DNA from: Verrucomicrobiaceae bacterium
GTDB lineage: Bacteria > Verrucomicrobiota > Verrucomicrobiia > Verrucomicrobiales > Verrucomicrobiaceae
Assembly: GCA_027487315.1 (NCBI GenBank)
Contig: JAIYDW010000213.1
Span: 1 to 52,989 of the forward strand
Direction of reading: 5' to 3'
Length of the DNA: 52,989 nucleotides
Part shown: positions 1 to 52,989 of the stretch, one piece after another
Layout of the letters: each line of letters starts with the position of its first letter
How positions within the stretch are numbered: position 1 is the stretch's first letter
Notes under the pieces: model-generated
Seen by the model: only the letters and a program-made list of their open reading frames with translations
The model's database searches: none
What the model was told of the DNA's origin: nothing
Made by a program: the position numbers and the translations under genes

Positions 1-1
1 C

Positions 2-2398
2 ACCGACCACATCAAAATCTACAAACCCGGCCGCCAGGGCAGTGACGTCGAAATCCTCGGCCCCGCCGAAGTCTGCGCCAAATGGGGCATCGAACGCCCC
101 ACCCAAGTCATCGACATCCTCGCTCTCATGGGAGACGCCGTCGACAACATCCCCGGCATCCCCGGCATCGGCGAAAAAACCGCCGCCAAACTCATCCAGG
201 AATTCGGCTCCGTCGAAAACCTCCTCGCCTCTACCGAGAAACTGAAGGGCAAACAAAAGGAAAAAGTCATCGAGCACGCCCAAAAGGCCCTCCTTTCCAA
301 AGAACTCGCCACCATATTTCAAGACCTCCCCTTCCCTGTCGAACCCGACAGCCTCAACCTCCAACCTCGCGACGACGACGCCGTCAAAGCCCTCTTCACC
401 GAGTTCGAATTCAACTCCCTCGGCCGCCGCCTCTTTGGCGACTCCTTCAAAGCCGGCCGCTCCCGCCAAATGGCCGCCTCGTCCACCTCCCCCGTGGAGC
501 AAGCCGCTGGCTTGCCTCCCTCAGACCTCTTCGGCGAAAACGACCCCGCCACCCACTCCGCCCACAAACTCCACACCATCGCCGACACCAAGCACCACTA
601 CGACCTCATCCTCACCCCGGAAGACCGCGCCACCCTCATCCACCGCCTCCAACACCAGGGCAGCTTCTGCTTCGACCTCGAAACCACCTCCCTCGATCCC
701 CGCGACACCCGCATCGTCGGCATCGCCTTCTCCACGGAAAAACACACCGGCCAGTTCGTCCTCTTCCCCCGCTCCCCGAAGGACGCCGCCACCGTCCTCG
801 AAGAATTCCGCCCCCTCCTCACCAACCCCGACATCGAAAAAGTCGGTCACAATCTCAAGTTCGACCTCTCCGTGCTCCTCGCCCACGGCCTCGAAGTCAC
901 CGGCCCCTTCTTCGACACCATGCTCGCTCACGCGCTCATCGAGCCCGAGCAACGCCATGGCATGGACTACCTCGCCGAAACCTACCTCGCCTACACCCCC
1001 GTCCCCATCTCCAACCTCATCGGCGGCCAGGACGACCTCTTCGGCCAGCACACCATGGCCGACGTCGCCGAGCAAGCCCCCGAAAAATTGAAGGACTACG
1101 CCGCCGAAGACGCCGACGTCACCTGGCAGCTCGCCGAGCTCTTCCGCCACCTCCTCCCCAAGCGCGGCCAGGATCGCATCTTCACTGAGATCGAATCCCC
1201 TCTCCTCCCCGTCCTCACCCGCATGGAAAACATCGGCGTCGCCATCGACGTACCCGTCCTCCAGGACTTCGGCCTCCAACTCGAAAAACAAGCCGCCGAA
1301 CTCCAGCGCCGCATCACCGACCTCGCTGGCGCCCCGTTCAACCTTAACTCCCCCAAACAACTCGGTGAGATCCTCTTCGAAAAACTGAAGCTCCTCGACA
1401 AGCCCAAAAAAACCGCCACCGGCCAATACCAAACCAACGAGCAAGTCCTCCAGTCCCTACTCGGCGCCCACCCCATCATCGACGACATCCTCACCTACCG
1501 CGAGGTCACCAAACTCAAGAACACCTATGTCGATGCCCTCCCCAAGGACGTCTCACCCGTCACCGGTCGCATCCACACCCACCTCCATCAACTCCTCACC
1601 GCCACCGGTCGCCTCGCCTCCAGCGATCCCAACCTCCAAAACATCCCCATCCGCTCCGCCAACGGACGAGAGATTCGCAAAGCCTTCATCTCCGGCCGTC
1701 CCGGCTGGCTCCTCCTCAGCGCCGACTACTCCCAGATCGAACTCCGCATCATGGCCTCCATCAGCGGCGACGAAGCCATGATCGACGCCTTCCAAAACGG
1801 CCACGACATCCACCAGGCCACTGCCGCCCGCGTCTACAGCGTCCCCCTCGCCGACGTCACCTCCGACATGCGCCGCACCGCCAAAATGGTCAACTTCGGC
1901 ATCATCTACGGCATCTCCGCCTTCGGCCTCGCCCAGCGCCTCGGAATCCCCCGTCAGGAAGCCGGTCAAATCATCGACGCCTACTTCCAGCAGTTCCCCG
2001 GCATCCAGCGCTACATCGACGACATCATCGCCACGGCCAAAAAACAAGGCTACGTCGAAACCCTCTCCGGCCGCCGCCGCTACATCCGCGACATCACCTC
2101 CGCCAACGCCACCGTCCGCGGCGGCGCCGAGCGCATCGCCATGAACACCCCCATCCAGGGCACCGCCGCCGACATGATCAAACTCGCCATGATCCGAGTC
2201 GATCACGAAATCCGCGAAGCCGGCCTCCGCACCCGCATGCTCCTCCAGGTCCACGACGAACTCCTCTTCGAAGTCCCCGAAGACGAAGTCCACGCCGCCA
2301 AACTCCTCATCACCGACTCCATGCGCCACGCCCTCCCCCTCCGCGTCCCCATCGAAGTCCAAGCCGGCACCGGCCAAACCTGGCTCGAAGCCCACTGA
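2..2398 (+). CDS. polA: DNA polymerase I, 5'-truncated by window edge
   Basis: The reading frame is open from the first bases of the window, so the gene begins outside it; about 798 residues are visible. The N-terminal visible part is the end of the 5'-3' exonuclease (FEN-type) domain, with a helix-hairpin-helix around DNIPGIPGIGEKTA (nt 143-185). The 3'-5' proofreading domain follows and looks intact: DLET near nt 674, GHNLKFDL near nt 847, and YAAEDAD near nt 1099. The polymerase domain has motif A (DYSQIELR, nt 1724), the O-helix (RRTAKMVNFGIIYG, around nt 1870-1911) and motif C (VHDE, nt 2249). It fills gaps in DNA repair and removes Okazaki primers. An ATG at 128 lies inside the exonuclease domain and is not the true start. 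Ends TGA at 2398. Confidence 0.97.
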   Translation, partial: TDHIKIYKPGRQGSDVEILGPAEVCAKWGIERPTQVIDILALMGDAVDNIPGIPGIGEKTAAKLIQEFGSVENLLASTEKLKGKQKEKVIEHAQKALLSKELATIFQDLPFPVEPDSLNLQPRDDDAVKALFTEFEFNSLGRRLFGDSFKAGRSRQMAASSTSPVEQAAGLPPSDLFGENDPATHSAHKLHTIADTKHHYDLILTPEDRATLIHRLQHQGSFCFDLETTSLDPRDTRIVGIAFSTEKHTGQFVLFPRSPKDAATVLEEFRPLLTNPDIEKVGHNLKFDLSVLLAHGLEVTGPFFDTMLAHALIEPEQRHGMDYLAETYLAYTPVPISNLIGGQDDLFGQHTMADVAEQAPEKLKDYAAEDADVTWQLAELFRHLLPKRGQDRIFTEIESPLLPVLTRMENIGVAIDVPVLQDFGLQLEKQAAELQRRITDLAGAPFNLNSPKQLGEILFEKLKLLDKPKKTATGQYQTNEQVLQSLLGAHPIIDDILTYREVTKLKNTYVDALPKDVSPVTGRIHTHLHQLLTATGRLASSDPNLQNIPIRSANGREIRKAFISGRPGWLLLSADYSQIELRIMASISGDEAMIDAFQNGHDIHQATAARVYSVPLADVTSDMRRTAKMVNFGIIYGISAFGLAQRLGIPRQEAGQIIDAYFQQFPGIQRYIDDIIATAKKQGYVETLSGRRRYIRDITSANATVRGGAERIAMNTPIQGTAADMIKLAMIRVDHEIREAGLRTRMLLQVHDELLFEVPEDEVHAAKLLITDSMRHALPLRVPIEVQAGTGQTWLEAH

Positions 2399-2434
2399 TC
2401 AGTTGCCCCAGCAACCCACTATACAGATACGTCA

Positions 2435-2471
2435 GATACAATTATCCAAACGAATGACACCCGATTGTATC
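2435..2471. terminator. possible hairpin between convergent genes
   Basis: GATACAAT at 2435-2442 and ATTGTATC at 2464-2471 form a perfect 8-bp inverted repeat with a 21-nt loop, lying between polA and the convergent membrane-protein gene. There is no clear T tract, so a terminator role is only a guess from position. Confidence 0.25.
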
Positions 2472-2473
2472 GT

Positions 2474-2977
2474 CTACAGACTAAAGTGATGCCAAGTATC
2501 GTCCGATGCTCGATAACTCCAGCTGTCATAGACACTAACCCTGCTGTCGATTCGATAACTCACTTCGGTGCCATCAGTATGCACATTGAGAGTCCGTGGA
2601 ATCGGCGGAACCCCCGGAATTCCCGACAAATCATCCGGTAGCTCAGAATGAGTGCGTAGATATGCCTCAATAGCAGGCCTAGCCCGACGAGGAAATTCCA
2701 TGGCAACGCCAATGTCGTATCGATTCATACCCCATCCAACAATCCAACTCATCGCGACGGTAGAAAAGTAAACTGCTACACCCTTGCCGAACGAGGTTCT
2801 CAAAAAGGCGACAGTCGGCAACAAGAGCAACAACGCGGCGGGAATGGCCAGCAGATGAAAAAAAAGGTCTCCCCTAAAGTACCAAGCTCCAATAGCCGCA
2901 AACAAGCAACACACCGACAACCTACCCAGTGATAGAGATTCAATTGGCCGTTGTTGGGCTTCTTGGGGGACTCTCAT
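2474..2977 (-). CDS. hypothetical membrane protein
   Basis: A 167-residue protein when started at the ATG at 2977; the frame is open further upstream to 3130 but those residues look non-coding. Three hydrophobic stretches are visible in the N-terminal half (roughly residues 20-35, 40-60 and 68-85), followed by a soluble C-terminal part of about 75 residues containing a proline-rich GIPGVPPIPRT segment. No family is recognised. It stands alone between polA and the toxin-antitoxin region, and its codon use is much less GC-biased at third positions than that of polA, which suggests acquired DNA. It could equally be a poorly conserved orphan. Confidence 0.6.
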   Translation of the reverse strand: MRVPQEAQQRPIESLSLGRLSVCCLFAAIGAWYFRGDLFFHLLAIPAALLLLLPTVAFLRTSFGKGVAVYFSTVAMSWIVGWGMNRYDIGVAMEFPRRARPAIEAYLRTHSELPDDLSGIPGVPPIPRTLNVHTDGTEVSYRIDSRVSVYDSWSYRASDDTWHHFSL

Positions 2978-3189
2978 AACAACCGACACTTTTACTTCGG
3001 CGAATACTACAATCAGCCACCTTGTTTCTCTACTGTTGGATACACAGGCTTTTCGCTGCAAAAGCCTCCCAAACACAAAGGCATGGTTTAAACAATTCCA
3101 TGAGTCAACTTTCGCCTGCACTGAACGCACACGTCAAGATCAAAACTGTACCAACGAATCCAGGCGAGCCTAATCTGGCCATCCTGTCT

Positions 3190-3240
3190 GAAAACGCCCT
3201 TTCGATGAGTGCCTCGGATGACAAGAACCAACATAACGTC
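3190..3240 (-). pseudogene. remnant of a RelE/ParE toxin C-terminus
   Basis: On the minus strand this stretch translates to DVMLVLVIRGTHRKGVF, matching the tail of the intact toxin just to the right ([17 protein letters not shown], 3400-3660) at most positions. Nucleotide similarity is also obvious around the shared ACAAGAACCAACA block. No upstream part of a toxin gene can be read here, so this is a decayed second copy. The surrounding 2978-3399 interval holds no gene I can support. Confidence 0.6.
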
Positions 3241-3259
3241 ACCCTATATGCCCTGTTCA

Positions 3260-3640
<381 letters not shown>

Positions 3641-3660
<20 letters not shown>

Positions 3661-3829
3661 CTGCAATGAGACGTTGCTTGACCTGATCCAGCGTGAACCG
3701 CTCCTCATCGCGCCTCTCCGCAACAGCGGCCAAGTCCGACACGTCCTCCATCAACTCATCAAAATCATCAACGGGTAGGACGACAGCCACCCGCTTCCCT
3801 TCCTGATCCGTGAGAAATTGCGTTGTCAT
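3641..3829 (-). CDS. antitoxin of the RelE/ParE pair, Phd/YefM- or RelB-like
   Basis: A 62-residue protein beginning MTTQFLTDQEGKRVAVVLP. The pattern of a short strand, VVLPVDDFDELMEDVSDL and a charged C-terminal helix resembles small Phd/YefM-like or RelB-like antitoxins that dimerise through the N-terminus, bind the operon promoter, and wrap the toxin with the C-terminal tail. It precedes and overlaps the toxin gene by 20 nt. Start at 3829 is chosen because the homologous region begins there; the frame is open to 3883. Autoregulation by the complex is expected for the family but no operator was identified. Confidence 0.82.
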
Positions 3830-3950
3830 GTCGGACAAATACCACCGGGACCGAAGTCGCGCAATACATTTGCCTCTCAGCAACAGTCAGTAACTCTCAA
3901 TAGGAAACCCCTTTCAAAACGATCCCCACATCGCCTCCGTCCACTCACCC

Positions 3951-4868
3951 TCACTCCCCAAACGCACTCACCACCGGCTTCCCATCAAACCCCTCCGGCA
4001 CCGGCACCCCCAGCAACCAAAGCGCCGTCGCCGCCGTGTCATAAGTCGTCACCGGCGCCGCAATCACGTGTCCCGCCTTCACACCCTTCCCCCAAGCAAT
4101 CCAAGGAATCAGCATGTCATCAGGAATGTTGTCCCCATGCGTCTTGTCATGCCCCCCATGATCCGCACTGATGATCACCACACTGTCCTCCGCCATCGGC
4201 GACCCCTTCAAAGCCCGCATGAACTGCCCCAAGGCCTGATCCGTCACCTTGAACGCCTCCTTTTGCTCAGGCGATCCCCAACCACTCTTGTGACCCGCGC
4301 TGTCCGGGTCGGAGAAATGCAAAAACATCAACCGTGGCGTATTCCCCGCCAACCAGTCAACCGCCTGCTTCACCACCATCTGCGAAGTCTTCTTGTCCTT
4401 CTCCAACTCAGCCGACCCCGCCACCGGCGCGCGCGTCTGCGGACCGCCAAAGTCAAACACGTCCACGCTACCATCCAGCCACAAATGTCGAAACTTCATC
4501 TTCCCCACAAACATCGACGTTACCGCTGACGGCTCCGCAGCCTTCACCAACGAAAACACCGTCGGCACCTTCACAAACCCCTTCAGCGGCGAAAAGTCAT
4601 TCCACAAAACCTGGTGTTTGTCCGGCCCCACCCCCGTCAGCATCGAAGTGTGCGAAGGCAGCGTCTTCGAAGGAAAAATCGTGCTCGCCTCCCAAGTCAC
4701 CGCCCCCTCCGCCGCCAACTGCTTCAACACCGGCATCTCAGACTCCGCAATCACCGCCGGCTTCGCCCCATCAATGCTAATGATGAAAACATGCTTGGCC
4801 AGCACCTCCGCAAACACGGAGGGATCCCAAATAAGGCAAAACAGCCAAAACAAGCGCAAACACTTCAT
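3951..4868 (-). CDS. secreted alkaline phosphatase-superfamily phosphodiesterase
   Basis: A 305-residue protein with an N-terminal signal peptide (MKCLRLFWLFCLIWDPSVFA). It has the fold signatures of the type I phosphodiesterase/nucleotide pyrophosphatase family. The first metal Asp is in IISIDGAKP, the nucleophile Thr in FPSKTLPSHTSM, the second metal pair in DPDSAGHKSG, and the last ligands in ISADHGGHDKTHGD. Substrate is unknown; related enzymes hydrolyse phosphodiesters or phosphonates in the periplasm. It is transcribed away from the large unknown gene to its right, separated by about 30 nt on the same strand, so the two may be co-transcribed. Confidence 0.85.
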   Translation of the reverse strand: MKCLRLFWLFCLIWDPSVFAEVLAKHVFIISIDGAKPAVIAESEMPVLKQLAAEGAVTWEASTIFPSKTLPSHTSMLTGVGPDKHQVLWNDFSPLKGFVKVPTVFSLVKAAEPSAVTSMFVGKMKFRHLWLDGSVDVFDFGGPQTRAPVAGSAELEKDKKTSQMVVKQAVDWLAGNTPRLMFLHFSDPDSAGHKSGWGSPEQKEAFKVTDQALGQFMRALKGSPMAEDSVVIISADHGGHDKTHGDNIPDDMLIPWIAWGKGVKAGHVIAAPVTTYDTAATALWLLGVPVPEGFDGKPVVSAFGE

Positions 4869-4898
4869 CGCCCCAGCATACCCCGCCCCGCTCAGTTG

Positions 4899-6746
4899 TC
4901 ACATCATCTCAGCGAACGCCCCAGGAACCACCCCCTCACGCACCGCCCGAAACGCCGATTCCCAACTCGGCACCCTCGTTACCTGAATCCCCTCAAACAC
5001 GGAGTCCCAATCCATCCCATCAACCCGAACATCCACCGCCAAAATCACCCCTCCAACCGGCACCTCGCCCGCCAAATCCTTCACCGCACCCGCAATCTCC
5101 GCCGCCATCGCCGCCCCACCCTCAGCGTCAATCCCCCCATCAATTCGCAACTTACCCCTCATCATCCGCTTCCCACCCGCACCCAAAAGCAGCGCCCCAT
5201 AACGCCCGCCCCCACCCTCCCCAATCGTCACCACACTCACCCAAATCCATCCCGCCAGTTCGGCCCGCTCCCGTGTCAGCGCCGCCAATTCCCAAAGCTC
5301 CAACGTCCGCTGATGCTCTAACAGCGACATCAACTTCGGATCTGCCTCAAGCGCAGCCAAAACATCCCCTTCCTGAATCGACGCCGGCAGGCATTTCAAT
5401 GTCGTCTTCTCCCGATCCAATAACGTCTCCTGCAGGAAAAACACCGTCTCCTCATCCGCAATCGCCCCCGCCTCCAATCTTCCCCAAGCCGCCCGCAAAA
5501 ACCCCGCCCACTCGTTCCACACCGCCCAATCGCGCAGCACCGGCATCTTCTTCACACTCGCACGCGTGGCCCGAGCATACGCCACCACCATCTCAGCCCT
5601 CCCCGGCCACACCGCCAGTATCCGCCCAGCACTCCCCAGGCAGTGGTGCTTCAATGCCAATCTAACCCCCGCCTCCAACAATTCCGTCTGCTTCTTCACC
5701 ACATGATGCAGCGCCTTCTTCGCCACCCACGCCAGCGCGGCCATCGGATACCGCATCGCCACCCCAGCCGCCCTCAAAACCTCCCAGTCCCCCGCTCCCT
5801 GCGCCTCCGCCATCAACCCTTCCGCCGACTCATCTTCAGCATCCCCAAACAAACGCGCCGTCTCCTGACCGCGCTCACTCTCAATCGGCTCCCCCGGAAA
5901 AAACATCTCCTCCATCTTCACCGGAAACCGCTCAATCGTCCGCAATCCCCCTTCCACCACCCGCCAGGCCGCCACCTGTCCTCGCTTAGCTAAACCCTCC
6001 GGCATCCGCTCAGGCATCAATGCCAAAGCCAAAGCCTCCAACCGAACACTCTCCTCAGGCTCCCCTTCCCGGCGAGCCAACACCGCCGCATTCAGCAACG
6101 TCAATGCCTCCCCTGAACTCCTCGGCGCACCCGCCACTCGCGCATCCCGCCGCAGTTGCCAAGCCGTCACCAGCCAACTCGACGACTCCTTCTTCAATTC
6201 AATCGCATCAGCCACCCACCACCGAAACACCCCACCCGATACGGGCAGCCACTTCTCCGCCCTCACCCCCGCAAAACTCACTGACCTTCCCACCTTCCAG
6301 GTCCCGCCCTCTTGTCCATGGATCAAATCCCACACCTCATCCATCCCTCCGTCCCCCAGCCACACGCCCACCAACCAACTCACCCAAGCCACCGAGTTCG
6401 GCACCCCTTCCGGTCTCACCGAACGCACCGCCTCACGCACTAAACTCCCCAGCGGCCCTGTCGCAAACCGACTCGGCAAAGCAGACACCAACGCCAGCGC
6501 CCCCCACCGCACCTGCACATCCCCCGCCTTCAAAGCACGCCCCATCAAATCCACGATCCCCTCCAACCGTCCCCCAAATCGATCCCCCTCCCGCAACTGT
6601 CGCCAAAGCCCAAAATCCGGCCTCTTGCCATGCTCCGCATCCCACGCCCGCCAAAAATCCCTCACCGCATTCGGCCCCTCAACCAGTGCCTTCCTCGCCC
6701 CCGCACACGCACGCACCACACTCCCAAGAGACGATGCCGGGGGCAT
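4899..6746 (-). CDS. large protein of unknown function
   Basis: About 615 residues from the ATG at 6746, chosen because GGGAGGTGAGG directly precedes it. The frame is open to 6938, but the extra residues are Arg/Gly/Pro-rich and would crowd the divergent sigma-factor promoter. The protein is rich in Ala, Leu, Trp and Arg, helical in its first 480 residues with TPR-like regularity, and appears to lack membrane segments. The last 130 residues look alpha/beta (VSVVTIGEGGGGRYGALLLG; GGVILAVDVRVDGMDWDSVF). That end faintly recalls a CHAT peptidase domain, but no His-Cys pair is evident, so no function is assigned. It lies upstream of the phosphodiesterase gene on the same strand. Confidence 0.75.
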   Translation of the reverse strand: MPPASSLGSVVRACAGARKALVEGPNAVRDFWRAWDAEHGKRPDFGLWRQLREGDRFGGRLEGIVDLMGRALKAGDVQVRWGALALVSALPSRFATGPLGSLVREAVRSVRPEGVPNSVAWVSWLVGVWLGDGGMDEVWDLIHGQEGGTWKVGRSVSFAGVRAEKWLPVSGGVFRWWVADAIELKKESSSWLVTAWQLRRDARVAGAPRSSGEALTLLNAAVLARREGEPEESVRLEALALALMPERMPEGLAKRGQVAAWRVVEGGLRTIERFPVKMEEMFFPGEPIESERGQETARLFGDAEDESAEGLMAEAQGAGDWEVLRAAGVAMRYPMAALAWVAKKALHHVVKKQTELLEAGVRLALKHHCLGSAGRILAVWPGRAEMVVAYARATRASVKKMPVLRDWAVWNEWAGFLRAAWGRLEAGAIADEETVFFLQETLLDREKTTLKCLPASIQEGDVLAALEADPKLMSLLEHQRTLELWELAALTRERAELAGWIWVSVVTIGEGGGGRYGALLLGAGGKRMMRGKLRIDGGIDAEGGAAMAAEIAGAVKDLAGEVPVGGVILAVDVRVDGMDWDSVFEGIQVTRVPSWESAFRAVREGVVPGAFAEMM

Positions 6747-6965
6747 CCTCACCTCCCTCTCTGTTCCCCGTCCCCGCATGTCCCCACCCCGTCCGCGCCG
6801 CGGCGGTTGGGTTCTCCGATTCCTTTGCCTCTCATTTCCCTGGTTCACCGCCACACCCAATCCAGCACGCTCGGCTTTGCAATCCGAAAAACCTCCTGCC
6901 AATCCAGCCAACTTCGGCCCTAACAAATCCTTTCCCATTCCGTTTCAATCTGGCAGATTAATAGC

Positions 6966-7520
6966 ATGCCAGACCAGCGCGACTCCAGCGAAGCCCATCA
7001 ACTGGTCCAGCGTGCGCTCCAAGAACATGAAAGCGCGCTCATCGGTTACACCACCGGCATCCTCAATGGGGATGCCGAGAGAGCCCGTGACGTCGTCCAG
7101 GACGCCTTCCTCAAACTCTGGGTCGCTGACCACGCCAAGGTCCGCGAAAACCTCAAAGCCTGGCTTTACACCGTCTGTCGCAATCGCGCCCTCGACGTCC
7201 TCCGCAAAGACCACCGCCTCGACTTCGGCAACGATACCGCCCTCTCACTCCTTCCCTCCCAGCACGAGGAACCCGGCCATCAAGCCGATGTCCAGGACCT
7301 CTCCGACCGCGTCTGGGAACTCGTCGAATCCCTCACTCCCAACCAGCAGGAAGTCCTCAAACTCAAGTTCCAGCACGACTGCTCCTACCAGCAAATCGCT
7401 GAAATCACCGGCCTCACTGTCGGCAACGTCGGCTTCATTCTTCACACCTCGTTGAAAAAACTTCGCCTCCAACTGGAACGCCAGCTCGCACGAACCCCTC
7501 CCCACGCCCATCTTTCATGA
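6966..7520 (+). CDS. ECF-type RNA polymerase sigma factor
   Basis: A 184-residue sigma-70 family protein with the two ECF domains only. Region 2 is residues ~20-85 (DAERARDVVQDAFLKLWV, then LKAWLYTVCRNRALDVLRK). Region 4 is residues ~115-170 (LTPNQQEVLKLKFQHDCSYQQIAEITGLTVGNVGFILHTSLKKL), with the helix-turn-helix in the last part. It directs polymerase to a specific promoter set. Its stop overlaps the start of the next gene by 4 nt (ATGA), so the two are translationally coupled; that product is probably its membrane-bound regulator. Confidence 0.93.
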   Translation: MPDQRDSSEAHQLVQRALQEHESALIGYTTGILNGDAERARDVVQDAFLKLWVADHAKVRENLKAWLYTVCRNRALDVLRKDHRLDFGNDTALSLLPSQHEEPGHQADVQDLSDRVWELVESLTPNQQEVLKLKFQHDCSYQQIAEITGLTVGNVGFILHTSLKKLRLQLERQLARTPPHAHLS

Positions 7521-8914
7521 ACCCTTCAGATTCAGACAACCCCCTCATCACGCGCTACGCCCTCAGCGACCTTTCTCCCGACGAACACCCCGTCGTCCAA
7601 GATTGGATTGAATCACATCCCCAGCTTCGCAACGAGGTCGCCGAAATCCAGCATCTCGCCGAGACTCTGCGCACCACCTCTCCGCTGCACGACCTCCACC
7701 TGACCTCCAGCCAACGCCGCCGCGTCTTGCAACCGTCCGTTCAAAAACCCGTATCAAGCCCCCCCCGCCTCAAGCAATCTCATCACGCAAAGAGTCACTC
7801 CTTCATGGGTTCGATCCTCCGCATCGCCGCCCTCCTAACCCTCAGTTTCGCCGCCTACTGGCTCGGCACCCAGTCCCAAGACGAGCAACAGCCCACAACG
7901 GTTTCCACCACCCCGCCTCCAAACGAAACCACTCCACTGAAGGCCCCTGTCGAACACCGCATCCCCGCCGATCTCCCCCCGGCTCCCATCGCTGTGGATC
8001 AGTCGAAGGTCATCGTCGCCACCCTCCCCGAACAACCCTCACCCGTCGCCGCCCCTCACCCAACGCTCGCCGCAGCCCCCGTCGCCCCACTCGAAGAACC
8101 CCCAAAAAACACCTTCGCCCAATTCCCCTCCTTTGGCCTCGCCACCGCCAAAGCAAACTCGCCTTTCATCAACGCCAGCAAAACGCCTGGCGATAGCATG
8201 GTCGTCTACCCGCGCCGCCTCCGCCAACCCATCGCCCAAGCCACCACCCAACTCGAAGCCAAACCACTCGACCCTTCAGCTTCCGGCACGACCCCAAAGG
8301 AATCCCCCTCCCGCAAAAAGCCCGAACTCTACATCCACTCCTGGCGCACCGAAGTCGCGGCCTGTCCCTGGGACTCAAACCTTCGCCTTCTCCGCGTGAA
8401 TATCCAATTGCCCGCCGATCAAGAAGCAGTCCAAATCGGCGACTCAGACTATCCTCTCGAAATCGCCTTCGACCCCAACAACGTCCGCCAGTTCCGTCGT
8501 CTTGGCACCCGCCACATCCCTTCCAAAGAACTCCGCAGCGCTGGCACCCAGGTCGTCTGGTACGAGTTCCAACCCAACGGCTCACCCGCAAACAGCCACG
8601 AAACCGGCAAACACATCGCCACCGTTCGTCTTCCCTCCGCTCGATTCACCACGCAAACCGTCGGCCCCTTTGACGGCAGCAGTCTCCAAGTGCTTGATCG
8701 CGGACAGGACTGGCGCAAGGCCCGTGAAGACTTCCGCTTCGAAACCGCCATGCTCGGTCTCGGCATCCTCCTCGATGGCGGCCTTCCCGGCAGCAAACTC
8801 AATCACCAACTCCTCCTCGAGGTCGCCGAAACCACCCCAAGCAAGGACCCGGAAGACAGCCGCGCACGCCTCGTCCAAGCCCTTCGCCAACTCGCCACCT
8901 GGACGGGCCGCTAA
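7517..8914 (+). CDS. putative anti-sigma / YfbK-like membrane protein
   Basis: 465 residues. Residues 1-90 are soluble and resemble the cytoplasmic part of sigma-regulating proteins (LSDLSPDEHPVVQDWIESHPQL). One membrane helix spans about residues 98-116. A Pro/Ala-rich linker follows to about 215. The C-terminal 190 residues resemble the DUF3520 domain found after VWA domains in YfbK proteins, with YPLEIAFDPNNVRQFRRLGTRHI and REDFRFETAMLGLGILL. The VWA domain that normally precedes it is absent. The gene overlaps the sigma-factor gene by 4 nt, which supports a regulatory role. This is inference: the anti-sigma domain itself is not a clear zinc-type domain. Confidence 0.78.
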   Translation: MNPSDSDNPLITRYALSDLSPDEHPVVQDWIESHPQLRNEVAEIQHLAETLRTTSPLHDLHLTSSQRRRVLQPSVQKPVSSPPRLKQSHHAKSHSFMGSILRIAALLTLSFAAYWLGTQSQDEQQPTTVSTTPPPNETTPLKAPVEHRIPADLPPAPIAVDQSKVIVATLPEQPSPVAAPHPTLAAAPVAPLEEPPKNTFAQFPSFGLATAKANSPFINASKTPGDSMVVYPRRLRQPIAQATTQLEAKPLDPSASGTTPKESPSRKKPELYIHSWRTEVAACPWDSNLRLLRVNIQLPADQEAVQIGDSDYPLEIAFDPNNVRQFRRLGTRHIPSKELRSAGTQVVWYEFQPNGSPANSHETGKHIATVRLPSARFTTQTVGPFDGSSLQVLDRGQDWRKAREDFRFETAMLGLGILLDGGLPGSKLNHQLLLEVAETTPSKDPEDSRARLVQALRQLATWTGR

Positions 8915-9003
8915 GCTCCGATCACGGCCAAGACGGCTCACGCCGCATCAATTCGCTCCCTCCCGGCAACCAATGTTCCGGAACTGGGTTTACTCGACTC
9001 CCC

Positions 9004-10041
9004 ATGTCCTCTCTTCGCTCCCTTTGCACTCTCATCTGCCTCACTCAATTCGCAGCCTCTCAAGCCCAAGACGCAGCCCCCACTCCGCCCCCACCGTCTG
9101 ACAACCCCTTAGGCCTCTCTCCCGACGACGCTTCCGCACTCCTCGGTCAACTCCAAAAGCTCGACGAAGACTTCTCCCAATCCGAAGAAACCCTCCTCGC
9201 CAGTGCCCTGACTCGAATCCGCGCCGCCACCGCAAGTGAGTCCACCTCCGCTGAACTCTACCTCACCGCGCTCAAAATCGTCAACGCAGACCGCGCAGGC
9301 ACCACACCCGCCGTCGAACCCGAAGGCTGGCGTGAAGAGCAAATCGAATGGATGAAAGAGTCCGGCGCTCCCAAAGCCATCCGCATCCAACTCGCCTGGC
9401 TCGGCCTCCTCATCGAAGCCGCCCAAAAAGACGAGTCCGAACGCCCCGCGCTTCTCAAGAAAGCCCGCCTCATCACCAAAGAAGCCGCCACTGTCGCCCA
9501 GGAACTGGCACTTCTCCCCGCAGCTGGCGGAGGCGGCGAACGGCGTGGTGGACCCGGCAAAGAGCGCGGCCCGGGTGGCAAACGCGATGCCGGTCAGTTC
9601 CTCACCCAGTCCGTCATGGGCTCCGTCTTTTCCGAAGCCTACAATCTCCAAAATCACATCAAACCCCCGCAGGATTGGTCCCTTGCCCCTCTCAACCTGG
9701 ATGCTGTCTACGACCGCATGCTGCTCACTGACGCACGTGCCAACAACCCCTCCGAACTCGCTGCCTTGTGGGACGAACGCATCCAGATGGAAGCCGCCAT
9801 CCACCGCGCAGCCATGTCCGAAGATGCCTTCAAAAAATGGGGCGAAGACGCCGGAAGTGACCTCATGTGGCGCAAACAACTCGACCTCCTCCGCAGCAAG
9901 GTCGGTGGCCGCTCCGCAGGCCTCGAACTCATCCGCCTCTTCAAAGAAAACCCCACCCACCCCAATCTCGCCGCCTGGAAAAAAGACATCGACGATGTCA
10001 TCTCCAGCATCACCGGTCAGAACAACGCCCCGTCACTCTGA
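9004..10041 (+). CDS. secreted hypothetical protein
   Basis: 345 residues with a signal peptide (MSSLRSLCTLICLTQFAASQAQ) and then a Pro-rich start of the mature chain. The rest is mostly helical and charged, broken near residue 180 by a Gly/Arg-rich loop (GGGGERRGGPGKERGPGGKR). No domain is recognised. It follows the sigma/anti-sigma pair by 89 nt in the same direction and could be part of the same unit. Its last 9 nt overlap the convergent beta-helix gene, so the two transcripts must run into each other. Confidence 0.75.
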   Translation: MSSLRSLCTLICLTQFAASQAQDAAPTPPPPSDNPLGLSPDDASALLGQLQKLDEDFSQSEETLLASALTRIRAATASESTSAELYLTALKIVNADRAGTTPAVEPEGWREEQIEWMKESGAPKAIRIQLAWLGLLIEAAQKDESERPALLKKARLITKEAATVAQELALLPAAGGGGERRGGPGKERGPGGKRDAGQFLTQSVMGSVFSEAYNLQNHIKPPQDWSLAPLNLDAVYDRMLLTDARANNPSELAALWDERIQMEAAIHRAAMSEDAFKKWGEDAGSDLMWRKQLDLLRSKVGGRSAGLELIRLFKENPTHPNLAAWKKDIDDVISSITGQNNAPSL

Positions 10042-11421
10042 CTTTTCGCCGTTCCCCAGCAAGTTGCCTTGCACCAGATTCCCCCTGCTCTTGCGCTGCA
10101 AAAGAGACACCGCCGCTCCTTTGTCCACCCCCTCCCGGTCGTCCCGAATCAAGTTACCCGTGACCACGCTCTCACTCACCTCCTCCAGCAATAGCCCGAT
10201 CCCATCGGAATCCAGAACGCTGTTCTGAGACACCTGCATCCGCTTGCACCGAATCAAATCCAAAGCCGCGCGCTTCTTCCAAACGCCTCCGATCATATTG
10301 CCCGTCACCACGCTGTCCTCACAGTCCACAAAGACCAACCCATTGCACTCCGCATTGTCAAATCCGTTCACCAAATAGCGCGGATTGCGGTCAAAATTGT
10401 TGCTGCTCACGACCACATGCGAACTGCGCTCCACCAGCACATCATGCTGAAACCCTTCCCAAAACGTGTTGCCAGTGATCACCACGCCCCGCGCATCCTT
10501 CACCTCCACGTTCACCTGCACGTCACTGAAGACATTGCCCGTGATCGTAATATTTCCCTCTCTCGTACTCGCCCGCCCCCCTCTTCGTTCCACCGAAGGA
10601 TCCGCCCCCGCTCCGAGGATGCGAATGTTCGCTGAGTCCGGGGCCTTGTTCGTGTGCTGAATCGTGCAGCCCGTGATCGCCACTTCCCCGATCGATCCCT
10701 CACTCGAATCCAACAATACGTTCGCTGTCGCTGGCCCGTCCGCCACGTGATTCCCTTCAATGTCGCAGGTCCCAATGTGAACGTTCCGCACATTGCCCCC
10801 GCGTGACACCACGCCTCCACCTCCATTGTAGCTGATGTGACTGCCCACGATGTTGGACTGATGCAGATTCACATTGTCATAGAAAACTCCAATCCCCCGA
10901 TTCTGATACAGATGACAATCACTGATCAGCACATTCCGATTTCGCTCCGCCAAATGCACCGCATGCCGGCACAACCGCACCACGACCCGACTCAGTGTGA
11001 ACTGCATCGTCTTGGTCACTTTCACCCCATCCGCTTCCGCATGCCCGCCAACAATCTCAACGCCTGACACCATCGGCGTTCGCTCTCTCTCCCACACACC
11101 CGCCTTGAAAGTCGTCGGTGCAGCAGAACCTTCATGCGTCCCAATAAAATGCAAAGCCGGCCCTGCCCCCTCCATCACCAACCGCGCCGTCCCATCGCCC
11201 GTCACCGCCACAAATCCCGTCTCAGCCAGCTTCACCTCCACCGTTCGACTCAATCGATACGTTCCCCTCGGCAAATGCACGCTACCCTTCTCCTTCAGTT
11301 CCGCCTCGATCACACCCGCCGCATCCTCCTTGCCTTGCCCTAAAGCCACCCAATCCACCTCCCCTCCCACCAGAACCGATAAACACCCGCACCAAACCAC
11401 CAGAGTCGCCTTCGTAAACAT
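10033..11421 (-). CDS. secreted right-handed beta-helix protein
   Basis: 462 residues from the ATG at 11421, which opens a signal peptide (MFTKATLVVWCGCLSVLVGG). Repeating turns of the form V-x-I-x-x-N-x-F run throughout (for example ITITGNVFSDVQVNVEVKDA, VVITGNTFWEG, VVSSNNFDRN, SVVTGNMIGG). That is the parallel beta-helix pattern of pectate-lyase-like and NosD/CASH-domain proteins. The N-terminal GSVHLPRGTYRLSRTVEV is the capping segment often seen in phage and bacterial glycan-acting members. It likely binds or cleaves a polysaccharide outside the cell; no catalytic residues can be named. Confidence 0.85.
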   Translation of the reverse strand: MFTKATLVVWCGCLSVLVGGEVDWVALGQGKEDAAGVIEAELKEKGSVHLPRGTYRLSRTVEVKLAETGFVAVTGDGTARLVMEGAGPALHFIGTHEGSAAPTTFKAGVWERERTPMVSGVEIVGGHAEADGVKVTKTMQFTLSRVVVRLCRHAVHLAERNRNVLISDCHLYQNRGIGVFYDNVNLHQSNIVGSHISYNGGGGVVSRGGNVRNVHIGTCDIEGNHVADGPATANVLLDSSEGSIGEVAITGCTIQHTNKAPDSANIRILGAGADPSVERRGGRASTREGNITITGNVFSDVQVNVEVKDARGVVITGNTFWEGFQHDVLVERSSHVVVSSNNFDRNPRYLVNGFDNAECNGLVFVDCEDSVVTGNMIGGVWKKRAALDLIRCKRMQVSQNSVLDSDGIGLLLEEVSESVVTGNLIRDDREGVDKGAAVSLLQRKSRGNLVQGNLLGNGEKSE

Positions 11422-11526
11422 GCAACCACTACGACAGCCCCTCAGCGTTCTTTCCTTCCACCTTTTCGAAAAATCCCACTGTTTCCAGCGTTCAACAGCC
11501 ACACTATCACTCCGATCCCAACCATC

Positions 11527-13041
11527 ATGCGCTTCATCCCCTTCCTCCTCCTTCTCCTCCTCGCCTCATCTCCCCTCCAAGCCGCTCTCGAAGGCTCCCG
11601 CCCCAACATCATCCTCATCATCACCGATGACCAGGGCTTCCCTCCCCTCGGCCGCCACGGTCACCCTTGGCTGAAAACCCCCAACCTCGATGCCCTCCAT
11701 GATGCCAGCACCCGCTTCACCCATTTCATGGTCGCCCCCACCTGCTCCCCTACTCGCTCCGCCCTCATGACCGGACGCCATCCCGAAAAAAACGGCATCA
11801 CCCACACCATCCTCGAGCGCGAGCGCATGACCCTCGACGCCACCATCCTCCCCCAGTCCCTCAAAAAAGCCGGCTACACCTCCGGCATCTTCGGCAAATG
11901 GCACCTCGGTGACGAACACGAATATCAACCCGACCAGCGCGGCTTCGATGAAACCTTCATGCATGGTGCCGGCGGCATCGGCCAAAGATACGACTGCTCC
12001 TGCGCCGACGCCCCAGACAACAAATACAACGACCCGGTCATCCGCCACAATGGCACCTTCGTCCAAACCAAAGGCTTCTGTACCGATGTCTTCTTCACCG
12101 CCGCCCTCGGCTGGATCAAAACCAAAGCCGACAAAAAAGAACCCTTCTTCGCCTACATCGCCACCAATGCTCCCCACGGCCCTTACATCGCCCCCGAGAA
12201 AAATGCCAAACACTTCACCGATCTCGGCTTCGGTACCGAGCAAGCCGGCTTCTACGGCATGGTCGAAAACATCGACGAAAACATCGGCCTCCTGCAGTCC
12301 AAACTCGACGAATGGAAACTCTCTGAAAACACCCTCATCATCTTCATGTCCGACAACGGCATGGCCGGTGGCGGCTCAGGCACCCCAAGCAAAGACCTCT
12401 CCCCCGGCCATCCCTTCTTCAATGCCGGCATGAAAGGCCTCAAAGGCTCCACCGACGAAGGCGGCGTCCATGTCCCCTTCTTCCTCCGTTGGCCCGGCAA
12501 AATCGCCGCCAACAAAGACATCCCCACCCTTGCCGCCCACATCGATGTCTTCCCCACCCTCGCCGCCCTCACCGGAGCCCCCCTCCCTGAAAACCAAGTC
12601 GAAGGTCGTAGCCTCCTCCCCCTCCTTGAAGGCAACACCACCGACTGGAAAGACCGCCACATCTTCGCCCACATCTGCCGCTGGCCCACCGGCGCCGAAC
12701 CCAACAACTTCCGGGACATCAACTTCACCGTCCGCAACCAACGCTACCGTTACGTCGGCGCCTCCCGTGCCGAAGCCAAAGCCAAAAAAGCCAAATCCGC
12801 AGGCACGGGTCCCGCCCTCTACGACATGGAAACCGACCCCTCCCAGACCAAAAACATCATCGCCGACCACCCCGAAATCGCCGCCCAAATGAAAGCCGCC
12901 TACGACCAATACTGGAAAGAAGCCCGCCCCCTCATGGTCAACGAATCCGCCCCCATGTCCCCCACCAAACCCTACCACGAGTGGTTCAACAAACAAAAAG
13001 CCACCACCGGCATCCCCCCCTGGATAGCCCCAAAACTCTAA
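11527..13041 (+). CDS. secreted sulfatase (arylsulfatase type)
   Basis: 504 residues with a signal peptide (MRFIPFLLLLLLASSPLQA). The family start NIILIITDDQG supplies the two metal aspartates. The modification motif CSPTR (Cys73) is intact, so the Cys can become formylglycine, the catalytic residue. FGKWHLG and the later IIFMSDNGM, plus the C-terminal LYDMETDPSQTKNI, are standard sulfatase blocks. It removes sulfate esters, probably from sulfated polysaccharides, in line with the neighbouring beta-helix and esterase genes. No formylglycine-generating enzyme is present in the window. Confidence 0.93.
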   Translation: MRFIPFLLLLLLASSPLQAALEGSRPNIILIITDDQGFPPLGRHGHPWLKTPNLDALHDASTRFTHFMVAPTCSPTRSALMTGRHPEKNGITHTILERERMTLDATILPQSLKKAGYTSGIFGKWHLGDEHEYQPDQRGFDETFMHGAGGIGQRYDCSCADAPDNKYNDPVIRHNGTFVQTKGFCTDVFFTAALGWIKTKADKKEPFFAYIATNAPHGPYIAPEKNAKHFTDLGFGTEQAGFYGMVENIDENIGLLQSKLDEWKLSENTLIIFMSDNGMAGGGSGTPSKDLSPGHPFFNAGMKGLKGSTDEGGVHVPFFLRWPGKIAANKDIPTLAAHIDVFPTLAALTGAPLPENQVEGRSLLPLLEGNTTDWKDRHIFAHICRWPTGAEPNNFRDINFTVRNQRYRYVGASRAEAKAKKAKSAGTGPALYDMETDPSQTKNIIADHPEIAAQMKAAYDQYWKEARPLMVNESAPMSPTKPYHEWFNKQKATTGIPPWIAPKL

Positions 13042-13166
13042 AACGTACCACGACTCTCCGAGGCGTGTCCCCCTTCTCCCTCCCCTAAATCCTTCCGACC
13101 CCCAACCACTTTTCACTGCTCCCCCTCTCCCTCGTCCTCGTCCGCCAAAAATCCCGTTAATCCTAA

Positions 13167-13240
13167 AATCCTGTAAGCCGACCGAAGGGAGACAGCCTGC
13201 CAAAGGCAGCCCAAAGGGAAGCGAAGCATAGCAATCCTGT
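13167..13240. repeat. small palindromic insert between 8-bp direct repeats
   Basis: AATCCTGT occurs at 13167-13174 and again at 13233-13240. The DNA between them contains a short inverted repeat (CTGCC AAA GGCAG, about 13196-13208) and repeated AAGGGA words. This looks like a small palindromic element inserted into a leader ahead of the esterase gene, though a chance direct repeat cannot be excluded. Confidence 0.35.
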
Positions 13241-13262
13241 CCAAAAAAGACGCCGCCCTCCC

Positions 13263-14522
13263 ATGCGCCTCGCCCTCCTCGCCCTCTCGACCCTAACCCT
13301 CCAAGCCGCCACCCCCATCCCCTGGGACCTTACCAAACTCGACCCCGCCCCCGCCCACCGCTGGCTCGACCAAACCAACCCCATCCACTCCCTCCTCTAC
13401 ACCGGCGAACCCTACCAGGGCCACCCCACCGAAGTCTTCGCCTTCTACGCCTCCCCCGCCACCCTCAACGGCACCAAGCCCCCTGCCGGAGGCTTCCCTG
13501 CCGTCGTCCTCATCCACGGCGGCGGCGGCACCGCCTTCGCCGAATGGACCCACCTCTGGGCCAAACGCGGTTACGCCGCCATCGCCATGGACCTCTCCGG
13601 CAGCCAACCCGAAGACCCCACCTACTCCGACGCCCCCAACGGCGGAAAAATCCCCAAACCCTGGGGCAAAAACAGCACCCGCACCCGACTCCCCAACGGC
13701 GGCCCCGATCACGGCCATCCCGAAAAATTCGACTGCATCCACACACCCACCATCTCCGACGATTGGCCCTACCACGCCGTCGCCAACGTCATCCGCGCCC
13801 ACTCCCTCATTCGCAGTTTCCCCGACGTCAACCCCGCCCGCACCGCCGTCACCGGCATCAGTTGGGGCGGCTACACCACCTGCATCGTCGCCTCCGTCGA
13901 CCACCGCTTCAAAGCCGCCGTCCCCGTCTACGGTTGCGGCTTCCTACACGAAGGCGAGTCCGTCCAAAAACCCTCCATCGACAAACTCGGCGACCACCGC
14001 TCCGACTGGGTCACCCGCTACGACCCCTCCAACCACCTCCCCAACTGCCGCATCCCCATCCTCTTCGTCAACGGCACCAACGACGTCCACTACGTCCTCG
14101 ACAGCTACCAAAAATCCTTCGACCGCATCCCCCAAGACAAAAAACAAATGCGCGTCACAGTGAAGATGCCCCATGGCCACCCACCCGGCTGGGCCCCCAT
14201 AGAAATCGGCCTCTTCATCGACTCCCACTGCCTAGAAGGCAAACCCCTCCCCATCCCCGGCAAACCCATCCTCAAAGAAGGACAAATCACCCTCACCTGT
14301 CAAAGCGTTACCAAGCTGCAAAAAGCCGAACTCCACTACACCACCGACACCGGCCCCCGCTCCGCCCGCAACTGGACTACAATCCCCGCCGTCATCAACG
14401 CCACCTCCATCACCAGCCACACCATCACCGCCCCCGCCCCCCAAAACGAAGCCAACACCTGGTTCCTCACCCTCACCGACACCCGCAACGCCACCGTCAG
14501 CACCGAGATCCATTTCCAGTAA
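13263..14522 (+). CDS. secreted alpha/beta-hydrolase (esterase-like)
   Basis: 419 residues with a short signal peptide (MRLALLALSTLTLQA). The oxyanion region VVLIHGGGGTAF, nucleophile elbow GISWGGY, acid in FVNGTNDVHY and His in MPHGHPPGW give a complete catalytic triad of the acetyl-xylan esterase/dienelactone hydrolase type. The last 110 residues form an extra beta-rich domain (ITLTCQSVTKLQKAELHYTT) like those appended to carbohydrate-active esterases in this group. It lies 221 nt downstream of the sulfatase and likely deacylates a polysaccharide; the substrate is not predictable. Confidence 0.85.
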   Translation: MRLALLALSTLTLQAATPIPWDLTKLDPAPAHRWLDQTNPIHSLLYTGEPYQGHPTEVFAFYASPATLNGTKPPAGGFPAVVLIHGGGGTAFAEWTHLWAKRGYAAIAMDLSGSQPEDPTYSDAPNGGKIPKPWGKNSTRTRLPNGGPDHGHPEKFDCIHTPTISDDWPYHAVANVIRAHSLIRSFPDVNPARTAVTGISWGGYTTCIVASVDHRFKAAVPVYGCGFLHEGESVQKPSIDKLGDHRSDWVTRYDPSNHLPNCRIPILFVNGTNDVHYVLDSYQKSFDRIPQDKKQMRVTVKMPHGHPPGWAPIEIGLFIDSHCLEGKPLPIPGKPILKEGQITLTCQSVTKLQKAELHYTTDTGPRSARNWTTIPAVINATSITSHTITAPAPQNEANTWFLTLTDTRNATVSTEIHFQ

Positions 14523-14917
14523 TCCCGCCGAATCCGCAGGCCTCACAACTAGACAAAGGTTTCAGTTTTGATCCGCGCCAGCCATGGACTGCGCGCAGCC
14601 TGCTGCCGCTTTCAAGCTTGGGCAGCCCTGCTGCCGGGAGCCCTCTCCGCCCCGCTCTCCTGCACTTCAATCCAAACAAGTCATCCCAACCTGCCTAGCG
14701 CCACCTCAAACGGACCACGACCCGCCGACCCCTGTCCACTCCTGAAAGGAACACCTTCCTACGCACCCACCTCCAAGTGGGGCTACTCCCAACGCGTCAT
14801 CCGCAGTCCCAAAATCCACCTAATGGCTCTATCGCCCGGTTATTCCCCTGCCACTTTCATCATATCCACTACCAACCGAAGCAGCTCTACCACCTCCCCG
14901 CTTCCACCAAACCCAAA
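14523..14917. other. gene-free interval with GC-rich inverted words
   Basis: No convincing coding sequence is seen in this 395-bp stretch between convergent genes. Around 14590-14640 it contains repeated CAGCCTGCTGCC/CAGCCCTGCTGCC words that can form small hairpins, similar in style to dispersed intergenic repeats. An open frame from 14568 has no recognisable protein features and is left out. Confidence 0.4.
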
Positions 14918-15661
14918 CTAAAACAGACTAATCACCCGTGTATCCCGCACCCTCTTCCCAGGTGCCACACGCGTCAATTTCTCAAACTGTCGCGCCCAAC
15001 TCCGGAACGCCTCCCTCGCTTGCCCATAAGGAATAAAATCCTTGATCGGCACCACCAGCGAACTGCTCTCCTCCGTATCCGCAAACTGAAACAAAACCTC
15101 TCCTGTCTTCGCATCCCTTAGCTTCCCCTCCACCGCCACGTTTCCCTTCAACCCAGGCGTCGGTTTCGTCAAAACCGGCTCCACAATCGGATGCACCGCC
15201 AGCCGCAATAGACTCCCCGAAATGCTGTTGCGGTGCAAATCCGTAATCGCCATCTCCAACACCAAACAATCCTTGTCCGGCTTCGTCAAAAGCACATACC
15301 TGGGCTTCCTCGACTTCTCAAAGGCCTCCACAAACTTCCGCCGACCATAGACCGCCAACTTCCTCGCTGCCTCTTCCCTCCCCTCATCACTGCTTTCCAT
15401 CTTAGACAGGGTCTTCGACTCCGACCCGAGATACTCCAGCGAAATCGGCGCAATATAGATCCCCTTCACCGGTGCCACCACCGTCCCCCCGCTCAACAAA
15501 AACGGCGTCTTCTTCCGCTCATTCTTCAACTCCGGTTTCGCTTCCAAGAAGCCACTCAACTCCGTTGGCGCAGCCTTCAAAAATCGCGAGGAACAGGACA
15601 CCGACGACATCGATAGGCCAGCCAAAACAACAAACAAACACTGCCGGATCCGGAATCTCAT
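14918..15661 (-). CDS. DUF3313-like lipoprotein
   Basis: 247 residues starting MRFRIRQCLF at 15661, preceded at good distance by GGTGAT. The signal sequence ends in a lipobox (SSVSC), so the mature protein should be lipid-anchored. The body (GIYIAPISLEYLG, RKFVEAFEKS, LVLEMAITDLHRN, GNVAVEGKLRDAKTGEVLFQFAD) follows the DUF3313 pattern of lipoproteins resembling TolB/LpoB-like domains. Function is unknown; the family is often found near envelope-assembly or export genes. It is divergent from the transporter to its right across 533 bp of repeat-containing DNA. Confidence 0.78.
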   Translation of the reverse strand: MRFRIRQCLFVVLAGLSMSSVSCSSRFLKAAPTELSGFLEAKPELKNERKKTPFLLSGGTVVAPVKGIYIAPISLEYLGSESKTLSKMESSDEGREEAARKLAVYGRRKFVEAFEKSRKPRYVLLTKPDKDCLVLEMAITDLHRNSISGSLLRLAVHPIVEPVLTKPTPGLKGNVAVEGKLRDAKTGEVLFQFADTEESSSLVVPIKDFIPYGQAREAFRSWARQFEKLTRVAPGKRVRDTRVISLF

Positions 15662-15831
15662 AATGCAAATCACCCCGCCGATCTACAACCAAAGCCCACT
15701 TACCCGCAACTTAAAACACCCTCACACCACATCTAATTCTCATTACATAACGAAAGGCTAATCCTGAATGAATTCCGTTCAAATTCAACGATTGGGATCG
15801 TTTCTCAAAGCGCGTGTTATTTTGATCCCGC

Positions 15832-15867
15832 AAACGCAGCAAACGCAGCAAACGCAGCAACCTCAGC
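15832..15867. repeat. 9-bp tandem repeat, three perfect copies
   Basis: AAACGCAGC occurs perfectly at 15832-15840, 15841-15849 and 15850-15858, followed by a degenerate fourth copy (AACCTCAGC). It sits in the intergenic region between two divergent genes and was probably produced by slippage. Confidence 0.8.
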
Positions 15868-15918
15868 GACTAGGTAGTCGTCCCACCGCTGCCCAATGAC
15901 AAGCCGCCTCGAGATCCG

Positions 15919-16095
15919 TTTTAACCTAGAAACGGAAATGGAAAGGGATGAAGATGGTGTCGTGCTTGGTTCCACAGGGCTTCCCGGTTCGCAGCGGTTG
16001 CATCGATAAGATGATGCCACCCGAGAAGCGGGAAGCCTTGTGGGGCCAATGACGGCGGCAGATTCGCCCTCAGCCATTTCCGTTTTTAGGTTTAA
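15919..16095. repeat. about 177-bp palindromic, MITE-like element
   Basis: The ends are inverted copies: CCTAGAAACGGAAATGG (15925-15941) pairs with CCATTTCCGTTTTTAGG (16074-16090) at 16 of 17 positions, extended by TTAA on both outer sides. Inside, GTTCCACAGGGCTTCCCGG (about 15970-15988) pairs with the inverted GCGGGAAGCCTTGTGG (about 16028-16043). The whole can fold into one long hairpin. No coding gene inside is credible. It lies between the lipoprotein and transporter genes and may affect their expression. Confidence 0.65.
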
Positions 16096-16194
16096 CCCCA
16101 AAATTCAGCACCTCTTGCTCATTTCCTCCTTTCCACCCCGTATTCCCCTCTTCAAACTCCCCACCGGCCAAGAACCTTCCCATTGACACTTCTC

Positions 16195-17448
16195 ATGACT
16201 CCCTCCTCCAACGCCACCAAACGCAACCAGCTCTTCATCATGATGATCCTGGAGTTCTTCATCTGGGGCGCTTGGCTCCCCCTCATCTGGGGCTACATGG
16301 GCAAGGACGGCCTCAACTTCACCGAAAGCCAGACCGCCTGGGTCGGCACCGCCTTCGCCATTGCTTCCATCGTCGGCATCTTCTTCTCCTCCCAGTTCGC
16401 CGACCGCAACTTCGCCGCAGAAAAATTCATGGCCTTCAGCCACCTCGTCGGCGGCATCGCCATCCTCGCCATGTACTGGGCCACCAGTTTCCCCGTCTTC
16501 TTCGGACTCATGCTCGTCCACTCGCTCTTCTACGTCCCCACCATCTCCGTCGCCAACTCCCTGGCCTTCAGCCACCTGCAAAACGCGCAGAAAGAATTCG
16601 GCATCGTCCGCATGGGCGGCACCATCGGCTGGATGCTCGCCGCCTGGCCCCTATACTTCATCCTTCAAGGCAAAGTCGGTGCCGAAGCCGTCGCTGCCTC
16701 CCGCAACATCTTCCTCGTCTCCGGCATCTCCTCCCTCGCCCTCGCTGCCTACAGCCTCCGCCTCCCCCACACCCCGCCCAAGCCCGCCCAACCCGGTGAA
16801 GGCGGCTTCGCCTGGCTCCGCGCCGTCACCTTCCTCAAAAAACCCTTCCTCCTCGTCCTCTTCATCGTCACCTTCATCGACTCCACCATCCACAACGGCT
16901 ACTTCATCATGGCCGGCGGCTTCCTCGGCAGCCCTTCTGTCGGCATCAAACCGGAGTGGATCATGCCCGTCATGTCCATCGGCCAAATCGCCGAAATCCT
17001 CACCATGGCCATCCTCGGCTGGTTCCTCTCCCGCCTCGGCTGGAAAACCACCATGACCCTCGGCATTCTCGGCCACGCCGCCCGCTTCGCAGTCTTCGCC
17101 TTCATGCCCGAAAATCAAACCATGATCATCGCCGTTCAGGTCCTCCACGGCATCTGCTACGCCTTCTTCTTCGCCACCCTCTACATCTTCATCGACGCAG
17201 CCTTCCCCAAAGACATCCGCTCCAGCGCCCAGTCCCTCTTCAACCTCCTCATCCTCGGCATTGGCGACCTCGCCGCCAAATGGATCTTCATCCCCCTCCA
17301 AGGCAAACTCACCGCCGCCGACGGCACCGTCAATTACCGCGACCTCTTCCTCTACCCCACCGGCTTCGCCCTCGTCGCCACCCTCCTCCTCGCCCTCGCC
17401 TTCTGGCCCCCGAAGGATTTGGATGCGCCGGAAAATGTTGGTCATTAA
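16195..17448 (+). CDS. MFS transporter, NupG/XapB-like
   Basis: 417 residues from the ATG at 16195; a TTG at 16183 is a less likely start. Twelve hydrophobic helices can be counted. The N-terminal LEFFIWGAWLPLIWGYM, the SSQFADRNFAAEKFMAFSHLVGG loop after helix 2 and GIVRMGGTIGWML are typical of the nucleoside:H+ symporter branch of the major facilitator superfamily common in this bacterial group. Substrate could be a nucleoside or a small sugar. It is followed 40 nt later by a small membrane protein and then a Gfo/Idh/MocA oxidoreductase on the same strand, which would suit sugar uptake and oxidation. Confidence 0.85.
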   Translation: MTPSSNATKRNQLFIMMILEFFIWGAWLPLIWGYMGKDGLNFTESQTAWVGTAFAIASIVGIFFSSQFADRNFAAEKFMAFSHLVGGIAILAMYWATSFPVFFGLMLVHSLFYVPTISVANSLAFSHLQNAQKEFGIVRMGGTIGWMLAAWPLYFILQGKVGAEAVAASRNIFLVSGISSLALAAYSLRLPHTPPKPAQPGEGGFAWLRAVTFLKKPFLLVLFIVTFIDSTIHNGYFIMAGGFLGSPSVGIKPEWIMPVMSIGQIAEILTMAILGWFLSRLGWKTTMTLGILGHAARFAVFAFMPENQTMIIAVQVLHGICYAFFFATLYIFIDAAFPKDIRSSAQSLFNLLILGIGDLAAKWIFIPLQGKLTAADGTVNYRDLFLYPTGFALVATLLLALAFWPPKDLDAPENVGH

Positions 17449-17487
17449 CTCGCCAACTCATTTTACCCGCATTGTTCTCAGAATTAC

Positions 17488-17856
17488 ATGCCTACCATCA
17501 ACCACGATCCCTCCTCTTCTCAGGATCTAGATAAATCGATGGAGTCTCTGTCAGTGTTGCTCTGTGACTTGCGCGCGGCTAACACAGGCATCACAAAGAG
17601 AGACCTTTGGCGCTTATTGTGGAGCACCATAGCCTCCACTCCACTGTTTACTGTACTCGTTTCTCTCTGGATCTCTGTTCCGATTAGCATTCTCATCAGT
17701 ATCCCCATGGCTTTAGCGCTCGCTTGCATCGAGCTTCAAATCCGTCTGAGTAAACAACGCCGCAAGCTCATCGATCAAATCATTTTCGCCCTCGCAGCCG
17801 CCCAAAATGACCATCGTCGCCGTCTTGAGCAACTCGAGCTAACAAAGCCCGCTTGA
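17488..17856 (+). CDS. small hypothetical membrane protein
   Basis: 122 residues. A polar N-terminus of about 45 residues is followed by two adjacent hydrophobic stretches (around residues 47-63 and 65-82: PLFTVLVSLWISVPISIL, SIPMALALACIEL) and a charged C-terminal helix (RLSKQRRKLIDQII, then NDHRRRLEQLEL). No family recognised. It sits between the transporter and the oxidoreductase, 12 nt before the latter, so co-transcription is likely. Confidence 0.6.
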   Translation: MPTINHDPSSSQDLDKSMESLSVLLCDLRAANTGITKRDLWRLLWSTIASTPLFTVLVSLWISVPISILISIPMALALACIELQIRLSKQRRKLIDQIIFALAAAQNDHRRRLEQLELTKPA

Positions 17857-17868
17857 CCTTGTCCCCTC

Positions 17869-18936
17869 ATGAAACGCTGGCGCATCGCAGGCATCAACTT
17901 CGACCACTTCCACATGGGCGACCTGCTCCGCCAGGTATTCGCTCACCCCAGCGCCGACATCGTCGCCATCTGTGACGATCAACCCCAGCGCATGGCCAGC
18001 GCTCAAAAGAACTTCAACCTCACTGACTCCCAAGTCTTCACCGACACCGACGCCTGCCTCGCTCAAACCAAGCCCGACCTCGTCATCCTCTGCCCCTCAG
18101 CCTCCACCCACGGCGAATGGGTCCAAAAAATCGCCCCCCACGGCGTCCACATCCTCATGGAAAAACCCTTCGCCGCCTCCCTCGCCGAAGCCGATACCAT
18201 GATCGCCGCCATGGCCCCCACCGGCAAGGAACTCATCATCAATTGGCCCCTCGTCTGGATTCCCTGCCAACAAACCGCCCACCGCCTCATCCAGGAAGGC
18301 CTCATCGGTGAGGTCACCGGCTTCCACCACCACGGCGGCAACCGCGGCCCCCTTTACCACGGCGCCGATAAGATCGACTCCGAACCCACCCCTGTCGAAA
18401 AAGCCGCCAGCTGGTTCTACAGCGCTGCCCTCGGTGGCGGGTCCCTCCTCGACTACATGGGCTACGGCACCACCATCGGCTCCTGGCACCTCAACGGCCG
18501 CGCCCCCTTGGAAGTAACATGCACCTGGAACATCCCCGACGGCCTTGAAGTCGACGAACACGCCATCGCCGTCCTCCGCTACCCCTTCGGCCTCAGCAAA
18601 ACCGAAACCCGTTGGGGCACCTTCACTGATCCCTGGACCCATCAGCCCCAGCCCAAGTGCGGCTTCGTCCTCACCGGCACCGAAGGCACGATCTCCTGCT
18701 ACGACTACGCCGAAACCCTCTGGGTCCAAACCCGCGCCCACCCCGAAGGCTACTCCATCCCCATCGAACCCACCGCCGCTCCCAACCGCAACCCCATCGA
18801 GCACGTCCTCCACCACCTCGAAACCGGCGCACCTCTCATCGGCCCCCTCACCCTCGAAATCTCCCGCCTAGGCCAGCAAATCACCGACACCGCCATCCAA
18901 AGCGCCCAACAAAAACGCACCCTGCCACTGCTCTAA
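17869..18936 (+). CDS. Gfo/Idh/MocA family oxidoreductase
   Basis: 355 residues. The N-terminal Rossmann domain is visible (RIAGINFDHFHMGDLL, VAICDD, CPSASTHGEWVQ) with the EKP signature (HILMEKPFAAS) that holds the catalytic lysine. The C-terminal domain carries GGGSLLDYMGYG, the block that usually contributes to substrate binding. Members oxidise or reduce sugars and inositols with NAD(P). The nucleotide motif is GINFDHFHMG rather than the usual GxGxxG, a variant seen in PVC-group members. The 3' end overlaps the convergent HNH gene by 4 nt. Confidence 0.88.
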   Translation: MKRWRIAGINFDHFHMGDLLRQVFAHPSADIVAICDDQPQRMASAQKNFNLTDSQVFTDTDACLAQTKPDLVILCPSASTHGEWVQKIAPHGVHILMEKPFAASLAEADTMIAAMAPTGKELIINWPLVWIPCQQTAHRLIQEGLIGEVTGFHHHGGNRGPLYHGADKIDSEPTPVEKAASWFYSAALGGGSLLDYMGYGTTIGSWHLNGRAPLEVTCTWNIPDGLEVDEHAIAVLRYPFGLSKTETRWGTFTDPWTHQPQPKCGFVLTGTEGTISCYDYAETLWVQTRAHPEGYSIPIEPTAAPNRNPIEHVLHHLETGAPLIGPLTLEISRLGQQITDTAIQSAQQKRTLPLL

Positions 18937-19352
18937 GACCGAGTGCCCGGAGGGAATAAACCAAAAACAGCCTCAGCCTCCCGAACCCGCAACCTGCGCG
19001 GATGATTGAGATCAAGCAACTGAACCGTCGCACGTCGGGCCGCCGTCAAACCGACCAGTTCGACACCAACCCATCTAAAATGATCCTCCCACGCTGACTT
19101 GCGAGGATGAAACAGCGCCGTCGTCTGCCCATTCTCTGGATCAACTCCGTGCGAGCGATCCGACTTGTGAAGATTACAACTCGGGCAGGCAAAAGCCAAA
19201 TTCTCCATCGTGGTCATGTCCCCGCATATCCGGGGCAAAATGTGCTCAACATGGAATGTCGCTCCCTGAAGTGACTGATTCATCCCACAATACTCGCAGC
19301 GCTCAAAAGCCCTGGCCCTCACCGCCACCGCCAGCTCAGCAGAGGAATTCAT
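18933..19352 (-). CDS. HNH endonuclease
   Basis: 139 residues. The first zinc pair is in CEYCG, the core in FHVEHILPR, and the second zinc pair and HNH end in NLAFACPSCNLHKSDR. This is the stand-alone HNH domain common in bacterial genomes, probably DNA-acting. The C-terminal 50 residues (HPRKSAWEDHF, RATVQLLDLN) match the usual tail. The start overlaps the stop of the upstream partner gene by 4 nt, so they form a two-gene unit. Confidence 0.9.
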   Translation of the reverse strand: MNSSAELAVAVRARAFERCEYCGMNQSLQGATFHVEHILPRICGDMTTMENLAFACPSCNLHKSDRSHGVDPENGQTTALFHPRKSAWEDHFRWVGVELVGLTAARRATVQLLDLNHPRRLRVREAEAVFGLFPPGTRS

Positions 19353-19573
19353 GCAGGCCGTTTTCCAAGCAACTGAAGGGCTTCGGCTCTTAGCAAAGAA
19401 ACTTCCTCACTCCAGGCCGCAAGAGCAGCCAACTCTTCCTTTTCATACGGTTGCAAGAGACCGTCGTTGTTCCTCTCCATCAACCTCTGAAGATGACTGT
19501 CTGTTTCGGGAGGCAATCGCAAATTCCCAACGGCTCGAATCCACGTCTCGGGCGCAGCAATGGTCGCAATCAT
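19349..19573 (-). CDS. small partner of the HNH endonuclease
   Basis: About 74 residues from the ATG at 19573 (MIATIAAPETWIRAVGNL). Sequence such as LRLPPETDSHLQRLMERNNDGLLQPYEKEELAALAAWSEEVSLLRAEAL is a helical small-protein family regularly found directly upstream of stand-alone HNH nucleases. It overlaps the HNH gene by 4 nt (ATGA). Whether it restrains or recruits the nuclease is not known. Confidence 0.8.
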   Translation of the reverse strand: MIATIAAPETWIRAVGNLRLPPETDSHLQRLMERNNDGLLQPYEKEELAALAAWSEEVSLLRAEALQLLGKRPA

Positions 19574-19632
19574 GCTCACAGAGTCGAAGAAAAAGCTCCG
19601 ATTGTCAATATGGCACCCCACAGTTCCCCAGA

Positions 19633-21687
19633 CTACGCCGGATCTGCCGTTACATACGGATCCTCATGCAGCACCGACTTCTTCGACCCACTCAGCAGAC
19701 TGATCCATTCCCTCAAACATCCGAGGAAGATGATCGCCACCGCGCAAAGGAAGAACCCAGTCACCGCCGTATCCACGTTGAAGTTAAACTGCTGCGCCGC
19801 CCACTCCTTCATCTCCTGCGGCGTCCCACCTCCAGCGATCTTGTCCGCGTAAAACTTCGCCCCTGAGATGAATCCCATCTTGGGATTCGCATCAAACAAC
19901 TTGATGTACCCCGCCGCAAACGTCGCCATCATTAGAACCACCAGCGGAATCAACGTCACCGCCAGATAGCGCGCCTTGCCCATCTTGATCAAGATCGTTG
20001 TCCCCAGACAGAACGCAATCACCGCCAGCAACTGATTCGCGATCCCAAACAACGGCCACAAGGTATTGATCCCCCCCAGCGGATCCACCACTCCCTGATA
20101 GAGGAAGTAACCCCATGCCCCCACTAGCAACGCACTCGCCAAAACATTCGAAGGCAAACTCCGCGTGTTCCCCAGCGGCTTCCAAATCCCCCCCAGGAAG
20201 TCCTGCAAGATGAACCGCCCCACCCGCGTCCCCGCATCAATCGTCGTCAAAATAAACAACGCTTCAAACATGATCGCAAAGTGATACCAAAACGCCATCC
20301 ACGATGGCCCAAATGCCCGCGCAAACATCTGCGCCATCCCCACCGCAAACGTCGGCGCTCCTCCCACCCGACCAAACATCGTCTTCTCCCCGATGTCCGC
20401 CGCCAGCTTGTCCATCCCCGCCACCGTCACCGGAAACCCCGCCGCCGTGATCATCTGCGTCACCGCCTCACCCTGCGAAGGATCCGTCTGCACAATCTTC
20501 GCCGCTCCCGCATTGATCGCAAAATACTCCCCAGGCTGCAACGCGCACGCCGCCACCAAGGCCATCAGCGCCACCAGCATCTCCGTCACCATCGCCCCAT
20601 ATGCCACACTCCGAATCGACTCTTCCCGATCCAGCAACTTCGGTGTCGTCCCTGATGAAATCAGCGCATGAAAACCCGAGATCGCCCCGCAGGCAATGGT
20701 GATGAACACAAACGGAAACACCCCGCCCAAAAACACCAACCCCGTCCCATCCACAAACTTCGTCAGCTTCGGCATGTGCAACTCAGGCGCCACCCAGATC
20801 ACCACCACTGCCAGCACCGCCACCGTCCCGATCTTCATGAACGTGCTCAGATAATCCCGGGGCGCCAGCAGCATCCACACCGGCAGCACCGACGCCGCAA
20901 ACCCATAAATCATGATCGACCACGCAATCGTCTCCCCCTTGTAGTCAAACAAATGCTCAATGCCCCAGTCCTTCAAATGACTCCCCGCCCACACACTCAC
21001 AATCAGTCCCGCGATCCCAAAAATCGTGATGTTCCGCACACTGATTTTGAAGATCGTATGCCCAAATCCCATCATCAACGCCAACGGAATCGTCATCGCA
21101 ATCGTGAACAATCCCCAGGGACTCTCAGCCAGCGCTTTCACCACCACCAAGCCCAGTACCGCCAGCAGGATCGTCATGATGGCCAGCACCGAAATCATCG
21201 CCACAAACCCCACCAGCGGATTGACCTCTTCCTTCAGCATCTGCCCCAACGACTTACCGCCCCGCCGAATGCTCGCAAACATCACGATCGCGTCATGCAC
21301 TCCTCCACCCAAAGTCGCCCCGATCAAAATCCACAACATCCCCGGCAAATACCCAAACTGCGCCGCCAACACCGGCCCCACCAACGGCCCAGGCCCGGCA
21401 ATCGCCGCAAAGTGATGCCCAAACACCACCCACTTGTTCGTCGGAACAAAATCCGCCCCGTCATTCTTCGTATGCGCCGGCGTCGCCCGCTGCTCATCCA
21501 GCACCAGCACCTTCGTGATCAACCATTTGCTGTAAAATCGGTAAGCCACCGCAAACGAGCAAAGCCCCGCCACTACCAACCACAACGCATTGATCGTCTC
21601 CCCCTTGTGAAAGGCCGAAAACGCAACCGCCCCAGCGCCCAGCGCGGAAACGGCAACCCACATCAAAACACGAAGAATCGGAGACAT
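19633..21687 (-). CDS. cstA: carbon starvation protein A, peptide transporter
   Basis: 684 residues, almost entirely hydrophobic helices. The signature GHHFAAIAGPGPLVGPVLAAQFG near residue 90, GVHDAIVMFASIRRGGKSLG, ACGAISGFHALISSGTTPK and FEALFILTTIDAGTRVGRF are the CstA family blocks. It takes up peptides or pyruvate across the inner membrane, usually induced by carbon starvation. No regulator lies next to it. The C-terminal 30 residues are short and soluble. Start at 21687 (MSPILRVLMW) is preceded by a purine-rich stretch. Confidence 0.95.
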   Translation of the reverse strand: MSPILRVLMWVAVSALGAGAVAFSAFHKGETINALWLVVAGLCSFAVAYRFYSKWLITKVLVLDEQRATPAHTKNDGADFVPTNKWVVFGHHFAAIAGPGPLVGPVLAAQFGYLPGMLWILIGATLGGGVHDAIVMFASIRRGGKSLGQMLKEEVNPLVGFVAMISVLAIMTILLAVLGLVVVKALAESPWGLFTIAMTIPLALMMGFGHTIFKISVRNITIFGIAGLIVSVWAGSHLKDWGIEHLFDYKGETIAWSIMIYGFAASVLPVWMLLAPRDYLSTFMKIGTVAVLAVVVIWVAPELHMPKLTKFVDGTGLVFLGGVFPFVFITIACGAISGFHALISSGTTPKLLDREESIRSVAYGAMVTEMLVALMALVAACALQPGEYFAINAGAAKIVQTDPSQGEAVTQMITAAGFPVTVAGMDKLAADIGEKTMFGRVGGAPTFAVGMAQMFARAFGPSWMAFWYHFAIMFEALFILTTIDAGTRVGRFILQDFLGGIWKPLGNTRSLPSNVLASALLVGAWGYFLYQGVVDPLGGINTLWPLFGIANQLLAVIAFCLGTTILIKMGKARYLAVTLIPLVVLMMATFAAGYIKLFDANPKMGFISGAKFYADKIAGGGTPQEMKEWAAQQFNFNVDTAVTGFFLCAVAIIFLGCLREWISLLSGSKKSVLHEDPYVTADPA

Positions 21688-21742
21688 AAATGGTAAGGAG
21701 AAAGCTATAAAAGCGCCTCAAAGGACACGCAACAAGGACAAA

Positions 21743-22393
21743 TCAACAGTCAGCACCAATGAGGTGCCTCTTGAACGCCCGAACCGAGACCGCCACATTC
21801 GCTGCCTGCAGAAAAGCCGACACCACCACCACCCGCCGCGCCCCCGCCGCCAGCACCTCCTCCAACCGCTTCTCATTAACCCCGCCAATGCAAAAAATCG
21901 GCACGCTCACCCGCCGCTGCACCTCCCCAATGTCCGACAACCCAATCGGCACATAATCCGGCTTCGTCCCCGTCGCATACAAGGGCCCAAACCCAATGTA
22001 GTCCGCCCCCTCCTCACCCGCCGCCACCGCCTGCGCCAGCGAATGCGTCGACTTCCCCACAAAACACCCCGACCCCACCAGCGCCCGCGCCTTCGCCACC
22101 GCCTCATCATCCTGCCCCACATGCACCCCCTCACTCCTCACTTCGGACGCCACTTCCGGATGATCATTGATCACCAACGGCACTCCCAAATCCCGCGTCA
22201 CCGGCAGAATCGCCCTCGCAAACGTCTCGATCTCACCCGCCGAATGCCCCTTCGCCCGCAACTGCAACAAATCCACCCCACCCTCGCAAAGTGACCGCGT
22301 CATCGAGACCAACTCACACGTCGAAACATACCCCAAGTCAACGATGCCATACAGCCTCGCCGCCCGCATCTTCTCGAACACGTTTTCCATCAT
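21743..22393 (-). CDS. thiE: thiamine-phosphate synthase
   Basis: 216 residues of a TIM-barrel enzyme that joins HMP-pyrophosphate and thiazole phosphate to form thiamine phosphate. Diagnostic blocks are LLQLRAK, VHVGQDD, GKSTHS, DYIGFGPLYATGTKP and PIFCIGGVN. The start at 22393 overlaps the stop of the DUF1080 gene in TGATG, so it is translationally coupled to a gene with no evident link to thiamine. No TPP riboswitch was seen upstream, and no other thi genes lie in the window. Confidence 0.9.
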   Translation of the reverse strand: MMENVFEKMRAARLYGIVDLGYVSTCELVSMTRSLCEGGVDLLQLRAKGHSAGEIETFARAILPVTRDLGVPLVINDHPEVASEVRSEGVHVGQDDEAVAKARALVGSGCFVGKSTHSLAQAVAAGEEGADYIGFGPLYATGTKPDYVPIGLSDIGEVQRRVSVPIFCIGGVNEKRLEEVLAAGARRVVVVSAFLQAANVAVSVRAFKRHLIGADC

Positions 22394-23070
22394 CAATCGT
22401 CCAGTTTGGTCAGCCGAATGTTCCGGAACCACACCGGATCACCATGATCCTGAAGCAAAATCTTCCCATGCCCTGGCGCAAAACCCTTGTCCGCGTATTT
22501 CACATACTTGCTCTCGGCAAACATCTTCTCCCACTCCGCGTTCCCCATCTCCACACTCACCACCAGATTGCCATTCAGCCAATGTTGCAGGGTCTTCCCC
22601 TTCACCACCAACTGACTCGAATTCCACTCCCCCGCCGGCTTCACCACCTTATCCGCCGCTGCGCCCTTGATATCATAGAGAGCCCCCGTCTGCCGCTTCA
22701 CTCCGTTCTTCGCATCCGCATGCCGCTCGTCATCAATCAACTGATACTCAAACCCCAGATTCTGCTTCGCAATCGAGTTCACCCAATACTTCACCCCGCT
22801 ATTGCCCCCCTCCGCAATCTTCCACTCCCACTCCATCTCAAAATTTGCAAAAGACGCCTTCGTCACCAGATCCCCGGTCTTCTCTTTCCGATGCAGCGCT
22901 CCATCCGCCTCGATCACCCACCCCGCTCCAGGCGCCCCACCATTGCTACTCTCCCAGGCATCCAAATTCTTGCCATCAAACAAAATCACCGACTCTCCAG
23001 CCCAAGCTAAACCGGAAGTCAAAGAAACAGCAGTACCCAAAAACAGCAGTCGGAAGGAATGAAACATCAT
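22393..23070 (-). CDS. secreted DUF1080 (3-keto-disaccharide hydrolase-type) protein
   Basis: About 225 residues from the ATG at 23070. A signal peptide (MMFHSFRLLFLGTAVSLTSGLAWA) precedes SVILFDGKNLDAWES, the hallmark start of DUF1080. NFEMEWEWKIAEGGNSGVKYWV, GFEYQLIDDERH, GEWNSSQLVVKGKTLQHWLNG and HGKILLQDHGDPVWFRNIRL complete the concanavalin-like jelly-roll. Family members act on modified sugars; many are expanded in this phylum. It couples to thiE at its 3' end. Confidence 0.92.
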   Translation of the reverse strand: MMFHSFRLLFLGTAVSLTSGLAWAGESVILFDGKNLDAWESSNGGAPGAGWVIEADGALHRKEKTGDLVTKASFANFEMEWEWKIAEGGNSGVKYWVNSIAKQNLGFEYQLIDDERHADAKNGVKRQTGALYDIKGAAADKVVKPAGEWNSSQLVVKGKTLQHWLNGNLVVSVEMGNAEWEKMFAESKYVKYADKGFAPGHGKILLQDHGDPVWFRNIRLTKLDD

Positions 23071-23129
23071 GGCAGCCCATACAAACGCAGTCCGACCCCC
23101 ACTTCCAACCAAAGTTTTCCAAAACATCT

Positions 23130-24431
23130 CTACCCTCCTGCCACCTTCCCCTTGGCCACCCCCACCCGCTGCGCCCGATAAATCCCCCACCTCCCGCTGC
23201 AAACATACGCCACAAAACACGCCACTCCAAACGCCACAAGGTAGTGCCCCCCAAACAACTCCACCCCCATGACAGTGCATGCAATCGGCGTATTCGAAGC
23301 CCCCGCAAACACCGCCAAAAAACCCAGCGCCGCAAACAAAGCCACCGGCGCCCCCATCCACCCGCCCAGCGAATTCCCAAGCGTCGATCCAATGTAAAAC
23401 AACGGCGTCACCTCTCCGCCCTTGAATCCACTCCCCAGCGTCACCGCCGTAAACACCGTTTTCCCCACCCAATCCCAAGCCTCCGCTCCACCCGCTTCAA
23501 ACGCCGACAAAATCGAAGCACCTCCTCCCGGCCCCGCCTCCACCCCCAAACCCAAATACGCCCGCGTTCCCGTCAACCACACCAGCCCAATCACCATCAA
23601 TCCTCCCACCACCGGACGCATCGGCGCATAAGCAATCCTCTTCGCAAATAACCGCTGCAAACCATGCGTCAGCGCCGCAAAACCACGCCCCACCAATCCA
23701 AACACACACCCCGCCACCGCCACCTTCAACAGCATCACGCCATCAAACCAAAATCGCCCTCCCTCCTCCAAACTCCCCTCAAACGGAAACACCGTGTGTT
23801 GCGTCCCCCACGCCGAACAAACCGCATCCCCCGCCCCACTCGCCACCAATACCGGCAGCCAGGCCCGATAATGAATCCGCCCTATCGTCAACACCTCCAA
23901 CGCAAAAATCGCTCCCGCCAGGGGCGTCCCAAACACCGATCCAAACCCCGCTGCCACCCCGCACATTAGCATCACCCGACGACTCTCCCCATCCACCCTC
24001 ACGACACGAGCCAGCCACCCCGCCAACCCTCCCCCCATCTGCACCGCCGTCCCCTCCCTCCCTGCCGACCCGCCAAACGCATGCGTCACCAGTGTCCCTA
24101 TCAATACCAACGGCGCCATCCGTCCCGGCACCCCGCCGCCCGGCTCATGAATCTCGTCAATAATGAGATTGCTTCCCCGCTCCGCCTCTTTGCCCATCCA
24201 ATGGTAAAGCAACCCCACCAAAAACCCCGCCACCGGCAAACCCCAAAGCGCTATCGGATGCCTCCAATGCCATGCCGTCACCGCCTCCAAAGCCCACAGA
24301 AAAAAAGCACTCGCCGACCCAGCCGCGACCGCCACCATCAAGGCCAAACTGCACTGCCATCCCTGCCTCCGAATCAGCAAAAGCATCGAATCAAAAGGCC
24401 TCGTCATCGTCACCAGAACATCAGCCTTCAC
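23130..24431 (-). CDS. CLC-family anion transporter, probable fluoride/proton antiporter type
   Basis: 433 residues with about 10-12 membrane helices. The gating block reads GGSAGREGTAVQMGG (Glu126), where chloride-type CLCs have GREGP. The first selectivity block is RGSNLIIDEIHEP instead of GSGIP, and the third is GSGFKGGEVTPLFYIGSTLGN. These variants match what I know of the CLC-F branch that exports fluoride, so fluoride is the best guess, not proven. The GTG start at 24431 overlaps the stop of the upstream protease gene; an ATG at 24407 is the alternative. No fluoride riboswitch is visible between the two. Confidence 0.82.
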   Translation of the reverse strand: MKADVLVTMTRPFDSMLLLIRRQGWQCSLALMVAVAAGSASAFFLWALEAVTAWHWRHPIALWGLPVAGFLVGLLYHWMGKEAERGSNLIIDEIHEPGGGVPGRMAPLVLIGTLVTHAFGGSAGREGTAVQMGGGLAGWLARVVRVDGESRRVMLMCGVAAGFGSVFGTPLAGAIFALEVLTIGRIHYRAWLPVLVASGAGDAVCSAWGTQHTVFPFEGSLEEGGRFWFDGVMLLKVAVAGCVFGLVGRGFAALTHGLQRLFAKRIAYAPMRPVVGGLMVIGLVWLTGTRAYLGLGVEAGPGGGASILSAFEAGGAEAWDWVGKTVFTAVTLGSGFKGGEVTPLFYIGSTLGNSLGGWMGAPVALFAALGFLAVFAGASNTPIACTVMGVELFGGHYLVAFGVACFVAYVCSGRWGIYRAQRVGVAKGKVAGG

Positions 24432-25348
24432 TTACCCCGAACCAACGCCCGCACCTCCCCCGCCGCAATCGCATGGTGAAACACGATTTGGGTCCCCAAA
24501 GCCACCGATTCAGTCTTCGCCCGCTTCCGCCCCGGCAGATCTTCGAGCACCGTCTGAATCTCGGAAACATGCCCCACACAATTGCCCTTGGCATCCACCA
24601 CCGCCGATCCGCTGGACCCCGGAGCCCAATCCACCGTCGTCTCCAACCACACCGGTCTCGGCACCTCCGCACCCTTTGGCAACTCTGCCAAGTCCTTCTT
24701 CCGCAAAAAAGGCCGCTGCACAAATCGACTCACCACCCCGCCGCTGTAATACCCTTTCTTCCCCGCAGGATCACTAAAACACCACACCTCATCCCCGGGT
24801 GAAACATCCGTCGCCAGTGCCAGTGGCGTCAACGCAGCTCCCTTCACCCGCACAATCGCGCTGTCGCGTCCCCGACTCACCGCCAACACCTCCGTCACCG
24901 GCATCATCACATCATCGTCGGTCGCCGCGATCAGATATCCCTCCTTCATCTGCGAAGGCTCAGTCAGCACATGCGCGCAGGTCGCCACCGCTCCATCCGT
25001 CGTGATCGCATAGCCTCCGGCCAAATCCAAGTGCCAGTCATCACACTTCAAACACTGATAGTAAAACCCCACCCTCAAATGCCCCGCCCGAGCCTTCTTC
25101 CAAAGCCCCCTGCCATCCAAGATCTTCTCCCCAACCTCTGGCAGCGACAACTCACACGTCTCCCTTTTCATCTGGTCACGCATCGAATCAAAAGCCACCA
25201 ACGCCCCGGCCTCCCGCATCGCTTTTGCCTGAGCCAGAAGCCCCTTATCCCCCTGACTTCCCCGCCCCTCTCGATACACGGGAACACCCACCCCCTGAGC
25301 GCACAAGCCACTCGTCATCAAAAAACACAGTCCAAGAATTCGAATCAT
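24428..25348 (-). CDS. secreted trypsin-like serine protease
   Basis: 306 residues with a signal peptide (MIRILGLCFLMTSGLCAQ). The catalytic triad of the S1/HtrA-type fold can be placed: His in AVATCAHVL, Asp in RGRDSAIVRV, Ser in DWAPGSSGSAVVD. A CxxC pair (YYQCLKCDDWH) precedes the protease domain. No PDZ domain follows, unlike DegP. It is coupled to the CLC transporter by a 4-nt overlap. The upstream neighbour, a membrane protein of unknown function, is 33 nt away on the same strand. Confidence 0.85.
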   Translation of the reverse strand: MIRILGLCFLMTSGLCAQGVGVPVYREGRGSQGDKGLLAQAKAMREAGALVAFDSMRDQMKRETCELSLPEVGEKILDGRGLWKKARAGHLRVGFYYQCLKCDDWHLDLAGGYAITTDGAVATCAHVLTEPSQMKEGYLIAATDDDVMMPVTEVLAVSRGRDSAIVRVKGAALTPLALATDVSPGDEVWCFSDPAGKKGYYSGGVVSRFVQRPFLRKKDLAELPKGAEVPRPVWLETTVDWAPGSSGSAVVDAKGNCVGHVSEIQTVLEDLPGRKRAKTESVALGTQIVFHHAIAAGEVRALVRGK

Positions 25349-25381
25349 ACAAGACCACCATCAGGGCCCGAAACCATAACC

Positions 25382-26839
25382 CTATCCGTTCACTTCACAA
25401 AGCCTTTGCAGTCGACTCCTCTGCGCTGCGGTCCACGTCAACGACGGCTGCTCCAGCGCCTCACGCGCCGCCGCCGCAATCTCCATCTGCATCCCTGTCT
25501 GCCCTTCCACACAATGCTCCCAAAGCCCTACCAACGCTTCATCCGCCCCTCTCCTCAACAAGAGCCGTGGCACCATCATCCGGGTCTCCGCATCCTTGGG
25601 CGGATCCAAATGCAGCAACGCCAACATCTTGAGATACATCTGACTCTGCGACGGCAGTTCAGCCGTCAACCCGGATAAAAAGCCCGCGTTCTCAGCCCAC
25701 CCCGCAGCCTTCACCGCCCCCAAACGTCCCACATGCACCAGTTCACCCGCCAACCGCTCCCGCTCCTCATTGCACCACACCACCGCCTCGCTGCCCTCCT
25801 TGCGCACCACCGTCCCCACCTCGGCTGAATCCACCGTTTCTACTTTCTCCTTGCCATCACCCCCTGCCAAGACCTGAAGCAAAACCGCCGCAAAAGCTCC
25901 GGTCACTCCCCCTGCCAAAAACCATCCCAGCCTCAGCCGCTGCTCCTCGTTCACCTCCTCCACTTTCTCACCACCGAACTCTCCACCCGGATCAGAACCC
26001 TCCGCACTCAAAAGTCCACCCGTCCACGGAGCGACCTCATCTTTTCGCTCCACCGACTCCACCTGATGACTCTTCACCCACCAAAGATCCCACCACACAG
26101 CCGGCACGATCTTTTCAAACGCATTGGCCGCTGCATGCTCGGGCGTCAGCCACTCGCCCAACTCCCTCAACGCCTGCCTCTCCTGCAGCCCACTCCAATC
26201 CCAGTCCTTCGTCGGACTCAAAAACCGCAGATCCCACATCTCTCGTATCGCCTGATTGGACGCCCCAATCACATCCGCGATCTGAAGCCGTTGCCTCGCC
26301 TCCTTGAGCAATCCCTCATCAATCTCCGCCCCCTCCTTTTGACAATCCAACACATGATTCACCAGCGACACCGCTCTCGGCTGCTTCACCAACGCCAACG
26401 TTGACGCCATGGCCAGCATCAACACCAGGCAATCCTCGGACTTCAAATGCATCTTCGCCGCGAGCATCCCATCCGCCAGTCGGATCAATCGGGTAAAATC
26501 CCGTTGCATCACCCACTCTCCCGCCGCCAGACATGTCAGCATCGCCTGCCCCGTCGCCATCTCTTGCACCAATTCCGGTGTCCCCACCCGCTGCGCCAGC
26601 CACGCTTCCTTCTCCTCATACGTCCGCGCCAAAAACGCCGCCCCCTCCGCCACGATCTCAGGCCGATTGAAGACCTCCGCAAAAAACACCCGCAGCGCCT
26701 CATCATGACGCCCCTCATCACCGCTCCCATCCGCCTTGAGCAAAGCCTCCGCCATCCCCCTCACTCCCTCAGACAGCCCGAACATCCTCGGATCCTCAAG
26801 ACCCGGGAGCGTTGCGTCTGTTAGTTTTCTTTTTGCCAT
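25382..26839 (-). CDS. hypothetical single-pass membrane protein
   Basis: 485 residues, mainly helical. One hydrophobic helix is near residues 308-328 (LGWFLAGGVTGAFAAVLLQVLAGG), preceded by an acidic stretch. The N-terminal 200 residues look like helical repeats (LLKADGSGDEGRHDEALRVFF). The C-terminal 100 residues (MVPRLLLRRGADEALVGLWEHCV) may also be helical repeats. No domain recognised. It probably heads the unit that continues with the protease and CLC genes. Confidence 0.7.
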   Translation of the reverse strand: MAKRKLTDATLPGLEDPRMFGLSEGVRGMAEALLKADGSGDEGRHDEALRVFFAEVFNRPEIVAEGAAFLARTYEEKEAWLAQRVGTPELVQEMATGQAMLTCLAAGEWVMQRDFTRLIRLADGMLAAKMHLKSEDCLVLMLAMASTLALVKQPRAVSLVNHVLDCQKEGAEIDEGLLKEARQRLQIADVIGASNQAIREMWDLRFLSPTKDWDWSGLQERQALRELGEWLTPEHAAANAFEKIVPAVWWDLWWVKSHQVESVERKDEVAPWTGGLLSAEGSDPGGEFGGEKVEEVNEEQRLRLGWFLAGGVTGAFAAVLLQVLAGGDGKEKVETVDSAEVGTVVRKEGSEAVVWCNEERERLAGELVHVGRLGAVKAAGWAENAGFLSGLTAELPSQSQMYLKMLALLHLDPPKDAETRMMVPRLLLRRGADEALVGLWEHCVEGQTGMQMEIAAAAREALEQPSLTWTAAQRSRLQRLCEVNG

Positions 26840-26949
26840 CGTTAGGGCCTCAGCCCTGCTAGACTGGACGATGCCTAGAACCGCATCAATCTCAAAATAA
26901 TCGGCATTTCACCTATTCCGTTACCTCATAGCCAAATGCCCCCATCCCC

Positions 26950-28308
26950 TTAGACCAGACTGAGCACCCCACTGCTATCCCCCACCCGCTCCGCCTTGAC
27001 CCCCAGCCGCTCCAGAATCCCCAGATGCAGATTCGTCATCGGCACCTCCCCTTCCAGCACCCAGCGCCGACCATGCTGCACCCCATCCGCCTTCCCGCCA
27101 GCCAGCAAAATCGGCAGGTTGTCGTGATTGTGCCGATCCCCATCTCCAATCCCTCCCCCATAAGTCACCAACGTCCGATCCAGCAACCGCTCCTCTCCGA
27201 TCATCGCCCCCTTCAGCTTCTCCAGGAAATACCCAAACTGCCGCACATAAAACCGATCAATCAGCGCAATCTTCCGCAACTTCTCCGGGTTCCTCTGATG
27301 GTGCGAAATCGCATGATGCGCGTCCGCCACCCCCAACTCAGGAAAGCTCCGGTTGCTCCCATCATGCGCCAGCAAAAACGTCGCCACCCGCGTGCTATCC
27401 GTCTGAAACGCCAGCACCAAAAGATCCATCATCGCTCGGATGTGATCCTCGTATCGCTCCGGGATCCCCTCCGGCCTTGCCACATCCGGCATCGTCACGG
27501 AGATCGATTCCGCCTGCTCGATGCGCCGCTCAATCTCCCTCACCGAATCCAGATACTCCTCCAACTTCCGCCGATCCGCATCCCCTGCCTTCGCCTGCAA
27601 ACCCTTCGCCTCACCCATCACCGCATCCAGCACACTCCGCCGCGTCTTCCTCGCCCGCTCGGCCTCCGGTCCGCTCCCCATTGTCACACTCCCCAATCCA
27701 AACAATCGCTCAAACGCCAACCTCGGATCCATCTCCGGCGCCATCGGCATCGTCTCCGACTTCCACGCCAAATTAAACTGATAAGCGCACGAATACCCCG
27801 AGTCACAACGCCCCGCGCTCCGCTGCCCGTCCGTGCTCAACTCCAAAGACGGCAACCGCGTCTGCCGCCCAATCTGCCTCGCCGCAATCTGATCCACCGA
27901 TTCCCCCAGTCGAATATCCGCCCCCGCCGTCTTCTTCGGCATGCACCCCGTCAAAAAGGTCGCCGTCGCCCTCGCATGATCCCCCCCGCCATTCCCGTGC
28001 GACCTCGCCATGTCATGCGCCAAACCCGACAGCACACTGAACTCATCCCTCAATCCCGCCAACTCCGACAGCGACGCCGACAACTGATAATCCTTCCCGC
28101 TCCCAGTCGGCATCCATTCCTCCACGTTCACCCCATTCGGCACATACAACCAGGCCGCCCGCATCGGCGCCCCGGCCTTCGCCACCGCCGCTCGCACTTC
28201 CCTCGATGCCAAAGACTCCAGCCAAGGCAACGCCATCACCGTCCCAAACCCACGCAGCAAATGCCTTCGAGTCATCGAACGAGAATTGGGAGCTGTGTCA
28301 GTATGCAT
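26950..28308 (-). CDS. Tat-exported DUF1552 protein
   Basis: 452 residues from the ATG at 28308. The twin-arginine signal is MTRRHLLRGFGTVMALP. RAAWLYVPNGVNVEEWMPTG, the conserved HGNGGGDHARATATFLTG and SVDQIAARQIG are DUF1552 signatures; LELSTDG, YSCAYQFNLAW and GGIGDGDRHNHDNLPILLAG follow. In this bacterial group such proteins usually pair with a DUF1592/DUF1588 cytochrome-type protein encoded alongside. No such partner is adjacent here, so it looks orphaned. Function unproven. Confidence 0.92.
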   Translation of the reverse strand: MHTDTAPNSRSMTRRHLLRGFGTVMALPWLESLASREVRAAVAKAGAPMRAAWLYVPNGVNVEEWMPTGSGKDYQLSASLSELAGLRDEFSVLSGLAHDMARSHGNGGGDHARATATFLTGCMPKKTAGADIRLGESVDQIAARQIGRQTRLPSLELSTDGQRSAGRCDSGYSCAYQFNLAWKSETMPMAPEMDPRLAFERLFGLGSVTMGSGPEAERARKTRRSVLDAVMGEAKGLQAKAGDADRRKLEEYLDSVREIERRIEQAESISVTMPDVARPEGIPERYEDHIRAMMDLLVLAFQTDSTRVATFLLAHDGSNRSFPELGVADAHHAISHHQRNPEKLRKIALIDRFYVRQFGYFLEKLKGAMIGEERLLDRTLVTYGGGIGDGDRHNHDNLPILLAGGKADGVQHGRRWVLEGEVPMTNLHLGILERLGVKAERVGDSSGVLSLV

Positions 28309-28439
28309 CCCCAAACCTACGCTCTCCAACCTCCATCCATATCACCCGATCCCCATGAAAGCCTCTGAAAGTGCTTGAAAACCCAATCCTCCGGCTATCC
28401 AGTGATTTCCAGCGGGACCTCCCCCATCCCACTCGCTTC

Positions 28440-28907
28440 ATGGCACCTTCTTCCCTGCTGGCTCTGGTTTCCCTCGCCACCTTGCTCGCCCCTCTCGGCG
28501 CGCAGGAACTCGCGCCGTCCGCCGTGGAACTGCGACCTCACCCCCAGGTCCCCCTCGCCTTCGACAAAACCGAACTCAGCGGCAAAGCTGGGTCCCGAGT
28601 CACCCTCACCCTCAACAACATCGACGGCCCCCTCCAGCAACCCCACAACTTCGTCCTCATCAAGCCCGGCAAGATCGACGCCGTCGGCACCCTGGCCACC
28701 GCCATGATCACCGACCCCAAGGCCATCGAGAAAAACTACATCCCGGAGCAATCCACCGACATCATCGCCCACACCCCCCTCGTCCAACCCGGTGAATCCG
28801 TCACCATCGAGTTCACCCTCCCCGCAGAACCTGGCGACTACCCTTTCATGTCCACCTTTCCCGGACATTGGCTGCAAATGCGTGGCACTTTCCACGTATC
28901 TCCTTGA
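28440..28907 (+). CDS. azurin/plastocyanin-like protein lacking the copper cysteine
   Basis: 155 residues with signal peptide (MAPSSLLALVSLATLLAPLGA). The cupredoxin fold is clear: KTELSGKAGSRVTLTLNN, QQPHNFVLIKPG (first His ligand), PLVQPGESVTIEFTLP and YPFMSTFPGHWLQMRGTFHV at the end. In azurin the last block reads C-T-F-P-G-H-x4-M. Here the Cys is Ser (codon TCC at 28851-28853), while both His and the Met are kept. It therefore should not make a blue copper centre. It is followed by another small secreted protein 21 nt later. Confidence 0.85.
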   Translation: MAPSSLLALVSLATLLAPLGAQELAPSAVELRPHPQVPLAFDKTELSGKAGSRVTLTLNNIDGPLQQPHNFVLIKPGKIDAVGTLATAMITDPKAIEKNYIPEQSTDIIAHTPLVQPGESVTIEFTLPAEPGDYPFMSTFPGHWLQMRGTFHVSP

Positions 28908-28928
28908 TCCCTCACCTCTTTCCAAACC

Positions 28929-29447
28929 ATGAAAAACACCCTCCGCACCCTCGCCCTCATCCTCTCCCTCAGCACCCTCTCAGCCACCGCTGAAGATACC
29001 CTCAAAGTCGCTGACCTCACCTTCAAAACCGCCGCCCCCTGGAAGGTCGTCCCCACCTCCAGCCCCATGCGCGCCGGCACCGTTCAAATCGCTGTCGATG
29101 GCGCAGAAAAACCTCTCGAGGCCGTGTTCTACTACTTCGGAGCCGGCCAAGGCGGCGATACCGAAGCCAACATCGCCCGCTGGCTCGGCCAGTTCGAAGG
29201 CGCTCCCGCTTCGAAACGCGAAGAACTCACGGCAGGCGATAAGAAAGTCGCCCTCGTCATCGCTGACGGAACCTACCTCGACGGCCCTCCCTTCGGTGGC
29301 ACCAAAACCCCGCGCCCCGACTACACCCTCCTCGGCGCCATCGTCCCCGCTGGAGATGCCAACGTCTTCATCAAACTCACCGGCCCCAAAGCCGATGTCG
29401 CCAAGGCCATGGACGCCTTCAAGGCCCTCGCCACGAGCCCGTTCTAG
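28929..29447 (+). CDS. secreted hypothetical protein
   Basis: 172 residues with a signal peptide (MKNTLRTLALILSLSTLSATA). The mature chain (LTFKTAAPWKVVPTSSPMRAGTVQI, VFYYFGAGQGGDTEANIARWLGQF, KLTGPKADVAKAMDAF) resembles a conserved small-protein family of planctomycetes and verrucomicrobia of unknown function. It sits between the azurin-like gene and a sulfatase with tiny gaps (21 and 6 nt), so all three are probably co-transcribed. Confidence 0.82.
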   Translation: MKNTLRTLALILSLSTLSATAEDTLKVADLTFKTAAPWKVVPTSSPMRAGTVQIAVDGAEKPLEAVFYYFGAGQGGDTEANIARWLGQFEGAPASKREELTAGDKKVALVIADGTYLDGPPFGGTKTPRPDYTLLGAIVPAGDANVFIKLTGPKADVAKAMDAFKALATSPF

Positions 29448-29453
29448 TCCCAA

Positions 29454-30845
29454 ATGAAGACCGTCCTCGCCGCTTCGATTCTCCTCGCGGCGCTCACGTC
29501 TTCCCTCCCGGCGGCAGCCCCCAACATCGTCGTCATCCTCGCCGATGATCTCGGCTGGGCTGACCTCGGGTGCTACGGCAACACCTTCAACGAAACCCCA
29601 AACATCGATCGCCTCGCCGCCGAAGGCCTGCGCTTCACCCAGTTCTACGCAGGCCCCGTCTGCTCACCCACCCGCGCCAACCTCCAGTCCGGGCAGGACC
29701 AGGCCCGCTTCGGCATCACCCAGCACATCCCCGGTCATCGCCGACCCTACGCTCGCCTCATCGACCCCATCGTTCCCACCGAACTCCCTCTCGATACCGT
29801 CACCTTCGCCGAAAGCCTCGGCGTAAATGGCTACCACACCGGTTACTTCGGAAAATGGCACCTCGGAGGCAAAGGCCACAACCCCTCCGATCAAGGCTGG
29901 CAAACCGCCCTAGAAACCCACGGCAACACCCAGTCACCCTCCGTCACGGGCAGCCCCGAAACCCGCCAGACCGCCGAGTTCCTCACCGAAAAAGCCATCG
30001 CCTTCATCGAAGCAAACTCCAATCACCCCTTCCTCCTCCAGGTCTCCCACGCCGCCGTCCACATCCCCCTCACCACCACCCCCGACCGCATCGCCAAATA
30101 CCAAAAAAAGCCCCCCATGCCCGGCTATCCCAGCCGCCCGGACTATGCAGGCCTCCTTGAAGAACTCGACCAAAGCGTCGGCGCCATCAGCGCCGCCCTC
30201 GACCGCCTCGGCCTCAGCCAAAACACCCTCCTCTTTTTCACCTCTGACAACGGCGGCCTCGTTCGTCAGCAGGACAACACCATCGTCACCTCAAACCATC
30301 CCCTCCGCTCCGAAAAAGGCACCCTCTACGAAGGCGGCATCCGCGTCCCGGCCATCGCCCGCTGGCCCGGCACGATCCCGCCCAATCAGCAATGCTCAAC
30401 TCCCGCCATCACCCAAGACCTCTACCCCACCTTCCTCGAACTCAGCCAGTCCCCCAAACCCAATCAACCCCAGGATGGTCTCAGCCTCGCCTCTCTATTC
30501 CGCGACCCCACCTCACTCCTGTCGCGAACATCCCTCCACTGGCACCTCCCCCACTACCATCACAGCACCCCCGCGAGCGCCATCCGCCAGGGCGACTGGA
30601 AACTCATCGAGTTCTTCGAGGATGATCACATCGAACTCTACGACCTCGCTACCGACCTCGGCGAATCCAAAAACCTAGCCACCCAGGAACCCCAGCGCGC
30701 CGCATCCATGCGCTCAGCTCTCAAGGCCTGGCGCGAACACGTCAACGCCCGCCTTCCCGAACCCAACCCCGCCTTCGATCCCACCCGCGCCAGCGAACTC
30801 GCGAACGGGGGCAATAAGACCCGCAAAAAGAAAACCAAAGCCTGA
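29454..30845 (+). CDS. secreted sulfatase
   Basis: 463 residues with a signal peptide. NIVVILADDLGWADLGCYG gives the metal Asp pair. CSPTR (Cys70) is the intact formylglycine motif. FGKWHLGG, LLFFTSDNGG and ELYDLATDLGESKNLA are further sulfatase blocks. The C-terminus ends in a lysine-rich tail (KTRKKKTKA). It is not a close copy of the sulfatase at 11527, differing throughout outside the core motifs, so the substrates probably differ. Confidence 0.93.
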   Translation: MKTVLAASILLAALTSSLPAAAPNIVVILADDLGWADLGCYGNTFNETPNIDRLAAEGLRFTQFYAGPVCSPTRANLQSGQDQARFGITQHIPGHRRPYARLIDPIVPTELPLDTVTFAESLGVNGYHTGYFGKWHLGGKGHNPSDQGWQTALETHGNTQSPSVTGSPETRQTAEFLTEKAIAFIEANSNHPFLLQVSHAAVHIPLTTTPDRIAKYQKKPPMPGYPSRPDYAGLLEELDQSVGAISAALDRLGLSQNTLLFFTSDNGGLVRQQDNTIVTSNHPLRSEKGTLYEGGIRVPAIARWPGTIPPNQQCSTPAITQDLYPTFLELSQSPKPNQPQDGLSLASLFRDPTSLLSRTSLHWHLPHYHHSTPASAIRQGDWKLIEFFEDDHIELYDLATDLGESKNLATQEPQRAASMRSALKAWREHVNARLPEPNPAFDPTRASELANGGNKTRKKKTKA

Positions 30846-30885
30846 TCCTTTCTCGCACCCCGGGGACCTCCTCATCCCGTCTACC

Positions 30886-31686
30886 ATGTTCATCACCAGC
30901 AACAGCAACGACCACGTCAAAGCCGCCCGCCTCATTCGCGATGGCAAAGACAAATCCCTGCTCTTCGTCGAAGGCGAACGCCTCGTTGCCGACTGCCTCG
31001 CCTCCCGTCTTCCCATCCCGACCGCCTTCCATCTCCCCAATCCCTCGGATCAAATCGCCCCGCTCATCACCGCCCTCCAAGACCAAGGCACCCACCTCCT
31101 CTCCACCACCCCCGAAGTCCTCGCCTCCCTCAGCGACACCGTCACCCCCCAGGGCATCATCGTCCTCGCAGAACGCCCCCAAACCATTCCCGCCACCTTC
31201 TGGTCCACGCTCCCCGCGTCACCCCTCCTCGTCGCCCTCGACCGCATCCAAGACCCCGGCAATCTCGGCACCCTCCTGCGCACCGCCGAAGCCGCAGGCG
31301 CCCATGGCCTCATCACCCTCTCCGGCACCGCCGATCCCTTCTCCCCCAAGGCCCTCCGAGCCTCCATGGGCTCCGCCTTCCGCCTCCCCATCCTAACCAA
31401 CCTCACCTCCACGGACCTCCTCGCTTCCGCCCACCTCCATCACCTGCAAACCTTCGCCGCCACCGGAACCGCCTCCCTCTCCTTCCGCGATCTCGACTGG
31501 ACCGTCCCCACCCTACTCCTCCTCGGTAACGAAGGCCGCGGCATCGCTCCCGATCTCCTCGCCGCCTGCGAGCACCCCGTCCGCATCCCCATCCACCCGC
31601 CCGTCGAATCCCTCAACGTCGCCGCCGCCGCCGCCATCCTCCTCTTCGAAGCCGCCCACCAGCGCACCCTCAAGACACCGTCTTGA
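30886..31686 (+). CDS. TrmH/SpoU-family RNA 2'-O-methyltransferase
   Basis: 266 residues. The N-terminal part is the substrate-binding domain (VKAARLIRDGKDKSLLFVEGERLV). The SPOUT knot follows with motif 1 DRIQDPGNLGTLLRTAEA, motif 2 LLLGNEGRGI and motif 3 IPIHPPVESLNVAAAAAILLFE. It transfers methyl from SAM to a ribose in rRNA or tRNA; the exact site cannot be named. Its last 17 nt overlap the convergent MoxR gene. Confidence 0.9.
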   Translation: MFITSNSNDHVKAARLIRDGKDKSLLFVEGERLVADCLASRLPIPTAFHLPNPSDQIAPLITALQDQGTHLLSTTPEVLASLSDTVTPQGIIVLAERPQTIPATFWSTLPASPLLVALDRIQDPGNLGTLLRTAEAAGAHGLITLSGTADPFSPKALRASMGSAFRLPILTNLTSTDLLASAHLHHLQTFAATGTASLSFRDLDWTVPTLLLLGNEGRGIAPDLLAACEHPVRIPIHPPVESLNVAAAAAILLFEAAHQRTLKTPS

Positions 31687-32653
31687 GCAACTCACTGATC
31701 ACCTTCTCCACCGTGATCCCCTCCGCTTCCGCTCGATAATTCACCAAAATCCGATGCCTCAGCACCGGCAGCGCCATCGCCCGGATATCGTCCTTCGTCA
31801 CATGCGCACGCCCGGCCAGAAGCGCCCTCGTCTTCCCTCCCAGGACCAAATACTGACTCGCCCGCGTCCCCGCCCCCCAACTCACCCAGTCATTCACATA
31901 AGCCGACGTCCCCTCGCGCTTCGGCCGCGACGCCGCTGAAAGCCGCACCGCATAGCGCGCCACATCCTCCGCCACCGGCACCTTCCTCACCACCTGGTGA
32001 AACCTCAGCAAATCCTCTCCGGTAAACAACCGCTTTACCCCCTCGCCACCCGTCGAAGTCGTCCTCGTCACCACCCCCACCTCGTCATCCTCACTCAGGT
32101 AATCGATCACGATGTTCAACATGAACCGATCCAGTTGCGCCTCCGGCAGCGGATACGTCCCTTCCATCTCCACCGGGTTCTGCGTCGCAAGCACAAAAAA
32201 CGGCTCTTCCAGTTTCAAACTCACCCCCGCCACCGTCACCTGATGCTCTTGCATCGCTTCCAACAGCGCCGCCTGCGTCTTCGGCGGCGTCCGATTGATC
32301 TCGTCCGCCAAAATCATGTTCGCAAACACCGGCCCTTTCTTGAACACCAACTCCTTCCCGTTCTCTGTGTCCTCCAGCAACTCCGTCCCAGTGATGTCAG
32401 ACGGCATCAAATCCGGCGTGAACTGGATCCGTTGAAAACTCAAATCAAACACCTCCGCCACCGTCTTCACCAGCAGCGTCTTCGCCAAACCCGGCGCTCC
32501 CGTGATCAAACAATGCCCACCCGCCAGCAACGCCACCAGCATCTCCTCGACCACCTCCCGTTGACCCACGATCACCTTGCCCACCTCCGCTAAAATGCGA
32601 CCCCGCGCTTCCACCAATTGCGCCACCAGTTGCTCATCGGAAATCTCGTTCAT
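31670..32653 (-). CDS. MoxR-family AAA+ ATPase
   Basis: 327 residues from the ATG at 32653. Walker A is GAPGLAKT, Walker B MILADEINR, and the sensor region FVLATQNPVEMEGTYPLPEAQLDRF is the classic MoxR block. MoxR ATPases act as chaperones for metal or complex insertion, usually next to DUF58 and VWA genes. None are present here; instead the next gene upstream is a large secreted Ig-like protein, 67 nt away on the same strand. It overlaps the convergent methyltransferase gene by 17 nt. Confidence 0.93.
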   Translation of the reverse strand: MNEISDEQLVAQLVEARGRILAEVGKVIVGQREVVEEMLVALLAGGHCLITGAPGLAKTLLVKTVAEVFDLSFQRIQFTPDLMPSDITGTELLEDTENGKELVFKKGPVFANMILADEINRTPPKTQAALLEAMQEHQVTVAGVSLKLEEPFFVLATQNPVEMEGTYPLPEAQLDRFMLNIVIDYLSEDDEVGVVTRTTSTGGEGVKRLFTGEDLLRFHQVVRKVPVAEDVARYAVRLSAASRPKREGTSAYVNDWVSWGAGTRASQYLVLGGKTRALLAGRAHVTKDDIRAMALPVLRHRILVNYRAEAEGITVEKVISELLKTVS

Positions 32654-32719
32654 AAATGCCAATTCACATCAACCCGGCCCGCAGCACAATCTTTCCCTGC
32701 ATCGCACAAATCTCGTCGA

Positions 32720-34795
32720 TCAAGCCAAACTCAGTCCCATCCGCTTCAAATACAACTTCCTCGCCTGCAAAAGCATCACTCCCAGCAGCACCGCCACGCC
32801 CGCATACCACCACCACGTCGGCATCTTCCACGGCGCCAACGTCGTCATCAAATAGATATCCGACGGCGGCGAAACCTTCCCCTGCTCATCCACCGCCAAC
32901 ACCCGCAATTCATACTGCGCCGCCGGCCTCAATCCCGCCAGTCGCACCCCTTCCTTCCCACCACCCACCACCAGCGGCTTAACGTCAGATATCGGCGTCC
33001 ACTGCCGGAAGAACATCTTCGTCGCCGGTTCATACACCTGCTGCCCCGACTCCACCCGATAACTCTGCGGAGGCGAATCCGGATTCGGCTTCTCCCAGGC
33101 CAACTCAAGAAAATCCGTTCCCACTCCCGCCAGCTCAATCCGCTCCAGTTTGCCATACTTTTTGCTCAGATCCTTCTCCTGAATCGGCATGCCAAACACA
33201 CTCAAATACGACAGCGCCGCCGCCGTCTGCTTGTTAAGGCGTCCCATCGCTGTCACCGCATTGCGACTGTCCACAGGTGTCGGTCCCACAGGCTCCTTCG
33301 GCTTCGTTTCTTCCGGCATCTCGCCACTCTTCGCCGCCAACTCCGCCACCGTCGGAACCTCCGCCGCCTTTGGTCGCGCCACCTTCCCCGCAGGCTCTCC
33401 AGCCTCAGCCTTGCCACTCCCGCCCTTGCCCGCCTTCATCTGAATCACATTCGGATCCACAAACGTCACCTCAGCATCCAATTCCAACCGACCGCCTCCT
33501 CCAGACAGCACCACCTTCCCCGAATAGAGACCTGCCTTGCCGCTGTCCACCTCCATCACCAACTTCTGCGTCTCACCCGGTGCCACACTGAAACTCTGTT
33601 CATCCTGCGCCACTCGGAAAGGTGGCGGCGCCTGCACCGCCATCACCGCCGCCTCACCGCCACTGTTGGCCAGCACCAAAGTCGCCTTCCCCACCACTCC
33701 CATGTTGTGCGATCCAAACTGAATCTTTCCCGATGAAGGAGCCACCACCGCCACCTGCGCCGGCTCCGGAGACGCCCCCAAAATCAATCGCTCACTCAGC
33801 ATCCCCTCCGTCACCGTCACTTCCCCAGTGAACGCCTTCACATCATTCGCCGCCAAAGTCAGTTCGATCTCCTGCAATTGCCCCGCCCGTACTTCCACCT
33901 CACTCGGCCCCTTCAACCGCTCCGGCAGCGTCAACTTCAACGTCATCGTCTCCGCTGTCGCATTCGCAATTCTCGCCCTCACCCAGCGCAATCCCCGCTC
34001 CGGATCATAACTCATCTGCGCCCTCCCCGGCGTCACAATAAACGGCTGCTCACACTGCAACCACAGCCGCACCCGACTCGTCGGATTCCCCTCCTGCAAT
34101 GTCACCTCCTCAGTGATCACACCTGGACGATCCGGCGTCACAAAGACCGCCATCTCCGCCGTCTCACCAATCCCCAGCTTCAACTTTGGCGGTCCCTTCC
34201 ATGGCGCTGGCCAGGTCAAATCCGACTCAAACGGCCCGATCCCCCGATTCGCAATCACCACCTTCGCCATCACTTCCGTCCCCGGCAACACCCGCCCAAA
34301 TTGCGCCTGATTCAGCACCATCAATCTCGCCTCCGCTCGCCGACCATTCAACATCACTCTCGCAGGCGCAGAAAACGGCCCCTCATTGATCCGGCAAGCA
34401 TACGCAAAACTGTCCATCAGATTCGCCTCACCCCCGGTGTGCGTGTAGGTCACCACCGCCTTATGCCTCTCCGTCGGGTGTGGCCGCACCTCCGACAACG
34501 TCCCAAACTTAGGCGCTTCCCGAATCAAAAATTTCAACCCCGTCACCACCGCCGCCGCCGCATCCAACTCCACATCCACACTCCGCCCCGCCACAAAACT
34601 CACCTGAGCCGGCTTCACCTCCGGACTCAGCGCATCCAGTTGCCCCATGCGCTTCTCATCCTCTTTCCGCGTCTCCTTGTCCTTACCCTTCTCCTTCAGC
34701 GTCCCCAACTTCACATCTCCACGGGCAAACCCGGCCGCCATCAGGCAAAGCAACAGCCCCGCTCGCAAAAAAGTCTTCATTCGAGTTCGCTTCAT
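32720..34795 (-). CDS. secreted Ig-like/fibronectin-type membrane-anchored protein
   Basis: 691 residues. Signal peptide at the start (MKTFLRAGLLLCLMAAGFA from residue 6). Several beta-sandwich segments follow, with the choice-of-anchor pattern (VVIANRGIGPFESDLTWPAPWKG; LQCEQPFIVTPG; GVVGKATLVLANSGGEAAVMAV). A fibronectin type III-like segment is near residues 570-660 (LELAWEKPNPDSPPQSYRVESG, LRPAAQYELRVLAVDEQGKVSPPS). A C-terminal membrane helix (WWWYAGVAVLLGVMLLQA) ends in a short basic tail. It probably sits in the envelope facing outward. The start overlaps the cinA stop by 4 nt. Confidence 0.8.
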   Translation of the reverse strand: MKRTRMKTFLRAGLLLCLMAAGFARGDVKLGTLKEKGKDKETRKEDEKRMGQLDALSPEVKPAQVSFVAGRSVDVELDAAAAVVTGLKFLIREAPKFGTLSEVRPHPTERHKAVVTYTHTGGEANLMDSFAYACRINEGPFSAPARVMLNGRRAEARLMVLNQAQFGRVLPGTEVMAKVVIANRGIGPFESDLTWPAPWKGPPKLKLGIGETAEMAVFVTPDRPGVITEEVTLQEGNPTSRVRLWLQCEQPFIVTPGRAQMSYDPERGLRWVRARIANATAETMTLKLTLPERLKGPSEVEVRAGQLQEIELTLAANDVKAFTGEVTVTEGMLSERLILGASPEPAQVAVVAPSSGKIQFGSHNMGVVGKATLVLANSGGEAAVMAVQAPPPFRVAQDEQSFSVAPGETQKLVMEVDSGKAGLYSGKVVLSGGGGRLELDAEVTFVDPNVIQMKAGKGGSGKAEAGEPAGKVARPKAAEVPTVAELAAKSGEMPEETKPKEPVGPTPVDSRNAVTAMGRLNKQTAAALSYLSVFGMPIQEKDLSKKYGKLERIELAGVGTDFLELAWEKPNPDSPPQSYRVESGQQVYEPATKMFFRQWTPISDVKPLVVGGGKEGVRLAGLRPAAQYELRVLAVDEQGKVSPPSDIYLMTTLAPWKMPTWWWYAGVAVLLGVMLLQARKLYLKRMGLSLA

Positions 34796-36051
34796 GGTTC
34801 CAAAGTCAGGTTTAACAACCGCCGCCGGATCATCTCAAGAGCCGCCTGCGAAGTCAGCAGCTTAAACCGATCCCGCGCTCCAGGAAAGAAAAGTCTCCGG
34901 CATTTCGTCGCTTCACCTTTCGACGCCAACGCCACAAAAACCGTCCCCACAGGCTTCTCCTCACTCCCTCCCGTTGGCCCCGCAATCCCCGTCACCGCCA
35001 CCGCGTGATTCGCCCCCGACACCTCCAAACACCCCTCCGCCATCCCACACGCCACAGGCTCACTCACCGCCCCATGGCGCATGAGCAACTCCGCACTCAC
35101 CCCCAACTCCCGCACCTTCGCCTCATTCGCATACGTCACATACCCATAGCCAAACACCGCCGACGCCCCGCTCACATCCGTCAACCTTCCCGCAATCATC
35201 CCCCCCGTGCACGACTCCGCCGTCGCCACCGTCTCTCCCCGCTCCGCAAGCAAATGCACCACCACCTCCTCCAGCACCCGCCGATCCTCCGACAAAATGT
35301 AGTCTCCAACCTTCTCCCGCACTAGCGCCGCCCCCTTCGCTACCACCTCCCCCGGCCCCGTCAACCGCACATCCACATCCCCCTTGCCGATGCAATACCC
35401 CATCTCCAACCCCGCCTCAGCCATCGCTTCCAACTCACGCTCCACGTGATCGACAAGGTCCGATTCCCCCATCCCGGTCACCTTCAAGTAAAGCACCTCC
35501 CGTCCCGCCGCCGCCGGATGCAACGCCTTCAAAACTGGCACCACTCCCGTCTCAAACATCGGCTTCAACTCCCTCGGCGGCCCCGGCAGCAAAAAGAAAT
35601 GACAACCCCATCCCCTCTCCGCCCCCAACCCCGCAGGCACATAAAGCCCCGGCGCCGTCCCAAACGCATTGTCCATCACCCGCGCACCCCTCGGCACCAT
35701 CGCCTGCCTCAGCGTCGCCTGATTCACCTCCCGACCCCGCTTGTGAAAATACGCCTCCAACTTCGCCACCACCCCCGCATCCACATCCATCGGTAACCCC
35801 AGCAATCCCGCCGTAATCTCCCGCGTCACATCATCATTCGTCGGCCCCAAGCCCCCAGTCGCAATCACCACATCACTCCGACCCGCCGCCTCCGCCAGCA
35901 CCTCCCCAATCACCGCCCCATCCGGCACAATCGTCTGCCGCGCCACCGACAACCCCAAAGCCGCCAATTGCTGCCCAATCCAAGCCGCGTTCGTGTTGAT
36001 CGTATCCCCAAGCACCAGCTCGGTCCCCGTGTTGATGAGTTCAATGCGCAT
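34792..36051 (-). CDS. cinA: CinA family protein, nicotinamide-nucleotide amidase
   Basis: 419 residues from the ATG at 36051 (MRIELINTGTELVLGDT). The N-terminal MoCF-like domain covers about residues 1-170 (SDVVIATGGLGPTNDDVTREI, FFLLPGPPREL). The C-terminal CinA amidase domain (ETVATAESCTGGMIAGRLTDV, VAVTGIAGPTGGSEEKPVGTVF) is complete. The enzyme deamidates NMN to recycle pyridine nucleotides. The frame is open to 36177 but the upstream residues are not homologous. It overlaps the Ig-like gene by 4 nt. Confidence 0.93.
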   Translation of the reverse strand: MRIELINTGTELVLGDTINTNAAWIGQQLAALGLSVARQTIVPDGAVIGEVLAEAAGRSDVVIATGGLGPTNDDVTREITAGLLGLPMDVDAGVVAKLEAYFHKRGREVNQATLRQAMVPRGARVMDNAFGTAPGLYVPAGLGAERGWGCHFFLLPGPPRELKPMFETGVVPVLKALHPAAAGREVLYLKVTGMGESDLVDHVERELEAMAEAGLEMGYCIGKGDVDVRLTGPGEVVAKGAALVREKVGDYILSEDRRVLEEVVVHLLAERGETVATAESCTGGMIAGRLTDVSGASAVFGYGYVTYANEAKVRELGVSAELLMRHGAVSEPVACGMAEGCLEVSGANHAVAVTGIAGPTGGSEEKPVGTVFVALASKGEATKCRRLFFPGARDRFKLLTSQAALEMIRRRLLNLTLEP

Positions 36052-36225
36052 AAAAAAACAGCCGTCCCTCCATACCCCAAAATCCCAGTTCTCAAATGCC
36101 AATTTTCCAATCCCCCTCCGCCTCCCAAACAAGCTCATCCGGAGCGCGCAACGACTCCCTAAGTTCGGCATCCTCATCCAGCAGCACCAAAGTAGTCGTG
36201 AGCTTCAGCTCGCAGCACCATTCAT

Positions 36226-36789
36226 TCACTCAACCAAGGCCTTTTCCAACAAATCCAACACCCCAAGCTCAGCAGCACTGCTGTGGAGCAGTTCCAAGTC
36301 GAGCTTTCCCGCATTGAGCCTCAGCACGCCTAGAATGTCGCCCCATTGACGCTCCGAGTCCTCTCCACCCAGGCGATACCATTCCAGCTTGGCAACCACG
36401 ATGTCCTAGGCGCAGCAGATGCGAGCCTCAAAGACAGATCCCTCCAACTTGTGCGGCTGTGATCGCGCGAACTCACCGCCATCAAAACGCCGAAGCTTGG
36501 GAACGAAGACATCCACCTTCATCGCAGTGTCGAGGTGGATGAGGTTGAAGGAGGAACGATTGCGGATGGCGTCCTGCATCGCTTGATCATCAGCATACCA
36601 AGCTTCACCCAAACCTTCCAAAAACCGCTTCACATGTTGAGGGCGAATGTCCGCCATGATGTCAGCATCAAAGGTCGCCCGAGGTACGCCATGAATCGAA
36701 CTCGCCAATGACCCACCAAGAAACCAGCGCACTCCGAGCTTCTCGAGTTCAGCGGCAGCAGCCAAGGCAGCTCGCAGGGTGTCATCCAT
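36226..36789 (-). pseudogene. nucleotidyltransferase gene broken by an in-frame amber codon
   Basis: A 188-codon frame with the nucleotidyltransferase start block LGVRWFLGGSLASSIHG and the following DADIMADIRP. A TAG stop at 36406-36408 (codon 128) interrupts the frame in ICCA*DIVVAKLEWYRLGGE. After the stop the same frame continues with QWGDILGVLRLNAGKLDLELL to a natural TGA at 36226, so the whole protein is legible. The codon before the change would most simply have been GAG (Glu). The upstream small gene overlaps it by 8 nt. Either a pseudogene, a sequencing error, or an unusual readthrough. Confidence 0.82.
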
Positions 36790-37024
36790 GTCCAAGCAAA
36801 GGTCCGTAAGCTTTTGACGCCAATTCTTTGCCCAGCAAACGTTCCGCAAGCAAGCGATGAAGCTCCTGCGGGAGCAATTCAGGATGCTGTTGATGCAGAG
36901 AACTCCTCGTGAGTTCTCTCACCGACTGGCTCCAACCAAGAGCCAAACTCAGTCTCTTGGCGGGTGACATCGCCTGCAAGGCACGAAGGCGCATGGCTTC
37001 AACAGTGGCGGTGGTGTCATTCAT
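36782..37024 (-). CDS. small partner protein of the nucleotidyltransferase
   Basis: 80 residues: MNDTTATVEAMRLRALQ, SPAKRLSLALGWSQSVREL, PELLPQELHRLLAERLLGKELA. This helical family is typically encoded immediately upstream of a nucleotidyltransferase-like gene, as here, with an 8-nt overlap. The pair resembles antitoxin-type or minimal-nucleotidyltransferase modules in layout, but a toxin-antitoxin role is not shown. Confidence 0.78.
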   Translation of the reverse strand: MNDTTATVEAMRLRALQAMSPAKRLSLALGWSQSVRELTRSSLHQQHPELLPQELHRLLAERLLGKELASKAYGPLLGHG

Positions 37025-37129
37025 GGCGCTTCCTAGACTGCCATGCGGAACTGGATTGGCAACAACATGTCTAGCCTCGGTTGGAAGCGCCAGCAGGGTT
37101 CTGCATGCACACGCCGCAACACCTTCCCA

Positions 37130-37864
37130 TCACTCCCCCACCCAATACCGCCCCTCCCTCACCCCCACCTCCGGCGGCACCCCTGTCCTCTCAAACCGCT
37201 CATAGCCCGGCCACAACTCATCCCGCCAAAACCCCGCCCATTCCCCCTCCACCGCCGCCATCTTCTCCGGCGTCATCCGAAACGGAAAAACCTGCACCTT
37301 CACCGCCTCCTGCCCGCCCTTCAGCGCCGCCTCCACCAGCAGATAAATCTCTTCAATCACCGGGTCCGTCATCGCAAAACACCCAATGCTGACGTTGCTC
37401 CCATGCACCATGATCAAACTCCCCGTCCGCCCGTGGAACCGATCATACGCATTCGGATACCCCACGTTAAATGACAAATGAAACCGGCTCATCGGATTGA
37501 GCTGCTTCATCCCCACCTCATAAAAACCCTCCGGCGCCTGCAAATCCCCTTCCTTCAACTTCGGCCCTAGCTTGCCCGACATCCCGGCGATCCGCCACGT
37601 CCGAAACAACTTCCACCGCTCGCCCTTCTTCGCCTCCACCCACATCTCCAACTCCATCTCCTCCTTCAACACCCGCACAAACACCGGCGCCCCATACCGC
37701 AACCCCGCCCCTTCCATCGCGCTCCTCAACCCTCCCTCCACTCGCCCTCTCACTTCATCCAGTCGCTCGCTCCCAATCGCAGTCATCTGCCACCAAAACA
37801 CCCCCGCTCCCAGAATCAACCCCAACCCCACCACTCCCACCCAACGCCCAATCGCCGCCCTCAT
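37130..37864 (-). CDS. L,D-transpeptidase, YafK-like
   Basis: 244 residues with an N-terminal membrane anchor or uncleaved signal (GRWVGVVGLGLILGAGVFWW). The YkuD-type catalytic block MVHGSNVSIGCFAM carries the His and the nucleophilic Cys. FYEVGMKQLNPMSRFHLSFNVGYPN upstream is the YafK/murein L,D-transpeptidase pattern. It cross-links peptidoglycan or attaches lipoproteins, working in the periplasm. It overlaps the upstream gene (37861-38646) by 4 nt. Confidence 0.88.
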   Translation of the reverse strand: MRAAIGRWVGVVGLGLILGAGVFWWQMTAIGSERLDEVRGRVEGGLRSAMEGAGLRYGAPVFVRVLKEEMELEMWVEAKKGERWKLFRTWRIAGMSGKLGPKLKEGDLQAPEGFYEVGMKQLNPMSRFHLSFNVGYPNAYDRFHGRTGSLIMVHGSNVSIGCFAMTDPVIEEIYLLVEAALKGGQEAVKVQVFPFRMTPEKMAAVEGEWAGFWRDELWPGYERFERTGVPPEVGVREGRYWVGE

Positions 37865-38646
37865 GGCTTCACCCCTCCCGCACCCGGCAAAACATCCCGC
37901 GTCGCATCCAACTCATCCGGAAACGTCACCAGCACCTTCATCCGCCCAATGTCAGGATGATCCTCCAGCACCCACTTCCTCACAAACTGCTCCACCGACC
38001 TCCGACTTGCCTCCCGCGCCAGATTCAAGTGCCGCTTGTCCCCCGCTCGCTCCTCCACCCTCGGCGTCAGATCCTTCTCCAATTGCAAAAGATTCTCCAC
38101 CGCGTTGAACCGCAACCACCCCGAGGCCGATTTCTTCTCCATCCCATCCGTCCGAATCGCCGGCGGCAAACTCGGCCTCAAGATCGGCGACAAAACTCGG
38201 CACTCCTGATCCCGTATCTCGATCTTCCACTCATCCGATAGCTTCAAATGATACCGATAAATCACCGGCACGCGAATCTCCGACGTCGTCGTCCCCAAAT
38301 ACAGCATCTCCCCGAACAAACTCCGCGAGTCCGCCCGCGTAAACGTCTCCTCCGTCTCCACCCGCGCCACCTCCAAAACATCCCCGTCCGTCGACACCAC
38401 CTGCGTGATCCGCTCCCGAAACGTCTCCTCCACACTCCGCGTGTGAATCTTGTCCGCCACCGAATGCAAAAAATCTCCCGCCCCCTTCACCAGGCCCGCC
38501 GACTCCTCAATGAACTTCCACAGCACCACGCCCCCAATCAAACTCACCCCCACCACCGTCAGCCCAACCCACTTCAAACACCCCACCACACGATCTCGCT
38601 CGACCGTCACCACCCCAACTTTTTTCGTCTCGTCCATCGCAGTCAA
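37861..38646 (-). CDS. membrane-anchored protein, possibly DUF4230-like
   Basis: 261 residues. One membrane helix near residues 25-47 (LKWVGLTVVGVSLIGGVVLWKF). The rest is a soluble domain with VETEETFTRADSRSL, IRVPVIYRYHLKLSDEWKIEI and EQFVRKWVLEDHPDIGRMKVLVTF. The strand-rich core followed by a terminal helix resembles DUF4230 proteins, but I cannot confirm the family. It is translationally coupled to the L,D-transpeptidase, which suggests a shared envelope role. Confidence 0.72.
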   Translation of the reverse strand: MTAMDETKKVGVVTVERDRVVGCLKWVGLTVVGVSLIGGVVLWKFIEESAGLVKGAGDFLHSVADKIHTRSVEETFRERITQVVSTDGDVLEVARVETEETFTRADSRSLFGEMLYLGTTTSEIRVPVIYRYHLKLSDEWKIEIRDQECRVLSPILRPSLPPAIRTDGMEKKSASGWLRFNAVENLLQLEKDLTPRVEERAGDKRHLNLAREASRRSVEQFVRKWVLEDHPDIGRMKVLVTFPDELDATRDVLPGAGGVKP

Positions 38647-38794
38647 CTATCCACAAAACCCCCAATCCCTTCAACTCCGATTCCAACCCTCATTCCTTCC
38701 CCTCACCCCACCCCCCTAAAGTGGGGTGTCTCCAAATGCGAAACGGCTCGCCGAATCTCCGTTGGTATGTTGAAATCCATCGTTCCCATCCCTC

Positions 38795-41700
38795 ATGAGC
38801 CGCTACGCCCTCTTCCTCCTCCTCTTTGGCATTCTTCCCTCGTCCGCAAAAGACGAGCCCAAAGACGCTGCGCAAAACGACTCCACTTCCGTCCCCCAGG
38901 CCACCCCTCTCATCAAGTGGACCTTTGACACCCGGGAACCCGGCACCCTTTCCGGTAAAGCCCTCATCACTCCCACAGGCCCACAAAAACCCATCTACCC
39001 CGGCTTCCCCGTTGGCAATAAAGCCGCTGTCTTCACTGGCAAAGACAGCCACATCCAAATCAAAGAAGCCGACCTCCCTAACCTCAATCTCCGCTTCGGC
39101 CTTGGCGAGACCTTCATGGTCGAAACTTGGGTCAGCGTCGACTCCCTCAACAACGGCAGCTACGTCTACCTCATCGGCAAAGGCCGAAACAAGAACAAGG
39201 CCTTCACACCCGAAAACCAAAACTGGGCGCTCCGTCTCAAAGGCGAGGGCGGTGAGGCCCGCCCCTGCTTCCTCTTCCGCAGCCGCAAACCCGATGGCAA
39301 AGAGGACTATCACCGCTGGGTCGCCAAAGAAGGTTTCGCCCCAGGCTCTGGCTGGCATCACATCGCCGTCAGCTACACCTTCGGCAAACTCAAGAGCGTC
39401 TCTGCTTGGATCGATGGCAAAAAAGCCCCGGGCGGCACCTGGGACATGGCCGGAGAAACCACCGCTCCCCCTGTCCAGGACGCCGACGACATCCTCATCG
39501 GCACCGGCAACGGCGGTGGCGCTGGCAACACCCTCAACGGTGCCCTCGATGAACTCGCCCTCTACCGCGAACTCGTGCCGGACGACACCCTCGCCAGCCG
39601 CTACCAGTTCCGCCCGCCCCCACCTCCCATCGACCCCAAAACCCTCCCTTCAGACAAGGTTCTCGTCCAGATCTGCGAAGACGGTGTCCCGGCCAAAAAC
39701 GCCTGGCCCGCCCTCCCGCCTCAGCCCTCCGAGACCTACTTCGAACGCGCCTTCGGCATCTCCGAACTCCCTCAAAAATACATCGCCACCGGTGTCCGCG
39801 AAGATCGCCCCAATCCCTTCCTCCTCCGCGCCGCCGCCAAAGTCACCCTTCCCGCTGGCAAGCACCGCCTCCTCCTCCGTGGTCGCAACGCCAGCCACCT
39901 CCACATCGACGGCAAACTCTTCCTCGAACTCGGCTTCGCCAAAACCGATCCCGGTGGCCACGGTCGCGTCGCTGAACAGGCCAACTACCTCGACCTCGGA
40001 CCCGACTTCCGCTTCACCCCTCCCGGCACCCAGGAAACCTGGGCCGAATTCACCTCCCCAGGTGCCGAGCACACCTTCGTCATCGAGCAAATGATCGGCG
40101 GCATGGCCGGCACCTCCAGACGCCGCCCCGAAACCGGTGAAATGGTCATCGCCATCTCCCCTCAAGGCTCCGAGTCCTGGCAACTCCTCTCCCCCACCCC
40201 AGACGTCATCCCTTACACCGACGCCGGTTGGACCCAATACAACTCCCAGCACAGCCAGTGGCTCACCACCGTCAACGCCGAACGCCGCGCCAAAGCCCGC
40301 GCCGCCCACGCTCCCTACTGGACCAAACGCCGCCAAGCCGCCGACCAGTGGCTCGCCAACACCCCCGATACCCCCGTCCCCGCCCCTACCCCCAAGCTCC
40401 CCGCCTCCAACGCCATCGACCACTTCCTCAACGCCAAAATCACCACCGTCTCCGCTCAAGTCGCGGCGACTCAAAAAGACGGCGTCAACTTCTACCAGGA
40501 CGTCCTCCCCATCCTCGAGTCCAACTGCTTCTCCTGCCACCAAGGCGGCAAAGCCAAAGGCGATCTCCAACTCGACTCCCTCTCTGCGGCCCTCCACGGC
40601 GGCGAATCCGACGGCCCCGCCATCACCCCCGGTGAACCCGAAAAAAGCTCCCTCCTCGCTCGCGTCACCAGCACCGACGAAGACTTCATTATGCCCCCAA
40701 AAGGCAAACCCCTCACCTCCGATCAAGTCACCACTCTCAAACGCTGGATCAGCGAAGGCGCTCACTGGCCCGAACTCAACGTTTCCCGCATCGAAGTCAC
40801 CCCCCTCAGCGACGACCTCGCCTTCCTCCGCCGCGTCACTCTCGACACCATCGGCGTCACCCCCTCCCTCGCCGAGATCGAAGCCTTCCAAGCCGACACC
40901 CGCCCTGACAAACGCGCCCACACCATCGATCGCCTCCTCGCCGATCCACGCTGGGCCGACCGCTGGATGGGCTACTGGCAGGACGTCCTCGCCGAAAACC
41001 CGAACATCCTCAACCCCACCCTCAACAACACCGGCCCCTTCCGCTGGTATCTTCACGAGGCCCTCACCGACGACCGCCCCATGGACCTCTTCGTCACCGA
41101 ACTCCTCCGCATGCAGGGCTCCGAACGCTTCGGCGGCCCGGCCGGATTCGGCACCGCTTCCGGCAACGACGTCCCCATGGCCGCCAAAGGCACCATCGTC
41201 AGCACCGCCTTCCTCGGCGTCGAAATGAAATGCGCCCGCTGCCACGACGCCCCCGCTCATCAAAGCAGCCAGCAGGACCTCTTCGAACTCGCCGCACTCC
41301 TCGAAACCAAATCCATCGACGTCCCCACCACCAGCTCCGTCCCTATGGACAAACTGCACGAAGGCGGTCGCAAATCCCTCATCCAGGTCACCCTCCAGCC
41401 CGGCAGCAAAGTCGAACCCAAATGGCCCTTCTCAGACTTCGTCGACGAAACCCTCGCCGACACCCTCGCCGAATCCCCCAAAGACTCCCGCGACCGCCTC
41501 GCCGCCCTCATCACCGCCCCGCAAAACCAGCGCTTCGCTCAAGTCATCGCCAACCGTGTCTGGCAGCAACTCATGGGCCGTGGCATCGTCGAACCCGTCG
41601 AAGACTGGGAACGCGGCAAACCCACCCACCCCGAGCTCCTCTCCTGGCTCGGACGCGAGTTCGTCCGCGGGGGTTACAGCCTCAAAAACCTCGCCCGCCT

Positions 41701-42502
41701 CATCCTCAATTCCCACGCCTACCAGCGCGCCACCGACTCCGCCCTCACCGCTCACAGCCCCCTCTTCGCCGCACCCGCCCCACGTCGCCTCGGCGCCGAA
41801 CAAATCCTCGACTCCCTCTTCGCCGCCACCGGCAAACCGATGAACACCGAGGAAGTCAGCCTCGACATCGATGGCCGCCGCGATTTCAAAAACTCCATCT
41901 CCCTCGGCCATCCCACCCGTGCCTGGATGCTCGCCAGCACCAGCAACGAACGCGACCGACCCAGCCTCAGCCTCCCCCGCATCCAAGCGGTCTGCGACGT
42001 CCTCGAAGCCTTCGGTTGGCGCGGCGCCCGTCAGGACCCCGTCAGCACCCGCTCCACCGATCCGAATGCCCTTCAACCCGCCATCCTCAGCAACGGCACC
42101 GTCGGCATCTGGCTCACCCGCCTCAGCGACGACCACGGCATCACCCAGCTCGCTCTCCGGGACCTCCCGCTCGATCAATTCATCGACACCCTCTTCCTCC
42201 GCCTCCTCACCCGCCTCCCCACCGCCGAGGAAAAAGCCGTCTACCTCGCCCAACTCGAACCCGGTTACACCACCCGCAAAACCACGCCCCCCGAGACCAA
42301 ACCCACCCCACGTTACCCCTTCAAATACGTCTCCTGGTCAAACCACCTCGACACCGAAGCCAACACCCTCCGCCAACAGCAGGAAGTCGCCGCCCGCAAA
42401 GGCGATCCCCCCACCGCCCGCCTCACCGAAGCCTGGCGCACCCGCCTCGAAGACTCCCTCTGGGCCCTCCTCAACGCCCCCGAATGGGTCTTCGCCCCTT
42501 GA
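38795..42502 (+). CDS. LamG-type + cytochrome c + DUF1549/DUF1553 protein
   Basis: 1235 residues with signal peptide (MSRYALFLLLFGILPSSA). An N-terminal concanavalin/LamG-like domain spans about residues 45-255. A planctomycete cytochrome c-type domain follows, with CFSCH at residues 578-582 in YQDVLPILESNCFSCHQGG. DUF1549 starts near residue 665 (LRRVTLDTIGVTPSLAEIEAF), contains a second CxxCH, CARCH, at 813-817, and leads to DUF1553 (FAQVIANRVWQQLMGRGIVEPVEDW). Such proteins pair with DUF1501 proteins; here the DUF1501 gene lies about 600 nt downstream with a toxin-antitoxin pair between. Presumed role: heme-based redox on complex carbohydrates, unproven. Confidence 0.95.
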   Translation: MSRYALFLLLFGILPSSAKDEPKDAAQNDSTSVPQATPLIKWTFDTREPGTLSGKALITPTGPQKPIYPGFPVGNKAAVFTGKDSHIQIKEADLPNLNLRFGLGETFMVETWVSVDSLNNGSYVYLIGKGRNKNKAFTPENQNWALRLKGEGGEARPCFLFRSRKPDGKEDYHRWVAKEGFAPGSGWHHIAVSYTFGKLKSVSAWIDGKKAPGGTWDMAGETTAPPVQDADDILIGTGNGGGAGNTLNGALDELALYRELVPDDTLASRYQFRPPPPPIDPKTLPSDKVLVQICEDGVPAKNAWPALPPQPSETYFERAFGISELPQKYIATGVREDRPNPFLLRAAAKVTLPAGKHRLLLRGRNASHLHIDGKLFLELGFAKTDPGGHGRVAEQANYLDLGPDFRFTPPGTQETWAEFTSPGAEHTFVIEQMIGGMAGTSRRRPETGEMVIAISPQGSESWQLLSPTPDVIPYTDAGWTQYNSQHSQWLTTVNAERRAKARAAHAPYWTKRRQAADQWLANTPDTPVPAPTPKLPASNAIDHFLNAKITTVSAQVAATQKDGVNFYQDVLPILESNCFSCHQGGKAKGDLQLDSLSAALHGGESDGPAITPGEPEKSSLLARVTSTDEDFIMPPKGKPLTSDQVTTLKRWISEGAHWPELNVSRIEVTPLSDDLAFLRRVTLDTIGVTPSLAEIEAFQADTRPDKRAHTIDRLLADPRWADRWMGYWQDVLAENPNILNPTLNNTGPFRWYLHEALTDDRPMDLFVTELLRMQGSERFGGPAGFGTASGNDVPMAAKGTIVSTAFLGVEMKCARCHDAPAHQSSQQDLFELAALLETKSIDVPTTSSVPMDKLHEGGRKSLIQVTLQPGSKVEPKWPFSDFVDETLADTLAESPKDSRDRLAALITAPQNQRFAQVIANRVWQQLMGRGIVEPVEDWERGKPTHPELLSWLGREFVRGGYSLKNLARLILNSHAYQRATDSALTAHSPLFAAPAPRRLGAEQILDSLFAATGKPMNTEEVSLDIDGRRDFKNSISLGHPTRAWMLASTSNERDRPSLSLPRIQAVCDVLEAFGWRGARQDPVSTRSTDPNALQPAILSNGTVGIWLTRLSDDHGITQLALRDLPLDQFIDTLFLRLLTRLPTAEEKAVYLAQLEPGYTTRKTTPPETKPTPRYPFKYVSWSNHLDTEANTLRQQQEVAARKGDPPTARLTEAWRTRLEDSLWALLNAPEWVFAP

Positions 42503-42535
42503 GCATCCGCCTCCCTCGTGCTACCCTTTCCCATC

Positions 42536-42775
42536 ATGACTACGACTGCCGAATCTCTCATGAATACTCTTCTCGATCTTCCCGAGGCAGATCGCATGGA
42601 AATCGTCGAGCGCCTTCAAGACAGTCTCTTCGACGTCCTTCAACCCGCCGGGGAAATCAGCGAAGAACTCAAAGCAACCCTCGACCGCCGCTGGCAGGAA
42701 ATCGAAAGCGGCCAGGTCGAATGCATCCCTCATGAAACGGTCATGGCCAACCTGAAAGCCAAACATGGACTTTGA
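42536..42775 (+). CDS. antitoxin, addiction-module component type
   Basis: 79 residues starting MTTTAESLMNTLLDLPEADRMEIVERLQDSL, the pattern of the short addiction-module antitoxin family often paired with ParE-like toxins. The charged C-terminus ([25 protein letters not shown]) is the expected toxin-binding tail. The start at 42536 is favoured over the one at 42518 because the homologous region begins there. Its stop overlaps the TTG start of the toxin. Confidence 0.85.
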   Translation: MTTTAESLMNTLLDLPEADRMEIVERLQDSLFDVLQPAGEISEELKATLDRRWQEIESGQVECIPHETVMANLKAKHGL

Positions 42776-43071
42776 AAATTGTCACCCATCCTGAAGCTCA
42801 AGAGGAACTTTCGGAAGCTCTCCGATGGCTTCAGGAAAGAACCCTTCGGTCCGCTGATGACCTCTTCAACGCCTACGACAAACAAGTCGAACAGATCCGC
42901 CAATCACCAACCAGCCATCACTTCATTTATCGAGATTTTCGTCGGGCCAATCTGAAACGCTTTAGCTATCACCTGATCTACAGGACCACAGCCGACTCCC
43001 TCTTCATCATCGCCTTCGCCCACGACAAACGCCACCCCGACTACTGGAAGACCCGTATCCCCAGCGCCTAA
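42772..43071 (+). CDS. RelE/ParE-family toxin
   Basis: 99 residues from a TTG start that overlaps the antitoxin stop (TTGA). The N-terminal [15 protein letters not shown] is typical of ParE-like toxins. [24 protein letters not shown] and [17 protein letters not shown] complete the core. It is a different subfamily from the toxin at 3400, sharing only the general fold. Wedged between a DUF1549/1553 gene and its DUF1501 partner, it looks like an insertion into that operon. Confidence 0.87.
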
Positions 43072-43108
43072 CCTCTCCGCAATCCGCAATCCCAAATCCG
43101 CAATCACC

Positions 43109-44377
43109 ATGAACCGCCGCCACTTCCTCCAATCCACCGCCCTCGCCGCCACCGCCTCCCCCCTCCTCCACGGCACCACCCCCATCGCCAAACCCAAAGG
43201 CAAAGCCGAACACTGCATCTTCATCTGGCTCGGCGGCGGCATGGCCCAAATCGACACCTTCGACCCCAAACCTCTCGGTGACCCCAAAGCCTCCCCCAAA
43301 AAAGCCGGCTCCGCCTACGCCTCCATCGAAACCTCCGTTCCCGGCGTCCGCCTCTCCCAGCACCTCCCCAAAACCGCCCGCCTCATGGAGCACGTCACCG
43401 CCGTCCGCTCGGTGAACCACAACATCATCAACGAGCACGCCATCGCCACCAACTTCGTCCACACCGCCCGCCCCATCAGCGGCAGCACCAGCTACCCCTC
43501 CATCGGCTCCATCGTCGCCCATCAACGCGGCGCCGTGAATCCCAAGGTGCCCGCCTACATGCTCATCGGCTACCCCAGCCCCAGCCGCGGTCCCGGATTC
43601 CTCGGCGCCAAATTCGGCAACATCTACCTCACCGACACCACCTCCGGCCCCGCCGGCTTCACCCGCCCCGAAGACGTCACCAGCCAGCGCATCTCCACCC
43701 GGGAAAAACTCCTTCGCCCCCTGCAGGAGCGCGTCGCCGAATCCGCCGCCATGGCCGACTACGAAGCCGCTCAGCGCGAAGCCCTACGCCTCGCCGGCCC
43801 CGAGTTCATGCGCAACTTCAACCTCAAGGAAGAATCCGCCTCCCTCCGCAACGACTACGGCTCCGAGTTCGGCCAGCGCTGCCTCCTCGCCCGCCGCCTC
43901 ATCCAGGACGGCGTCCGTTTCATCGAGGTCTCTCACAACCTCGGCTTCGTCAACGGCACCGGCTGGGACACCCACAACGACGGCCAGGAAAAACAGCACC
44001 TCCTCATCAAAGACCTCGACGACGCCCTCGCCACCCTCATCACCGACCTCAAAACCCACGGTCTGCTCGATAAAACCCTCATCGCCCTCGGCACCGAGTT
44101 CGGTCGCCCCCCCGAGTTCGACAGCGGCGGCGGTCGCGGCCACCAATGCAGCACCTTCAGCCTCCTCCTCGCCGGCGGCGGTCTCAACCACTGCGGCGCC
44201 TACGGCGTCACCGATGACCTCTCCAAAAAGATCCTCGAAAACCCCGTCTCCGTCCCCGACTTCCACGCCACCATCCACTCCGCCCTCAACATCGACCCTG
44301 CCCACGAACTCATGGACGGCACCCGCCCCGTCCCCCTCACCGACAACGGCAAACCCATCGCCGCCCTCTTCGGCTAA
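43109..44377 (+). CDS. Tat-exported DUF1501 protein
   Basis: 422 residues with a twin-arginine signal ([20 protein letters not shown]). [20 protein letters not shown] is the DUF1501 start. [61 protein letters not shown] and [14 protein letters not shown] are its conserved blocks, with metal-binding His/Asp residues like those of the alkaline-phosphatase/sulfatase superfamily. It partners with the DUF1549/DUF1553 gene upstream. Confidence 0.94.
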
Positions 44378-44406
44378 AAATCCAAACGCAGTGCCCCATC
44401 GGAGGA

Positions 44407-44421
44407 CGGGATTGCATCCCG
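44407..44421. terminator. hairpin between convergent genes
   Basis: CGGGAT-TGC-ATCCCG is a perfect 6-bp stem with a 3-nt loop, lying between the DUF1501 stop (44377) and the convergent methyltransferase stop (44427). Position suggests a bidirectional terminator; the flanking T tract is weak. Confidence 0.45.
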
Positions 44422-44426
44422 CCCAC

Positions 44427-45104
44427 TTAACTCACCCCTCCTTCACCCTCCCTCGTCACAAACATCACCATGACCCGTCGGCATTCCGGAAACCGCTGAA
44501 TGCTCAACTCCCCAGCAAGCCCCGAAAACAGAGCCTCAATCTGAGCGTCACTCAAAAAGTGTTTGATCACTCTGAAGCTCGATCCATCAGACAGCCGCCT
44601 CTCCTGAATCGGGTTCCCCTCATCATCGAAAACGCCCGTCACGGAATGCTCACCAGGCAGTTGATCAATGAACACGATTGGTGATCCCGAACGAACTCGA
44701 CGAATCGCTCCCGCGAGAAACCCCTCCATCCTGGAAAGCGGCACATGCGCCAACCAATCAACCGCCAAAATCGCATCAAATACCCCCGGTATCAGATCCA
44801 GACGATAAGCATCCGCCTGCAAAAGAGTGACTCGATCCAATGGCAACCGCTTCTTCCGGGCCTCATCAAGAGTCGATGGATTGTAATCCGTCGCCGTGAC
44901 CGAAACCGCTGTCTCCGCTGCAAACTGAGTCCAAAACCCCGGTCCACAAGCGATCTCTAAAACCTGCCTTCCACGCATCGCACTGCGGACACGCTCGATG
45001 ATCGGCAACAGAACACGAACCTTCGCCTCATCGTCATAGCCCATCGACGAATCATAAACAGAGGCCCTTTGCCCGTAATACCTCTGCATCTCTTCAATGA
45101 TCAT
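44427..45104 (-). CDS. class I SAM-dependent methyltransferase
   Basis: 225 residues. Motif I is VLEIACGPGFWTQF, followed by VTATDYNPSTLDEAR (motif II) and VTLLQADAYRLD and FDAILAVDWLAHVP (motifs III and IV). The N-terminal YYGQRASVYDSSMGYD is common in small-molecule methyltransferases. Substrate unknown. It lies just left of the integron array and on the same strand, but no attC site separates it from chromosomal DNA, so I treat it as backbone. It could be a cassette that has lost its attC. Confidence 0.9.
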   Translation of the reverse strand: MIIEEMQRYYGQRASVYDSSMGYDDEAKVRVLLPIIERVRSAMRGRQVLEIACGPGFWTQFAAETAVSVTATDYNPSTLDEARKKRLPLDRVTLLQADAYRLDLIPGVFDAILAVDWLAHVPLSRMEGFLAGAIRRVRSGSPIVFIDQLPGEHSVTGVFDDEGNPIQERRLSDGSSFRVIKHFLSDAQIEALFSGLAGELSIQRFPECRRVMVMFVTREGEGGVS

Positions 45105-45268
45105 AGTCTTTCAGCAATGAGCGACTCCACCCAAACCAGCACAGCAATCCTACCATCGCCACGTTAGCCTTGAAAAGACGAAAAGTCATATCGAACCAAG
45201 GCGTCGGCTAGGCATCGCCATGTAGCGGCCTCTTGAACGAAGCCCCTCTCCAAGAATGACGCAGCCTC

Positions 45269-45296
45269 AACGCCGAGGGTTGAGAAGTTCGGCGTT
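45269..45296 (-). terminator. hairpin downstream of the last cassette gene
   Basis: AACGCCGA (45269-45276) and TCGGCGTT (45289-45296) form a perfect 8-bp inverted repeat with a 12-nt loop, 10 nt past the stop of the last array gene. An alternative stem, CTCAAC/GTTGAG, overlaps it. No T tract. It may end array transcription or be an attC relic. Confidence 0.3.
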
Positions 45297-45305
45297 TAAG
45301 CGTTT

Positions 45306-45680
45306 TCAAGGCAGCACCACAGCCCCAATCGCATGATCGGTGCCGTCCGGATCCCAATACTTGACAGTGTAAGTCCCTGCGGAAACGCCCTTCACTTCAA
45401 CATAACCCGGATACCCACCCTTCCGGTTGGCACGGGTAAAGCTCGCAGTCACCAGAATGCCCGATCAGGGAACCTGAGTCCTGACGGCGTCAATCCATTG
45501 CCCTGAATGAACAATCTTCGTCTCAAAAGCAATCGGGATCCGATAGGCGCCTCCCCCGAGCGTAGCGGGAGCCCCAATAGCAATTCCACCAGCAGCAAAA
45601 AAGTCCCGTGACTTAGTCTCGGAACGTCCGGCCAGCGTGACAGTCGCCAGCAATAGCATTGTGCTGAGTCGGTGTTTCAT
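45306..45680 (-). pseudogene. cassette 13 gene, interrupted by in-frame TGA
   Basis: Starts MKHRLSTMLLLATVTLAG, a signal peptide, and reads GGIAIGAPATLGGGAYRIPI before a TGA at 45465-45467. The same frame continues without a gap (SGILVTASFTRANRKGGYPG, VEVKGVSAGTYTVKYWDPDG) to TGA at 45306-45308. The whole frame gives about 123 residues of a secreted beta-rich protein. The C-terminal part looks like a small carbohydrate-binding or Ig-like domain. It is the leftmost member of the cassette array. The only attC next to it is on its 5' side; no clear attC follows. Confidence 0.7.
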
Positions 45681-45684
45681 CTTT

Positions 45685-45787
45685 TTCTAACGCTCAAACT
45701 GAGCCGCGATCATAGCTGGCACGGAGTGTGTTGCTCACAGCACACTCGGTGACAGACATCATCGTTGGCTCTAGTGCTTTGTAAGGC
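45685..45787 (-). other. attC12, divergent type
   Basis: Read on the minus strand: R'' GCCTTAC, spacer AAAGCA, L'' CTAGAGCC, then L' GGCTCAG, spacer TTTGAGC, R' GTTAGAA. L'' has one extra A over the complement of L'. The sequence is unlike the ten-member family and closer to the general attC consensus at R' (GTTRRRY). It follows the VOC cassette gene. Confidence 0.65.
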
Positions 45788-46252
45788 TCATTTTTTCTTC
45801 ATCTGCACTGCTATGCGATTTCCTTCCGAGTCTTCAAATTCAGCAACAAATCCGTAATCTCCTACGTCGGTCTTGGGGTATAAAACCCTCCCGCCGCCTT
45901 TTGTCGCTCTACTTAAAGTGGAATCAATGTCCAATGTGGAAAAGTATATCCGTGATCCATCGAGAGAAGGCTTGTAACTATCTCCTTTTGCTAAAGCACC
46001 GGTGGCACCTTCGGTGCCAGCAGTATAAGGGAAAAGCGCCATTTCATTTCCGTCTATGCTCTGCTTTTCAAATTCAAATTCAAAAACCATGGAATAAAAT
46101 TCCATAGCCCTGTCTATCTCATTAACTGGTATCTCGCAGTATGATATGGGATTGTTCATGTTGTGTTTTTGTGACGATGCGCATCCAACTAGCGCCATTA
46201 TCCAAAGCGCAATTCCAGAAGCTCTGACTCGAGTTTTCATTTGGTTTTCCAT
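45788..46252 (-). CDS. cassette 12: VOC-fold (glyoxalase-like) lipoprotein
   Basis: 154 residues. The signal (RASGIALWIMALVGC) ends in a lipobox, so a lipoprotein is likely. The VOC pattern follows: ISYCEIPVNEIDRAMEFYSMVF, MALFPYTAGTEGATGAL, ISYCE-type strand repeated as IYFSTLDIDSTLSRATKGGGRVLYP and DYGFVAEFEDSEGNRIAVQ. VOC proteins include glyoxalases, dioxygenases and antibiotic-binding proteins; an exported lipid-anchored form is uncommon. An internal ATG at 46240 is an alternative start. Confidence 0.85.
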   Translation of the reverse strand: MENQMKTRVRASGIALWIMALVGCASSQKHNMNNPISYCEIPVNEIDRAMEFYSMVFEFEFEKQSIDGNEMALFPYTAGTEGATGALAKGDSYKPSLDGSRIYFSTLDIDSTLSRATKGGGRVLYPKTDVGDYGFVAEFEDSEGNRIAVQMKKK

Positions 46253-46259
46253 TCTGTAT

Positions 46260-46352
46260 CCCTAACGACTCAGTTCAGGCGACGGCGAGCGCAAGACGTT
46301 GCTGACACGACAGATAGCCTTCGAACCGTTGCCTGCATCCGTTTTGTCGCCC
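46260..46352 (-). other. attC11, family type A, degenerate
   Basis: Minus strand: R'' is shortened to GGGCGAC (one T lost from the GTTCGCCC of the plus strand). L'' CGGATGCAGGC is intact, but L' reads GCCTGAACTGAG instead of GCCTGATCCGAG, and R' is GTTAGGG. Pairing of both arms is damaged. Confidence 0.8.
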
Positions 46353-46375
46353 TTGGTTTTGTTGTTGGTGCTCCT

Positions 46376-46933
46376 TCATACCTTCTTCTGGGAAAGCAGT
46401 TGTGTGATGGGCTCGTTCGATGCTCGATGGCGATAGCCAATGCCGATCAGCCATAAAGCGATCACCGCCATAACAAGACAGAACCAAGGTCCCATTCTAC
46501 GGTCGCTCTCGACGGACTTGTTGTGGGCATCGATCAACAGAGCGTCACGGCCCTCAATCTTCATCGTAATGAACTCATAAAACTGCTGGTTCCGGAGCCA
46601 GTTCCTTCGTGGAGACGAAGACTCCGAAGCGGCTACTCCCAATACAACCGGTGCTCCCGGACCGAGTCGAGAAAGGGCATCTCTAGCGAACGCATGGGGA
46701 TACAGCTTCGAGAAGCATCGAAACGGCACAGACTGGTCAGATAATGAAATCTCCAGGCATGCATTCTTGCCGCTGAACTCACGAGCATCGATTACAGTGC
46801 CAGCAATCCGCGTAATGTCCGCGTCGGTCAGTAGAGGAGCGGTAATCCAATGGTATGCCAAGAATGACACTATCCCGAGACCAATAACGCCAAGGCCCAT
46901 TAATCGTTTTGGAGTGAAGGACGCTGGATTCAT
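46376..46933 (-). CDS. cassette 11: two-pass membrane protein, unknown
   Basis: 185 residues. Hydrophobic helices at residues ~12-30 (LMGLGVIGLGIVSFLAYHWI) and ~148-167 (WFCLVMAVIALWLIGIGY) bracket a soluble middle domain (DADITRIAGTVIDAREF, NACLEISLSDQSVPFRCFS, GAPVVLGVAASES). The middle domain resembles loop domains of small DUF-type inner membrane proteins but no family is assigned. The start lies 13 nt after the GTT of attC10. Confidence 0.8.
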   Translation of the reverse strand: MNPASFTPKRLMGLGVIGLGIVSFLAYHWITAPLLTDADITRIAGTVIDAREFSGKNACLEISLSDQSVPFRCFSKLYPHAFARDALSRLGPGAPVVLGVAASESSSPRRNWLRNQQFYEFITMKIEGRDALLIDAHNKSVESDRRMGPWFCLVMAVIALWLIGIGYRHRASNEPITQLLSQKKV

Positions 46934-46939
46934 TGGTTA

Positions 46940-47033
46940 GGCGAACGTCTCGGATCAGGCGACGGCGAGCGGGAAGCGTCGATGACACGACAGATGCCAT
47001 ACGAGCCGTTGCCTGCATCCGTTTTGTTCTGCC
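46940..47033 (-). other. attC10, family type B
   Basis: Minus strand: R'' GGCAGAAC, spacer AAAA, L'' CGGATGCAGGC, variable part containing CGTATGGCATCTGTCGTGTC, L' GCCTGATCCG, spacer AGAC, R' GTTCGCC. R'' carries an A-G change relative to the family. Confidence 0.88.
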
Positions 47034-47048
47034 TTGGGTTACGGTGAA

Positions 47049-47600
47049 TCATGTTTGTATTCTTGGTGGTTCTGGATGCCTCGTCAACCACTCCGCCGCC
47101 GTCAGGCGCACATGCTCGTCAAATGCCTTGATGGCGGCATCGCCGTAGAGACCATTGAAGCCGATCACGTTTGGAGAATCCATCATGTCTTCGTAACTCC
47201 AGTAAGCTCCGATGAAGTCGTGCATATCGTGAGAATCGCCGACATAGACGCTCGACTGATGAATCGAAACCTCGGTCCAGTAAACCTCCTTCATCAGTCG
47301 ATGAAGTTCGTTGTGTGGCGTGCTCTCGCCTCCAGTGATCCGCGTAGCATAATGGTGCAATAGAATCTCAACCGCTTCCTGACGGGTGGGTAACGCAAGC
47401 CCGATACGTCGCGCTGCTGCATCAAACAAGGCCTGAGACTCGTGCATAGTCGAGACAGGTTCCCAGGCAAGTTCGTGTAGTTCTGGTGCTTCGTGACCAC
47501 TCTCAATCAGCAATATGGCCAACCTCTGAAACTCAGTGGCGCTGAAGTGAAGCAACACACGACGAGCAAGCTGGACATCGAAAGGCAAGTCTGGCGTCAC
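47049..47600 (-). CDS. cassette 10: hypothetical soluble protein
   Basis: 183 residues, acidic and soluble, rich in His and Trp (ELHELAWEPVSTMHESQALF, LHRLMKEVYWTEVSIHQSS, DMHDFIGAYWSYEDMM). No signal peptide or membrane helix. No family recognised. The C-terminus ends 16 nt before attC10. Confidence 0.78.
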   Translation of the reverse strand: MTPDLPFDVQLARRVLLHFSATEFQRLAILLIESGHEAPELHELAWEPVSTMHESQALFDAAARRIGLALPTRQEAVEILLHHYATRITGGESTPHNELHRLMKEVYWTEVSIHQSSVYVGDSHDMHDFIGAYWSYEDMMDSPNVIGFNGLYGDAAIKAFDEHVRLTAAEWLTRHPEPPRIQT

Positions 47601-47617
47601 GATACGCTTCGTTGGTT

Positions 47618-47712
47618 GGCAGAACGACTCGGATCAGGCGACGGCGAGCGCAAGACGTTGCTGACACGACAGATAGCCTTCGAGCCGTTGCCTGCATCCG
47701 TTTTGTTCGCCC
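47618..47712 (-). other. attC9, family type A
   Basis: Minus strand: R'' GGGCGAAC, AAAA, L'' CGGATGCAGGC, type A middle (GCTATCTGTCGTGTCAGCAACGTC), L' GCCTGATCCG, AGTC, R' GTTCTGCC. The R' box has a C-T change relative to GTTCGCCC. Confidence 0.9.
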
Positions 47713-47779
47713 TTTTGTGGCCGTAGGTTAGCTGTGCTGTGGTCATGTTGGAATCCGTGCGCTTCGTCTCTGGATTTGG

Positions 47780-48145
47780 CTACCAAAATCTCCACCAAGG
47801 CTTCTTCGAGGTCGCCTGACTAGCGCAGTGCTGGCAATGCGGCTTGGGTGCCTCGCCGCGAAGCCATGCTGGAAGAATGGTGCCGCGTGGAACGGACCAA
47901 TCAAACTGATCGCCATCTGAAAAGATTGCCTCGCATGGACAGCCCTGTAGCGCCTCAGCCGTCAGGGATAACTCCTCCTCGGTCTCTGGTTGATGGTAAA
48001 TGTAGGCAACTCCCATCTCATCATCGCGGCGAAACACGGTTGGTGCCGTCTCTCTGCAAAGGTCACAGACCAAACACTGATCATCTACATAGAACTTCCC
48101 TGGAGCGTTCTGCGGGAGTCTGTTGCTGAACGTGTCTGCTGGCAT
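47780..48145 (-). CDS. cassette 9: single-cluster ferredoxin, [4Fe-4S] type
   Basis: 121 residues. Cluster ligands are CLVCDLC (first three Cys) and the Cys-Pro of ALQGCPCEAIF (fourth), the layout of small single-cluster ferredoxins. FYVDDQC and APTVFRRDDEMGVAYIY fill the usual places. A C-terminal extension carries CQHC and ends WWRFW. It is probably a soluble electron carrier; the partner is unknown. Redox proteins are unusual in cassettes. Confidence 0.88.
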   Translation of the reverse strand: MPADTFSNRLPQNAPGKFYVDDQCLVCDLCRETAPTVFRRDDEMGVAYIYHQPETEEELSLTAEALQGCPCEAIFSDGDQFDWSVPRGTILPAWLRGEAPKPHCQHCASQATSKKPWWRFW

Positions 48146-48163
48146 AGCGGTGCGCTGTTAGTT

Positions 48164-48258
48164 GGGCGAACGTTTCGGATCAGGCGACGGCGAGCGGGAG
48201 GCGTCGATGACACGACAGATGCCATACGAGCCGTTGCCTGCATCCGTTTTGTTCGCCC
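48164..48258 (-). other. attC8, family type B
   Basis: Minus strand: R'' GGGCGAAC, AAAA, L'' CGGATGCAGGC, type B middle (GTATGGCATCTGTCGTGTCA), L' GCCTGATCCG, AAAC, R' GTTCGCCC. Fully canonical for the family. Confidence 0.92.
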
Positions 48259-48280
48259 TTGGTTGGTGGTGATGGGGGTT

Positions 48281-48709
48281 TCATGTCGTGGCTGAAGTCT
48301 GACAATGCCTCGTCAAGCTGTGGGTCACCAAAAAGGCCGCGACTGCGGGGCTCGACAATATCGTGAGGACAACGCTGTAGTAGCAACTCCAGGCAACGAT
48401 GGCTGTCATAGGAAACTGTGAGCGGCAGACCTCGTAGATGAACCCAAGAATGACCGCCAAAGCTGCGGCGATCAGAGGACATGCGAGAGCAAACAGAAGG
48501 CGATGCCTGTCTGTAGAACGCCTAGAGATCCCGGCCACCGAACCCACCACAACAGCCCAGGTGATGAGCCACACGAATACAGTGACCTCGGGTCTGGTCC
48601 AGTCGGAGCGTCCAAAAATGCCAATGAACAACATCGGTGGAGCCAAGGAAAGTCCGCCACAGCACCAATCGATGGCTCGATAGCCTTGATGACCGTTAGC
48701 GCTGTTCAT
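48281..48709 (-). CDS. cassette 8: small multi-pass membrane protein
   Basis: 142 residues with four hydrophobic helices (LSLAPPMLFIGIFG, VTVFVWLITWAVVVGSVAG, LFALACPLIAAALAVILGF, SVVLTILSSPAVAAFLV). Short polar ends. No family recognised. Starts 31 nt after the GTT of attC7. Confidence 0.78.
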   Translation of the reverse strand: MNSANGHQGYRAIDWCCGGLSLAPPMLFIGIFGRSDWTRPEVTVFVWLITWAVVVGSVAGISRRSTDRHRLLFALACPLIAAALAVILGFIYEVCRSQFPMTAIVAWSCYYSVVLTILSSPAVAAFLVTHSLTRHCQTSATT

Positions 48710-48732
48710 AATCGGCGAAGGACTTGGTTGTT

Positions 48733-48827
48733 GGGCGAACGTCCCGGATCAGGCGACGGCGAGCGCAAGACGTTGCTGGCACGACAGATAGCCTTCGAGC
48801 CGTTGCCTGCATCCGTTTTGTTCGCCC
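48733..48827 (-). other. attC7, family type A
   Basis: Minus strand: R'' GGGCGAAC, AAAA, L'' CGGATGCAGGC, type A middle, L' GCCTGATCCG, GGAC, R' GTTCGCCC. One base of the middle differs (GCCAGC for GTCAGC). Confidence 0.92.
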
Positions 48828-48887
48828 TTGGTTGGTTCTGTGGCCTGATCTGCTGTGGTCATAGTGATGCCTGGTGTCTGGTCGTGA

Positions 48888-49304
48888 TCAACGCTGTGCA
48901 ATGAACCACTCCACCGTGGCTGAAAGGCAGTGTAGATCAGTCTCATCATAAATGTTCACGGTGATCTCAATACTCCCACGTCGCTTCGTGCTAATGTCGG
49001 CCAGAAGCTGCTCTCGTGCGGCGTCAGGGATGGCGGCACGAGCTGCAATTGAGCCGCTTGCAGGCTTGCGGAACTTGCAGTCGAAGCGCCGAACGACTGG
49101 GACGATGGAATCTGCGACGTGCCCGATGGCTCGAAGTAAAACCTCACCACTGGTGGCCTCAGCGAGAGACATCAATGCACTGGCGTGAACAGTCCCAAGG
49201 TGGTTCGTGTAACGGTCTCCAGAGGGAAGGCTAAGCACATAGCCCTCTCGCTTGCAGTGCTCGACGCCAATGAACTGGTTAAATGGGAGCTTTGTGATGT
49301 CCAT
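48888..49304 (-). CDS. cassette 7: hotdog-fold thioesterase-like protein
   Basis: 138 residues. GVEHCKREGYVLSLPSGDRYTNHLGTVHASALMSLAEATSGEVLL is the hotdog core with the conserved N/H...HASAL start of the central helix typical of DUF4442/PaaI-like acyl-CoA thioesterases. The strand FDCKFRKPASGSI and SIEITVNIYDETDL complete the fold. Likely hydrolyses an acyl-thioester; substrate unknown. Confidence 0.85.
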   Translation of the reverse strand: MDITKLPFNQFIGVEHCKREGYVLSLPSGDRYTNHLGTVHASALMSLAEATSGEVLLRAIGHVADSIVPVVRRFDCKFRKPASGSIAARAAIPDAAREQLLADISTKRRGSIEITVNIYDETDLHCLSATVEWFIAQR

Positions 49305-49350
49305 GACTTTGAATCGTTGATTTCTGATCGACGAGGGGCGCTTCGAGGTT

Positions 49351-49446
49351 GGGCGAACCGTCCAGGATCAGGCGACGGCGAGCGCAAGAGGTTGCTGACA
49401 CGACAGATAGCCTTCGAGCCGTTGCCTGCATCCGTTTTGTTCGCCC
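49351..49446 (-). other. attC6, family type A
   Basis: Minus strand: R'' GGGCGAAC, AAAA, L'' CGGATGCAGGC, type A middle (GCAACCTCTTGCGCTC), L' GCCTGATCCT, spacer GGACG, R' GTTCGCCC. L' has one change and the spacer one extra base. Confidence 0.9.
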
Positions 49447-49451
49447 CAGTG

Positions 49452-50027
49452 CTACTTTTTGGCGTCTGTCGTTTGTTGTGTCGCATCAGTCAGGCGAGAA
49501 AGGTAATAGTCACGGCAAGCTTGATCGAATGATGGAACACCCTCACGTTTCGGGTCTTTGATGTCGATCAAGTATGCGTTCTGCTGGCAGTAGAATAGCC
49601 CAACGCCATACTGCAAGGACAAGGAATCGGCGAGTTTTGGGCCGTCCGGCGAGGGCTCGTTCCACCCGTATGGAAAGTAGATGATGTTGGGCAGAGGTAT
49701 CTGGCCACCAAGACGAGGATCAGCAACCTTGGCGTCCGGTGGGAAGTCCCGATAGAAACCGGTCAGAAGCTTCTTCAGTGAGTCGATATCAAAGACTCTA
49801 TCCAGCCCATGAATCCGATAGGCTGGCTTATCTGGCTTGGTTCGGCGCATTACGTCATCACCATAGATGACAATGCTGTATGTCGATTCCGAGCGGAGAT
49901 GATGCTTCGGGGAGAGCTTAGAGTCAGGAGGGCGGACAACTGTGAACCCAAATGCTCTCGGATCTGGCTGTTGAGCCGAACAAGCGAGCGCACTTCCAAA
50001 GATCAAAGCGGGTAGCAAATATCGCAT
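49452..50027 (-). CDS. cassette 6: exported hypothetical protein
   Basis: 191 residues. Signal MRYLLPALIFGSALAC with a Cys at position 16 that could act as a lipobox. The mature chain (FGFTVVRPPDSKLSPKH, SIVIYGDDVMRRTKP, LPNIIYFPYGWNEPSPDG) is rich in Pro and aromatic residues. No family recognised. The stop is 5 nt before attC6's R'' box. Confidence 0.8.
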   Translation of the reverse strand: MRYLLPALIFGSALACSAQQPDPRAFGFTVVRPPDSKLSPKHHLRSESTYSIVIYGDDVMRRTKPDKPAYRIHGLDRVFDIDSLKKLLTGFYRDFPPDAKVADPRLGGQIPLPNIIYFPYGWNEPSPDGPKLADSLSLQYGVGLFYCQQNAYLIDIKDPKREGVPSFDQACRDYYLSRLTDATQQTTDAKK

Positions 50028-50047
50028 AGCAATTGACTCCGTTTGTT

Positions 50048-50142
50048 GGGCGAACGACCCGGATCAGGCGACGGCGAGCGGGAAGCGTCGATGACACGAC
50101 AGATGCCATACGAGCCGTTGCCTGCATCCGTTTTGTTAGCCC
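50048..50142 (-). other. attC5, family type B
   Basis: Minus strand: R'' GGGCTAAC, AAAA, L'' CGGATGCAGGC, type B middle, L' GCCTGATCCG, GGTC, R' GTTCGCCC. R'' has a G-T change that creates the stop codon of the preceding gene. Confidence 0.9.
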
Positions 50143-50678
50143 TTGGTGGCATCGCTGGTGATCTTGTTCGTCTTGAGGTCATACTCGAGGTGAAGCCGGA
50201 CTCCGGTGCCTGACTTCTTGGCGTGTGAACCACGGAGCGTAAACCGCAAAGTCTCACGGTCCGTCCAGGTCCAGTCATCAATACCTGTGTGGTAAAGCTC
50301 AGACATCTTGTGGTCTGATATCGTGTCTGAAAATTGCCATGCCATCCAGTCCAAACGCGACTCACAACGCAACACACGGCCAGCATCGTCAACCGTGTAG
50401 AGCCAAGCGATGTTGTCGCCTGAACCTGTCTTCTGAACATAGAGAATCCATCTTCCATCAGGTGACTTCTTGAAAAGGGGCTTCCAAGGTGGACCCGCTT
50501 CATCATCGTAGATCAATGTCACCGCAGGATGAGATGCGTCCGTAAACTTCACTTCCGCTCGCCAAGCTGCTTCGACCTGCGAAACATCTATGGCGTAGGC
50601 GGGCGGAGCAGAACAGGCTGTCGAAGCCGCAAAGACCTCAGTCAGGAAGATTGCTGAACTGGCAATGGCGAGGCGCAT
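50136..50678 (-). CDS. cassette 5: exported hypothetical protein
   Basis: 180 residues with a signal peptide (MRLAIASSAIFLTEVFAASTACSA). The domain (AVTLIYDDEAGPPWKPLFKK, SPDGRWILYVQKTGSGDNIA, DWTWTDRETLRFTLRGSHAK) has the look of a beta-propeller-like or TolB-like segment, weak. The TAA stop at 50136-50138 lies inside the R'' box of attC5. Starts 16 nt after the GTT of attC4. Confidence 0.8.
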   Translation of the reverse strand: MRLAIASSAIFLTEVFAASTACSAPPAYAIDVSQVEAAWRAEVKFTDASHPAVTLIYDDEAGPPWKPLFKKSPDGRWILYVQKTGSGDNIAWLYTVDDAGRVLRCESRLDWMAWQFSDTISDHKMSELYHTGIDDWTWTDRETLRFTLRGSHAKKSGTGVRLHLEYDLKTNKITSDATKG

Positions 50679-50687
50679 CGTTGTTTG

Positions 50688-50780
50688 GGCTAACGTTTCG
50701 GATCAGGCGACGGCGAGCGGGAGGCGTCGATGACACGACAGATGCCATACGAGCCGTTGCCTGCATCCGTTTTGTTCGGC
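50688..50780 (-). other. attC4, family type B
   Basis: Minus strand: R'' GCCGAAC, AAAA, L'' CGGATGCAGGC, type B middle, L' GCCTGATCCG, AAAC, R' GTTAGCC. R'' and R' no longer pair perfectly. Confidence 0.9.
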
Positions 50781-50787
50781 GTTGCGG

Positions 50788-51192
50788 TCATTCGGGAAGA
50801 TCGTTGAAGAATTGCCGCACATCATAATTGGCGATGGTGCGTGCTAAACTGAGTGGGCTGACGCCGTGCTTGTTCTGGCGATTTGGGTCGGCTCCGGCCT
50901 CGCGGAGTAGCTGAATAAGCTCACCGCGACCGTTCGAGTAGAACACCGCTTTGCATAGTGGGGTGTTGCCGTGCGTGTCTTGGGCTTCCACGGGAGCGCC
51001 GTGCGTGATGAGCAGAGCCGCCGCGCCAACAGAGTATTCTTGAGCCGCGAAGTGAAGAGGCGTCAAACCAGACTTATCAGCGGCACCCGCAGCAAAACCC
51101 GCTTCGAGCAAGTGTTGCACCTCCGCAATGTTGTTCTCCAGCGCGGCATAATGCAGAGCTGTCCTTCCATCACGGTCAATTGAAGTCGTCAT
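50788..51192 (-). CDS. cassette 4: ankyrin-repeat protein
   Basis: 134 residues from the ATG at 51192 (MTTSIDRDGRTALHYAALE). Three to four ankyrin repeats are plain: GRTALHYAALENNIAEVQHLLEAG, GLTPLHFAAQEYSVGAAALLITHG, GNTPLCKAVFYSNGRGELIQLLREAG, then GVSPLSLARTIANY. The frame stays open back into attC3 to 51291, which would add about 33 residues of attC-coded peptide; this is unlikely to be made. It presumably mediates protein-protein contacts. Confidence 0.88.
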   Translation of the reverse strand: MTTSIDRDGRTALHYAALENNIAEVQHLLEAGFAAGAADKSGLTPLHFAAQEYSVGAAALLITHGAPVEAQDTHGNTPLCKAVFYSNGRGELIQLLREAGADPNRQNKHGVSPLSLARTIANYDVRQFFNDLPE

Positions 51193-51212
51193 TTTGGAAA
51201 GCGGGTAGTATC

Positions 51213-51305
51213 GCCGAACGTCTCGGATCAGGCGACGGCGAGCGCAAGACGTTGCTGACACGACAGATAGCCTTCGAGCCGTTGCCTGCATCCGTTTTGT
51301 TCGGC
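51213..51305 (-). other. attC3, family type A
   Basis: Minus strand: R'' GCCGAAC, AAAA, L'' CGGATGCAGGC, type A middle, L' GCCTGATCCG, AGAC, R' GTTCGGC. R'' and R' have co-varied (C-G swapped) and still pair perfectly. Confidence 0.93.
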
Positions 51306-51333
51306 CTTGGCGGGTGTTGGTTCGTGTGGATCA

Positions 51334-51831
51334 TCATGCATTTCGACTCAGAAAGGGCAATGCAGCAAAGAAAGCGGCAGCAAGATAGCCAGTCTGCCTG
51401 ATCGGCCAGTCACCAAACCACTCATTTCTGAGTCCAAGCGCCATCAGAACACAGCACCCTCCCAGAAGGACTCCAACAACGTAGTAAACAAAATGAAGTC
51501 GCGGTCTCCCGATGGTCAAATGTCGGCGACAAGCCCGAATGGCAAGCATCGCGAATTGGGCAAGATACAGCACCGAGATAGACAACACGACCATTGGCAG
51601 CCACATCTGCAAGACGACTTGCCACAGAGCACGACTATCGAGTGGGTAGCCATGAAAGTTCTGCCAGACTCCCCTGTGCACGTGTCCCGGAGGAAGATGC
51701 CATGATGCGAATCGTCGGTATTCCTCGTCAGCAAGTGAAAAGTAGAAGAGTGCGCAGATGCAAACAAAAAGCGCCGCGACCAAAATAGCTGCGGCGATCC
51801 CAAAGAGCCGAATCTTCGATATTGCAATCAT
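51334..51831 (-). CDS. cassette 3: four-pass membrane protein, unknown
   Basis: 165 residues from the ATG at 51831 (MIAISKIRLFGIAAAILVAALFV). Four hydrophobic helices (first near 9-30, then MVVLSISVLYLAQFAMLAI, YYVVGVLLGGCCVLMAL, GYLAAAFFAALPFL). A soluble loop between helices 1 and 2 contains RRFASWHLPPGHVHRGVWQNFHGYP. No family recognised. Lies between the divergent attC2 and attC3. Confidence 0.78.
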   Translation of the reverse strand: MIAISKIRLFGIAAAILVAALFVCICALFYFSLADEEYRRFASWHLPPGHVHRGVWQNFHGYPLDSRALWQVVLQMWLPMVVLSISVLYLAQFAMLAIRACRRHLTIGRPRLHFVYYVVGVLLGGCCVLMALGLRNEWFGDWPIRQTGYLAAAFFAALPFLSRNA

Positions 51832-51851
51832 CACGCTGGACTCCGCTTCTT

Positions 51852-51977
51852 GGCCGAACGTCAAAGGCCTGCCACCCGCTACCGGGGGCGCACCTCCGCC
51901 TCGGGTTTAGGTTTATCTTTACCCTCCGACTTCAACTGCGGGGCGGTAGCGGGTTGGTCAGCGCCGCCTTGTTCGCT
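51852..51977 (-). other. attC2, divergent type, overlaps the cassette 2 gene end
   Basis: Minus strand: R'' AGCGAAC, then L'' CCAACCCGCTACCG, loop, L' CGGTAGCGGGTGGC, spacer, R' GTTCGGC. L'' has one extra A over the complement of L'. AAGGC beside R'' can also pair with GCCTT before R'. The TAG stop of the cassette 2 gene lies in L'. Confidence 0.6.
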
Positions 51978-52463
51978 TATTGTTTTGAAGGCTGGGTTTC
52001 GAGCGAGTTCTTCCTGAAAAAGCTCGGCATAAATCCCTTTTAGCCGGTCGCAACTCCAGTGCGTCCCAATATCAAGAATCATCTTGTTGTTCTTCTTCTG
52101 CATGCCCTCGTGTGAAAAGAAAAAATACTCCAACTTTCCCGGAACAGTGGTGCGAAAATGGGAAAACAGCTTCGGAGAGTCCTCAATAAGGTATGAAAAC
52201 TCCAATTGAGTTCCGACGGTTAAATTGCCTTTGTGCACGCTCGCGATGACCGCTCTCTTCACAATTTCGCCCTTCCACTCCTCTTTTGTTGGAGGAATCC
52301 ACTCCTGCTCATAGATGCAGATAGTCGCTACTGAGTCGCTTTCGTCGATACGCGCGAGGATATTCTCTCTCATTGCGGCACGAAATTCAGGATCCTTCTC
52401 GTCCTGGCCGCTTGCGGACAATACGAAGGCAGCTAACACGGCGATTGATCCAGTAATATTCAT
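51879..52463 (-). CDS. cassette 2: secreted hypothetical protein
   Basis: 194 residues with a signal peptide (MNITGSIAVLAAFVLSASG). The mature part (DESDSVATICIYEQEWIPP, VKRAVIASVHKGNLTVGTQLEFSYLIED, TTVPGKLEYFFFSHEGM) looks beta-rich, with a disordered Lys/Pro/Glu-rich end encoded by the attC2 L'' to L' region. No family recognised. Starts 11 nt after the GTT of attC1. Confidence 0.8.
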   Translation of the reverse strand: MNITGSIAVLAAFVLSASGQDEKDPEFRAAMRENILARIDESDSVATICIYEQEWIPPTKEEWKGEIVKRAVIASVHKGNLTVGTQLEFSYLIEDSPKLFSHFRTTVPGKLEYFFFSHEGMQKKNNKMILDIGTHWSCDRLKGIYAELFQEELARNPAFKTISEQGGADQPATAPQLKSEGKDKPKPEAEVRPR

Positions 52464-52469
52464 TTTCTA

Positions 52470-52562
52470 GCGAACGTCTCGGATCAGGCGACGGCGAGCG
52501 CAAGACGTTGCTGACACGACAGATAGCCTTCGAGCCGTTGCCTGCATCCGTTTTGTTCGCCC
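52470..52562 (-). other. attC1, family type A
   Basis: Minus strand: R'' GGGCGAAC, AAAA, L'' CGGATGCAGGC with the extrahelical G, type A middle, L' GCCTGATCCG, AGAC, R' GTTCGCT. The R' box has lost its last pairing bases. Confidence 0.92.
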
Positions 52563-52583
52563 TTGGTTGTGGATGGTCGCTGC

Positions 52584-52989
52584 TCATGCTGGTGAAAATG
52601 GAGTAGTGTCCAAGTGACTGGCTGAAAAGGTCTGGATGAGGCGAAGACAACGATCTGAAACGACCAACCCGGATGAAGACTGTCCAAAATCATGCTCACC
52701 AGCAAGTCCTGAAATCCGAATCCACCTGAACTCAGGAAGCTGCCGATCCCCGTAAATGTCCGTGAACTGCTCAGATCGTGATACCTCAACATCTGCAACG
52801 GAGAAGCCAGTGAGTCCGGCTGAAACAAAGCTCTCTGTTAGTCCGCGTGTGGCGATGAAACACGGAAAGCTCTCCAATAGATCATCTCCCAGCCAACCAT
52901 CAAAGACGTAGTGCAATCGTGAAACAACGGGCGGATGAACCGCTGTGTCGATCTGTGTATTCGGCCCTAGACCGCCTGCCACCTCTGGC
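52584..52989 (-). CDS. cassette 1 gene, 5'-truncated by window edge
   Basis: The frame is open to the right window edge (the first visible codons read E-V-A-G-G-L); the GTG at 52982 need not be the start. About 134 residues are visible (VHPPVVSRLHYVFDGWLGDD, LLESFPCFIATRGL, FTDIYGDRQLPEFRWIRISG). No membrane helix is seen. No family recognised; the ADVEVS...RWIRISG pattern suggests a small alpha/beta protein. Ends 21 nt before attC1. Confidence 0.75.
   Translation of the reverse strand, partial: PEVAGGLGPNTQIDTAVHPPVVSRLHYVFDGWLGDDLLESFPCFIATRGLTESFVSAGLTGFSVADVEVSRSEQFTDIYGDRQLPEFRWIRISGLAGEHDFGQSSSGLVVSDRCLRLIQTFSASHLDTTPFSPA

Follow-up and report, generated by a model that had tools for sequence, protein, structure and literature searches.

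Broken attC sites form a step at the distal end of a Verrucomicrobiaceae chromosomal integron

Damage to the recombination sites of the integron described here is concentrated at its attI-distal end, where it sets in abruptly, as a step comprising the final three cassettes, and not as the gradient of decay that had been proposed for this array. The window, that is, the whole stretch of DNA analysed, is the 52 989-nucleotide contig C72 of a Verrucomicrobiaceae metagenome assembly (genome G000; 256 contigs, 5.87 Mb). The array end in this window probably belongs to a complete sedentary chromosomal integron, of which it is the attI-distal part, with the last three cassettes predicted to be locked in place by broken or missing R'' boxes.

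The cassette array lies on the minus strand from ~46.2 kb to the right contig end and contains ten near-identical attC sites of ~95 bp each (Table 1). Several sites in the window show the pairing of R'' with R' and of L'' with L', together with the unpaired bases, that characterise attC, and sites of a foreign type are present at 45684-45793 and 51853-51978. Contig C139 ends in 119 bp that are identical, as reverse complement, to the final 119 bp of the window; this stretch has no second copy in the genome, and an ORF runs unbroken over the join. C139 encodes an intact integron integrase, and its cassettes extend up to the end of the contig. An R box at C139:7399 (GTTCGGG) is a candidate attI, and the likely crossover point, because it matches the R'' of the first cassette (CCCGAAC). 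The overlap of the integrase contig with the window and the ORF across the join indicate that the integron is complete. The join to C139 at the right end also makes the left end of the window attI-distal without any use of decay. The orientation given in the original prediction was thus right, but the decay gradient cited in its support was not upheld.

Table 1. Features of the array end, its flank and the linked integrase contig (window coordinates unless C139 is given)
Feature	Position	Strand	Evidence or remark
Flanking DUF1501/sulfatase-like chromosomal gene (named by eye)	43109..44377	+	Stop codon is the distal array boundary
Array boundary: TTTAGCC, similar to R', across the stop codon of the DUF1501 gene (G007: GTTAGGT)	44374..44381	-	Sequence comparison
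SAM-dependent methyltransferase gene in variable region	44427..45104	-	Pfam Methyltransf_25, 8.6e-15
Short hairpin after last gene, CGCCGA..TCGGCG	45264..45305	-	Folding z = -2.05
Last small cassette gene, 124 codons, one in-frame stop	45306..45680	-	Homologues in G439, G289, G324
In-frame TGA	45465..45467	-	Homologues have Gly
attC of another type, broken R'' core (TAC for AAC)	45684..45793	-	L stem and long VTS fold well
VOC/glyoxalase-family cassette gene	45788..46252	-	Pfam Glyoxalase 4.4e-9
Main-type attC, R'' minus one base, two changes in L'	46259..46353	-	
Nine further main-type attC with cassettes (within 46939..52562)	46939, 47618, 48164, 48733, 49351, 50048, 50687, 51212, 52468	-	
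Intact foreign attC (within span 46939..52562)	51853-51978	-	
Exact unique overlap with end of C139 (12630-12748)	52871..52989	.	119 bp
Integron integrase	C139:6215-7231	-	TIGR02249, 368.9 bits vs curated cut-off 265

The four attC sites closest to attI (C139:7951-11358) differ in kind and are longer (127-131 bp), so that recent acquisitions seem to have another source. Among the main-type sites (46259-52562), two subtypes of the central loop, CTCGAAGGCTATC.. and CTCGTATGGCATC.., are intermixed along the array. The site at 49351-49446 has an additional base in the spacer ahead of R'; its R boxes are still cognate and it folds well. An Rfam scan gave no attC family match, and covariation on the alignment of main-type sites was uninformative because these are too similar.

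The crossover of cassette recombination falls inside R', and the R' half of each attC in an array is therefore that of the next cassette. We used a model-free test of intactness, which asks whether the R'' of a cassette (heptamer or outer bases) can pair with the start of that same cassette, as it has to in a free cassette. Across the family, this cognate rule gave a mean match of 4.37/5, vs 3.54 (sd 0.08) for randomly paired starts and ends. Counted from attI, R'' matched the cassette's own start in all 16 of the first 16 cassettes, namely those at C139 positions 7951, 9336, 10034, 11229, 11974 and 12469 (cassettes 1-6) and at window positions 52468, 51853, 51212, 50687, 50048, 49351, 48733, 48164, 47618 and 46939 (cassettes 7-16). 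None of the last three was cognate: the site at 46259 has lost a base, the core of 45684-45793 is changed and the last gene has no attC. The difference (16/16 vs 0/3) is supported by Fisher's test (p ~0.001; p = 0.0012 without cassette 1), with the caveat that three cassettes are few and that the lesions, taken as independent, may have a clustered origin.

The loss of an R'' base and the L' changes that had been reported for the site at 46260 (46259 in our coordinates) were both recovered. Its R'' reads GGGCGAC where GGGCGAAC is expected, one A having been lost, and its L' reads CTGAACTGAG vs CTGATCCGAG, a difference of two bases. Its covariance-model score was the lowest of the ten main-type window sites (98.4 vs 108.0-119.8 bits). 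The probability of the recombinogenic fold (R+L core, bottom strand, DNA parameters) lay between 0.89 and 0.96 for eight of the main-type sites, and the site at 50687 reached 0.44; for 46259 it was ~0.11 at most, and this only via a shifted R'' register. The altered R' half of this site, GTTAGGG, was considered as damage and rejected, being the start of the next cassette. In published experiments, sites with pfold >0.1 recombined well and excision was good at 0.24-0.35, and there was no excision with an attC pair of pfold 3e-3 and 8e-6 (PMC5371416). As its fold probability is near this working range, 46259 may keep residual activity.

The next site, described at 45685 as being of foreign type, is so (45684-45793), and its R box is unformed as well, with 0.4 expected R-box pairs vs 5-8.6 in intact sites. 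Its L stem folds very well (z = -4.1). The R'' reads GCCTTAC where CCCTAAC is expected, and the R box does not form because the core is TAC instead of AAC. The cassette gene between the two broken sites, of the VOC/glyoxalase family, has a G+C content of 0.43 vs 0.50-0.57 in the other cassettes. Foreign type had itself been read as a sign of decay. However, the foreign site at 51853 has an intact R box (6.1 expected pairs), and five of the six C139 sites, which are closest to attI, are foreign yet intact. Foreign attC type, which is most frequent close to attI, and decay are therefore separate matters.

The in-frame TGA announced for the last gene is present, at a position where all three homologues (57-63% identity; from another family of the same order) have Gly; no homologue was found among 67 other genomes of Verrucomicrobiaceae. 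Compared with the homologue L208, identity is 34/49 before the stop and 36/52 after it, and on either side the differences fall preferentially at third codon positions, which argues that the TGA is recent. The gene is read as a pseudogene of recent origin, whose product would have been small and either secreted or similar to a lipoprotein. The lipobox-like stretch has Arg in this gene, Cys in two homologues and Tyr in one; a loss of lipidation of the product is possible but uncertain. The expected absence of an attC after this gene was also borne out, the best candidates not scoring above shuffled sequence. The hairpin that follows the gene, which 8/200 shuffles matched in folding, is possibly a terminator or a much-shortened attC remnant. 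As a miniature attC it was rejected: the fold is weak, the attC search did not rise above shuffles and ~40 nt is too short for the published attC size range of 57-142 nt (PMC2727003).

The array had been taken to end at 45306, but its variable region continues to 44378. In the sister genome G007 (a Verrucomicrobiaceae MAG), contig C317 (record CANETF010000317) matches the flank at window positions 42000-44377 with 95.5% nucleotide identity, and homology ends at the stop codon of the DUF1501 gene, a gene also present in family members without an array. Because homology stops there, the variable region takes in the methyltransferase gene, which is probably the outermost array unit, with no recognisable attC (none was seen in the 50 bases downstream). 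This gene is missing at the matching place in G007, which has a 78% homologue on another contig. Past the shared flank, G007 has an array end of its own, consisting of one attC of the main type, one of foreign type whose score clearly exceeds those of shuffled sequence, and a different gene. When G007 was searched against 44378-52460, matches were found only at attC sites and the methyltransferase homologue. Thus, two sisters with ~5% flank divergence have different array ends at the same flank position, with zero cassette genes in common.

The DNA to the left of 45684, comprising the last gene and the methyltransferase gene, might instead be captured non-cassette DNA that arrived via another recombination at the array edge, in which case the absence of attC would not be decay. 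The lack of attC-like sequence above shuffles after the last gene, and of any in the 50 bases after the methyltransferase gene, fits this, as does the inspection by eye of the homologues of the last gene in the other family, beside which no clear attC was seen; in G007, moreover, the methyltransferase homologue adjoins large genes. However, the last gene begins ~10 bases or less from an R' box, as cassette genes do, and both genes lie in cassette direction inside the variable segment. We regard capture as a serious but rather unlikely alternative to a run of true cassettes.

A steady rise of damage with distance, as would follow from insertion at attI if age alone were responsible, is improbable. 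We scored the main-type sites by position with a covariance model (R2, built partly from genome G000), which was the check proposed for the gradient. From right to left, the scores were 119.8, 119.6, 110.1, 108.7, 108.0, 117.9, 115.1, 117.4, 109.7 and 98.4; part of this spread separates the two central-loop subtypes and does not reflect damage. The lowest score was at the left end, as anticipated, but the trend was weak, with Spearman's rho falling from 0.55 for the ten sites to 0.38 without 46259. In ten arrays of at least five sites, the mean rank correlation was 0.29, and -0.01 when the terminal site was left out. The position of the lesions at the far end agrees with an age gradient, and so does array C20 of the same genome (31682-35845), the clearest within-array slope examined (rho 0.81, lowest score at the distal end). 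Against it stand the disappearance of the trend without the terminal site and the perfect R'' in 16 consecutive cassettes. The claim that the far end is the oldest, frozen part is likewise unsupported, because the G007 array end shares no cassette gene despite the 95.5% identical flank.

We extended the scoring, for one attC type, to 26 family arrays in which the distal flank measured 1.5 kb or more. In 14 of them the lowest score was that of the distal-most site, against an expectation of 6.7 (p = 0.0017; by rank, p = 0.00015), whereas the proximal-most site was lowest in 5/20 arrays (5.4 expected), that is, without a proximal effect. The distal effect was weaker without C72 and C20 (p = 0.0015 by rank, 0.013 for the lowest score), and for the 15 arrays flanked on both sides p was 0.09. 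The terminal deficit lies mainly in L' (identity 0.83 vs 0.93), the spacer following it and R'. Part of the lower score arises because, wherever an array ends, its last site takes its R' half from the chromosome, but the deficit remains with R' left out (p = 0.005). Terminal cassettes of family arrays were cognate in 9/22 cases vs 38/50 (p = 0.007). The distal-end deficit across the family is thus real but moderate, and weaker than in the array studied here, in which 46259 is the last site of its type and not the last unit, because two units of other type come after it. Family arrays may be systematically capped at the distal end by a cassette with a broken attC, locked cassettes accumulating there and marking the edge of the mobile pool; we put this forward tentatively and with less than even confidence. 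A literature search, with subscription papers mostly beyond its reach, found no report of positional attC decay.

Consensus errors could in principle have produced the one-base deletion and the TGA, as the assembly is fragmented and repeated attC sites are difficult to assemble, but this is very unlikely given three distinct lesions in the last three units, none in the other 16 and a family-wide pattern in other assemblies.

Excision of a cassette requires two adjacent working attC sites. With the sites at 46259 and 45684-45793 broken, cassettes 17-19 are for this reason predicted to be locked in place. Cassettes would enter at attI through the integrase encoded on C139 and run leftward in the window. 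Those with working sites would repeatedly be excised and reinserted at attI, whereas locked cassettes would only be pushed outward and would then gain more mutations, such as the TGA. Locked cassettes would gather at the far end because mobile ones leave and re-enter at attI. We infer that such a sieve is the likely reason for the position of the broken cassettes at the end; age alone is not required.

The locus resembles the sedentary chromosomal integrons of Vibrio, Xanthomonas and Treponema in its integrase, its likely attI and its cassette genes, nearly all in one direction. It also shares with them a single dominant attC type per host taxon (PMC8352920). It differs from them in its ~20 cassettes, the mixed attC types at both ends and the broken distal attC. 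Taken alone, the window would be classed as a CALIN (an attC cluster without an integrase; IntegronFinder), which array C20 appears to be, but the array on C72 is not one because its contig joins the integrase contig. The best reading is that of a sedentary chromosomal integron of the ordinary kind whose tail is broken. For the reading of array ends in general, our results imply that neither a foreign attC type nor an altered R' half is evidence of age, and that an array need not be oldest and frozen at its end. Whether R'' pairs with the cassette's own start is a simple, model-free test of mobility, applicable to other arrays as well. Should the step at array ends prove to be more general, it would bear on how cassettes become fixed in chromosomes.

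Main-type attC sites were also found on contigs C20, C154, C158, C191, C76, C73, C206 and C227 of the same genome and in other family members. Several other attC-bearing contigs look like arrays without an integrase. At their right ends, C158 and C73 share 96 bp within a long-loop attC and are probably parts of a single array, a join that is tentative because the overlap lies within a repeated element. A second gene above the integron-integrase cut-off is present at C7:2169-3077 (336.9 bits), and a weaker relative at C206:223-1113 (227.6 bits).

Follow-up and report, generated by a model that had tools for sequence, protein, structure and literature searches.

Near-identical attC sites and one-way small genes: a segment of a chromosomal integron cassette array from a Verrucomicrobiaceae bacterium

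Ten near-identical sites of about 95 nt (93-96 nt) recur between positions 46260 and 52562, at the right end of the 52,989-nt contig analysed here (the window), and are interspersed with small genes. The locus raises the question of whether these sites are attC sites of an integron or repeats of some other kind. We consider the right end of the window to be part of a chromosomal integron cassette array of a Verrucomicrobiaceae member and put the probability of this reading at about 0.97. The initial annotation, made from the sequence alone, had arrived at the same interpretation, which is now supported by folding, covariance search, polarity and base pairing across the genes.

The core 21-mer of the sites has 10 matches in the window and none in 100 shuffles (0 expected by chance). 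The ten sites align with a mean column identity of 91%. The earlier count of ten near-identical sites and two divergent ones holds. The ten differ in their outer R boxes, in the spacer and in the terminal hairpin, which comes in two alleles (types A and B). On the + strand, each site consists of GGGCGAAC, a 4-nt spacer, CGGAT-CAGGCGACGGC, a 38-nt terminal hairpin, GCCGTTGCCTG-C-ATCCG, TTTT and GTTCGCCC. An unpaired extra C is present in the L'' arm of 10 out of 10 sites, just as the initial annotation had it, the 3' arm of the + strand being CCTG-C-ATCC versus GGAT-CAGG. Site 1 has mismatches in its L boxes besides the extra base.

The R boxes (GGCGAAC/GTTCGCC) do not follow the classical RYYYAAC/GTTRRRY consensus and keep the AAC/GTT core alone, an earlier observation confirmed by the alignment. 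This consensus is a tendency and not a defining rule, as IntI needs the core and the fold. Three observations were counted against the integron reading: this departure of the R boxes from the consensus, the lack of an intI on the contig, and the leftmost site with the methyltransferase region, where no clear attC is present. In the degenerate leftmost site the R''/R' complementarity to the next site is only partial.

Table 1. Features of the variable block at the right end of the window (positions are those of the window).
Feature	Position	Strand	Evidence and remarks
Left part of variable block	44378..45684	.	methyltransferase gene 44427-45104 (-), small ORF 45465-45680 (-)
Degenerate terminal attC-like hairpin	about 45685..45787	+	DNA fold z -3.7; assigned by eye
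Glyoxalase-superfamily protein, 154 aa	45788..46252	-	Pfam PF00903, E 4.4e-9
attC 1	46260..46352	+	R'' one T short; 89 bits (covariance model)
Gene, 185 aa, no family	46376..46933	-	ORF list, Pfam
attC 2	46939..47033	+	hairpin type B; alignment and covariance model
Gene, 183 aa, no family	47049..47600	-	ORF list, Pfam
attC 3	47618..47712	+	type A; R' GGCAGAAC pairs with R'' GTTCTGCC of attC 2
4Fe-4S ferredoxin-like, 121 aa	47780..48145	-	Pfam Fer4_13, E 6e-18
attC 4	48164..48258	+	type B; alignment and covariance model
Probable membrane protein, 142 aa	48281..48709	-	DUF420 match, sub-threshold only
attC 5	48733..48827	+	type A; alignment, covariance model, fold
DUF4442 / hot-dog thioesterase, 138 aa	48888..49304	-	Pfam PF14539, E 4.2e-14
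attC 6	49351..49446	+	type A; one additional base after R'
Gene, 191 aa, no family	49452..50027	-	ORF list, Pfam
attC 7	50048..50142	+	type B; alignment, covariance model, fold
Gene, 180 aa, no family	50136..50678	-	ORF list, Pfam
attC 8	50687..50781	+	type B; R' GGGCTAAC pairs with R'' GTTAGCCC of attC 7
Ankyrin-repeat protein, 134 aa	50788..51192	-	Pfam Ank_2, E 6e-20
attC 9	51212..51306	+	type A; R' CGCCGAAC pairs with R'' GTTCGGCG of attC 8
Probable membrane protein, about 165 aa from internal ATG	51334..51831	-	ORF listed as 51334-51864 from TTG
Divergent attC, longer terminal hairpin	51852..51978	+	R' GGCCGAAC pairs with R'' GTTCGGCC of attC 9; fold z -2.7
Gene, 194 aa, no family	51879..52463	-	ORF list, Pfam
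attC 10	52468..52562	+	type A; alignment and covariance model
Gene cut by contig end	52584..52988	-	contig = 52989 nt

Five single sites were folded as single-stranded DNA. The + strand gave z values of -3.6 to -5.1 and was more stable than the minus strand in all five, in agreement with the bottom-strand folding expected in the initial annotation. The fold is that of an attC site: paired R boxes, a 4-nt internal loop, paired L boxes with the extrahelical L'' base, and then the hairpin. The layout of the sites combined with the higher stability of the + strand therefore makes the + strand of the window the attC bottom strand. Ten strong sites, one divergent and one degenerate are located on one strand, behind small genes, and both sites and genes keep a single direction, the polarity anticipated earlier.

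A moving integron cassette is a circle. Its R'', located at the 3' end, therefore has to pair with its own 5' end, whose bases belong to the next site in the array, across the gene. This was examined in 24 array loci from eight genomes, which provide 76 pairs of neighbours. For the five outermost bases, pairing is perfect across the gene in 52 of the 76 cases, compared to 14 of 76 within one site, and not one of 10,000 shuffles attained the cross-gene score. The complementarity of R'' and R' is thus a property of the circular cassette, with the cut located inside GTT. This pairing is the strongest and the decisive test, as no repeat or RNA-element explanation predicts it.

Near-identical palindromic hairpins at several loci of one genome could also be produced by a family of palindromic repeats (REP or MITE-like) that is dispersed in the genome and happens to reside between genes, with no integron involved. 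However, only a few single sites are found away from the arrays, so that the repeats are mostly confined to cassette clusters (their spread had been singled out for checking in the initial annotation), the gene orientation is fixed, and the outer boxes pair across the gene and not within the repeat. In several genomes, sites of the same family are also located upstream of intI, their polarity being fixed, and these loci have an attI. Cross-gene pairing together with the association with intI led us to reject this extremely improbable explanation. There is just as little to be expected from a toxin-antitoxin, phage or defence island in which the repeats would be regulatory RNAs. The small, mostly uncharacterised genes and the good folding of the repeats would agree with such an island, and one ankyrin protein weakly matches the PADLOC candidate PDC-M72A, but an Rfam search of the window gave no match and the other genes tested had no defence match. 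Moreover, pairing across genes at the DNA level is unexpected for RNA elements, and on this ground the RNA-element reading was ruled out.

The integron reading is further strengthened by an integrase in the host genome (a draft assembly of 5.87 Mb in 256 contigs). Contig C139 codes for an integron integrase scoring above the curated cut-off (positions 6215-7231, TIGR02249, 368 bits), which adjoins mfd; a second protein above the integron-integrase cut-off is encoded on contig C7. The C139 IntI aligns with the Vibrio cholerae VchIntIA structure 2A3V along residues 18-336 and keeps the R, HxxR, H and Y motifs of the catalytic site as well as the insert specific to IntI. A window-type attC is located upstream of this intI gene, at C139:11974-12068, on the expected strand. 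A covariance model was built from the ten window sites alone and searched in the host genome and its relatives. A search with an attC covariance model had been proposed in the initial annotation, and this model found the same attC next to integron integrases: upstream of intI in two Verrucomicrobiales records (L054 and L055), on the intI-bearing contigs G012:C16, G018:C368 and G017:C30, and in the closed genome G014. The attC sites near intI have the same integron polarity in all these genomes. Record L057 was excluded as an example, its intI match being truncated and its attC sitting at the expected 5' part of the gene.

Upstream of six intI genes (the one on C139 and those of five relatives) a stretch of 60 nt is conserved with a mean pairwise identity of 79% and ends exactly at AAC. 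On the cassette side of this AAC the same six loci have unrelated sequences (32% identity). The conserved stretch ending at the GTT/AAC junction is attI, with the first cassette beyond it. Such an attI was found for the C139 intI and the five relatives and not for the window array. Thus, the genome-wide look for intI and attI suggested in the initial annotation yielded an IntI with attI on C139, intI being carried by other contigs than the array.

Each unit comprises a small gene and its own attC. In the proposed mechanism, an IntI-family tyrosine recombinase would recognise the folded attC bottom strand (the + strand of the window), cut it at the AAC/GTT core and either excise the cassette as a circle or integrate such a circle, with attI or a further attC as the target. 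The array would grow and be reshuffled in this way, while the flanking chromosome would stay put. Presumably, an IntI of the C139 type acts on the window array, in trans or in cis, and recombination of the array probably continues today.

The array in the window has twelve small, mutually unrelated genes, each of them encoded on the minus strand and the last one cut by the contig end at 52989. Thirteen genes in one direction had been reported in the initial annotation; the direction holds, and the difference in number comes down to whether a small ORF to the left of the first site is counted. Clear Pfam domains are present in four gene products, and the remaining ones have no match above the family cut-off. 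DNA comparison with 37 relatives revealed no strong match to any cassette gene of the window; among the matches listed, those at 1e-30 or better span about 90-140 bases and coincide with attC sites.

The left border of the variable block becomes apparent from comparison with G001, a genome of the same genus. Over 3,014 bases, G001 and the window share 96% identity as far as position 44,378, where a DUF1501 gene ends; beyond this point G001 has another cassette array, oriented in the same way. Different cassettes at the same locus in a sister species, next to a shared flank, indicate that the place of the array is fixed in the genus while its content varies. Since the two genomes diverge at 44,378, the variable block begins there and not at 45,685, the start given in the initial annotation. 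No recognisable attC was found at 44378-45684; in G010 and G021, both belonging to a different genus, an attC lies directly upstream of the homologous methyltransferase gene. The same DUF1501 locus is present without attC in five genomes of two other genera.

Another question is whether the window array is joined to an integrase gene. There is no intI on the 53-kb contig, and the array runs off the contig end at 52989. Clusters of attC sites without an integron integrase are called CALIN (PMC9024848, PMC8618304); at least 2 attC with no intI nearby were required here. It is fairly likely that the window array is a CALIN rather than part of an integron with its own intI. Two other cases without a nearby intI are an array inside the host contig C20 and attC clusters on several contigs of G008, a genome with no matching IntI; the window array differs from a typical CALIN in reaching the contig end. 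With a lower, though still appreciable, likelihood the window array could be linked in cis to the C139 integron, whose intI lies beside mfd, and form its distal end, the two having been separated by the assembly. The same attC family is present on C139, this contig also ends near an array, contigs C154, C158 and C191 resemble array fragments, and the polarity fits. However, in related complete genomes the DUF1501 locus is far away from mfd (0.9 Mb in G005 and 2.2 Mb in G014), and the two are on different contigs in five other relatives; the intI-less array inside C20 also argues against linkage in cis. DUF1501 has paralogues, so the synteny argument against linkage to C139 is weak and suggestive only.

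The attC site recurs almost unchanged in many genera of the family. At E <= 0.01, the attC family was detected in 25 out of 38 close genomes, counting the window's own, and, at a stricter cut-off, in only 10 of the 289 genomes sampled across the phylum. No similar site was found in plasmid and phage collections. In G011, G012 and G013 the attC core (about 79 nt) shares 90-100% identity with the window sites, and each of the three genomes has a pair at 100%; the identity of mfd is only 73-75%. One terminal-hairpin sequence is identical in six genomes and the second allele in four, and arrays occupy many loci per genome. A flank shared by several arrays, ATATCAAC, was considered as a conserved insertion target, and this was rejected, as it is the end of an IS110/IS1111-family element in attC.

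Judging from sequence comparison, either cassette exchange between genera or strict sequence recognition would explain the uniformity of attC. We tentatively speculate, while regarding the opposite as somewhat easier to accept, that the Verrucomicrobiaceae share one cassette pool. In this pool, the many dispersed arrays of each genome would all be served by one attC family, which is the same to the base in different genera, even in the normally variable terminal hairpin with its two alleles. If this is true, cassette traffic between genera would be frequent, or IntI would read the attC sequence more strictly than known integrases.

Conserved attC families are well known in chromosomal integrons. 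The window array resembles the sedentary chromosomal integrons of Vibrio and Xanthomonas (with attC families such as VCR) in its repeated near-identical attC sites and its mostly uncharacterised genes of one direction, as well as in the IntI with attI and the cassette-level turnover at a fixed chromosomal place. It differs from them in its Verrucomicrobiaceae host, in R boxes outside the usual consensus, in the presence of several arrays per genome and in attC sites identical across genera, terminal hairpin included. Verrucomicrobiota are listed among the phyla with integrons (PMC8618304), and the main text of a study of attC models for eleven taxa names no Verrucomicrobia model (PMC8352920). 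Among the papers searched, no description of this attC family was found. Integrons in Verrucomicrobiota are already known; less ordinary are the uniformity of attC across genera and the many arrays per genome.

Overall, integron arrays let bacteria capture and swap genes, and the locus contributes an attC family, an attI and an IntI, all well documented, from a phylum in which integrons are listed but hardly described. The combination of attC cores 90-100% identical with mfd genes 73-75% identical allows testing cassette exchange against sequence-specific recognition, which is a standing question about chromosomal integrons.

The genome that carries the window holds a second integron, on contig C7. 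Its IntI scores above the curated integron-integrase cut-off and carries an N-terminal extension, and its cassettes are bounded by a 111-nt attC family distinct from that of the window; contigs C172 and C112 each have one site related to it. The integron-integrase-like gene on contig C206, which adjoins primase- and helicase-like genes, is perhaps of phage or plasmid origin.

Window-type attC sites above 100 bits were also found on two IMG/VR viral contigs, which are either viral sequences that carry cassettes or bacterial DNA wrongly filed among the viruses. The single site in G158, a genome from another family of the same class, suggests transfer.

An IS110/IS1111-family transposase gene is followed by a conserved noncoding stretch of about 300 nt, which is structured (z -4.1). 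Together they adjoin the R' half of attC (ATATCAAC) in two relatives, G012 (three copies) and G017, and in G006 the noncoding stretch is found at this half twice. The transposase and structured stretch abutting attC in G012 and G017 resemble the IS1111-attC elements (PMC11187229). The element looks like one of this type, with a seekRNA/bridge-RNA region targeting the window's attC family. In another relative, G018, two Acido-Lenti-1 RNA matches directly adjoin the end of a cassette array.

Features located in the host genome and in the compared genomes and records
Feature	Location	Remark
Window-type attC, IMG/VR viral contigs	L131:854-948; L132:4088-4182	>100 bits each
Single window-type attC	G158:C29:13097-13191	101 bits
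Acido-Lenti-1 RNA matches (2)	L082:2676-2875	opposite orientations
IS110/IS1111-family transposase gene and conserved structured noncoding stretch	L088:1069-2820; L089; L090; L091:4605-6234; also G006	
intI homologue, in-frame TAG stop	G017:C30:21703-22218	beside attC array
intI homologue, in-frame TAG stop	G002:C36:2962-3570	beside attC array
Partial intI match and attC	L057:9477-11000	
Second integron of host genome	G000:C7 (L044:1-3101)	IntI above cut-off; cassettes
Integron-integrase-like protein	G000:C206:151-4063 (L043)	below cut-off

In record L057 the intI match is restricted to the C-terminal third and an attC occupies the expected place of the 5' part, as if this part had been replaced by a cassette or lost by deletion. 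Since the intI homologues of G017 and G002 are interrupted by in-frame stops, some integron platforms may be dying.
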